This document shows, piece by piece, positions 1-49,873 of a DNA stretch of 49,873 nt. Source of the stretch: Triparma columacea (lineage: Eukaryota; Sar; Bolidophyceae; Parmales; Triparmaceae); the NCBI GenBank assembly GCA_030267965.1, contig BRYA01000192.1, forward strand, positions 44,358 to 94,230, written 5' to 3'. Position 1 is the first letter of the stretch; each line of letters begins with the position of its first letter. The position numbers and the translations under genes were made by a program. The notes under the pieces are model-generated. The model saw only the letters and a program-made list of their open reading frames with translations, was not told the DNA's origin and did no database searches.

Positions 1-44
<44 letters not shown>

Positions 45-46
45 AG
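1..46 (+). other. 42-base C homopolymer, probable intron polypyrimidine tract
   Basis: The window opens with 42 C residues followed by GGAG. The gene then continues open from about position 47. The same layout (long C tract, then GGAAG, then exon) occurs at the acceptor of the glycosidase intron ending at 14931. I therefore read this as the 3' end of an intron whose start lies outside the window. An assembly-edge artefact is the alternative. Confidence 0.4.
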
Positions 47-1077
47 GGTTGTTCGATGAGTCGAGCCCGTCCAACCTAGTCGCTGTTGCGAGCTTGCCTA
101 CATTCAGGCTTATGGTCGCGAGCAAGGCTCCGACTTGGTCTGAGAAAAAGGCGATGATCGCTGCCATCGAGGAAGTCGAAGAGGAGGTCGGCAAGGTTGA
201 GGCCAAGGTTTTAAAGGGGGAGACCGTAGGGGGGGGAGAGGAGAAGGTGAGCAGCGAAGTGGCGAGCGGAGCGAGCAGCGGGAAAGATTGCGTTGGCGGG
301 TTAGATGTCATGACTCTTCTCACCAATATTTTTTTTGGAGCGCAGCTATATTCCAGCGTGGAGAGTCTAGAAGAGAAGAAGGATGAGCTGAAAAAGATGA
401 TGGCGAGCCATGTCGAGGAAGGGACTTTGACTCGCCGGGAGAAGGAGGTACTGCTGGGCCAAGTTGAGAGCAAGATTGGCACGGCCGAGGAGAACTTGAA
501 AGGAGCCGATGGGAAGAAGAAGGACAAGATCGAGGAGGTCATGAAAAAGCTCAAGGCCCGGAAGGAGCTTATCGAGGGGGCGAAGATCAACTGGAGCCCA
601 CCGTTGAAGGCGCAGCCGCAGATTGATAAACTGAGGAAGGAGCTGATCCCGCTGATGAAGATCGAGGAGAAGGCCAAGGGCAGGCTGATGAACCTGAAGG
701 AGACAGAGGCCATGGGTCAGATGGAGGAGATCAGGAAACACATTGATGCACTCGAGGAGGGTAGTAGCGGGTGGTTTGAGTCGGTTGAGGAATGGACTGA
801 TAGAGTCATGAAGGGGAGGAAGGTGTGGGAAGATATTATAAGCAAGCGGAAGGCGAAGAAGGAGAGTGGTGGGGGGGGGGGAGGGGGGGGGAAGTATGTG
901 GCGAAGCAAACGACCGGAACGTCGTGGGTCACGCCGGGGAGAGGAGGGGGGGCAAAGGGGAGGAAGGTGGTGGGGGGGGTAAGAGGGGGGGGAGCGGCGG
1001 GGGGAGGAGCGGCCAAGAAGAAGGGGAGCCTGTTCCAGCAAATGATGGAGGATAGCAGTGACGAGGATTCTGATTAG
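47..1077 (+). CDS. Coiled-coil, Gly-rich-tailed protein, 3' part only
   Basis: I do not recognise this gene. About 343 codons are open to a TAG stop. No good ATG lies near the 5' end, and the likely acceptor at 45-46 suggests this is the last exon of a larger gene. The translation is rich in Lys and Glu, with several long predicted helices or coiled coils in its first 270 residues. The tail, from about residue 270, is very Gly-rich (runs of 8 Gly coded by G homopolymers) with Arg-Gly and Lys patches, and it ends in an acidic cluster DSSDEDSD. Such helical bundles with basic/Gly and acidic tails occur in chaperone C termini and RNA-binding proteins, but nothing here decides between them. The G tracts make the frame sensitive to sequencing error. 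Confidence 0.5.
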
Positions 1078-1224
1078 GAACGTTGGAGAAGGATGGAGGG
1101 AAGGGAAATTAGGGACGAGGAGAGACAGGAAGTGCAAAAAATGGTAAAGTTGGATCTTAACATTTCCATAAAATCACAAACAACTTTTTCCCACGGCCCT
1201 ATTATAGGGACCCCTTCCTAGGTC

Positions 1225-2214
1225 CTATTGCCCTTCCTCCTCCCCTTCCACCTCCCCCTGCATAGCCTCCAAAACTTTGTCGCACTCTAATATCTTTTCG
1301 TAGAGCTCCAACGCGTTGCTCTTGACGTCCAAACAGTCATCGATTATAAAGGGCCCTTGTTGTGTCCGCACAAGGTGAGTCATTGTCGCGTGGGTGCCTA
1401 GGGATGTGCCGATGTCGCGGATGAGCGACCTTATGTAGGTTCCCCCCCCGCAAGACACGGACAAGTTGAAGAAGGGGAGACCTTGGTCTGAGGGTTTCAC
1501 TTCGAGGGAGTTAACGACGACAGGGCGAGCGGGAATGCCGAGGGCATCGAGGTCTTCCTCGGTTGCACCCTCCCTAGCGAGCTCGTACAGCCGCTTCCCG
1601 TTCTTTCTCAGCGCGGAGTAAATTGGTGGGACCTGCAATATCTCACCGACGTAATTATCTGAGACTGATTTGATATTCTCGAGCGTAATCCCCGCCGGAT
1701 CACTCCTCTTCACGATATTACCATCGAGATCCAGCGTGGTCGTCTCATATCCCATCTCCGCCTTGGCCTCATAAGACTTGGCACCCTTGAGATAATCAGT
1801 CATCATCTTCGTCCCCTTTCCTACACCTAGGACAAGCACGCCCTCCGCTAATGGATCCAGAGTCCCGCCGTGGCCCACCTTAATCTTCGGCCTCTTCTTT
1901 GTCCCCAATCGATCCCTCGCCTCAAATTCCAAGGTCTTCCTCACGTAAGCAACTACGTCTGATGACGTCCAGTTGGTGGGTTTGTAAATTGGAAGAAGGC
2001 CTGAATGGAGGGCATTTGGCGTCGTTTTATCATTGGGGTGCATTGGTGGTGGGTTCTTTTGTCCTTGTTGTCGAGCCTCGTCGATGCTGTCACTGCAAAA
2101 CAATGCTTTTGTTGCCGTATTGAGCTTGTAAGGGATGCGCTTTGTGGTGTAATGTAAGTGGAAGGTGGTCGCTTTAGTGATTAGGATCATTAGGAGGAGA
2201 GGGAGTCTTGTCAT
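1225..2214 (-). CDS. TruB-type tRNA pseudouridine-55 synthase, probably organellar
   Basis: TruB-family enzymes isomerise U55 in the T loop of tRNA. The 329-residue single-exon product carries the family signature GHGGTLDPLAEGVL, with the catalytic Asp at about residue 120. It also has the motif LLPIYKPTNWTSSDVV at the domain start and the later segments PPIYSALRKNGKRLYELAREG and GTYIRSLIRDIG. The first 20 residues are hydrophobic and end in a Thr-Thr-Phe step, followed by a Lys-rich, acid-poor stretch. This looks like a bipartite signal plus transit peptide of a secondary plastid, although mitochondria remain possible. The extra N terminus of about 70 residues relative to bacterial TruB supports targeting. 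The start is the ATG at 2214. The family call is firm; the compartment is inferred. Confidence 0.93.
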   Translation of the reverse strand: MTRLPLLLMILITKATTFHLHYTTKRIPYKLNTATKALFCSDSIDEARQQGQKNPPPMHPNDKTTPNALHSGLLPIYKPTNWTSSDVVAYVRKTLEFEARDRLGTKKRPKIKVGHGGTLDPLAEGVLVLGVGKGTKMMTDYLKGAKSYEAKAEMGYETTTLDLDGNIVKRSDPAGITLENIKSVSDNYVGEILQVPPIYSALRKNGKRLYELAREGATEEDLDALGIPARPVVVNSLEVKPSDQGLPFFNLSVSCGGGTYIRSLIRDIGTSLGTHATMTHLVRTQQGPFIIDDCLDVKSNALELYEKILECDKVLEAMQGEVEGEEEGQ

Positions 2215-2262
2215 GGGTAGGTTGGGTTAGTGGGTGTGAGTGAAGAAGAAGGACGCAAGTTA

Positions 2263-2387
2263 GTTTGGTCAGTCAAAATCGTGCACGACGCCACTTTCGA
2301 GCAAAATCAGCGTTAAGTAAATATTTTGCGTTCGTTATACAACAACATGTTTGGTCAGTCAAAATCGTGCACGACGCCACTTTCGAG
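2263..2387. repeat. 39-bp perfect direct repeat spanning the MORN gene 3' end
   Basis: The 39 bases at 2263-2301 recur exactly at 2349-2387, with an 86-base period. The copy at 2349-2387 contains the last codons and the TGA stop of the MORN-repeat gene. The copy at 2263-2301 lies just beyond the stop in its 3' flank. The intervening sequence is unrelated and richer in A and T. A short segmental duplication is the simplest reading. Confidence 0.9.
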
Positions 2388-4937
2388 TGTGAGCTTTCCC
2401 TTCCCCATTTCATCGTTCATCCAGAAGCCAACAAACTTTTCTCCGTTAGCGAAAACCGTTGTGCCCCTGCCGTGCCTCTTCCCCTCTCTAAAATCCCCCT
2501 CATAACAATCACCATTCGCGAATCGCACGGTTCCGTGTCCCTTAGGGAGGCCATCCTCGTCGATAAGCCCGCTGAAGAACGATCCGTCGGGCCACTTGAT
2601 CTCCGCTTGCGCTCCTTCCAAAAACCTTCCGAACTTGAAGTTGGTCTCGATGCTGCGATGAAGGAAGCGTGTCGTGGAAATGAATACGATAGTGAGTTAG
2701 AATAGTACCATATACTTCGATCCTCCTCTAGTCTGTTCTTACCTCCTCTTCTTTGTCGTTAGCTTTCCGAACCCAGAGTACAATCCATTCACGAACGTGC
2801 CTTCGTAACTACCTTCCTCGAGATTGAGAATACCGTGCCCGTGCTTGGCATCGTTCCTCCAGCACCCGCAATAGATGAAGTCGTCCCCCTTCTTCACCGT
2901 TCCCTCTCCATCCCTCCTGTTCCGTTTGAATTCTCCCACGAAAACACTCCCGTCGGGGTACGTGATCTTCCCCATACCCTCCTTGACGCCATTTACAAAT
3001 GCGCCCGTGTACATCGTGCCTTCCCAGTCACATAACTCCCCGGCATCATCGTGAAATTCATTTTCCTTGAACTTCCCCTTGTAAGTAATAAGTCCCCTGA
3101 CGACGAGCGTTCCGTCAAGAAATTCATCCTCGGAGAAAAAGCCAGTGAAGACTGAGGAGTCTGCAGTCATCGTGCCGCTGCCATCCCTAAGATTATCGAC
3201 AAACATCCCTTCATAACGAGCTCCCGTTCGCTTCACTATGTAGATCCCACGACCCTGTCTCAAGCCCTTAGAGTCGATGTGGCCAAAGAACTGGTCGCCG
3301 TTATCGTACGTATAGGGTGGTTGGTCGTCCGCTTCACCCTGACCCTTCACCCGCTCGCCGTCCATGTTCCCTTCCCCTCCCTCCTCTCCTTCGTCCGAAA
3401 GCCTTATTTCGCTGAGGGTGAGATCTGTAACGTCACCCACAACCTGCTTAGGTTGCTTCTTCTTGTTGTTTGCCGGGGAGTCCCCTGCGATGAGTGAAGC
3501 GAAAAAAGTAAAGAAATGGGCATGAGGGGTGAGGATTGTAGCAGTGGTAATGGAGATAGCGCCTTGCACGGAGGGATGCATGCATTCGCACAAGATGCTT
3601 TTAGCAGCGCTAGAGTCCTTGTCTCATCTCACCAATGAAAATATTCAAACCCACCGGCTGGTCCTGCAATTGAACGAGGAGCGAAGTGAGGAAATCATTG
3701 ATTGTGTCTTGGGTTAAGTCGTCACTGCGCCCCTTTCCTCTTCCCTCCCTATCTCACCTGACGCCACAGCCCTTCGAAGCTGTCACCCGCCGCAAACACG
3801 ACCACCCCCTCTCCGTGCCTTAGCCCTGCACGAAAGTACCCCGTATAGACATCTTCGTTACTCAGTTTGAGCATCCCCCGACCTTCTGGTTGTCCGTTTT
3901 CACACGATCCTGCATATTGACTGCCGTCCGCATAATTCAATATCCACTCTCCGTTCCCCTCCCTCCCGTTCTCCCATCTGCCCTCCCTCACAGTCTGAGT
4001 TGGAGGGGCGCGGGGAAGGGGGGTACGAGTGGGGTGAGTTGCTATTATATGAGAAGTATAGTTATTTTGCGAGGAGCGATCACCTTGCCACTATTACCCT
4101 CCAACTTTCGCGTCTCTCTTCCCTCCCCGTGACGCAAACCAGCCACCCAGTCCCCTTCGAAGACGACGTTGCCATCGCTCAGTGTCCCCTCCCCCCAGTA
4201 CCGACTCGATCGCCAACTTCCACTATACCAAGATGTCGGCACCATACCGGAACCCTCATACTCCCAAGAACTACCCTCCCCGTTTTTCTCGTCCACCTTC
4301 CACTGCCCCGCGTACGCCTTCCTTCCAAAAATATCCTTTAAAGTCCCCACTCCGTCCCTCATGCCATTTAGAAACTCTCCCTCGTATGTCATGCTCTCTT
4401 CGACAAGGACACCGAAACCGTGATAGAGACCGCTCCGCATCTCCCCAGTGTAAGATGAAGCATCGGTATATATGAGGGTCGCAGTGTCGCCCTTCCTGCA
4501 GGAGGAGAGGGAAGGTTTAGCGTCGATTTTTCCGGGCAAAGGTTGTTGAACTGGGAACGTTATCAGCAGGGAAGCCATATGTATATTGACTGTATTTCTC
4601 CTACCCGTTCTCACCTGGTGGAGAACTTTCCACCTTCGTCAAACCCCCCTATGTACTTCAAACTATGACGCGTGCTGATGAAGCTCCCCTTCAACGGCCG
4701 ATCACCCTCAAACTCGCCCTCAAATTCGTCACCGTTAGACCACCTTACGTGCCCATTGCCAATACGGTGCCCTGTGATAGGATCAACGAATCCCTCGAAT
4801 GTAGACTTTACTTTGGCCTCACGGAGCCTACCAGAGAGTCCATTCAAGGTAGTGTAAAGACCCTCAACCGTTCTGAAGGTGGGCTTGGGGGCAAGTCCTT
4901 GACCAGCGGCGGCTTCACAATCGAAAAACGAGTCCAT
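2355..4937 (-). CDS. MORN-repeat protein, six exons
   Basis: Joined by phase, the exons are 4937-4615, 4495-4084, 3994-3758, 3663-3633 (31 bases), 3484-2743 and 2652-2355. Together they give 680 residues. The product is built almost entirely of MORN repeats (membrane occupation and recognition nexus; pattern Y-x-G-x-F-x-x-G-x-x-x-G-x-G). Examples are YEGDFREGKRHGRG and YTGYFRAGLRHGEG. A charged, non-repeat insert of about 60 residues follows the 31-base exon. MORN arrays form long beta-hairpin ribbons that act as membrane-associated or flagellar scaffolds; no catalytic domain is visible. All five junctions agree in phase with GTGAG or GTAAG donors, except the second intron, whose donor is GTGATC. 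Three of the introns carry the shared 3' motif described in the findings. Confidence 0.85.
3633..3663 (-). other. 31-base internal exon of the MORN gene
   Basis: The sequence lies between a TTGCAG acceptor and a GTGAGATG donor. It restores the frame between the exon ending at 3758 (phase 0) and the exon starting at 3484, which otherwise would not join. It codes for ten residues plus one base. Confidence 0.7.
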
Positions 4938-4949
4938 TCTTGTGGGACA

Positions 4950-5350
4950 GTTTTTTGTCAGTTTTTTTGGTGGAAATTCTTAATAATCATAGACTTTATA
5001 TCTCTTATCTTATATCAATGTTCTATATCAATCAAATTTATATCTCAATAGAAATATTTGACTTGTAAAAATGCTATTTGATTGCGCAAATAAAAAATTT
5101 TGAGATACACTTATTATCAATTAAAACTGTCAAAATTGACCATTTAATAATTGATATTAATTTAAATTGAATCAACAATACAAATCAATGACAACTTCAA
5201 ATTTTTTATTATTTTTGAAATACTTTATTTCATATTTAGATATCATACACTCAACAAGGTAAATTAAATTGTACATGAAGTAAGCTAGATACATTAAATT
5301 TCTTTTTAGATTAAATAAAATTTTGTTCAAAATTGAAAAAAAAAACTGAT
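4950..5350. other. AT-rich island with inverted TCAGTTTTTTT ends
   Basis: About 400 bases between the MORN gene start and the SelO 3' flank are strikingly A/T-rich compared with the rest of the window. They hold no credible coding sequence. The edges carry TCAGTTTTTTT at 4958-4968 and its reverse complement at 5339-5349, resembling short terminal inverted repeats. I cannot see a clear target-site duplication. It could be a MITE, an organelle-DNA insertion, or simply an AT-rich promoter for the MORN gene at 4937. Confidence 0.45.
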
Positions 5351-5721
5351 GTGTCAAACGGGGACGTTATCGTACTCCCAAGCCTTCCAAACTCGATTCA
5401 TTGCCATATGTATTGTTCTTCTTTCCTCTCATGACCTTCTTTCTATATTTTCACGACGACACAAATGAAAAACTCCAGTCTCCATCCAACCACAACCAAG
5501 TTTCGTTACGTTTCAATTCGTTACGAGATGATGAGAAGCGAGCAGAAGCCTTCGCCACCGTGGCCTCCTCGATGTGCCGTCCCTTTTCTCTCCCCTTGCC
5601 ACTCTCAGGTCCAAGTAGACCGTCATTCGTGACAGGATAGAAATGGGACGTTTAGTGCACGTCTTGAAGACTCGCGGATTATCGGACACAGACCCCGCAG
5701 CCCGCCCTGTCCTCATCACCT
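5351..5721 (-). other. SelO 3' flank / presumed 3' UTR
   Basis: There are 371 bases without a supported gene. This is where a SECIS element should lie if the TGA is recoded. Several short hairpins are present, but none has the full pattern (AUGA, long stem, apical AA, then NGA) that I can defend by eye. Short open frames on both strands look accidental. Confidence 0.5.
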
Positions 5722-8172
5722 CTAACTGGATCACGTGTTGAAAACTCCATGTGCCCACGTTGGAGCCTGCCTTGTCTTCCCCTTGAGCAGATCTGCAGTT
5801 TCCCCCCTCACTCCTCCAACACTCCCTGCCCCCTCTCCTCTCTCCCAAATCTCGCCAGCACAGCCTAACAACTCGTTGACCCCCCCGTAGTCGCCCTTCT
5901 CTGCCCTCTCGATAGCGTGCTGGAGGACCCAGTTCCTCAGCGTTAGCCTGGGATTGGCCACCTTCATGTTATTCACCCTCTCTTCCCAATCCCCGCCCCC
6001 TCCTTCTCCCTCCAGCCTCGCCTTGTACTTGCTTAAGAATTCTCTCCACTTGATTCTGTTCTTGTCCTCCAGAGCCCCCTCCTCCAGGACCCCAAGGCCC
6101 TCCTTCATTTGAGCATATTTGGCGTACTTCTGCAGCTTTTCATAGTCGCCCTTTATTTCAGATACGATGGCCGCAACTGGGGCTCGAAAGTGCGCCGCGA
6201 CCGCCTCGGGCTCCGTCTGGCACATTTCCCAGAGTGCCAGAATCTGGTTCGGCGGCATGCTGGGTTTTAGGATCTGCAGCTTCTTGCTGTAAATTCCTTC
6301 AAGCGCGTTCTTGTCAGCGCAGCTCCCAACCAAATTGTTCAATGCTTCTCCCACCCCCTTACCCCCGCTCGCCACGAACCCCTCAAAGTTCATGAAAGTC
6401 TCGGTGAAGTCCGCCTTTGTCTCGTCCATGACCTCCCAGAGCTCCTCAAAAAAGTCTTCATCACCCTCCATCGCAATGCCGAGTCCCATTTTCTCCCTCA
6501 TGGTGTCCTCAAACACCCTACGAAAGGTGGATCCGTAAACGTCCCTCGCGACCGCCTTGACCTCCTCGGAATCTGCTACCCCTCCAAACTCCCAAGCCTC
6601 GGCCAATTTCTCGAGGTTCCACAAACAAATCTCCTCCTGATGTTCCCAATCGTACCTCCCATTTCCGTCAGAGCCGTTGGGGATAAAATCTCTCTCGAAG
6701 TACTCCATCCAACCATAAGGCCCGTAGTCGATAGTCAGTCCCAGGATGCTCATGTTGTCAGTGTTCAGGACCCCGTGGGTGAATCCCGTGGTCTTCCATC
6801 CGACAACCATCTTGGCTGTGCTCGCAGCAATGACTTTCATGACTCTCTTGGCCGTTTCCTTCCTATCACTCTCCTCGGCGCACTGGGGAAAATGTTCCGA
6901 CACAGCGTAGTCGAACAATGTTCTTCCTAACTCAACATCGTTGGGGCTGCGATTGAAGTGCGTGTATGTGTGTGTGTGCGTTTGTGTGGAGGGAGGGGGG
7001 TAGATGAGTTTCATGAATATCACGAAACACCACGAGATCCGCCCTTTGCGCAACTTGCTTCGATGGACGCCACTCCGCCCCCCACTCTCACCTTGACCCA
7101 GCCCTACCAGTCTTGCTGTCCCTTGGCTTGCACACCTCGAAGGATCCGAACCTGAGGAAACTTTCAGCCGTTCTGCTAATAATGGCAACATTCTCAGGCT
7201 TCACGTTTCCGTTGTAGTATTTGTCTCGGATGATCGTGTCGGAGCTGACAACAAGGGTGGGTGCCTTTGTGGTTCCGACATTTAAGCTTTCCATCCACTT
7301 GCTGCCCAAAAACTCTCTAATGCTACTCCTTAGAACCTTCCTCCCGTCCGCCGTCCTGCTATACGTAGTCTTCCCCGCGCCCTTCAGCTGAAGCTCCACC
7401 TACGATGAGCGAAGCGAATCGTGGAAAAGGTTAGAATGAAAGACGAGAGCATTACTACGGTGGCGATGGAAAAGGCGCGTCTATATACAGAGGTGCAACA
7501 CCGTAAACATTGTAGTACGTAAAACATCGTAATGCGTAAATCATCGTCAAGCTGAATTGTCGCTCCCCTCCTCTAGACACTTTCTTTGCTCCTCCAACAC
7601 TCCAACCCCCCCAAACTCTCCCTCACCTTCTTGCCCCCCTCCAAGACATGACCGAGGTAAAGCGTCGCACCGTCTCCCAACTGCCCCGAGAAACTCCCGA
7701 ATTGGTGCCCGCAATAACAGTGAGCTGAAGGGATCGATCCAGGAAGGAGCTTATTCCCAGCCATGTACTCCGCAAGCGCGTCTGCACCGGCGCCACTCGC
7801 GGCCACCCCCGCAAGACCGAGCTCCGCCAAACTATCCTCATCATACGACACGAGCGTGGGGTTGCTTGAGGGCTGCAGCGGGATGCTGGTTGTGAAGCTG
7901 ATCCCAGGTGTGGGCGATATTTGAGGGGGTACAGGTCCCAGAGGGCACTTCCGTGTCGGAAGTTTCGTAAGAATAGACGTGTCCAACGTCAACATCTCGA
8001 TGGACGCAGCAGAAGCAGCATTTGCCATCAAAGAAGAACGAGAGAGCTTCCGACTCTCTGGTAAAATGTTCAAAGACCTCGACACGCGTCCGAGGTCAAG
8101 GGGAAACGAATTAAAAAGGCGAGCCAGCGTCACAAGTAGTATCAGCGATGTAAAGATGGCCGTCCGTAGCAT
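5722..8172 (-). CDS. SELENOO: SelO protein adenylyltransferase (pseudokinase), likely selenoprotein
   Basis: SelO transfers AMP from ATP to protein Ser, Thr or Tyr in mitochondria and bacteria. Exons are 8172-7627, 7399-7092 and 6946-5722; the phases agree and give 692 residues. Family landmarks are YCGHQFGSFSGQLGDG, ELQLKGAGKTTYSR, LRSSIREFLGS, FLRFGSFE, DSKTGRAG and HGVLNTDNMSILGLTIDYGP. At the C terminus the frame reads Asn-Thr-TGA-Ser-Ser-TAG. The TGA (5733-5731) sits where animal SELENOO has selenocysteine and bacterial homologues have Cys (Cys/Sec-Ser-Ser end). I therefore extend the CDS through it to the TAG at 5724-5722. I could not identify a SECIS element by eye. The start is the first ATG in frame; the hydrophobic N terminus is an organelle or signal sequence. 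The first intron carries the shared 3' motif. Confidence 0.92.
5731..5733 (-). other. In-frame TGA, predicted selenocysteine codon
   Basis: This TGA is followed by exactly two Ser codons and TAG, matching the Sec-Ser-Ser C terminus of vertebrate SELENOO. A random stop would not be expected to leave that exact ending. Recoding needs a SECIS in the 3' UTR, which I have not found with confidence. Confidence 0.75.
7400..7626 (-). repeat. SelO intron 1, member of the shared-3'-motif intron group
   Basis: The 227-base intron ends, in transcript sense, with a CTAACC branch-point-like site, then ACGATTCGCTTCGCTCATCG and TAG. Plus-strand bases 7498-7550 hold three imperfect copies of a 16-18 base unit related to ACGTAAAACATCGTA. 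Confidence 0.6.
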
Positions 8173-8367
8173 GTACACAAGGGGGAAATATCTGGTCTGA
8201 CTTGGTAGGCTGGGTGGGATGGGGACAGGGACAAAAATCGATCACGTAACAGAGTCGAGTATTATATTCGTGCAACGAAGCGTATGTTTCGTGTTTAATT
8301 CAACCAAACCGTTCACTCCCTACCCCATCCCCACTCCAAAACCCCCTCGAAACCACCCCCCCTATCT

Positions 8368-10711
8368 TCATCCCATCGTAGTCATACCGAGGAGCTTGGC
8401 AGCGTCATATTGCGACTCGGCCATGATGAGCATCTTGAGAAGGTCGGCCATCTCATCCTTGGTCCGGCATTGGCAGAGGCCCTCCTTGTAAAGGTCAATC
8501 ACGGGCACGCACTCCTCGATGTCCCTGGCCAAGGTGAGCTTGAGCTGCCCGAGGTGGATGTAGGCTCCCTGGAACTGGGGGTCAATCTCGAGCCCCTTCT
8601 CGAGGAGGTCGCAGGCGCGCCCAGTGTCAGGGGGGCTCCCCATGACGGCGGGGATGTTCATTATGGCGAGGGCAGCATTCACGTAGGCGTTGGGGTTGCT
8701 GCGATCGTATTCCATGCCCTTCTCAAAGCACTTGAGAGCTTCGTCGACTTTTCCCATCGTGAAAAAGAGTTCTCCTTTGTAAACCTGAACGTCGCTATTC
8801 TTGGGGCAGAGGGTGTCGGCGAGGTCCAAGCAGCTGAGGGCCTGGTCAGGCTGGTCCAGGTGCATCGCCAGGGTGGCCTGGCGGAGCTGTGCCGCGAGGA
8901 AGTCAGGCTTCACCTTCAGGCACTTCTCGATGTCCTTCTTTGCGCTCTCGAGGTCCCTCTTGAGCATGTACAGGTTGCTTCTGTGGAGAAGGGCATCGGG
9001 GAAGTCGGGGTTGATCTCGAGAGCCTTCGAAAACCACCCGTCGGCCACCTCTATCTCCCCAGCGTCCATCTTAATTCCGGCGCACTTCACCCTGAGCTCG
9101 GCCTGCTTGTCAGCGTCATCCTTGTCGGTCACCTCGATGCACTTTTCGTAAGCAACAATAGCCCCGGTGAGGTCGTAACTGTGACGAGTGAAGCAAATCG
9201 AGGAGGAGGTTGCGTGAGTGGTCAAGATTAATGGGCACGTCACCACGCAGATCATTATTTTCGCGAATGCGAAGTTTCACTTCTTGTTCCATTCTCACCT
9301 GAGGTGCTTGCAGACTCCCAGCCACTCAAGCAACTGCGGGTAAAACTTCATCTCACCCTGGAGGCTCTCCTTCTCCGCGAGATCCTCGGCGAGCCTAAAG
9401 TCAGCAAAGGCATCGTCGTACTTAGCCTCGAAAGCATTCCTGCGTCCCCTCCTGAAGAGCAAATCTGCCCTCTCCGCTCCGGCAACATCCCTGGCGAGCT
9501 CTAAAGCGAGGGCGCCGAGGTCCAAGTCTGCACTCGCCTCGCTCCTCCACACCGAGCAGCTGCTGAAGGACTCCATGAGCATCCCCACTGTGTGCTTGGC
9601 TGGGAGAGAGTGGTTCTTACCCTCCTTGACCCTCTTCTTCTGCCACTCGTCCCTCATCTGCTCAGCGTCCCTCATGGCAGCGGGCAGGCACGCATCGCAA
9701 AGGTCCTCCATCTTCTTCTGCTCCACGGGAGGGTTAAGGGGGATTCCCCTCATGAGGCTTGCCTTGTTCTTGTGCATGAAGTCCAGCTGGATAGCGCACA
9801 GCTCGGTGAGGGCCTTCTTGAACTCCATCAGACTCTCAAAGATCCTGGCCCTCTTCTTCCTGGCCTTCTCATGGGCAACCTCCAGCTCCAAGACGGAGGC
9901 GCAGTCCTCGAGGGCGAGGTCGACCATGTCAGCCTTTTCGTACATGGCGGATCTGTTGTTAAGGAGGGTGACAAGCTGCTTCTCGAGACCGCTAATCTGT
10001 CTAGATGCCTCAATGGCCTTGCCGAAGGCGTCGGCCGCCTCAATGTACTTTCCTTCCCTGAAGAGCTGTGCGAGGGAGGAGCAAAGCGACGAGCAAAGAA
10101 GGTTAGTTATGCAGTGCGTAAATGTGTACCTGAGCTCTCTCATTTACCTTCTTCCCTTCCTTGTCGCTCTCCTCCAAAATCTTGGTCAATCTGCAACGGC
10201 GTGGTGAAATAGGCGAGCACTTGGGTTGAGCAGGCTGGCGAAAATGGTGAACGCGGCCTTTCAACTCTCCTCCCCTCCCATATCTTCCCACCCCATCCCC
10301 TCACCTCAACTTTTCACTCCTGTCTCCCTCCCCACCCTTCTTCTTCTTATTCGTATTGCTCATCTTGGGTGTATCCTCCTTACTAGCACCCTCATCCCCC
10401 CCCTTGCTTGCTTCCGGGACAGCAGGGGGTTGGGATTGTGAGGGACGGGATGGTTCAATAGGGGGCAGGTCAGAAACATCATCATCAGCCGATTTTCTGT
10501 TCATAACCTAGATGAAAAGGGATGCCAGAGCGATGTTACAAATCGTTAGTAGGAAAAACAAGTTCAGGAAGGTAAAAGCTACACAAGAAAGGATCGGACG
10601 GAACGAAAGGGCGAGCTGAAAATCAGCTAGAGGCAAACTCACCACGAGAAGACCAACGACAGAGGCAAGCACGACGCATGCTAGGGCAATCTTCTGGTGC
10701 TTAGGTTCCAT
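8368..10711 (-). CDS. TOM70: Tom70-type mitochondrial import receptor (TPR protein)
   Basis: Tom70 is an outer-membrane receptor that takes Hsp70/Hsp90-bound preproteins to the TOM channel. Exons are 10711-10643, 10507-10305, 10190-10130, 10065-9299 and 9178-8368; the phases agree and give 636 residues, close to yeast Tom70 (617). The N terminus has a single hydrophobic anchor (IALACVVLASVVGLLVV) after five residues. A Ser/Pro/Lys-rich linker follows, then about ten TPR units, for example FREGKYIEAADAFGKAIEAS and NNRSAMYEKADMVDLALEDC. The C-terminal array runs from AIVAYEKCIEV to YKEGLCQC. The anchor-linker-TPR plan, the length and the C-terminal helices favour Tom70 over other TPR co-chaperones. 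Two introns near the 3' end carry versions of the shared acceptor motif. Confidence 0.85.
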
Positions 10712-10890
10712 TGCTCTAGTCTTGGGTTAGGTTGACGAAAAGAAAAGTGGCCTGCAATCTGGGTAGAATTTGCTGAACAATTGAAAACCACAGCATGTGC
10801 TGGCGGTAATCTATAAAAGAACAGACTTCACACCAAACCTTTCAATTCTCGCTCCCATTCGACCCATTACGCGAGGAACACCTCTTTCTG
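10712..10890. promoter_or_regulatory. Bidirectional promoter region with TATA box
   Basis: This 179-base gap separates the divergent Tom70 and methyltransferase starts. TATAAAAG at 10812-10819 is oriented for the plus-strand gene and lies about 72 bases before its ATG, leaving room for a short 5' UTR. Confidence 0.55.
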
Positions 10891-12537
10891 ATGTTTCCGC
10901 ACATCATTCTCGACCCCTCTTCGCTTAATGCCCACCTCCTGAAACAATTCGTTCACCCTGAAGACTCCATCCTAGAGGTACCATCCGGAGCATTCCCATT
11001 CTCGCATGCGCATAACTCGTCACTTTGCGTGAACGATAAGCAAGTGAGCAGACTGCCGAAGAGGGGTGCCCTAATTGGGAACTTCAAAGGACTATCGACG
11101 CGGGGCGTCGTGCAGAAGGATTCTTCCGGAGATCCGCCTCAAGAGGGACTGCTGAATCGTTCGATCCCTCTTTCTTCGTTGCAGAGCGGGCTGGAGGATC
11201 CCTCTTTAGCTTCTGCAACAATGTCATCCCTCACATCCATCACCCCTCTTTCTTCGTTGCAGAGCGGGCTGGAGGATCCCTCTTCAGCTTCTGCAACGAT
11301 GTCATCCCTCACATCCATCACGTCACTTTTCCCCTCACCCGGCACTAAGAATTTAATATTCTCGGTTCGCCCTTGCCTCCTCCTCCCAACCGTGCTTAAT
11401 TACTTCCTGCGTCTCCATCTCTCTGGTCACTCCATCTCCTTAGTGCTCGTCCCTTGCTGCACCCATGCAGCAGCCATTGACCTCGACACGGAGTCCACCA
11501 GCCGGTCCCTCCCATCTATTGTGTTCAAATCAAAGATACAAACTGACATATGCGACGAGATAGTGTCGTTTCTTGAAATTCACGCCCCTGCTTCCCACCC
11601 CAGGTGGGAGCAGGTGAGGATGGAAGATGGTAGGGAAGTCAAGGACGTCAGGGTCGTGCTCGCTGGAGGGGACAACAATGACGAGTTTTGGGATGTTCAT
11701 GATATGCCTCCCCCCCCACCGAATTTTCTCGTGCCAAGTGCAGACGAATTTTACGACGACCAACACCATGGTGTTGAAGAAGACGACGGGCTTATCTTTG
11801 TTCACGGTAAAAAAGGAGAATATGAGTACTTTGTTAATAGGGCCGATGGTGTGCTGGGACATGTTGGAATGGAGCCCTGGGACGCCGGGTATGTCCTCCT
11901 CGCGAGTATTCTCAGGGGAGGACATGCGGTCCGGAAAAATGTACTAGAGGTTGGGGCAGGGGTCGGCTTTGTTGGCCTAACGATCGGAAGAGAAGTACCC
12001 GATTCAGTAGTTCACCTCACTGACTACGACGCCGATGTTCTGAGGATCTTAAAGAGAAATACCGAACGGGTGGTGGGAGACAATGTCACCACAGGGAAAC
12101 TAGATTGGTTCAACAGCGAAGGAGGTGGCGAGTACGACCTCGTCATTGGCGCTGAGGTCGTGTACACCCCTGACCACCGAGTCCTCGCAGATGTGCTATG
12201 GATGAATTTGGTTGAGGGGGGAGAGGCGAAGATTGTAAACATGAAGAGACCGGGATTCGACGGTAAGTGCACCAGCGGAGACACAGGGCGTAATGCAGCA
12301 AGACTTTTACACATGCGCATGAGCGATACCGTCCATCCCCCCTTCTGCCTCCCCCCTAACACAAAATCTATTTCAGAGTTTTTAGACAGAGCAAAAAGCC
12401 TCGGATTCGCCATCGATGTGGGAGTGGAGGAGAGCTTGAAAGAGGCAAATCAACTGAAGGGAAGCTCAGTGGAGGGCGAGTTCATGCTTATCACTTTGTC
12501 CAAAGAAGAAAAATGCGAAGACCTTGCAAGTTCGTAG
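10891..12537 (+). CDS. METTL21-like (Methyltransf_16) protein methyltransferase
   Basis: The family transfers methyl from SAM, usually to Lys of a protein partner. The 548-residue frame ends in a seven-beta-strand domain. Motif I is LEVGAGVGFVGL, an Asp-containing strand follows (HLTDYDADVL), and the post-motif LVIGAEVVYTPDHRVLADVL includes the E-x-x-Y signature of METTL21/FAM86 lysine methyltransferases. The N-terminal 270 residues are weakly conserved. They contain a perfectly in-frame 26-residue tandem duplication (see repeat 11166-11321), so an unrecognised intron in this part cannot be excluded. The start is the first ATG after the TATA box. The target protein is unknown. Confidence 0.75.
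   Translation: MFPHIILDPSSLNAHLLKQFVHPEDSILEVPSGAFPFSHAHNSSLCVNDKQVSRLPKRGALIGNFKGLSTRGVVQKDSSGDPPQEGLLNRSIPLSSLQSGLEDPSLASATMSSLTSITPLSSLQSGLEDPSSASATMSSLTSITSLFPSPGTKNLIFSVRPCLLLPTVLNYFLRLHLSGHSISLVLVPCCTHAAAIDLDTESTSRSLPSIVFKSKIQTDICDEIVSFLEIHAPASHPRWEQVRMEDGREVKDVRVVLAGGDNNDEFWDVHDMPPPPPNFLVPSADEFYDDQHHGVEEDDGLIFVHGKKGEYEYFVNRADGVLGHVGMEPWDAGYVLLASILRGGHAVRKNVLEVGAGVGFVGLTIGREVPDSVVHLTDYDADVLRILKRNTERVVGDNVTTGKLDWFNSEGGGEYDLVIGAEVVYTPDHRVLADVLWMNLVEGGEAKIVNMKRPGFDGKCTSGDTGRNAARLLHMRMSDTVHPPFCLPPNTKSISEFLDRAKSLGFAIDVGVEESLKEANQLKGSSVEGEFMLITLSKEEKCEDLASS
11166..11321 (+). repeat. Two 78-bp tandem copies inside the methyltransferase gene
   Basis: Copy 1 is 11166-11243 and copy 2 is 11244-11321, with two differences that I can see. 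Each codes for 26 residues (PLSSLQSGLEDPS...SIT). Each also contains CCTCTTTCTTCGTTGCAG, a pyrimidine tract plus CAG that looks like a 3' splice site. Confidence 0.9.
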
Positions 12538-12680
12538 ATAAGATGTTGTTATTTCTTTTTGAAAATATAATCATCTAGTATTATGATCCGATTGTTTCAT
12601 TCATGTCTGACTATACTTGGAAAATGGTAACGTTCATGCACTACTGAGAGTTCCTCGTCCGTGATTCTCTACGCTAGTTG

Positions 12681-14102
12681 TTATTTCTTTGTGAATGTCA
12701 ACGTCTTGGTCACGCTAGAGAGCCACTTTTCCTCCCTTTCCATTCCGTTCTCTTCAAAGAGAGCTCCAACATCTTCCTCAATATAAGTATCGTAAAATGG
12801 CTCGTTGAAAGATTTGAAGGCTCCTATCGAGTCATCGAGAACTGGACGATCGCCTTTCTGAATCGAGTCCGTGAACACTGCAAGCCCCCCCTCCTTCGTT
12901 AGGCGCGACATGCTTTTTGCAACATTTGCTCTTGCGCTGGGGGGGAGCTCATGGAACATATACATGCAAATCACGATGTCGTAGCCCTCCTCTGATGTAA
13001 GGGAATCCAGCTCCTCCCCATTCCCTTGCACATATGTGACTTTCGCGTCGGGCACTGATTTTCTCGAAGTTCGACGCTTGAAACTCTCGTAATCTCTATG
13101 ATTCTTGCGGGCTTTTTGAAGGTAGAACGGCGAAAGGTCCACAAGAGTCAGGTCAAGGGAGTCAGCGCCTGTCATCGAGTTGACAGAGTCACGAAGGTAG
13201 ACAGAAAAGCGGCCGGTCCCGCAGCCGATCTCCAAAACCTTGAGAGGTCGGGGAGAGGGCGAAGTGCTCTTATTCTTGTCGTAAAAGGAAGATATAGAAG
13301 ACAAGGCAGTCTTTTGCATAAAGTCTTGGCGACCCAGGAAAAGAGTTTGAGTCGAAGTTTCGTATATGTTGGCCGAAGATGAAGACATCCATCCGTCACT
13401 CTGGTAGTGGAAAGAATTGCCATAATAGCTGGGGTACGCGTCGCCCTTGAGCCAAGTCTCAATTTCAGGTTCAGATCCAGCCGCAGACTGCGAGCGCCTC
13501 CTCAGTGTTGAAACTGCTTCCCCGAAGTAGGGTAGAGCGCGGCTCAGACTTCCAGATATCCTTTGATCTGGATGACGAATGTCATAGTTGAAAGGAAAGC
13601 TATACTTTCCAGCCTCAATCTCTTCGTACTCCTGCAAAGCTGCATGAGCGGCTTCGCCAAGGAGGGAAAGTCCTTGGTTGTTGAACCCTCCCTGCATCTT
13701 ACTGAGGTAAGAGTCCGACGAGGAGCCGTCTATAACGAGGCGAGCGAGGGCAATTGACGCAAGACCCTGGACAGCGTAGCGCACGATTGACGAGGATGTC
13801 ATTGTCAAAAACCTAAGGAACTCTCGATCTCCAGCTGACGAAGAGACTTTGTTTCTTAGGTGATCTTGCCAGCTGTTGTCTTCATGGCCGCGCCAATCTT
13901 CGACACTTGCCGTATTTTTGAAGGTTAGATCCTCGACTAGACCCACGGAGAGACTGCTTTCTGGGACAGTTGAACCCGCACCATTTTCTGAAGAGGGAGC
14001 TGGTGGAGTTAGGGTCTGTTCGTTTGAGTATTTGAGAAGAGTCTTGTGGCTGCGGAAAAGTTCTGGGGCACGTTGTGGCCCTGAAAATACTTGAAATCTC
14101 AT
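12681..14102 (-). CDS. SAM-dependent class I methyltransferase (type 11)
   Basis: The 473-residue single-exon frame has a class I methyltransferase domain in its C-terminal half. Motif I is LEIGCGTGRFSVYL, followed by LTLVDLSPFYLQKARK, then DIVICMYMFHELPP, and finally EGGLAVFTDSIQ. The Phe-His-Glu-Leu-Pro step resembles ubiquinone/phylloquinone-type and plant plastid methyltransferases, but the substrate cannot be read. The N-terminal 200 residues have no motif that I recognise and may include a targeting sequence. A basic N terminus and a possible upstream ATG at 14169 in another frame leave the true start open. It ends tail to tail with the methyltransferase at 10891, 143 bases away. Confidence 0.75.
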   Translation of the reverse strand: MRFQVFSGPQRAPELFRSHKTLLKYSNEQTLTPPAPSSENGAGSTVPESSLSVGLVEDLTFKNTASVEDWRGHEDNSWQDHLRNKVSSSAGDREFLRFLTMTSSSIVRYAVQGLASIALARLVIDGSSSDSYLSKMQGGFNNQGLSLLGEAAHAALQEYEEIEAGKYSFPFNYDIRHPDQRISGSLSRALPYFGEAVSTLRRRSQSAAGSEPEIETWLKGDAYPSYYGNSFHYQSDGWMSSSSANIYETSTQTLFLGRQDFMQKTALSSISSFYDKNKSTSPSPRPLKVLEIGCGTGRFSVYLRDSVNSMTGADSLDLTLVDLSPFYLQKARKNHRDYESFKRRTSRKSVPDAKVTYVQGNGEELDSLTSEEGYDIVICMYMFHELPPSARANVAKSMSRLTKEGGLAVFTDSIQKGDRPVLDDSIGAFKSFNEPFYDTYIEEDVGALFEENGMEREEKWLSSVTKTLTFTKK

Positions 14103-14275
14103 TTAGAGGTGAGAAAAACAATGTACAGAATGTTCTCTGCTTGCTTTCTGCTCCAGTCAGAGCAGTCAAGAGAGGAGCATCAAGAAATCAAGAAAGCAAT
14201 CGGGCGAAGTCGGCCATCAATCACCCCCCCACCCCCCGCCCCCCCCCCCCCCCGCCAAACCTCATAGCGCGAACC

Positions 14276-15969
14276 ATGGCCCCGTCCTTCCGCCTCTTCC
14301 ATTCCCTCCTCTCCCTCCTCTCCCTCCTCTCCCTCCCCTCCCTCTGCACCTCCTCCACTCCCCCAATCTCCCGAATTTCAGTGAACAAGGAAAACAACCT
14401 CATGAAGGATGAGCAGGGTCGGGTGCGTATTTTCCACGGCTTCAACGACTGCGCTAATGACGCCGGAAAAGGCGAGTCGATTGGTCGCTTCGATGGCTCC
14501 AACTACATGCCCAGAGTCCTGCTCTCCAACGATACGCGCCTGGAGGAGCTCACTTCCACGTACGGATTCAACGCCTTCAGGATCTCCGCTGCGTGGGCCG
14601 CTCTCCAGCCTGACCCTCCGTCCTCCGACGGCACCATCACTGACGACTCCTCCTATCTCACCGCGCTCTCTGACCTTGTTGCCAAGCTCGCGGACCACGG
14701 CGCGTTCAGTCTCCTCGACATGCACCAAGACGGCCTTTCCCCCTCGTACGGCTCTTACGACGGCATCCCTCAGTGGCTCGCGAACCTGACCGAGCCGCGC
14801 CACGCCTGGCCGTGGCCGTGGAAGGTGAGTGAGACAGACTTTAATCGGACTGAGGAAATATAGTTAGGGTTATACCATATAGATTGCTAATCCCCTCCCC
14901 CCCCTATCCCCCCCCCTCCCCCCCCCGGAAGGACAACGCACCGAACGACATTTCGGAGGCGGCCGCTCAGAACTTCGGCGAGATCTACCACAACACGCAC
15001 GGCGGCTTGGACGCGTGGGCTGCTGCCTGGCGCTCCTTTGCCGAGCGCTTCCAGCACAACCCCGCAGTTCTCGGCTATGAGCTAATGAACGAGCCGTTCG
15101 CGGGTGATGTTTACCACGACCCCACCCTCTTCCTGCCCGGAGTGGCTGGCTCCAAGTCGCTCGCCCCCGCCTACGACGTCGTTGCGGATGCGATCCGGTC
15201 AGTGGACAATACCACCATGATCTTCTTCGAGCCCGTGACTTGGGGTATGGTGCACGATTCCCCAAGGACCATCCAGAAACTCATCTCGTCCGGCTTCGAT
15301 CACGTGCCCGGTGGGGATGAGTACAGCGATCGCTCCGTCTTTAGCTTCCACTACTACTGCTTCTTCGCAAAGAATGGCGACGGCACCACCTACCCCTCGA
15401 TGGAGAAGAAGGCGTGCGACGAGTTCCTGGGCCCCGCCGTCTTCGACGCGGTTGACGAGACCGCCAAGCGCCTGGGTAGCGGCTCCATGATGACCGAGTT
15501 TGGCGGCTCCTTCTACTCGCCTGACTCCAAGAATCCCAATGGGCGCTCCACTGAGGAGTTCAATTGGCTCATGGACGAGGCGGACAAGCGCCTGCAGTCC
15601 TGGACGTTCTGGGATATCGCTCACTACTACAATTACCCTGAGCCCACCCCTGGTTGCTCCGACGGGCTGGATTGCCCCGGCGTGAAGCTCCTTTCCCGAC
15701 CCTACGCTCAGGCCACGGCAGGCACGCCCACCCTGATGCGCTTCGACACCTCCTCCTCCGTCTTCACCTTCTCCTTCGATGCCGATGCCTCCATCACCGC
15801 CCCCACCGAGATCTTTCTCCCGCCCCACTCCTACCCCGAAGGCTACTCGATCGAGATCGAGGCCGCCTCCAACACCGCTGCTTGGGAAGTGTGCGAGGAT
15901 CGTCCGAACGTCATCTGCGTCTCCGTTGCATCGGACAGCACCGTCACCCTGACCGTGTCGCCCAAATAG
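14276..15969 (+). CDS. Secreted GH5 glycosidase, endoglycoceramidase-like
   Basis: Endoglycoceramidases cut the bond between glycan and ceramide of glycosphingolipids. Exons 14276-14824 and 14932-15969 join in phase 0 to give 528 residues. The N terminus is a signal peptide (a Leu/Ser core up to about residue 23). The family hallmarks follow in order: GRVRIFHGFND, FRISAAWAALQP, LLDMHQDGLSPSYG, YELMNEPFAGD with acid/base Glu237, FSFHYYCFF, and MMTEFGG with nucleophile Glu372. The HQD step and the RIFHG start favour endoglycoceramidase over plain cellulase. A C-terminal beta-sandwich-like region ends in VTLTVSPK. The start ATG has a good context (accATGg) just after a C-rich stretch. A role in lipid turnover or prey/host glycolipid use is inference. 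Confidence 0.85.
14825..14931 (+). other. Glycosidase intron with long C tract
   Basis: This 107-base GTGAGT...AG intron consists in its second half almost only of C runs, ending CCCGGAAG. It lacks the GCTTCGCTC acceptor motif of the minus-strand introns. Confidence 0.8.
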
Positions 15970-16034
15970 ATAAACATATTTCTAGACAACGTTGATGCTT
16001 ATTTTTCTTCCTAAAACTCCATCCCCCTTGGCAA

Positions 16035-17165
16035 TCACTCGAAAATAGCCCTTCTTGCGAAACTCGGCAGTGTGAAAGCGGCCTTGTGTAAGTCCCCGTT
16101 GTAGTATTTAAGGACCTTCTCAATACTGTCGTCCCTCCTGCTCGGCTCCTTGCACCCCTCTTCCTTACCCTTCGTCGCAATCACGAACCCAATTTGCCCG
16201 CTCGGGTACGTCGGTATGGTGGTGTAAGCGTACTCTACCGTGGTGGCAAACTCAGCGACCTTGGAGATCAAGGGCTTGATTATGTCGAGGTGTAGCCACA
16301 TGCACTCGCCCTGGGTGCAAATTATCCCCCCTTCTCGGAGAGCGGCGTACATGTTCTTGTAAAATGGGGCCTCGAAGAGGGCTGCTGCTGGGCCTATGGG
16401 GTCGGAAGAGTCTGTTATTATGACGTCAAAGTGACCCGGATTGTCGGCCATGAAAACATTCCCGTCCATGACCTTAACCTCCACCCTCGGGTCGTCATAT
16501 CCCTTCGCCAAAGACGGCAGGTAAAGCTTTGACTTTTCAATCACGTCCTTGTCAATCTCACAGATGACAACCTTCTCCACGTCGTGGCGGCAGACCTCGC
16601 GAAGGACGCCACCGTCGCCACCGCCGATCACGAGGACGCGCTTGGGATTGGGGTGGGAGAACATGGGGATGTGACAGATCATCTCCTGGTAGGCAAACTC
16701 GTCCCTCTCGGTGACCTGAATCACACCATCGAGGACCAGGACGTTGCCGTGGTCGGAAGATCGGAAGAAGAGGACGTCCTGGTACAGGGATCGACCATGG
16801 TAAAGAACCTCCTCGACCTGGGGGAGGGGAGAGGGGGGGATGAGGGGGCAGCGAGGGAGGGGTGAGTGAGGGTGTGAGGATGTTTTAGCCTCCCCGATGC
16901 TAATAAGGAGTAAAAGCGAGTGATCAGTTCGACGATACGATACAACAAACCGAATGCGTACGCCATATGTCCATCTATCCACCTTACAAATCTTAACCAC
17001 CTGTCGGCTTTATGCAATCTCTCTTACCTTCAACGACATGCTTTGACCTGGCCACATAACACCCCTCTCATGGAACCACCCATCAATGATGAGATCCATA
17101 CCATTAAGTCCGAAGTCCTCTTCCTTTGTTGGAGGGATAAATCCAGCGTTATCTGAGCTCGACAT
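16035..17165 (-). CDS. Spermidine synthase
   Basis: The enzyme moves aminopropyl from decarboxylated SAM to putrescine. Exons 17165-17028 and 16817-16035 join in phase 0 to give 306 residues, the usual length. Visible motifs are GWFHERGVMWPGQSMSLK (N-terminal substrate-lid region), LVLDGVIQVTERDEFAYQEM, VLVIGGGDGGVLREV (cofactor loop), CEIDKDVIEKSK (acidic ligand), and TDSSDPIGPA with the catalytic Asp. The C terminus has IPTYPSGQIGFVIATKG. I chose the ATG at 17165 because the frame upstream of it has no homology and the intron at 16818-17027 is clear. Spermine or thermospermine synthase is less likely given the TYPSGQIGF segment. Cytosolic; no targeting sequence seen. Confidence 0.93.
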
Positions 17166-17573
17166 GGTGCAGTGGGTTGATTCTTGTAGATTTCTGATTG
17201 TTTTCTTAGCTTCTACGTTATGGTAAACAGCAATGTGTCTGAAACTATTGATATCGATATCGATGTCGTCAAAAAGTTCTGCTTTAGATAGCTGGAGATC
17301 CCTGAGCCTTTTTGTAAGAAGAAAAAGTGATACTGAAAGGTCGCGGAGGCGCGGAGGCACGGAGGGACAGGAAAAGGGGTCAAGGCTTTCAAAAGATGGT
17401 GGCAGCACCGTTCTGGCAGCACCTTCGTCGCAACGATACCTTTGATGCATACAACGTCGTGGGACTACTCTTAGACCTCGACAAACGCGTCAGGAGGCCA
17501 ACGAGGTTGAGTTTCTCAAGAACGTGTAAATCACAAGTTCATGCAAAAAATTAATGTAGTTTTTTACGTACCG
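17166..17573. other. Gap between spermidine synthase start and transporter 3' end
   Basis: These 408 bases hold the 5' flank of spermidine synthase (minus strand) and the 3' flank of the transporter. I see no conserved gene. The open frames here are short and without homology. No clear TATA box is visible. Confidence 0.5.
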
Positions 17574-19142
17574 TCAAAAAATGACATTCTTGACGGTGTG
17601 CTGTCCCATTCTCCCATAATTGGGAACACCGGGAACAGTCCACTCCCGGTTATCTCTCAAAATGACGTTTACCCTCTCGTAAACTAAATTGTCAACACTG
17701 ACATTATCGAGGTCGGAAATACTATAATTCTCGTGAGTTGTCGCACTACTCTGGGAGCCCTTCTCCAAGCGATCTGACAAAATGACATCCTTTCGTTCCT
17801 TAGCCCATTTCATCATGGCCCTTGTATACCACGTGACGGTTATACCGACCAATATTAGACCGCTCCACACCCAGACACCCTCAATATCCTGTGGCGACCG
17901 CGTGATCAGAACGAGAGGTAAGCGCGAGTGTGTATGTCAGTGTGGAAGAATTAAGGAGTGGCGTATCTGACTAGAATTTGTGACGGATGCCGTACACACG
18001 CCTTGGTCTTCTTTATCCATTCTTCTTCATTCTCACCTCGCCCAAAACCACAGAACTCGAGACCACAGCGACGGCAACACGAACGGACGAGTACGAGGCG
18101 TAAAGCCCCGGACCCACGAGACGGCAGCACTGGATTTGGAGGTAGGAGCCAACAGTGTACACGCCAAAACCCAGGAACATCAACCAGAAGAAGCTCGCAC
18201 TGTGGGAGGGGGTTGAGGGGGGTGAGGGTTACACTAGAAGTGCTCGATCTATGCTGTAAAAATAAATGCCGTCGTGTATATCCCCCCACCCCACCCCTCC
18301 AACTCCATCGTCTCACCTGAACGGATTCACCAAGGCTTGAAAAAGCGTTGCGACAGATTCCCAACCTACCATCAACAATCCTGCCGTAAATCCAAGCAGG
18401 ACGGTTGCTCCGTTGCTGCTGTGCATGAGTTCCACCTTGGTGCAGACTCCCGTCGTGGTCTTCATCATCATCCTTATACACACGCTAGTCAACACGCTTA
18501 CGATCTGAACCGCCACGCCGATTGCGCTCTGCAGTCCCTTTGCCTGTTGGCTCTCGTCCTCACCGAAGATGAGGTACTCGCCGTAGACCATAGCAACGCA
18601 ACCCACTGACGTCCACGCCACAGCGATCCACGTAATTAAGGGGATCTCCGCGCCTAACCAAAACTTGTCTACCACTGGGGTTATCAGTGGACTGAGGAGG
18701 TTCACAATGGCGACGTTGTAAGCCGAGGTAAGCCCGCAACTCAGGATGTTTGTCATAGACCGGATGGCTGAGAGCACTCCGAAGAGAAGAAGCGTTGACC
18801 AGTACTTTTTCAAGCCGACGTAAGGCTTCTTGTAGCTGTGACGAATGTTGTGTAAATGTTATAAATGGACGACATGGGTGAGAACGATCAAGGAGAGGAC
18901 ACTTGTATGGGAATGAGCGCCAGCGCTGGCATTGTCAGCGAGGAGCAGAACCAGCCCTCTCACCTCTTGTCCTGTACAAGCAGAAAGGGTTTGTTAGATA
19001 AATTGCTGCGTTGGACATGGGTTTAGGATACATATAATCTAACAGAGTTTCTCACCGAATGTTCATCAATCGACTCAGGATAGGTGTTTTCCTTCAAAAT
19101 CATGAGAATTATGGACAGGCATCTGGCAAACGCAATGACCGA
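17574..19142 (-). CDS. Drug/metabolite-type (EamA/SLC35-like) membrane transporter, 5' end unresolved
   Basis: Multi-span permease of the DMT superfamily. Supported exons are 19142-19056, 18971-18964 (8 bases), 18835-18317, 18199-18037 and 17888-17574; all phases agree. The product shows a repeated helix pattern. ILSCGLTSAYNVAIVNLLSPLITPVVDKFWLGAEIP is typical of helices 3-4, and GPGLYASYSSVRVAVAVVSSSVVLGE matches the second-half equivalent. The C-terminal tail of about 65 residues is hydrophilic. The reading frame continues upstream of 19142 through an acceptor TTCCCAG. A hydrophobic stretch around 19195-19290 probably codes the first helix, but I could not find a donor in phase. The minimal start would be the ATG at 19103. 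The substrate (sugar nucleotide, phosphate ester or other) is unknown. Confidence 0.72.
18964..18971 (-). other. 8-base micro-exon of the transporter gene
   Basis: GACAAGAG is bounded by GTACAG and GTGAGAGG. It supplies Asp-Lys and two bases of Ser, and it makes the phases of the flanking exons (19056 end phase 0; 18835 start needs two bases) compatible. Confidence 0.65.
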
Positions 19143-19549
19143 CTGGGAATTTAAGGACAAGGGGGAGAAGACGATCAGATACCGACACGCAGTAGGCTGA
19201 CACCCAAAAAAGTTTCACCGGCAATGAAGAATCGAAGCGGGAAGAAGAGGAGGGTGAGATTTATGGCAAAGAGTTTTGAAATCGGGGTGACTCGAGAAAA
19301 GGGAGAGGGTTGGAGATTTTGTTCTTAGGGCTGAACTAAGCAACGAAAAGGATGCAGCATACACACGCACCTGAAGACCCCAAACAAAATGCACAAAAAT
19401 GCACAATAACATGCATTGACGGAACTCTTTGACCGAATTCATCTTTTTACCCCAAAACCCCAAAAGGCAAAGGCAAAATCCCAAATCCCAAAACCTCGGA
19501 ATTGCCCAGCCACAACAGTTTAGTTTTAAGGCCAGTCCGTGGAACTGTC
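19143..19549. other. Region between transporter 5' end and dynein light chain
   Basis: About 400 bases probably contain one or more unassigned 5' exons of the transporter (a hydrophobic frame near 19195-19290 on the minus strand) and the promoter of the plus-strand light-chain gene. No TATA box is obvious. Confidence 0.45.
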
Positions 19550-20224
19550 ATGGCGGTAAGCTCCTCCCCCCCACGCCATCCAGCAGATTCCCACCTCTCA
19601 CTCATCTACCCTCTCTTGAACCGCCAAACACCCCCTCTGACCCCCTCACCAAATCCCCAAACCCCAACTCCTTCGAACCTCCTTTCTCTCTCTCTCTCTC
19701 ACTCTCTCACTTGTGGAACCTCCTTTCTCTCTCTCTCTTGCCCTCATGCAGTCGAACCAAGTAAATGAAGTCGAGGAGATGGTAAAGGAGCTCAAGAAGG
19801 TGCGTTCCTCCTCAAACTCTTGGGTCCTCCGCCTTGGGAGTTGGGCCGATGGACTATGAAATATAATCTTCTGACCCTTCCCCGTTCCCCCCATCGTGTC
19901 CATCACCATCCTCAGAATATCGGCTTTAAGGCTTACATCATCTTAAACAATGACGGGATCGTAATTAAGTGGGAGCAGGTGGACGTCCCCATGCCCTACG
20001 AGGTTGCCGTCCAGCACGCCCACCTCGTCCTTGATCTCTGCTCCAAGTCCAAGAAGCACATCAGGGAGCTTTTTGACCCGCCCGATAATGACGTCGAGAA
20101 CATCAGGCTTAGGACGGACGACTATGAGCTTATTGCAGCCCAGCATGGACACTTCACACTCATTGTAATCCAGGAGGATCCCTCGATGAAGGCGAAAACT
20201 GATGACGAGGAAGAGGATATGTAA
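19550..20224 (+). CDS. Roadblock/LC7-type dynein light chain
   Basis: Roadblock light chains dimerise on dynein intermediate chains in cytoplasmic and axonemal dynein. Exons are 19550-19555 (ATGGCG only), 19752-19799 and 19916-20224, all in phase 0, for 120 residues. The fold signature is VEEMVKELKK, then GFKAYIILNNDGIVIKW, a helix AVQHAHLVLDLCSKSKKHIRELFDP, and the strands IRLRTDDYELIAAQHGHFTLIVIQ. The domain matches human DYNLRB across its length, with an added acidic tail (DDEEEDM). Intron 1 (19556-19751) contains CT microsatellites next to its acceptor. The alternative is a Ragulator-type roadblock protein, but the IRLRT...ELIAAQ...LIVIQ end fits dynein better. Confidence 0.85.
19682..19739 (+). 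repeat. CT-dinucleotide microsatellite in light-chain intron 1
   Basis: Two (CT)n stretches, about 20 and 12 bases long, lie just upstream of the acceptor at 19751. They probably form its pyrimidine tract. Confidence 0.8.
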
Positions 20225-20469
20225 AGGGAAGAACAAAAGGGAAAGGAATCGCGGGGAGTGGGGGATTGGGGAGATGATGCAAACATGTAAAATATAAGTC
20301 GACAAAACCCCCAGCCCCCCGGAAGCTGACCGAGTGGTTAAAAACCCGAGTACCCTCCCCTTTAGGGGGAGCGTGCTTGAGAGGTTGGCAGAAGTTGGGC
20401 TGGAATGCTTTGAAGGCGCGGTAAAATAGACACATCACACTCTAACATAAAACAGAAACCTCTACTACA

Positions 20470-23400
20470 CTACGACACTTCCAACGCCCTTGCCTCCTTG
20501 ACAAAGGCGGCCAGCGAGTCAGCCCTCAATTGATCCAGTTTACCCGCCAATTCCAGCATTACAAGTCCCTCTCCCCGCCCCTCCCCACCCCTCTCCACCA
20601 GCAAGACGCCAAGATTTATCAAGCAATTGACGTAGATGGCATCCCTCCCCCCATTCCCCACCTCTACGCATTTTCTGTACCACTTTTCGCTCTCGCTCTC
20701 CCCCCCTAATTCCTCCCAGATGCTACCCAAGTTGTACATGACCTCCAAGTCCTCCCTCCCCTCCTCCGTACCATAAAAGTCCAGGAACATTTCAATAGCG
20801 CCCTCCCTGTCGCCCCGCATATACTTAGACACGCCCAGCGCGTACATAGGTGGTTTCACCACAACCTTCTCCTCCCCTCCTTCAAGCAGCCCCTTAGCCA
20901 CACCCTCGTAGAACTTCTTCCCCCCCTTCCCTCCGGCATTGCCGTGAACGAACGCAATGCCCTCCTTCCCCCCCAATCTCACTCTGCCGTCTTCCTCCAC
21001 TTCCACCTCCTCCTCCACCAAGTGAAGTGTCGCGAAAAGCTCCCCCTCAACATCCACCACGACCCCCCTCTCCATCCCGTGCCGGAGGTAGTATCTGACA
21101 AAGGCCCTCTGGTCGCTCACGTGGAGGCTTGGGTACTCTGAGACCTCCGAGAGCATCTTGCAGACCGAGCGACCTCGACCAACAATCACCCCGCTGTTCA
21201 AGAAAGGGAAGTAAGAGTCTGAGATGAGTGAAGCGACGTCAATTGACCAGAGGATGGTTAGCAGAAAGGCTTGCAATTCCGACACTCCCCGTGGCTCTGC
21301 TTTACTCGTTGCTCTCGCTTCGCTCGCCAACTCTCCTCACCCTCAGTCTTGTACAGCCCCACAATGCCCAAATCTGGGTAGCTGGCCTTATCCCCTGCAA
21401 AGAGAACTTTCGTACCCTTCTCCTCCATCTCCTTGAACTTTCCCTCCAACGCAGTTAAGCCCTTTGTCGCCAGGACATCATAAGCATCAACCAAAACCAC
21501 AAGCCTCCCTTGCTCAACCTATGGCGGAAGCGAGTCGCAAAAACGATTAGGTTTAGGATGAGGGAAGATAAAGTTCAACTGCGAATAGAGGGGACGCCCT
21601 ATCCATGATCTTCTCAAGCAGTCGCTTCGCTCGCCTTCCGCTGCCCCCCCCCTCCCCCCCCCTCCCCCCCCCTCCCTCACCTGACTGCAGACGTGCTCCT
21701 TGAAGAGCCCTACTTTCATCGAGTTCCCCATGTACTTCTCGCCCATACCGAGCACCTTGGCGCTGTGTCCAAACAGCTCCAATGAGGCCTGCAACTTGTC
21801 CAACCCATCCCTATGGGTGGTCGCCACGGTTGCGATCTCGATACCATCAGCATCAACCCCTCCCTCGTCCTTCTCCGCCCCTCCACCCACCCCCACTATC
21901 CTCATGTAAGTCTCCTCGGCCGCCTCCAACTTCCCTCCCCAATACTTCACTACCCCAAGGTTGTAGAGACTCAGTTCCCCCCAAGCTACCCTGTCGGCCA
22001 AACCAAATCTCCTGCCCATGCCGTACCTCCCACCCTCTACCATCCCGTCCCAGTCACCAACTAGATCCCCCCACTGCTCCAAAAGTTCAACTAGTCCTGC
22101 CCCTTCCTCCCCCAAGCTCTCGTGAATCATCTTAAATTTGCAATACACGCAAGCTTCCCCGAGAAACCACCTCGCGTAGCTGTGCAGCACCCTCTTAACC
22201 TCTTCCTCATCCCCGGTGTCATCCCTCAAACACAGCCCAATCTTGTAAGCCATGAACAGGACCTTCACCCCCTGCAACGAGCGAATCGAATTATTGCATT
22301 AGGGTGGATAGAATGGAGTTTAGGACGGTAGTTTACATCGACAAGTTAGTGCTGTGCTTTCCCATTCTCACCTCCTCAAATTCCCCCCTTTTGGCCATGA
22401 GCTCAGCGACGCCGAGGAAAACTTCGACGCCGTTAACCTTATCGGACTCGATCACACCCTCCCCGCCGTTCATAATCTGACGGAACACAACAAAGACAGA
22501 ATTCCTCACCACGGCAGCCCCCGCCTCTTCCAAGTTAAACTCGAGTGGACTCTCAAGCGCGCCTCTCTCCATTTTTTCAGCCAACACATCGTAGTACATC
22601 TTCCCATCATTTCCGTTTCCGTGCACGACGAGCGGCCTTGCACCGCCCTCCTCCCTGAAGCCCTCCATATCGTAATGCAGCCCACTCCCAGCCTCATGCA
22701 AAGTCCTGAAGACCCCACCCTCCACGTCCACCGCGATCTTCCCCGGGTTCAGCAGCATGAACTTGGTGAAGGCCCTTTGATCGCTCACGGCGAGCACCGG
22801 GTAGAACAGGACTTCTCGGAGCATCGCCTTTACGTTCGATGCGCGCCCTATCATAACCCCACTGTTCAGGAACCTTCGATGAGCGAAGCGAATCGTGAAA
22901 GGTGTTGCATAAATGGGTTAGGTAAATTGCGACTACTACTTTTCTACTCTTCTACTCTTCTCCTCTTCTCCTCTTCTACTTTTTGTTCTTTCTCACCTGA
23001 ACTTCCCCTCTTGCGCATCATCATAGAAGCCAGACAAGCTCTCGTCCGGCCAGCACCTAGTCTCCCCTGCGAAAACTACGCTCCCTCTCCCCTCCTGCTC
23101 CTCCCTCTTAGCCCACCACTTCTTAATCTTCATAATCTCGGGGCTCAAAAGCACGTCATAAGAGTCAACGAGGAGGACCAAGTCGTCGTCGTCTATGGAT
23201 TCCACCTTCTCCAAATAAAGGCGGACCTTCATTGGGTTCCCCTCCCACTCCATACCAAGGCCCAGCACCTCTAAGTCGGCGAAACCAAGCTGCGCAAGGG
23301 TTTTGTTAGTGTTCTGTTGTTTGCGTGGGTCGATCTCCCCTATTCTCACCTTTGCAGACCGGATCAAATTGTCCAGTGCCGGACGCCTTTCAGTCGCGAC

Positions 23401-25964
23401 AGTCAAGACCTTGAAGGATTTGATGTCCGCTTTTGCTTTCGTTTCGGCAGCTGAGGGCTTCACCGTTTGTCCTCCAACCAGGACATACTCCCTGATAATT
23501 GCCTCTGCATTCTCTTTATTCTTCAAAATTCCATACTCCACAGATGCCTTCGCGTAAGCAAGCAGCTCTTTCCACCCTTGGTCCTCCTCCTCTTTAAGCG
23601 ATTTTGCGAGGTACGCACAGAAGTCCTTGGCTACCTTGATCCCATCTGCTGTAGCAAAGTAAGCCACAACAGAGGGGTCCAACCAAAGAGCGGAATTCCC
23701 AATGAACATGGCCGCCATCGTATCTGCAACGAACGAAGTGAGTCGCAAAAAGGTTTGGGAGGATGAGAGAGAGAGGGGCGTCTCTTCTCTTCTCTTGTCG
23801 TCTCGTCTCACCTTCGATATCCTTGGTCGCTTTCTCTCCCCCCCCCGCTCTCCTCCCCGTTTCAAGCATCTCCACCCCCTCTTTTAGCCTGTTCATTTCA
23901 AAAAATGTCAGCGCCGCTGTCTTTGCTAGCTCTCCTCTCTTCTCTCCCTTCCCCTCCCTTTCCACCAGCCCTTCGATTGCCTTAGCGTAGCTGCTTTCGC
24001 TTCCCTTCATATCCTGACTCCTTAGAAGCATAGTTCCTTCCATTATTATGAGCCCTGTGCACGCAGGATACTTGTTGATGTACCTTTCGAAAATGGGTCG
24101 GGAGGACGGATGGTGGTGATGGAACAACCCATCGAGATCGAGGTATGTGGGAGGGCACGACGGGTGTGGATATTTGGAAAACAGATCTACAGGCTTCTCA
24201 GTAGTCTCCTCCGTTTCCTCCGTTTCCTCTACCTCCTCAGTAACCTTTTCAGCGTTCGGGCTGAAACCCAACTTCCGCCCCCAATCCGTATCGAATCCCA
24301 TGCCCTCCAAAATTTCCGCAATGACCCCTTTATACCTAGCGTTCTTGACCTCGCTTTTCAGCCACAGAAACTCCTGCACGACATTGAAGTCTAGGAAAGG
24401 GTACCTCGCCTCCAGCCCAAACGCTCCCGCTACATATTCCTCCTTCATCAAGTAAGCCCTCTGCGTGCCCCCGAAGAAATTGTTCCATGGGTAAACGCTC
24501 TCCAAGTCCTCCGGGAACAGTCCCCCGAACGCGCTGTGAGGTACGAATTTCTTCCCCCCGAATCCGTAGTCGCTGATGATCTCGTCCGCCCCAGTCCCGC
24601 TCAGGTAGACCCTGGCACCGTCCTTCTTGGCCTGCCTGCATATTGCACCGAGCCCCACGGCCCCAGGGTCCCTTCTCATATCCATCGTGGTCGAGATCTT
24701 CGTCCTCTCTGAATCTGTCTCAGTGTACCCCAAGTCCGAGGGGTATGTGTAAGGCTCGACGGACGCAAACAGCATGGCTTGATAGGCGTAATAAATGGAG
24801 GAGGAGGAATCGGAGTCGAAACCGTCAAAGGAGGGGTGCAGCATTGAGATGGTGACGTTTTTCCCCAAGGCCCCAAGCTGCGGAGCGAAGCGAAATCGCG
24901 AAAGGGGGTGGGCTTATTGGCGAGAACAGCAAAGCTCGTTCACGCAAAGAACGTGTCTCGCACGCGCGTCTCTTGCTCGGGCGCTTTTACTCTCCCTTCC
25001 AACGTTGCGCCAAAACAAAAATTCGTGTTTGCTCCCCTCCTCCCCCCTCCGCCCTTCTGCTTCTCACCTCCTCCATCCTCTCCACCCTCCGTTCCACGAT
25101 CTCCATGATCTCCTCCCCCCTCACAGTATACGCGTTAACCCTCCTCCCAATCTTCGCCGCCGCCGCCGCAATAGCCCCGGAGTCGTACCCGCTTGATAGC
25201 CCTACGAACACGTCCGTGGTGAGCCCGCGCATTCGCTTCTCGACGGCAGAGTGGAACGCGACGACGAAATCGGAGGTGGAGCCCTTCTTCTGAGAGAGGT
25301 CGAAGGTCCGAGTGTTCATGACCTTTATGGGCTCCCCGTTAACCAGACCCGAAGGGGACATTTGGAAGACTGATATGCTGTTAGGTTCAACCTGCTTTAT
25401 CTCGACCCCCTTAACAGGGTACTCGTTCTCCTCCAGCAGTCTCTTGACCGCGCTCCTATAGCTCGCAATAACGAACGTGTCCTCAAGGAAGGCGTAGAAC
25501 ATAGGCTTCGTACCGAAGGTGTCTGAAGCTAGTATAACTTGACCGGCTGAATAATCAAAGACAGCAAGGGCGAACTCACCGTCTAAGAGAGAGGGAAATG
25601 AGGGACCGCTAGACATGTACGCGGGTATTATGGCCTCCCCGTCTGACGCGTCATCGCTCTTTGAAAATGTAAGCGAGTTATAAATCTCCCCGTTGTACAC
25701 TGCGACTATATCAGGTTTACCCTCACCGTTGGGGGGGTAAGTGAAGGGCTGGGGGGTCGGGTTGGGACCGAACATGTGGAGGAGGTTGTGGGTGTAGTAG
25801 TGGGTGTGGAGGAGGGTCACAGTTGTCAGATCGGGACCTCGGGGGGATTGGAGGCTGTTGGAATGGGGGGAAGGGGGGAGAGGGGAGATTAGGAAGGAAC
25901 AGGGAGAGGTGGGAGAGGGGAGAAGGAAGAGGAGAAGGGGGAGAAGGAAATGAGGGAGGGACAT
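20470..25964 (-). CDS. Secreted asparagine-synthetase-like / TPR / double PLOD-type glycosyltransferase fusion
   Basis: Eight exons (25964-25068, 24877-23812, 23723-23350, 23289-22997, 22873-22372, 22271-21681, 21518-21341, 21218-20470) join in phase at all seven introns to give 1549 residues. Residues 1-21 form a signal peptide and Cys22 follows the predicted cut. Residues 22-220 resemble the class II glutamine amidotransferase part of AsnB (RGPD at 42-45, YNGEIYN). Residues 250-480 resemble the synthetase part (VGLSSGYDSG in place of SGGxDS; LSGTGADEI at about 392-400). Then come TPR-like helices and two glycosyltransferase domains like those of lysyl hydroxylase/LH3. Domain 1 is 758 to about 970, with VDSYDVL (Asp821, Asp824) and VVHGNG. 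Domain 2 is 1188 to about 1400, with VDAYDVL (Asp1252, Asp1255) and FVHGN. TPR-like helices separate and end them. ER/Golgi action is inferred; substrate unknown. Confidence 0.82.
21219..21340 (-). repeat. Fusion-gene intron 7 with inverted GAGCGAAGCGA-type ends
   Basis: In transcript sense the intron begins GTGAGGAGAGTTGGC and then GAGCGAAGCGAGAGC. It ends CTAACC...GTCGCTTCACTCATCTCAG, the near reverse complement of the early motif. The ends could pair as a hairpin, or they could be terminal inverted repeats. Confidence 0.65.
21519..21680 (-). repeat. Fusion-gene intron 6: inverted ends plus three G9 runs at the donor
   Basis: After GTGAGGGA the transcript has three runs of nine G separated by single A, then GCGGAAGGCGAGCGAAGCGA. 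The intron ends GCGACTCGCTTCCGCCATAG, complementary to that motif. This gives both a possible G-quadruplex next to the donor and an end-to-end hairpin. Confidence 0.7.
22874..22996 (-). repeat. Fusion-gene intron 4, clearest copy of the shared acceptor motif
   Basis: The transcript-sense 3' end is CTAACCCATTTATG...CACGATTCGCTTCGCTCATCG then AAG. It is nearly identical to the SelO intron 1 end (ACGATTCGCTTCGCTCATCG then TAG) in an unrelated gene 15 kb away. Confidence 0.7.
23290..23349 (-). other. 60-base, frame-preserving intron
   Basis: GTGAGAATA...CTAACAAAACCCTTGCGCAG lies inside the first glycosyltransferase domain. Removing it joins RSAK directly to LGFADLEV, matching the spacing in the second domain. 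It is 20 codons long without a stop, so a retained form would still be translatable. Confidence 0.7.
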
Positions 25965-26142
25965 TGTGCGTAGGGTGGGGGATGTTAGGGAATCAAGAAA
26001 GAAAGGAAATGTCAAATATTTTCAGAAAGTTTTTTGAGTCGGGGAAATCGCGTTTTAGGTGGGTTGGTTGGGGAGGAGGATCGGTGGTCGGGGGAGGATA
26101 AAAAAAAGCCTTCTCAGGTCGTATTGTAATCCCAAAAAAACT

Positions 26143-27390
26143 TCAACAGAAAGGGTCACCTAAACCACCCCCTTCCACTTCCACAAGTGAGTTAGCGCAT
26201 ACGAACTGCACTCTAAAAATATCCTTCGGTGTGAAGTACTTCTCCTCCCCCACCGCCACAACCGCAACAATGCTATCAACCTCCATTGCTTCGTTGTTCC
26301 CTACATATTCCCCACCCTCACACCCCTTACCCTTTACAGGCGTTATGGGGACCATTAGAACACAAGCGGCACCACGAGGTACGCAGGCCTCGACCTCGAT
26401 TTTATCCGGCACGTTCTTGAAAACCGGGAGGTAAGTTTCCGAAAGCCTGCCTTCAGGGCCTTGGTACTTGCTGAGGAACCCTAGGCCCTTGGCTGAGATT
26501 GTTACATAGGGGTCGGAGGGGGGGACTTGGAGGGGGGAGATAGTTACGGGGGTACCGGTGGATATTATGTGCCACGATTTGAGCTTTGGGACGTGGGCTA
26601 TGATTGTGAAGGACGTGGGTATTGGTGTCGCTGAGATGAGTGAATTTAGGAGATGGCCGTCGATGGTTAAAGGTTTGTTGGAGAAGGTGTAGGTGGGGGG
26701 TTCAAAGGTAGTGTAGGAAGAGGGGGTAAGGATGGAGGTGGGCGGGAGAGAAGGAGGGGGGGGGAGACCGGAGAGAGTATTGAGGGTATTGCGTTTCATG
26801 AAGGAGGAGAAATCTACCCTGCTAACATATGTTGTTAGGAGATAGACACTTGAGAACACACCTAATAGTGACGCTCTTGATTGCGTTGGGTCACCTATGC
26901 CCTCAGCTATATCCTGAATTGATGTTGTTGTTGTTGTTGTTGTTGTTGATGAAATGAGTGTGATAATCAAGGTAATTATGGCTAATATTGTACCAACACG
27001 ATCTATGAGGGGTAACTTATTGAAAGCATAAAGAAGAGATGGTGGAGATGTTGGAGATGAGGGTAACGAGGGTGATGAGGGTAATGAAGAGTCATTATCG
27101 CTATTATTAGAGCCATTATTTCCATAAATATCGCCATTATCGTGTTTTGAAGGTAGAGAAGGTAGAGGTTGTAGATAATATGGTTTGCATGATGGATAAA
27201 TGGTCGAAATAGGACGATTAGGCCATCTAAATTGGCATCTGAATTGGTTATCTAGTCGAGCACTGTGATATATTTTGCTATGTATGCTATTGCAATCTAA
27301 CTGAACTACTTTGGAGGGGAAAAAAGATATAACAGACAAAGGATATGACGTAAGGAGGACTAAAATGGTCCAAAAGGAGGTAAAAGGCAT
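26143..27390 (-). CDS. CCB2/CCB4-like cytochrome b6f haem-assembly factor, plastid
   Basis: CCB proteins help attach haem ci to cytochrome b6 in the thylakoid. From the ATG at 27390 the product is 415 residues. Residues 1-25 are a signal peptide ending Val-Ile-Ser-Phe-Phe-Pro. This resembles the ASAFAP cleavage site of secondary-plastid presequences, with a basic, acid-poor stretch after it. Two hydrophobic spans lie at about residues 120-190 (VGTILAIITLIITLI and LLGVFSSVYLLTTYV), separated by the tract DPTQSRASLLG. That tract matches the SQSRADVLG element of CCB2/CCB4. A soluble C-terminal domain follows. A run of Thr codons (ACA/ACT repeats near 26926-26950) sits in the first loop. The distinction between CCB2 and CCB4 is not possible, and a related DUF2930 protein is the alternative. 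Confidence 0.6.
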   Translation of the reverse strand: MPFTSFWTILVLLTSYPLSVISFFPSKVVQLDCNSIHSKIYHSARLDNQFRCQFRWPNRPISTIYPSCKPYYLQPLPSLPSKHDNGDIYGNNGSNNSDNDSSLPSSPSLPSSPTSPPSLLYAFNKLPLIDRVGTILAIITLIITLISSTTTTTTTTSIQDIAEGIGDPTQSRASLLGVFSSVYLLTTYVSRVDFSSFMKRNTLNTLSGLPPPPSLPPTSILTPSSYTTFEPPTYTFSNKPLTIDGHLLNSLISATPIPTSFTIIAHVPKLKSWHIISTGTPVTISPLQVPPSDPYVTISAKGLGFLSKYQGPEGRLSETYLPVFKNVPDKIEVEACVPRGAACVLMVPITPVKGKGCEGGEYVGNNEAMEVDSIVAVVAVGEEKYFTPKDIFRVQFVCANSLVEVEGGGLGDPFC

Positions 27391-27638
27391 GGGACACTGG
27401 GAAATGCTTGAGAAAAGTGAAAAAAAGAAGAAAATACCTTCCCGGCCGTTTTTTCTGATTTCTTTTTCACGGCTGCCTCGTGATAATAGGAAGCAGGATC
27501 CAAAAAAAAACCAAAACCGTCTGAGGTTTGAAAGGTATTTTTTGAGAACCAATTAGAACTGAGTCGGGCCCCAACTCGATTTTTGCTCAAAGACCTTCAC
27601 CTTTACTCCATTTTTACCGGCTCCAGTTTGGGCATAAA

Positions 27639-30600
27639 ATGTCTACGCAAGGTATGTTACAAGTCATATATAGCATAAGGCGAACTTCAAACCCCTTCCC
27701 CTCCCCTCTATGCAAACAAATAGGCTTTACAGACACAAATCAACCACCCCAGGATCTTCCGCCCGTGGGTAGCATTCCCCAATTTAATGCTAATTTAATG
27801 CTAATTCGCTCACCCCTTACCCCCACCTCACCCCAGCCCGTGGACTACAGAACTTTATCTCAGATCTTCGTAATGCAAAGTCAAAAACGGATGAAGCAAA
27901 CAGAGTAGCCAAGGAGCTCGCCAACATTAGGGCAAAGTTCACAAACAGCCAGTCCCTCAGCTCGTACCAGAAGAAGAAGTACGTCTGGAAGCTCGTGTAC
28001 ATCTTCATGCTAGGCTATGACGTCAACTTTGGACACGCTGAGGTTGTTAGCCTCGTGGGAAGCCCAAAGTATTCGGAGAAGCAGGTGAGGACTGACCTTG
28101 ATGCTGCCCCTTGATGCTGCCCCTTGATGTTACTGCCCCCTCACGTCACATCCCCCCCCTCCCCCCTATCCCCTCCTCCCAGGTTGGCTATGTCGCAATG
28201 TCCCTCCTCCTGAAGGCTGGTGATTCCATGATGAATCTCGTGATAAATTCCATCCGCAACGATCTCGTCGGGTCCTACGACGATGCCGCCACCTCCCTCG
28301 CCCTCGTCTCCATCGCCAACGTCTCCGGGATCGAGCTGATGAACGCCCTGCACGTTGAGGTCCAGCGTGTCCTCGTCTCCCCCAACGCCACCCCGGCCGT
28401 TCGCAAGAAGGCCGCCCTCTGCCTCCTCCGGCTGATCCGGCAGCTCCCGGACTCCATCGCGTCCAAGGAGTTCGCCGAGCACATCGCCAACCTCCTCCAG
28501 GACCGCCACCTCGGCGTCCTCACCTCCACCATGTCCCTCCTCATTGGCATGGCAAGCAAACACGAGATGGAGTACCAGACCATGATCCCCTACGCCATCC
28601 ACATCCTCTCCTCCCTGGTCCTCAAGCGTGCCTGCGGTGCTGACTACCTCTACTACAGGACCCCTAGCCCCTGGCTCCAGATCAAGCTATTAAGGTTCCT
28701 CCAGTACTACCCGAACCTAATGTCCTCCGGTCAGACTTACGTCCCAACCCTAAAGCAGATCCTCGCCCGCATCCTAAACGACACCGACGTGTCCGACTCA
28801 ATTAACAAGTCCAACGCCGACCACGCGATCCTCTTCGAGGCCATATCAACCATCGTCGTATTCGGGGACAACGGGGACGTCGACCTTCAGAACGCGGCAA
28901 TGAGGCTACTAGGAAAATTCATCTCCGTCCGTGAGGTAAGAAAGGTCCTTGTAGACGGCCGGAAGGAAAGTAAGCAGATATTCAATACCAACTCAACTCT
29001 TCGCTTTTCTCGCCTCGCCTCGCCTCCTCGCCGCCCTCCCCCTCAGCCCAACATCCGCTACCTCGGCCTAATGACGATGTCCCGTCTCGCAACCCTCCAC
29101 AACGCCTCAAACAAGGAGCAGATAAAGACCTACCAATCCACCGTAGTAATCTCCCTCAAGGACGCTGACATATCCGTACGCCGACGTGCCCTTGACCTCC
29201 TCTTCGTCATGTGCGACGGGAGTAATGCGGAGAGTATTGTGGACGAACTTATTACGTACCTGGTCGCGGCGGACGCGGGAATTAGGGAACAGATGGTACT
29301 GAAGATCGCTGTCTTGGCGGAGAAGGTGAGGATGGGGGGTTAAATGAAATGACAAGGTATGATGGAATGCAAGGGGACTCTAACGCAAACCCTTCGGGTC
29401 TTCGCCCCTCCCCCCCCCCCCCCCCCCTCTTCTCCGCTTAGTACGCGCTCTCCAAGAAGTGGTACGTCGACACCATCCTGAAGCTCATATCGATATCAGG
29501 GGACCAGGTCTCCGACTCCATCTGGCACCGCGTTATCGTCATCGTCACCAACAACCCCGAGGGCGACCTCCAGCAGTACGTCGCCCAGACAATGTTCGAC
29601 GTCTGCTCCTCAAAAACCGCCCACCCCAAGGCCGTCGCAGTCGGGTCCTACGTTCTCGGTGAATTCGGCTTCCTAATCGCCGAGGAGGCCGGAAAGTCCG
29701 GGGAGGTACAGTTCAAGGTCCTGCAGCAGCACTGGGCTGTGGTGGACTCGGCGACGCAGGGGATCATGCTGACGGCATTCGCGAAGATGAGCAACCTTTA
29801 CGCGGAGCTCCAGCCAATAATCGCTCCCATATTCCTCAAGCTCAAGACGTCCGTAGACATTGAGCTCCAGCAAAGGTCCAACGAATACAGGATCCTCGCT
29901 GGCCTCGGCCCCGACGTAATGGAGGACATACTCAGGGAGATGCCGGCGTTCGACACGGAGAAGGTTTCGACGCTGGAGATTGCGCTGGAGCAGGAACACA
30001 CGGAAACACACGATAAGAACATCTTCTCCAAAAAGAAACAAGAGAATGGAGAGGGAGGTGAGAAAGGACGAGAAGCGAATGCAATGAGTCAAGGTCAACT
30101 CACACCTTCTGTCGCCACCCCCGCTTGCTTTTCATCGGCAGCCTCACCCACCAGGATGGTTGGGAACCACGCCGCCAACCCACCCCCCGGACCCCCTCCC
30201 GCCCTGGAGCCGGAGCCCGACCTTCTGGGCGGATTCGACGACGAAATCTCCGTCGTCGTACCCCCCGCCGCCCCCCCCGCCCAGAAAGCTGCCGTCGGAA
30301 TCTCCGAAGATCAGATCCCTGGGATGAGGAGCTCCTTCGCCAAGCTCTGCAGCAGCGCCCAGGGCGTGCTCTTTCAGAACGCATACGTTCAGGTCGGCCT
30401 CAAGTCCGAGTACAGGGGATCCCAGGGCCGCCTCCAGTTATTCGTCGGGAACATGAGCGGGACGCCTTTCAACAACCTCAAGATTCACATACCCGAGGTC
30501 CCCTACCTTCGCACCGCCATAAGCGACGAAAGTGGCCCCACCGGAGCGCTGACGTCCGCCGGAACCCTCGACGCGAACCAGCAGAAGCGCCTGATGATAA

Positions 30601-31079
30601 TGGCGGAGGCGATTGCGCCCTACGCGGACGTCCCGGAAGTTAAAATATCCTTCGAGACAGACACGGAAACCCACACGTACCCCCTGAGGCTTCCGATCGT
30701 TACCACGAAATTTACAGAGCTGCTGACCGTGAACAAGGAAGCGTTCATGGGACGGTGGACCCAGCTCGCCGGGAAGGAGTCCCAGGAGATTGTCGCCACC
30801 GGCGTCCCAGGTTCCCCCGAGCGCATGCAGAAGGTCGCCTCTCTCCTAACCTCCCTTAACTTCGGGCGGTGCCCCGAGGTCGACAACGCCACCTCGGTCA
30901 GCGGGTGCGGTACGTACAAGACGGGGGCGAAGGACCCGAGCGGGAAGAACATTAGCGTGGGGATGCTGGTTAGGATCGAGGCTAACGCGGACAAATTTAG
31001 GGTCACGGCGAGGACGCTTCACCCCACGGTCAGCGCCAGCGTGAAGACCATATTCTGCGCCGCGCTGAAGGAAATATGA
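27639..31079 (+). CDS. AP2A: AP-2 clathrin adaptor complex, large subunit alpha
   Basis: Alpha-adaptin links clathrin, PIP2 and cargo at the plasma membrane. Exons are 27639-27651 (13 bases), 27837-28084, 28183-28935, 29047-29325 and 29442-31079; all phases agree and give 976 residues (human alpha is 977). The N terminus ARGLQNFISDLRNAKSKTDEANRVAKELANIR is diagnostic. The HEAT-like trunk includes KKKYVWKL and DRHLGVLTS. The joined exon 3/4 reads REPNIRYLGL, and exon 5 has WYVDTILKLI and GSYVLGEFG. A Pro-rich hinge at about 30170-30270 leads to the ear domain (from about 30300 to TLHPTVSASVKTIFC). An 84-base GTGAGA...GGCAG stretch at 30058-30141 may be a further, frame-preserving intron, which would make the protein 948 residues. 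PIP2 made by the kinase at 45672 would be its ligand, but the genes are not adjacent. Confidence 0.93.
30058..30141 (+). other. Possible 84-base in-frame intron in AP-2 alpha hinge
   Basis: It starts GTGAGAAAGG and ends TTGCTTTTCATCGGCAG. Its length is a multiple of three and it has no stop, so frame cannot tell whether it is spliced. Its removal joins ENGEG to ASPTRM in the poorly conserved hinge. Confidence 0.5.
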
Positions 31080-31502
31080 AGGAAGGAGGAAACGGGATGT
31101 GGAATAAGGGTTGAGGTAGTAAAGAGACAAAAATGAAAAACCCTTGAAAGACAATCTGGACGGGCGATACTTGGAATATTGTTGGAATATCGAGCTCGAA
31201 TCTTCTTGATCTCCTTCACGCTCTTGGCACACGAAATCTTGCAGGAGGGGATCGGTGGGAGAGAAGGTAGATCTGAATTCAGGTCCAGATCAGATCAGGA
31301 AGAAGTCCAGAATAATGAAAGTCAGTCCATTTTTTCGTTCTCTCTCAGGTCCAAAAAACGCGACAAACTCATTTTATCATCACCCGCCCCCCTTCTAGAG
31401 GGCTATAAAACACCTTCAATCGAACCCGAAGATCCATCTCCTTCCATAAGCCAGGAAATTTTGAACTCTCAAGATCGAAACAAAATCGATCTTGTTGAAA
31501 TA
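31080..31502 (+). promoter_or_regulatory. RING-gene upstream region with TATA box
   Basis: These 423 bases contain the AP-2 alpha 3' flank and the promoter of the RING gene. TATAAAA at 31404-31410 lies 93 bases before the ATG at 31503. No other gene is supported. Confidence 0.5.
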
Positions 31503-32299
31503 ATGGCCCTCCGCGCGATATCTCCTTCTCCGGAATCGATTCAATGCAGCATCTGTTTGTGTGAGATAGAGGAGCTTGACGAGGGCATGACAGCTACAAA
31601 GATGAGCTGCTGCAATGGTTGCTTTCACACTGACTGCCTGGAACAGTGGAGGAAGCGGAGCAAGAAGGTGAGCATGGAATCGGAGAGAGAGAGAGGGGGG
31701 GGGGGAGGGGGAGGTTATAGTGAAATTGACGATTCGTGTGACTTTTAAGATGCCGCTCCCAGCAATCTGTCCTCCAGCTTGACCATTCCACCTCCAACTC
31801 TTCTCGCGATCCAATTCACTCGTCGCAGACTTGCCCGAACTGCCGCTCCACAATGTCGCACAGCTTTTTGGAAGGACGCACCGGCTATACACCTCTGGTT
31901 AGGAAGTCAGGGATGCTCAGAGCTCCTCCCTTCTCCCCGACCCATTCTCTCCCCTCACAGATCCCCTCTCTCGTAGTCACGTCTCCCAACCTCATCATTC
32001 CCTCTAGAAGCACAAACAATGCAAGAACGACGGAAGCGAATGGCACACAAGCCAACGACCCTAACAGCAACAGCAACCCCCCCTCTTCTCAACACCAAGC
32101 TCGACCCTCGCTGACTTGGGCGGATCTTCAGATTTCCACATTCATTCCTTACTTCGACAACGATGTCGCAAGCTCCCCAAACCCGACGACGCCCTCAGGT
32201 GGTCTACCCCCGAGATTTCCCACCGGGCACACTACCTCCTCTAAGAAGAGTCAAATCATTCGCAACGCACTTGAAAACGTTGATCAGTGGCTCAGCTAA
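31503..32299 (+). CDS. RING-finger protein, probable E3 ubiquitin ligase
   Basis: Exons 31503-31667 and 31763-32299 join in phase 0 to give 233 residues. The intron splits a C3HC4-type RING. CSICLCEIEEL supplies the first pair, and CCNGCFHTDCLEQW supplies the next ligands (Cys-x-His-x2-Cys). The last pair CPNCR lies in exon 2 after a 24-residue spacer, which is longer than usual. I used the acceptor CTCCCAG (31762) because it keeps frame into CPNC. A further 63-base in-frame intron at 31898-31960 (GTTAGG...CTCACAG) is possible. The rest is Ser/Asn/Pro-rich and probably disordered. RING proteins recruit E2 enzymes; the substrate is unknown. Confidence 0.75.
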
Positions 32300-32475
32300 A
32301 TAGAAGATAGACGTTACAGAGCATTGGTATGTATGCATTATTTTTTAGTTAGCGTCTGCGATCTTGACCGTTGTTTTCACCATGTCTCTCCAGCCTCAAG
32401 GAGGGGAGGCTGAAACTACGTAAAATACTGAGATTTATAACAAACAAAATGATTGTGAAAATTGCTAGCAGTAAG

Positions 32476-35400
32476 TCACACCCAAGACATCCAACCGACA
32501 TACATCTGAACGAGATTCTCAGTGCTCGTCGCCTCCAGTATGAGCTTGTGGGCCTGCCCCTCCACCCCCATCGGAAGAAAGCCATGGCCTTCGCCCTCAT
32601 TCTGCGCCCCCCTGTCCTTTCGTGGTATTTTCTTGTAGTTGGGGTTCACGAGGTTGTAGACGCCCCTAAGCCTGCCGTCAATGACTCGCATGTTCTTGAC
32701 GGCGTCAATGTTTTTCCGCTCGAGTCCCGTCGTGTTGTCCTTCATGATTTCTCCAATCCCTTCACTGTTCTTCCACGAAATGACAGGATCCAACAGGAAA
32801 GGCTGCAGTATGGCCAACAGGAGTTCCCTGTGCTCCCTCAGTACGGTGAGGGTCTCTATGAGCCCGCCCCTGAAAGCCCCCTCATACCCCACGGAGCCCA
32901 TGGCATCAACCATGTTGGGAGTCAATCTGAACGGAACAACCTCCGGCCTCGCCAGCTTCAGCGCCTTGTCGAAAAGGCAGTCAAAGTCGACGTGAACCAC
33001 CTCCCCACAACTCGTATCGACGAGAATGTTCTCGGTGTGCCTGTCCCCCAGCCCCAGAATATGCCCGACGGCACTCCAGACTGCAGCACTCAGAGTAAAC
33101 CTCCGACGAGCATCGTACCAGTCATGAGGGTCTTGGAACTCTTGTATAAACCACCAGTACAACACGGGGGGATAAGGCTTCAGCATACGTCTGCGACGAA
33201 CGGGAAAAAGCGAATCGCGAAAAGGGTTAGGACGAAAGGCGAGCGTTGCACTCCGAATCATCCCGCGGCTTGGCTCGCTCGTCACGCGTCATTTCACTCG
33301 CCCTGCCTCACCTCTCGAACTCAATTGCAGCGCTCGAAAGCTTGCCGTGGTTGATGTACAAATCCTGACAGTGGGCAAATGTATCCCTCAAGGACTTTCT
33401 GCCAAACTCAGTCACCCTCCCCCCCCTCCTCTTTGGATTGTCTGCCTCCACTTGGGAGTTAACGCACGCCCCAATGACGTTTCGGAGGCTGTTAGTGTTT
33501 GGCACCCACTCCATGATGCCGGTGTCCTCACTCAAGCACGTTACCGAGTACGTGCGTAGTTGTAACCTTCGCTGCCCTCCCCTTCCCCCGTTCTTGCCTT
33601 TCTTCCCACCGCTCACCAACAGCCTATTCAGCACGTTGTTCAAGTCTTGGACCCTGGCGTCCTTCCTCAAATCCCCCTTGTTTTCCTTCTTGACCAGAAA
33701 ATGGATCTCCCCGATCCTTCCCTCCCTTCCCTGGCCCTCCCTCCGCATTCCTACTGCGAACGCAGTGATCTGCTTCGGTTTCGCCTTGGTGTTGAACACT
33801 CTGCCGTACCTGCTAAAGGACTCAATCCTAGGCACATACTGAGGGAAAACTTCAGCAATAACACCCTTCTGCCTCTTCTCCCTCTCGGCCCTGTTCATCC
33901 GCTGGGCCACATTCATGCTCAAGGCCGCCTGAACAGGTGGCACGAAATCCTGAAGTGTTATATTGTTCTTGAACCGAGGCCGAGGCATCTCGAACCTCAT
34001 ACCCTGAGAGACTTTGTCATTGTCTGCGATGCTCTTGAGGAGTTTGAAGAGTTGAGTGCTCTCCTTCAAGAGATCAGCCCCCCCCTTGTCCGTCTTCATC
34101 AGCTCGTCGGCCGCCAGGCGGAAAATGTCGTCCCCATGGTCCTTCCTCGTTTTGCTGTGGCTATGCTTCAACCAAGCCAGGCCCCACATCGCTTGCTTCG
34201 GATAGGCAACGAGAACCTTCTTCAGAATGTCCACGGTTATTCGCTGGGTCACCTTATGAGGATGGGCAATCCTCGAAATGAGTTGTGGCAAAGCACTGTA
34301 GAAAACATGCCGAGGAATTTGATTCCTGTTCTCCGACATGACTTCTTTGTTGATCTTATCGATGATGGGTCTTACGAAGCTGTCTGCTTCCGTCTTATAT
34401 CTGTCATCCCTTTCAGTTAGCGTGGTTTGTTTCTTCTTTGACGAGTAAGATACAGCCTTCCTCCCCCGGGAACCCCTGCTCGACTGAGTCTCCTCGGGGA
34501 GGTAGTCTACGGGGATCGCAGTAAATTCGAACCACATCGTGAGCATCCTGGGCAGTGCCTGGTAGAAATGCTTGTCACCATACGTCAAGGCCTTTCCGTA
34601 GTACTTAACAGCACTGAATATATACCTGTGGATGTCTTGCTCGTGTTTTATCACTGCCACCCTCTTGTCCTCCTCGTTGCTGCACTCATCGAGCTCCTCC
34701 TTCAACGCTTGACCCTTGGAGGACCTCGCATCAAAGTCACCAGCCAGCATACTTGCAACCCTCGCCTCTACGAGGCCGTCAAGGTACCTTGCGTAGTAAA
34801 AGTTACTTTTCTCCGAATGCTTCGCAATCTTTAGGATGTTCTTGAATCGGAAAATGATCTCGTTTCCAAACTTGAGGTTGCTCTCGACCATCCAGCGGGT
34901 GGCATAGAGAGCCATGTTCTGAAATTCCTCAGGTCTACCCTGGTAGTACTCAACTTCAGCGCCCTGGAGCTCTTTCTCGTTGGCCTTAGTACTGAGGATC
35001 TTATCTACGTTGTTAGGCTCGATGATCATCAAAGCCTCACTTGTTCGCTTCTGGTCCTGCTTCACTTTGGCTATTTGTAACCGGGCCTTGCTCTTCGAAC
35101 CATCCCACTTGTCCCCCGCGATCTTGTACGCGGCCAAGGCGCGACTCAGAGCAGGCTCAGCAATGTGCAAGTTGTGAGACTTCCTAGCCTTCTTCGCAGT
35201 CGTCAGCCAAAGGTCACCCTCGAGGGCCTTGGCATTCGCCAGTTTGGCAAGGGCGAGTCGAACGGTAATAACACCGTCGCTGTCTCCCCTACCAAGGTTC
35301 GCCAGTCTTCCATCCCAGTCCCAGCCATCCTCGCTGCAGCCCTGCGAAAACCTGAGGAAGTCCGTCTTGTCCTTTTTGCATAAGATCTCCGTGCTCTGCT

Positions 35401-38400
35401 CGATTTCTTGGAGGCAGTGGAACTTGAGGAGCAGGTTCAAAGACCTCGAGTAGCTCTCCCTTGCCACGTTAGACATGTCCTCCATCAAACCAATCCTCGT
35501 CTTGTCAAGAGCAATCTTCACTATCTCCTTCTTCTTCTCATGCAACCCGAGCATGGCCCTCCCGACGCCTATCTGGAACTTAGATTCAACATCCATCCCG
35601 TCCTCGACTACCTTAACTTTCATGCTCGTACTGGGCGTTTCGTTCCGGTTGTCTTCCTCAATCTGGTCTTGCTTTTCGAGCAATTCGGTCAACAGCGGCC
35701 ATTTCTGTAACCTCCACGCGGCTTCAACCGCATTCGGCAAGTATTCCTTGACGCTGTAATGCTTCCCTCCTGCTGAGTCGTCCATCTCGTTCTCCTCCTC
35801 TTTCCTGTTCATCATACCCCCGACCTGATTGAGCACCGATTCCAGCTGGCCAAGATGGAGCAAAGACCTCAGAAGGCCCTTCTCGAGGAGCTGCTTAGAT
35901 CGCTTCCTTTCAATACCGCTTTCCCTGCAATCATCAACATTATCTACAGTGATGTCGTCGTCGTCATCATCAGTAGCCACGTCCATGGCGTCAGCTCCGT
36001 CGCCCATTTCCCCGCCAGCCTCAGCCTCGTGCAGGATTATGGCCTGCTCGTAGCCCTGAAGGGCTCCCGCCCAGTCCCCTATTACCTCCTTCTCGTAGAT
36101 CTGCTCCACCAACGAACCTTCGTAGGAGGAGGAGGCATTGTACATTGACATGGAGGACATGCTGTCAACGTCGTCCAACTTTCCTAGAAGCACCTGCACC
36201 TTCTCAAGGTTCTTGGCAGGAATAGGGGCCAAAGTATTTCCAATCCTTTTCGCCTTCGAGAACTCTTGCGCGGATGCTTCGTCCTCATCAGCGTTGTACA
36301 CCAACTTAACGACGTTCTTCCTTGCATCCAACTCGAGATATTTGAGCGCACGGGCGTGGGCCCCGACCTTGATAGCGGCATCGGCACGCATTTGAAGCGT
36401 GATTTGAGAGGAGATATTCTGGATTCTCTCAATGCCCTCGTCCACAGGCCAGCTGTTATTGCCACCCGATGACAAGGTATCGGCGTTCAACGAGGAGGCG
36501 GAGGAGGCCGGAGACCTCCGACTGCTGCCCTTTTTAAGGCTCACGTACCTCTTCTCGATCTCCGTCTCCGTCCAGTACTCCAGCGTTTCCAGCACCGTGA
36601 ATACAGTGTTGACAGCCCTACGATGATCATCAGCGCACACAACAGACCAAAGGTCGCCGACATTACTATTGGGAGAGGAGGCATCGAAGACCAACCGAAT
36701 TTCATTGATGATCTCCTCAAGGTCGTTGTCACCTCCGAAGCACGCAACATCGAGAATCAGCAGCGGCAGGAGAAATTCAGCAACCGAGAGCCCTACATCT
36801 GCTCGAACTGCGCTGTTGAGGGCATGGAACATTGTCTTCCATCGACTCAACTCGTTTTGACAGCTCTTCTCAATGAGGTACCTGCTCCAACTTGAGATCC
36901 ACCTCTTGTAAGGTTTGTCTTTGTTGAAAAAGGGAGGGCTGCTGCCATGCTTGAGGGAGCTCTGCTTGAATTGAGTGCTCAAAAAGGGCTCAACAACGGT
37001 AAATACATCGCACTTCATCAGCTTTTCCTTGAGATCGGGGTCAATCTCAGTTGCAGGTTGAGAAGGCGTTTTCTGAGCACCTTGAGACGAGGGCGACGTA
37101 GGCTTTCCGCTGAGGAGCTTGAGCGTCTCTTGGATGGCAAACCCCACCTTATCCTGATCTTGCGTCGTTAACGCAGCCTTCAGAGCAACGACGAGACGAT
37201 TGGAGAGCAGCCTGAGGGAGTAACTGTCCATGCTGCTCTTCCATGGAGGCTGAGAGAGGCGCCAGTGAATATCGCTATTCTGGTCGGTAGACGCGTCGGT
37301 TTGGTTGGACCTGTCGGTCTTTTCCATCGAGAGCTTGTTGGGATCTATAGCTCCAATCTCTCCGAGGGTCTGGGCAAGGGCCAGCTTAACGTCCTCGTCA
37401 GTTTCTTTCGCACAGCGATCGAGCAAAGCTTGGATGAGAACTGACACGCCCCCGGACGAGTTCGCGGCAGGAGAAGGCGAAGTCGCGCCGACGCTGCTCG
37501 AGTCGGAGGCATCCTTGGAAGATTGATGACTGACAACCGTGAGGAAACGAGTAGAGGCCGACTGTTCCGAGTCGATGAGCTTTTTGAAGAGCCTCTTGTT
37601 CTCCTTGACGAGACTCGCAAGTTGGTGGAGCACGGTCCTACGGACATTTATGTTCTCATGGGAAATCAAGGATCCGAGATTCTTCAGACGGCGCTGTAAG
37701 ACGACTAGGAATCTGCCTTCAGGATTGACGACAGCGAGAGGATTGGATTTTCCCTCATCGTCAGTGCTCTCATCGTTGTCGTCATACTCCTCCGAACCCT
37801 GCGTTGACTTTCTACTGTATTTGGAAATCGCATCGAGATCAATGCTCAATTTTCGTAAGGAGCTCTTGACAGGCTCGAAAGCGTCGTGGTTAGGCAGGAA
37901 AGGAAGGCTCGCAAGGTAGGGCTTGAGCATCGTGCCGAGTTGTCCAGAGACCAAGTATTGGAAGAGAGCGACAGCCTCTGTGATGGAGTCTTTCTTGTAT
38001 TGCTTGGAGGAGGCCGAGTCCGATGCACACGTAAACTGGGAAAATATCGGAAGTAGCGCGACCGTGATGGGAGTGAGATTTTGGCCGACTATTTCAACAT
38101 TGGACTGGAGGATAGGTTCTGTGAGGCGAGGGAGGGAGAGAGGAGTGGTGAGCGATACATTCAATCAATACTAAACGAAGAAGTAACGCTCACTCACCGT
38201 CGCACAGGACTTTCACGAAGCTTATCAAATTCTTGAGAGCAAAGTAGCGCAACTTAGGATCGTGCGAGGAATCACTCATTCCAATGTTGACAGAGGACAG
38301 GATTTTCGGCATATAAAGAGCAGCCTCGGACGGCATCAGGAAGCCGATGATCCCGTTGATGCAAAACATGGTTCGGACCTTCTGCTCGGTGTCCTTGTTT

Positions 38401-41400
38401 TTGTAGCTTGTCATCGCACCATGAAGAAGAAACATGACATGCGGTTTGACCCAGGACTTGGCAGCTCGTTCTTTATCCTCACTCGAGCACGTGGAACCAC
38501 GAGACCCGACGACATTGCTGTTTTCGTTTTCCTTCGCCATATTTATCATCACATCAACGTCCTTCAACGGCCGCACAGACGAGGCGGTGGACTGCTGAGA
38601 GGCGTCGGAGTGTTGGCGCTTGTTACTTTTCTCAGAATCTCTGTAGTACCAAACGGCCGCAAACTTTATCTTCTCGATAACGTCAGCCCGATTTTGGTGC
38701 CTTTGCCCCAAGGAGTCGATAAGGATCTTGAGAATGGCGCGAGCGTGATGCTTTATGATGAATTGCAATTCGTGGGTATCGTTCAATACTTTGCGAAGTA
38801 GAAAAACAATTGGGCCCATATCGAACACTAGCAGAACCTTAGCAGTGAGGTACGGGAGGTTTTTCTTGACCAAGCTTGAAAAAAATTCGTCCCCAGAATC
38901 TCCAGTCAAACCCTCCGTAACGCGAAATACGTACTTTGCCCAGCGCTTTATGCACGTGAGATCCTGCTCAACGACGAAGCCTGGGTACAAATGCTGCGTG
39001 GCGCTGCTTAAGTACTTGTTCTTGCCGTCCAAAGACCGAGAACGATCATCGTAGATGAACTCATTCATGAAAAAGTCAAGGAAGTAAAACTGGTTAGGTT
39101 CTGAATCATCTTCAAACGTAAGGAGAAGCTCACGGACGACGGAGACGAAAAGGTTGGCGTGGTCGTGCATTCTCTTTATCGAAAAAAGCTCGGTGAAGTT
39201 GATGTTCTCGTGGATCACTTTAATGGTCTTGAAAGCTTGGATCTCAAGGTCGAAATCGAGCCAGAACTTGATGACGCGACATAGACTCGATTCGAAGAGA
39301 AGGTGCAGGACACGAGAAGTCGGGTTCGCCGAAGGGTTGGAGTGGATAGCGAGCAAGCCGAGGACCGAGAGGGCGGAAAGTTTTGAGGTTGTGACGTCGT
39401 CGTTGTTTGCGACTGCGACAACGGAAAAGGTCGAGGCGGCGGTGGTCTGTGCCGACGCGGTATTGTAGGACGAGGTATTGTAGGACGACGACGCGCCGTA
39501 TTGGGCGTCCGGATTCGCAAGGCGGCTGTACTTGGCCAAAAGAAAGTCAAAGAGCTTGAAAAAGGAGTGCGCGACTTGATGAGGTTGGGCGGCCTTGGGT
39601 TGAGGAAGGTCCTTTCGCTTCTTAGAGGGTTTGCGACGGGGCGAGCTCAGGGCTGCCTCTACGTTTTCATCATAATGCGCGAAGAATAAAGAAAGAAGAA
39701 GACCTCCGTTGGTCGTGAGGAGGGACGGAACAGCACCCTGAAGGAAGGTGCGGACCATTTCTTCTTCTTCAGTGAACGGCGAGCAGACGAGGAAAAGGAT
39801 AGGGGTGCAAAAGCTCGGAGGTTTGCACTCAGCATTATGACTGCGGTTTTTCACTTCAGCAATAAAAGGAAAGTACGTCCGGAAAAGTTCGGCACGAGCC
39901 CCATGGAGAAACCGAGGGAGTTTCGCCTCGGATAGTTCTTTGTCTTGGAGAACGGAGTGAAGAGCGTCAACAATCGTCTTAATAAGGATAAATCGCAACC
40001 TAGGGCGAGACTTCAAAGCATTATGCTCCGACGGAATGATTTTTGCAAGGAGGCCGCAAGCTTCAATCTTGACCAAGAAGTCGTAGGAAAACTCAGGATG
40101 CGAAGTAGTGGACCAGTTTTCGAGTTGGGGCCGGGGGATAATATTCGTAGATGCGCCTTCAGGCCCATCATCGACACCGTAATTGCCAAGGATCCTCCCT
40201 CTGATGCCAATCAAATTGGCAGCGATGAAGGCGAAATTGTTTTCCTCTCCTTCATTGAGCTTGCACTTGGACAAAACGCCGAGGTTGCCGTGAGAGAAGA
40301 TTAGAGCAGGGATCGACCGGTAGGCGGCATACGGATCCGAGACGACATGGTCGTAACTGCGTGGCGGCTGATAGGCGGAGATGAAAAGGGAGAGGACTGT
40401 GGCGTGGCTGCGCAGGCACTTCTCAAGCACGAGGTTGCACATGACGGGGTCGTCCTTCATTATTTTGCAGTTGCAGGTAGAGCAAAACTCGGACATCAAG
40501 GGTATTGAGAATAACTCGTGGATGCGGATGCAGGTTCTATCGCAAAACAACGAAATCTGGCGGGAGGACTTGTTTGTGGCAGGGGCCGTCATGGATTGCG
40601 TATTGGACGGAATGAGTTGAGTTTGGGGCGGAAGGAGATTAGGCGTCGGAGAGATTGTTGTGTTGGTACCAGAAGAAGAGGATGAACCGTAGCGAGTGAG
40701 GGTTAGCACGGGTTCTACTTCAGATTCGAGGTTATCGAAGGGCTTGTTCAATTGGCAGAAGGCGACAAATTGCGCGTTTGCAGGATTGGAGAAGATTTCA
40801 AACAAATGAGAACATATCTGTTTCATGTACTGGGAGTTGGGGTGGAGAGGGTGACTGGAGGAAGGGAAAGGGCGACTGTTGTGGCAGTAGACTATCTGTG
40901 AAACTGCAAAGTTGACGGCCGTAAATATTTTCTTCATCATTTTCGCGAAGCGCTTTTTGCCACCCGAAGGGTCGTTTCCGAGTGTAGATGCGATGAACTC
41001 CACGACGATGAAGATAGAGTTGAGAAGGTGGTTGAGTGAGCTCCTGACGAACTTGGAGATTTTCACCTTTCTCCACGCGATTATGGTGAGGATCCGAGTG
41101 GCGGCAGCGATCTGATAGAGCTTCTCGTGACTCTGGTTTGACTTCTTCACATCGTCATCGGCGTCTTGTGGGCACGCTATCGGTGTGAGCAGGTGGTCGA
41201 TGGGTCTCGTGAAGTTCTTGTCACTTGGATCCGGGTGGAGGTGATTCATGAGATGTCCAGCACTGCAACGACGAGCGCAGCGATAAGCGCGACGAGAATT
41301 ACAAGTAATGGTTGCATCGGTGGGTTAGAAGTGTTGTATCGCAAAGCTTCTTTGCCTCTTCCCAGTCTCACCTTTCCAAAGCGTTGGCGAGGAATTCACC

Positions 41401-43172
41401 GAGAGAGGAGCTGCAAGGAACAAAGCTATCAGAGGCGCGGTTTCTTGAGGGGCTCGCGTAGTGATTGGAGAAGGGTGAGCGGGCGGAGCGGCTAGACTGA
41501 GATTGGGACGACCCGTAAGATTGTGAGTCGAAGTTCAGCCGCTGCCGTTTCGGGTTCGGGGAGGAACGAAGGCCCATGTTTGTTACCGATCGGGATGGGA
41601 GATCAGGAACGTCAATGTTCTCGTCGAATAGAGCAGCGAGGATGGCACAAGCCTGGCCGGGGGTGACTGGGAAAGGGTTCCACGAGAGAGTGCAAATTGA
41701 CCGGATAGTGGCGTCCGAGGTGGGGCGGACGCGCCGGGGGTCAGGGTGAGAAGACAGCATCTGATACACAGAACTGAGGGCCGCCCTGGCCAGGAACTTC
41801 ACGCCGGTGAAATTGTTCTTGAACAGGCTCTTGTGTTCACTGAAGAGGGCGGCGGTGGAGATGAGCTGAGATGTGACGGCATCCGACGATGGAGACGGAG
41901 GATTGGGAGCGAGCATCGGGATCAGCCTAACGAGACTGCAGAGGGGCATAGAATGGTGCTCAGTTTCCGCTGATAGGGTCGAGACGTGGTCGTAGAGCGT
42001 CTGAACGATAAGAGGGACGAGAGGCCCGTACGACGGAGGATCGATGGGCATCACATGAACGAGAAGCTTAAGGCACGAGGTGTGGACAGTTGCGTTAGCC
42101 TCGTAAATTATATGGTCCGATGCGTCTGAGGAGGTGGAGGAGGGGGGGACGGCGGGGTAGGAGAGGACGTTGGAGAGGATGGAAGAAAGGCATTGGTGGT
42201 TGTAGGAGGACAGTGAAGTCAGAACGGTGGGGGGTTCTGTGGAGGGAGAAAGAAGGATAGTAACAATGTCAAAGAGAGACTTTCGCAGAAGGTACAGGTT
42301 GTGAGGGGATTGGAGGGTGACAGTGAATAGGTTTGTGTTGGCTTCGTTTTTCGGAGAGGTGTTGTCACCAGTCTCGGAGGACTTGCCGCGTAGGTTGTAT
42401 CGGGAAAGGGAGGGGAACGTAGAGAAGGTTAAGGGAAATTGAGTGGGAGAAGAGGACGATTCGAGGTCAATGAGACTAAGGGGGGAAAGGAGGGGGGGGG
42501 GGGAAGTGAGGGGAAGAAGGGTTGTACAGTATTTAGAATTGTCGAGACGATCAAGAAAATCTTAGGAAGATTGCGTTACTCTCACCTCGATATCATGGAG
42601 GTTAGGTCCGAGAATGCGAGGCGCCTGCACATTGGTGAGGACATCTTGCTCAGGAAGCGCGAAATGGTTGTGCAAACTGGGGGGTGGGGAGTGAAGGGAG
42701 GTGCGAGAGGGGGTGGATGGGGGTCGGTTGTTGCGCGTTCGACAGTGCCTTGTCGAGGGAAGGGGGGCAGGCTCTGGGCCGGGCGGTCAAACTCACCTGC
42801 CTCCAAAGTCTCATTGGTGCTGCTGTGCAGGGACGGGGAGGTGGTGGTGCTCAGAAGGAACGCCACTCGCTGGAGAACCTCCTCTAGCGATCCGTCGCCG
42901 AACGTGTGCATCGCGTGGGGGCAGAACTTGCACGTTAAGATGGAGTCATAGAGAGAGCAGAGCTCGGAGGGATTCTCACATCTGGCGTCCCTCTCATATC
43001 TTGACAGCACCTGGCGTAGGGACCTCATTGACTTTCGACAAACTTGAATATCCATATGTTGGTCGTGCTTACTCCTATGTTGCATGCATACCTTCGATAT
43101 AGTGAACAAATCATTGGTTTGCGCTGGGTGAGGCGATGGTGCTCGCCTCTTATTTGAGGGGGTGGGAATCAT
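32476..43172 (-). CDS. ATR: ATR-type PI3K-like protein kinase (DNA-damage checkpoint)
   Basis: ATR, with ATRIP, senses RPA-coated single-stranded DNA and phosphorylates Ser/Thr-Gln sites. Exons are 43172-42797, 42676-42586, 42475-41372, 41262-38198, 38118-33312 and 33190-32476; all phases fit, giving 3385 residues (human 2644). The N-terminal two thirds are helical-repeat sequence with Ser- and Asp-rich inserts. A FAT region precedes the kinase (about 34900-34000). Kinase motifs are FLVKKENKGDLRKDARVQD (nucleotide Lys), LRTYSVTCL and GIMEWVPNT. The last exon has LGLGDRHTENILVD (catalytic loop) and HVDFDCLF (Mg loop). The C terminus is a FATC domain, VEGQAHKLILEATSTENLVQMYVGWMSW. The GLGDRH...HVDFDCLF run and the FATC wording fit ATR rather than ATM, TOR or DNA-PK. 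Introns 3 and 5 end in the shared acceptor motif. Confidence 0.9.
33191..33311 (-). repeat. ATR intron 5, member of the shared-motif group
   Basis: It ends CTAACCCTTTTCGCGATTCGC, then TTTTTCCCGTTCGTCGCAG. Near the donor it carries GGCGAGTGAAATGACG and ACGAGCGAGCC, partly complementary to the 3' end. Confidence 0.6.
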
Positions 43173-43421
43173 TGTGGAGAGGTGGAGAGGTGGAGAGGAG
43201 AGGAGGGAAGAGTGTTGTCGATTTGAATGCGGTGTAAAGAAGGCGGAGGGCGTACAGAAGGAGAGGGTTGGGAGAGGAGAGGAGGAGGTGATTATTTTGG
43301 GGGAGGGGGCAAACTTGATGGGAGACTACTCATGATCTCACAACGTCGTGAAGCAAAGGGAAACACAAAGTCACGATTTATATGCCAACAAACTACTTAT
43401 TTAGCCCCACGAGTATTACAA

Positions 43422-45125
43422 TTACCTCATGACGAGTTCCGTCTGGCTTCTCTTGAATAGGTTATCAACCACCTTGCCCATGTTCTTGATAAGTTCCTTC
43501 CCCGTTTCGCTTGTCTTGTCCCCCCTTTCCTCCTCGTGTAGGATAAGTTGTCCCTCCCCCTGGTTGAGTATACCGTTAAGTTTATCATCCAGGATCATCT
43601 GTGAAACCTTCTTCTCAACTGCCTTGGGCTCCATGTCGATGAGGCTGGCGATGTGGGAGATCTCGACGCAGCTGAAGGGCTCGATTAGGCGCAGGAGGTT
43701 GGACTCAAGCAACTGCTCGAGGAGGATGTGGAGGTGGTGCTTGATGAGGATGTCCGTCTGGAGCTAAGGGGGGAGGAAGCGAAACGCGAACAAATTGAAG
43801 CGAGGGTTAAGAAGTTTTATTGTGCGTAAAGTGTCTTTCGCTTCGTCTCACCTGGTCTGCGTACTTCGCCGTGGTGGCCTCAAAGAGCGATAGGTCTCTT
43901 TTGGACGCTGCGTTAGCGATGGCCGTCATGGCCTCGATGTCAACGCCTGCGTACTTCACCCCCTGCTTCCCCGTAACGAGTCCCGAGAGCTCCGCGTCAG
44001 CCTTGCTGGTCTTCATCCCAGGGATCCCGCGGGCGGAGAGCTTGAGGGCCTTGCCTAGGGAGTCGAGGATCTTGCAGAGCATCATGTACTTGAGGCAGGG
44101 GATGGCCTTTTCGGTGTCGTTGAGCTGGTCCAGCTGCTCGAAGGCCTCCAGGAAGTAGGAGTGGGCCGTGTTGTAGTCACCCTCCTCGCAGTGGAGGATA
44201 CCGGACATTGAGTCAATGGTAGCCTGGAGGGAGGGGGCGACGTAGATGGCGTTCGCGCATGTACGGGAGGCTGTCAGGGCGGCCTTGGCCTTGGGGATGT
44301 TGGTGAGGCCGTGGTGGATCTGCGAGGTTTGAGCGGGGAGAGGGGGGTTTGCGTCAGTGTGCAAGAGAGCGGAGGGTGGGTGTCTGGTTACCCCAACCCC
44401 CGATCATTCTTACCTTAGCCTCGGTGAGGTGTGTCTCGACGAGAAGCTGCTTGTCGTCGAGCTTCTTGAGCTCGGTTAGGAGGGCAGAGATGAGCTCCAA
44501 AGCGTCGGCGAACTTGCCCTGCAAAAACCAGACGGAAGCCAGCTTCGACTCGACGCGCTGGCGGAGGAACGTCCTGCGGCGGCGAGCGAAAGGGCGGGGC
44601 AGAGCGGAAAGGGGGTACGGGACGGTTAGCAGGGCGAGCCAAAGGTGCCTCCTCGGCCTAGCCCCCCCCTCCCAAACCACCCCCGAATTCTCACCTGTTA
44701 CATTCCTTGCACCACGCGATGACAGCCTTGCAAACGTCCGCCAGCATGTCGTGCTCGTTGGGCGCCGCCAGGCTGACGATGTCCAGCACCTGTCTGACGA
44801 TCTTAGCGACCTTGGCCTTGTTGATGTTGTCGAAGAGGGTCGAGCAGGTTGTGGTGACAAAGGGGAGAATCTCGGAGAAATCAGAGCCCTCGCAGAGGTT
44901 GCGGGAGAGGGCGTAAACGGCGGACTCCTTCACGCGGACGCAGAACACGGAGAAACGATCGGGCTCGGTGATAATTTCAGTGAGAGACTTGCGCCGGGTT
45001 TGGAGAGAGTTTGACTTGTCCTCGGCGGAGAGGAGGGCGTCTGCTAGGTCTGTGGAATCATCCTCTTCCTCGACAGTGGCGGGGGTGGGGGGAGGAGGGG
45101 GGGCGGGGCTGGGATCTACTTCCAT
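43422..45125 (-). CDS. RPN6: 26S proteasome lid subunit Rpn6 (PSMD11)
   Basis: Rpn6 clamps the lid to the 20S core. Exons are 45125-44695, 44573-44414, 44319-43852 and 43763-43422; the phases agree, giving 466 residues (human PSMD11 is 422). The N-terminal extension is Pro/Glu-rich. TPR-like helices follow, with AKAALTASRTCANAIYVAPSLQATIDSMSGILHCEEGDYNTAHSYFLEAFE matching the Rpn6 core, then KYMMLCKILDSL and GVKYAGVDIEAM. The PCI domain is HHLHILLEQLLESNLLRLIEPFSCVEISHIASLIDM, with the C-terminal QMILDDKLNGILNQGEGQL. The helix at the end (KNMGKVVDNLFKRSQ) is the lid-bundling helix. Intron 3 (43764-43851) begins GTGAGACGAAGCGAAAG and ends CGCGTTTCGCTTCCTCC...TTAG, giving self-complementary ends. 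Confidence 0.92.
43764..43851 (-). repeat. Rpn6 intron 3 with self-complementary ends
   Basis: At 88 bases this is one of the shortest introns of the group. GACGAAGCGAAAG at the donor pairs with TTTCGCTTC near the acceptor, so the two splice sites could be brought together by a short stem. Confidence 0.6.
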
Positions 45126-45671
45126 GGAGTCAGGCTGGGAGCAAGGTTGGGGTTGGGGGGAGGAGCGGGGGAGGGAGGGTTAGAGATGGTGTGATTGTTG
45201 GGGTATCGGAGTCATAGGGGGATAAGTAAGAGCTGTGATAATGTTCTGGAGGATAGTATCATCGTAAAGATAGAGGATGGTCGTGTCATGAAGATATTTA
45301 AATACTCCGAAGGGCTCCGCAGGAGGGGGCAGGCTTATATAGGGTATAATGGACATTTGGGGGGTAGGAAAGGTTGGAATCGTGGGATCTATATCTTAAG
45401 ATGATCGAGACGCGATTGTTGTTGAGATTCGTTGACATACCATGCTGCACAATTGAATTTGTTGATTTTGGGAGGATGATTTTGACAAAAAGTGAGAAAA
45501 GAGTTTTTTGAGACTGTTTTGATCATTTAGAAAGATCATTCTACCTCAGTAACACTTTAAACTACACATTGAGACCTACTATATCGATAAAATACAGTAT
45601 TACGTCTAGAAACCCTAAAACAACAAACATTTACACACGAAGCGACTTCGACACCAACTTTTGAGTGCACA
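45126..45671. promoter_or_regulatory. Bidirectional region between Rpn6 and PIP kinase
   Basis: The 546-base gap separates divergent starts. The half next to the kinase gene (about 45420-45660) is A/T-rich. Possible TATA-like stretches are TTATATAGGGTATAAT at 45334-45350 and CTATATCGATAAAATA at 45579-45594. Neither has an ideal distance that I can confirm. No gene is supported within it. Confidence 0.35.
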
Positions 45672-47214
45672 ATGCGTCACCCATCTGGTATGTTGGGATC
45701 TCTGCTCCCCAGCGTGCTAGCTCTGATATTGAGTATAAGGATGACTAGCCTTATTGTCAAGGTGAGCGAGTGGAATGGTTGAAAACAAGCTACACACCGT
45801 GTGTGTGTGTGTGTGTGTCTGTCTGTGTGTATTTTGTTGTTGTTGTAATGACATCCCACGCGTTGACGACGTTAACAACTTGTCTCTGTGTGTTGTGTGT
45901 TGTGTGTTGTATTTTATTTTCCCTCACCCCCTCTCCCCCCCCCCCCTTCCCCCCTCCCTTTCCCAGACCAAGTTTCTCCCCACCCGCGGTCTCTCCCAAT
46001 CCTCCCTCCCCCCCCTAATAACCCCCAACACTTCCTCCCCCTTCCAGCTATCCGTAGCAACCGCTCTATCCGACCTTCACCTCCCCCCTAACCTCCGCAC
46101 CAACAGCAGCTCTTGGGAAGTTTACGAGGTGTCGTCTTCAGTATTTTCACGGTTACGTAAATCCTTCAATATCCGTCCTTCATCCCATCTCCACCGTCTC
46201 CAATCACCCTTCCGTTCCTTCACCCCAAACAGCAAAGGCTCAACTCGAAGGCGGGATAAGACGGCTTTCATGTTCACAGAAGACGGTGGTTACATGATAA
46301 AAACAATCCAAAAACGCGAACGCGACGTCCTCATTCGGATGCTCCCAACCTACGAGGATCACATGGGTCGGGGTGGCTCGGATAGTTTCCTAACAAGGTT
46401 CCTCGGAGTGTACGACTTGGAGAGGAGGAAGGGGTGGGGGGGGAGGAAGGAGAGGACGACGGTTGTTGTTATTAATAGCGTGTTTCCGGCTGACGCGGAT
46501 TTTAAGGAGGTATACGATTTGAAGGGAAGCACGGTTGGGAGAAGAACGGGGGGGGGGGGAGGGGGAGTTATGAAGGATTTAGACCTTTTAGAAGACGTTG
46601 AGAGGGAGAGGGGGGAGGGGAAGGGAAGGGGGGGGATAGGGGTGGGAGGGAGGAGGAAGAGGAGGATCATGAAACAACTTAGGAGGGACGTGGAATTTTT
46701 GGAGAGGGAAATGGTCATGGATTATAGCTTGCTTGTTGGGATCATGAGGGGGAAGAAGATGGGGAAGGGGAAGGGGGAGGAGGAGGGGGACGGGGGTGGG
46801 GGGGGGGAAGAGTTGGAGGAGATAAAGGATCTAGTGGAGAGGAGGGGTGGTCGGAAGAGGAGGAAGATCTTGAGGGCCGGTAGGGGTATCTTGGCTGGAT
46901 TTGGCAAGGTGGGGAAGGGCTTTGGTAATAAAATAGCCCAGGCGGCCACCGCGGTGTTCGTAGGGTCCTCAGACGGGGGACCTAAGGTCGTCGTAAGCGG
47001 AGGAACCTTGAGCGCCATACCCTGCAAACGGAAGGGCCAGAGAGCCGTCGTCTACCTAGGCCTGATCGACTTCCTACAACCATGGACGGGGAGGAAGGTG
47101 GCGGAGAGACAGATTAAGGGGATGGCGGGGTACGACGTTAGGGGGGTGAGCTGCGCACACCCGAGGTTCTATAGCGAGAGGTTTTTGGCGTTTTTGGAGG
47201 ACGTCATCAGCTAG
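45672..47214 (+). CDS. Phosphatidylinositol phosphate kinase (PIP5K/PIP4K family)
   Basis: The family makes PI(4,5)P2. Exons 45672-45761 and 45967-47214 join in phase 0 to give 445 residues. Kinase landmarks in order are FMFTEDGGYMIKTI (ATP-binding Lys in IKT), LIRMLPTYEDHM, FLTRFLGVYDL, VVVINSVFP, VYDLKGSTVGRR, MVMDYSLLVGI (catalytic) and YLGLIDFLQPW (metal site in place of IDxLQ). The C terminus is VSCAHPRFYSERFLAFL. Basic and Gly-rich inserts coded by G-rich DNA lie between VGRR and MDYSL and before the last motifs. Exon 1 codes a hydrophobic segment (LLPSVLALILSI...SLIVK), unusual for this family, so the start could instead lie elsewhere. The intron (45762-45966) holds a GT microsatellite and C runs. 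Confidence 0.88.
45799..45910 (+). repeat. GT/TGTGTT microsatellite in PIP kinase intron
   Basis: A (GT)n tract of about 17 bases is followed by CTGTCTGTGTG and then three TGTGTTG-type units. It is a simple-sequence repeat within the intron. Confidence 0.8.
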
Positions 47215-47345
47215 TGTAAGGGGTATATAAAGAAGAATCAATGAGAAAGCTTTCAACTGTACAAAAGAAAAGCGATTCAACCCCCCCCCCCCCTTTAAAG
47301 ACCCCCCCCCCAAACCTTCCCCACCCTCCCCACACCGTCTCCCCA

Positions 47346-48236
47346 TCAGTACCCCCCTCTCCCTCCCATTGGTGGTCCCCCGAAACCTCTCCCTCCCATA
47401 GGTGGTCCCCCAAAACCCCTCCCTCCCATTGGTGGTCCCCCGAAACCTCTTCCCCCCATAGGTGGTCCCCTCGGTCCCCCAAATCCTCCTCTCCCCGGGT
47501 GCATACCTCCCGTCCTCATTTGAGCCTTCCTTAAAATGGCCGCAGTCTGACCCCCGGCAACGACGCCGTCGGGAGGCGCACCACCCTTCGACCTCCAGTG
47601 CTTGATACGCTTGAACATGGGAGCGTTGGAGAGGATTGAGGGGACGATTATGAAGAGGATTGAGGAACCGCGGATGTACATGGAATCGTGGGAGGAGAGA
47701 CGGCCGGCGGAGTCGGTGCGGTGCACCTTTTTTAATACCATGTTCATTGAATCTGGAAGGGGGTGGGGGGGGGAGGGTTGGAGGGGTGGGGGGAAGGGGT
47801 TAGGAGGGGTTGTGTGGAGTGTGTGTGGTGTGTGCACACACATACACCCCCTCCACATCAGCCATCACTTATCACTCACCTTCAGCCTCAAATAAATATC
47901 CTCGAAGTGTTTCACCAAGTTTAGTTTCTATGGTTATTATTCCACCCTCACCATCTTTTAGTAAGATTACAGGGATCCCTATTTTGCCATTACCAGCTGT
48001 TGTTGACAAGATAAAAGGTGATATTGTGTGTCAGTGGGTTTGTGTGTGCGTGCGTGTATGATTATATTTGTATAACAGTGTAATTTGATGAAAATAATGA
48101 CACCAAAATGAGTACAATGCACCCGACCCCCAGATGTATGTGTGTTTGTGGTGTGTATGTAGGTATGTGTATGTGTCCACACACCACACACACACATACT
48201 ACAAACACATCCCCAACCAACCCCCCACACACCCAT
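47346..48236 (-). CDS. SNRPD3: Small nuclear ribonucleoprotein Sm D3
   Basis: Sm D3 is part of the heptameric ring on spliceosomal U snRNAs. Exons 47996-47880 and 47752-47346 are well supported. The first coding exon is probably the 4 bases ATGG at 48236-48233 before a GTGTGT donor, giving MAGNGKIGIPVILLKDGEG. The Sm1 motif runs through GGIITIETKLGETLRGYLFEAEDSMNMVL. Sm2 is MYIRGSSILFIIVPSILSNAPMFK, the strand order and YIRG wording of D3. The C-terminal tail has RG and four units of GGPPMGGRGF, comparable to the Arg-Gly tails of D1/D3 that are symmetrically dimethylated. Total about 175 residues. The start exon is the only uncertain part. Confidence 0.83.
47357..47469 (-). repeat. 30-bp tandem repeats coding the Sm D3 tail
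   Basis: Nearly four copies of a 30-base unit (plus strand CCCATTGGTGGTCCCCCGAA...) code for GGPPMGGRGF repeats. Copies differ mainly by alternating T/A and G/A third-position changes. The alternation suggests a 60-base duplication of a diverged pair. Confidence 0.85.
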
Positions 48237-48732
48237 ATCTTCCCAAATAAAGGCATTAAAAGCTCCAAAAAGCTATTTGTCGTCGATGGAAATGACCTGT
48301 ATTTCAACTAAAATACAACAATATCAATATACAAATACATAGACACATATACACACACACATCAACTCATAAACACACAACAAAAACACTATCACTCACT
48401 AGCTGACATATTTTGACTATCTCTAAAACTATGGCAGAGTGGAAGAGAGGAAAACGAGGGGAAAATGGAGGGGGGGAGATTGGGGCAGAATTTGGCAACA
48501 AAACTGTATTATACACTTTAGCTACGTTTCACAACCAACCTAACTCTTCACAATACCAACAGTAATACTACTATCTACACCATAATCAAACACATTACAG
48601 ACTTTGGCTAAATTTGGTCCAATAAATCACATCGTCCAATCCCTAACTTTCAATCTCATCCTCTCCATCTAAACATTTACGCCATATCTTAGCTCAAACG
48701 CTATCAGTACTACCACTTCTATCCTCCCCGAG
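48237..48732. other. Gap between Sm D3 and LRR gene
   Basis: The 496 bases are A/C-rich on the plus strand, with CA-dinucleotide stretches near 48344-48380. They must hold the promoters of both divergent genes. I see no coding frame and no certain TATA box. Confidence 0.45.
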
Positions 48733-49497
48733 ATGCCAAGCTCAGCAGTGTACTCTGGCGTAGGGAGCTTCAGGGACAACGATGAACTCACAGAGGTGAC
48801 TTTTGCGAAGGGAGTGACGACAATTGGCCAATTCGCTTTCGAAAATTGCTCCTCCCTCGCAGCCATCACAATCCCGGACACAGTGACGACGATTGGCAAA
48901 GGCGCCTTCGAAGGATGCTCCTCCCTCGCAGCCATCACAATCCCGGACGGAGTGACGAGGATTGGTGCTTTCGCCTTCAGCGATTGTTCCTCCCTCGCAG
49001 CCATCACCATCCCGGACGGAGTGACGACTATTGGCATGCACGCCTTCAGGCAATGCTCCTCCCTCACGGCCATCACAATCCCGGACGGAGTGACGTCGAT
49101 TGGCACTTGCGCCTTCAGGGAATGCTCCTCCCTCGCAGCCATCACAATCCCGGACTTAGTGACCACGCTTAGTTATGGCGCCTTCTGCGGATGCTCCGCC
49201 CTGACGAGACTCAGTTTATCTCCTGCCGTCTCTATCGGTCCATACTGCTTCTCAAACTGCACTGCCCTAATCTCTGCCGCTGCCGATCAAAATATGTCGA
49301 CTGTTGAGGACCTCCTCCATTCTAGATGGCACCGCATACTTGAACGCGTCACCGTTCTGACCTGCCTCAAGACCCTCTTTACGGACCAGAAAAAGAGGAA
49401 GCGAGAAGACGGAGGTGAAGCGCAAACACTTGGGGTAACTGCGACACGCAAGAGGCTCCCGAAGGTTATGTGGAGAGTCATTCTGGAATTTCTGTAA
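48733..49497 (+). CDS. BspA-type leucine-rich-repeat protein (LRR_5)
   Basis: The 254-residue product starts at the ATG at 48733. It carries six near-identical 23-residue units of the form CSSLAAITIPDGVTTIGxxAF, the BspA/LRR_5 type, between about residues 15 and 180. The DNA repeats are 69 bases with high identity, indicating recent expansion. The C-terminal 75 residues are non-repeat, Arg/Lys-rich, and include KKRKRED, a possible nuclear-localisation signal. No signal peptide or membrane span is seen. This LRR type is expanded in several protists and algae, where it mediates unknown protein contacts. The 23-residue phase and the lack of enzyme motifs give no clue to a partner. Confidence 0.8.
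   Translation: MPSSAVYSGVGSFRDNDELTEVTFAKGVTTIGQFAFENCSSLAAITIPDTVTTIGKGAFEGCSSLAAITIPDGVTRIGAFAFSDCSSLAAITIPDGVTTIGMHAFRQCSSLTAITIPDGVTSIGTCAFRECSSLAAITIPDLVTTLSYGAFCGCSALTRLSLSPAVSIGPYCFSNCTALISAAADQNMSTVEDLLHSRWHRILERVTVLTCLKTLFTDQKKRKREDGGEAQTLGVTATRKRLPKVMWRVILEFL
48780..49215 (+). repeat. 69-bp tandem DNA repeats in the LRR gene
   Basis: The segment GCTCCTCCCTCGCAGCCATC or a close variant recurs at 48848, 48917, 48986, 49055 and 49124, with a weaker copy at 49193. The spacing is exactly 69 bases. Confidence 0.92.
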
Positions 49498-49618
49498 CTC
49501 TAAATCACTGTTGAACTGCATGCAAGAGGGGGCCCTGGAAGTTTTATTGAGAGTATTCTGGGTTGTTTCATGCCATTGACTTACTTGTTGTTCTGCTTGC
49601 AAACCAAATATTCTATTA

Positions 49619-49873
49619 TCACTCTAACAACATCTTAACGAACCCCTTCACGTCAACCGGCCGCTCCATCAACACTTCGTCCCTTATTTTCTTCATAAAG
49701 ACGTCAACGTCACTCCTTATCCACTCGGAGTACGCAGCGTGGTTGACAAAAGAGTGCCTCTCACGAGCCGAAACACCCTCCAAAATAGAGAGAGACGGCA
49801 CCACAGTTTCCGGAGGCGCACCCGCCTGTGCCTCGACCTCCGTCCCCAGCTCTTTCTCCATCCCCAGCTCGTT
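49619..49873 (-). CDS. 3' end of an unrecognised gene, RIIa/DPY-30-like C terminus
   Basis: The frame is open to the window edge (NELG precedes the Met at 49861), so the 5' part lies outside. About 85 residues are seen. There is a Pro/Glu/Ala linker, then a helical segment SEWIRSDVDVFMKKIRDEVLMERPVDVKGFVKMLLE. The ERPxDVKGFVKMLL end resembles the helix-turn-helix of RIIa/DPY-30 docking domains (pattern RPEDPxxFLxxYL). The match is short and could be chance. It converges on the LRR gene, leaving a 121-base gap. Confidence 0.4.
   Translation of the reverse strand, partial: NELGMEKELGTEVEAQAGAPPETVVPSLSILEGVSARERHSFVNHAAYSEWIRSDVDVFMKKIRDEVLMERPVDVKGFVKMLLE

Follow-up and report, generated by a model that had tools for sequence, protein, structure and literature searches.

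A gene on the minus strand of the analysed stretch of Triparma columacea DNA (the window, 49,873 nucleotides, part of G000:C190 in a 37.9-Mb assembly) encodes a 1549-residue protein in which a half resembling asparagine synthetase (AsnB) is followed by two glycosyltransferase domains of the lysyl hydroxylase (PLOD) type. Judged from its homologues, this AsnB-GT_PLOD-GT_PLOD fusion is genuine and conserved and no artefact. We propose that the whole chain works as one enzyme in the secretory pathway, where it would turn a carboxylate, probably that of a uronic acid, into an amide on a glycan which its own glycosyltransferases build, and we regard the chances of this proposal being right as evenly balanced. 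The sequence establishes how the domains are arranged and conserved, which residues are present and in what glycan context the family occurs, whereas the chemistry and the substrate are a proposal.

Gene structure and domain architecture

Read from 25964 to 20470, the eight exons join into one frame of 1549 residues and a TAG stop codon with no internal stop, which reproduces the original prediction at exactly the same coordinates (Table 1). The borders of exons and introns were placed by eye. All seven introns are of the GT-AG type with donors reading GTGAG, and exon 2 contains no stop between the AsnB part and the linker. When identities are counted in 30-residue windows, conserved residues span the splice at each of the junctions from 2 to 7 in two or all three of the relatives P0002, P0003 and P0004. 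This includes the two junctions that had been doubted in the original prediction: across junction 2 the identity is 12/28 to P0003, 11/28 to P0004 and only 4/19 to P0002, and across junction 5 it is 14/26 to P0003, 12/26 to P0004 and 11/30 to P0002. Around junction 1 the alignment has gaps, with identities of 10/23, 7/19 and 2/28. A chance joining of the exons is rejected on the strength of the homologues and of the conserved residues over the junctions, and the homology of P0002 (1440 aa, 40% identity, 97% coverage, same domain order) makes both chance and mis-splicing unlikely. The flanking genes are ordinary eukaryotic nuclear genes for an ATR-like kinase, alpha adaptin, a PIP5-kinase and SelO.

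The genome contains 93 copies of the exact intron-end form CGCTTCGCTCRTYGCAG and none of its reversed control. From their sequence, the introns ending in variants of TCGCTTCGCTC-NTYGCAG look like a dispersed, introner-like intron family; on the minus strand of the window, ends of this type recur at positions 3502 and 7417.

Table 1 Features of the fusion gene in the window
Feature	Position in window	Strand	Remarks
Whole gene	20470..25964	-	8 exons, 1549 aa; splice model and full-length homologues
Exons 1-4	25964-25068, 24877-23812, 23723-23350, 23289-22997	-	Splice model
Exons 5-8	22873-22372, 22271-21681, 21518-21341, 21218-20470	-	Splice model
Seven introns, total span	21219..25067	-	Ends are variants of TCGCTTCGCTC-NTYGCAG in six of the seven
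Hydrophobic N-terminal leader, residues 1-21	25902..25964	-	Ends directly before Cys22
Class II glutaminase (Ntn), residues 22-215, end approximate	25320..25901	-	Pfam, alignments
Asn_synthase-like (adenylating) domain, residues 230-505, limits approximate	24260..25277	-	Intron 1 (25067-24878) inside
TPR-like helical linker, residues 540-740	23467..24157	-	Intron 2 inside; helical in P0007 model
First GT_PLOD, residues 757-981	22561..23418	-	Introns 3 and 4 inside
Middle TPR-like helices, residues 1045-1175	21879..22271	-	Weak TPR_6 1145-1170, below cut-off
Second GT_PLOD, residues 1187-1414	20878..21845	-	Introns 6 and 7 inside
C-terminal TPR repeats, residues 1425-1511	20587..20847	-	TPR_12, below cut-off

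Pfam identifies GATase_7 (residues 70-173, E 2e-15, 57.3 bits against a cut-off of 25) and Asn_synthase (E 1e-12, in three stretches) in the N-terminal half, and two stretches of GT_PLOD (PF25342, E 7.8e-60, 202.5 bits against a gathering cut-off of 27) further on, which bears out both the AsnB-like half and the pair of PLOD-type glycosyltransferase domains of the original prediction. The hydrophobic leader that it described is likewise present. Its TPR-like linkers can also be agreed with, on the strength of helices in the P0007 model and of TPR matches that lie below cut-off (TPR_12, residues 1460-1511, E 1.4e-5, 25.6 bits against 30.1); the best TPR stretches of the Pfam scan fall elsewhere than in the linker at residues 540-740, and the C-terminal TPR region also matches designed TPR proteins with E values down to 3.1e-4. 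The glutaminase domain carries Cys22, RGPD (42-45), NGEIYN (91-96) and SDG (107-109), and the adenylating domain carries SSGYDS (257-262), SGTGADE (392-398) and K501. No Pfam match to a lysyl hydroxylase domain was found up to E 1 in the 1549 residues, which places the protein outside the PLOD enzymes.

The structure models are those of two relatives, P0007 and P0136, and not of the window protein. The AlphaFold model of P0007 (pLDDT 81.3, pTM 0.75) has an AsnB fold followed by helices at residues 506-688, and its best Foldseek match is 6gq3 (E 1.4e-20). The P0136 model (pLDDT 85.6, pTM 0.60) contains both the AsnB and the GT_PLOD folds.

Homologues and spread of the fusion

The original prediction knew of no protein with this order of domains, a claim that is refuted by P0002 and by the Triparma laevis protein TL16_g00263 (P0003), the best named full-length relative. 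Both are about 40% identical to the window protein and share with it the succession glutaminase, Asn_synthase, linker, GT_PLOD, TPR, GT_PLOD and TPR, with the second glycosyltransferase domain of P0003 mostly missing or broken, perhaps through a fault of gene prediction. P0004, which is 5' truncated, has the same domain order.

A profile search, which scored only the 7991 candidates sharing most words, found PF25342 in 23 of the 118 proteins listed, and 22 of these also contain PF00733. Proteins listed with AsnB and GT_PLOD come from Effrenium, Perkinsus chesapeaki, Perkinsus olseni and Amoebophrya, and there are many from metagenomes. Members such as Effrenium P0129, Perkinsus P0134, P0144 and P0145, Amoebophrya P0148 and the metagenome proteins P0127 and P0136 combine an AsnB-like half with one GT_PLOD domain that is mostly more divergent, and some have a leader ending at the Cys. 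Most of the fused proteins with one glycosyltransferase match the local GT_PLOD profile weakly and partially; in a Pfam re-scan of four fused proteins, P0127 and P0134 were above the GT_PLOD cut-off of 27, and P0128 (26.9 bits) and P0148 (26.1 bits) just under it.

The tree of AsnB domains was built from input in which 286 of 299 rows passed a length and coverage filter; 28 redundant rows were excluded, including the fused P0129, P0144, P0145, P0157, P0165 and P0191, and 11 of 14 viral loci drawn at random stayed. Most of the proteins with one glycosyltransferase stand apart from the window set, P0127 being the exception, and the fusion label changes twice on the tree, one of the changes being forced by the starred branches. 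A single clade of 19 fused rows is rejected by the AU test (p 9e-37, log-likelihood 487 lower), and with it a single origin of the fusions. This rejection is held loosely, as the group was picked after viewing a quick tree, P0182, P0188 and P0197 were added to it later, and the glycosyltransferase match of P0197 is only 12.1 bits. Since the AsnB domains of the fused proteins do not form one group, the fusion has likely arisen repeatedly or been lost. Narrow literature searches found no account of a lumenal AsnB-type amidotransferase or of an AsnB-GT_PLOD fusion, and we know of neither.

The glycosyltransferase domains

In the whole-protein search the first GT_PLOD repeat matches human LH3 and mimivirus R699, and the second repeat alone finds LH3 with E 6e-13 and R699 with E 9.7e-8. 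Excerpts of the LH3 and R699 studies assign the binding of UDP, Mn2+ and sugar to residues that match W794, K800, D821-Y823-D824, W859, N880, D908-Q909 and H961 of the first domain; the residues were matched by eye. The second domain has Y1224 and Y1288 in place of both Trp residues and keeps the Lys (K1230), the metal site (D1252-Y1254-D1255, H1392) and D1336-Q1337. The DxxD and His metal site characteristic of GT_PLOD is found in both domains, as D821/D824/H961 and D1252/D1255/H1392. The equivalent of R699 Asp162 is Ser907 in the first domain. LH3 Lys259 (R699 Lys222), a Lys six residues after the His, is replaced by Gly in all four first-domain sequences, that of the window protein included, and of three second-domain sequences only that of the window protein has the Lys. 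The window protein thus shares with LH3/PLOD3 and R699 the GT_PLOD family and the Mn- and UDP-binding motifs, as well as a fold seen in a modelled relative, but differs from them in having no lysyl hydroxylase domain and in having two glycosyltransferase domains with TPR-like helices between.

In a tree of 20 rows, restricted to domains of more than 140 profile positions and with the broken second domain of P0003 dropped, the first domain of the window protein groups with the first domains of its relatives (92/96) and the second with the second (100/99), an indication that the domain was duplicated before the window species and these relatives diverged.

The same genome has a 645-aa frame (ORF 325-2262 of L003, G000:C253:72021-75725) in which GT_PLOD follows a leader-like start and a TPR-rich part, the latter two as read by eye. 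In contrast to the window protein this open frame has no AsnB half, and its glycosyltransferase sits on a long branch; it is a possible fusion partner or donor of the TPR-glycosyltransferase unit. A further GT_PLOD match (L006, G000:C784:9723-12845) adjoins a membrane-anchor-like stretch in one open frame. Glyco_transf_25 (PF01755) has two matches in the genome, at C255:33067-33459 (L173, E 2.3e-5) and C372:31725-32066 (L174, E 7.9e-4), and P0005 carries Glyco_transf_25 plus GT_PLOD.

Viral relatives and the nature of the substrate

With a four-sequence alignment of the AsnB half, relatives were found encoded in 360 of 533 pattern-matched viral stretches. The best 80 of these 360 are 36-41% identical over most of the domain, and the best 80 matches listed from bacterial genome contigs lie at 22-36% identity and are mostly partial. 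Of 50,697 named phage records seven match, and a single phage, S-SCSM1 with its two records, does so at 46.6%; the AsnB-like protein P0154 is named after the giant virus Hyperionvirus. T4-like phage genes (UvsX-like, by eye) are present on some of the viral AsnB loci.

In S-SCSM1 the AsnB-like gene is located between glycosyltransferases, methyltransferases and GDP-sugar enzymes; the phage context is throughout that of relatives at about 40% identity and not of the window protein. In tblastn counts, at least one of ten glycan families was present at 69 of the 80 AsnB loci and at 30 of the 80 UvsX loci taken from the same collection, a contrast that is an upper bound because the AsnB loci contain near-duplicates (e.g. 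L021-L023), the UvsX control is smaller (529,333 against 688,398 bases of DNA, in a fixed replication neighbourhood), the sets share two contigs (one with L012 and L233, the other with L058 and L189), and the choice of families drew on the AsnB loci for seven and on S-SCSM1 for three. Nine of the families are commoner near AsnB, namely epimerase (38 v 2), Nucleotid_trans (27 v 0), GT11 (21 v 0), GT2 (20 v 0), UDPG_MGDP_dh (7 v 1), DegT (8 v 0), GMD (16 v 0), GDP-fucose synthase (27 v 1) and GME (30 v 2), where the counts for epimerase, GMD, GDP-fucose synthase and GME overlap because these four are mutually related; CTP_transf is commoner in the UvsX control (19 v 28). Other AsnB-like relatives are fused to Glycos_transf_1, Glyco_transf_8, Glyco_transf_34 or an EamA transporter.

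P0173 and P0219 combine an AsnB-like part with EamA/TPT-type transporter domains, possibly nucleotide-sugar carriers. P0158-P0185 form a group of AsnB-like proteins of about 1040 aa, most starting MCGILFT, with a second half that has no assigned fold, in which P0166 shows a weak Glycos_transf_2 match below cut-off.

The phage neighbourhoods and the other fusions of AsnB with glycosyltransferases suggest that what is amidated is a glycan and not a protein. To our knowledge none of the uronamide amidotransferases WbpS, WbqG and PGN_1234 is fused to a glycosyltransferase. Excerpts of the literature describe all three as AsnB-type enzymes of glycan biosynthesis, with WbpS/WbqG making uronamides in bacteria, and the comparison with the window protein is at the level of these descriptions.

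The original prediction envisaged amide transfer and glycosylation on one ER/Golgi substrate such as a cell-wall or scale protein. In a protein-modifying reading of this kind, the synthetase half would amidate or cross-link the carboxylates of such a secreted protein and the PLOD-type domains would glycosylate its hydroxylysines. The PLOD-type glycosyltransferase domains of LH3 and R699 do act on hydroxylysine glycosides according to excerpts of the published work, the TPRs could hold a protein, and relatives of the AsnB fold include the isopeptide-forming lasso cyclases, the match to which is far below cut-off. A scan of the genome with the collagen model PF01391 gave 72 matches (best 42 bits), some of which fall within long open frames, for instance C485 with 1350 aa, C326 and C498. 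Many others, however, sit at the ends of contigs or hit one place in several frames and are probably repeats (C112, C201, C697, C731). Set against the nucleotide-sugar and glycosyltransferase genes that adjoin the phage AsnB relatives, and the fusions of some relatives to other glycosyltransferase families, a protein substrate seems to us unlikely.

The synthetase half and its leader

Residues 1-510 score below both curated cut-offs for asparagine synthetases, TIGR01536 (116.5 against 267.1 bits) and NF006949 (90.7 against 499 bits), and also below that of TIGR03108, the XrtA/PEP-CTERM amidotransferase family eps_aminotran_1 (56.2 against 816.9 bits). WbpS is assigned to the eps_aminotran_1 family in an excerpt of PMC7468200. 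In alignment, E. coli AsnB and human ASNS keep the Glu of the SGEG(S/A)DE motif, which corresponds to Thr394 in the window protein and is replaced in 205 of the 207 motif-bearing sequences listed (Q 102, S 53, T 28, A 7, M 5, H 5, C 4, E 2, other 1). We take this Glu to be part of the catalytic mechanism of asparagine synthetases. E. coli AsnB and human ASNS share the fold of the modelled relatives and their glutaminase part can be aligned, but the window protein differs from them in its leader, its fusion to glycosyltransferases, the replaced Glu and the score below cut-off. By these comparisons the synthetase half belongs to a family that is sister to the asparagine synthetases.

C22, R42, N91-G92 and D108 are presumably the catalytic and Gln-binding residues of class II amidotransferases. 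The AsnB side has the catalytic Cys and the Gln-binding residues in GATase_7 that define the class II (Ntn) amidotransferases, and by its sequence it is assigned to this class only. Lys501 is invariant in the five sequences aligned, and the window protein and P0002 retain the Cys, Arg, Asn-Gly, Asp and the SSGYDS loop. P0003 as annotated is without both the leader and the catalytic Cys, and P0004 is truncated before the active-site residues.

Cleavage of a leader can be judged by the -3/-1 rule of signal peptidase. The window protein has T and P at these positions before Cys22, which makes a poor site, and the residue preceding the Cys (P in the window protein and P0002, E in P0007) goes against the rule. 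The 207 motif-bearing sequences were drawn from homologue listings including the best 120 of 2870; the N-terminus is readable in 186 of those listed, the other 21 being without a readable N-terminal region. The Cys is at position 2 (M-Cys) with no leader in 168 of these 186 and is placed otherwise in 18, among them four with V-Cys, P0123, which likely has a wrong start, and P0137, with only 8 residues before the Cys. A hydrophobic stretch directly before the catalytic Cys is found in 12 of the 186 readable sequences among those listed. Eight of the 12 fit the -3/-1 rule and four fail it (the window protein, P0002, P0007 and P0082). P0188, P0191 and P0203 are leader-like too and lie outside the motif-bearing set.

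The poor cleavage site predicted before Cys22 and the loss of the SGEG Glu would both suit an AsnB part that is a glutaminase only, or a scaffold with a dead adenylating site, in the service of the glycosyltransferases. The catalytic residues and SSGYDS loop kept in the window protein and P0002, together with the invariant Lys501, argue against this and make it rather improbable. An ordinary asparagine synthetase that was accidentally fused to glycosyltransferases and makes free asparagine would be in keeping with the sequence match and with the class II amidotransferase/AsnB fold in the models of relatives, but is rejected as very unlikely on account of the scores below both NCBIfam cut-offs, the replaced Glu, the N-terminal leader and a separate AsnB with SGEGADE and LSGGLDS encoded in the same genome. 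That two or more genes were wrongly joined, given seven introns inferred by eye, is extremely improbable in the face of homologues with the same order in one predicted chain, an exon 2 that is open from AsnB into the linker and conserved residues over junctions 2 to 7.

Proposed mechanism and implications

In the proposed glycan-amidating enzyme, the leader would bring the chain into the ER and its removal would leave Cys22 as the N-terminal nucleophile. From the domains and residues present, Cys22 would then free ammonia from glutamine, and the Asn_synthase-like domain would bind ATP via the SSGYDS loop and adenylate and amidate a carboxylate, most likely that of a uronic acid on the growing glycan and not of free aspartate. 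The two GT_PLOD domains would move hexose from a UDP-sugar onto the same acceptor, with Mn2+ held by DxYD and His, and the TPR helices may hold the acceptor. Several observations weigh against this proposal: the residue preceding the Cys in the window protein, P0002 and P0007, the Cys missing from P0003 as annotated, the leaderless M-Cys start of 168 of the 186 readable sequences, the residues changed in the two glycosyltransferase domains, and the higher count of CTP_transf in the UvsX control. A collagen-like substrate is also conceivable in view of the 72 PF01391 matches.

A wider reading, which is tentative and on balance doubtful, is that an undescribed class of glycan amidotransferases, which amidate the uronic acids of surface glycans, is widespread and common to phages, protists and one or more giant viruses. 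The protist enzymes would be lumenal, with signal peptidase replacing methionine aminopeptidase to unmask the Cys, and would on more than one occasion have been joined to a glycosyltransferase responsible for making their substrate. If the reading as a glycan-amidating enzyme is true, amidated glycans would be expected on Triparma-like algae and dinoflagellates, and ATP and glutamine must be present in the ER/Golgi of these protists. It would also suggest a function for the phage genes labelled 'asparagine synthase' and provide an example of surface-sugar chemistry common to phages and protists.
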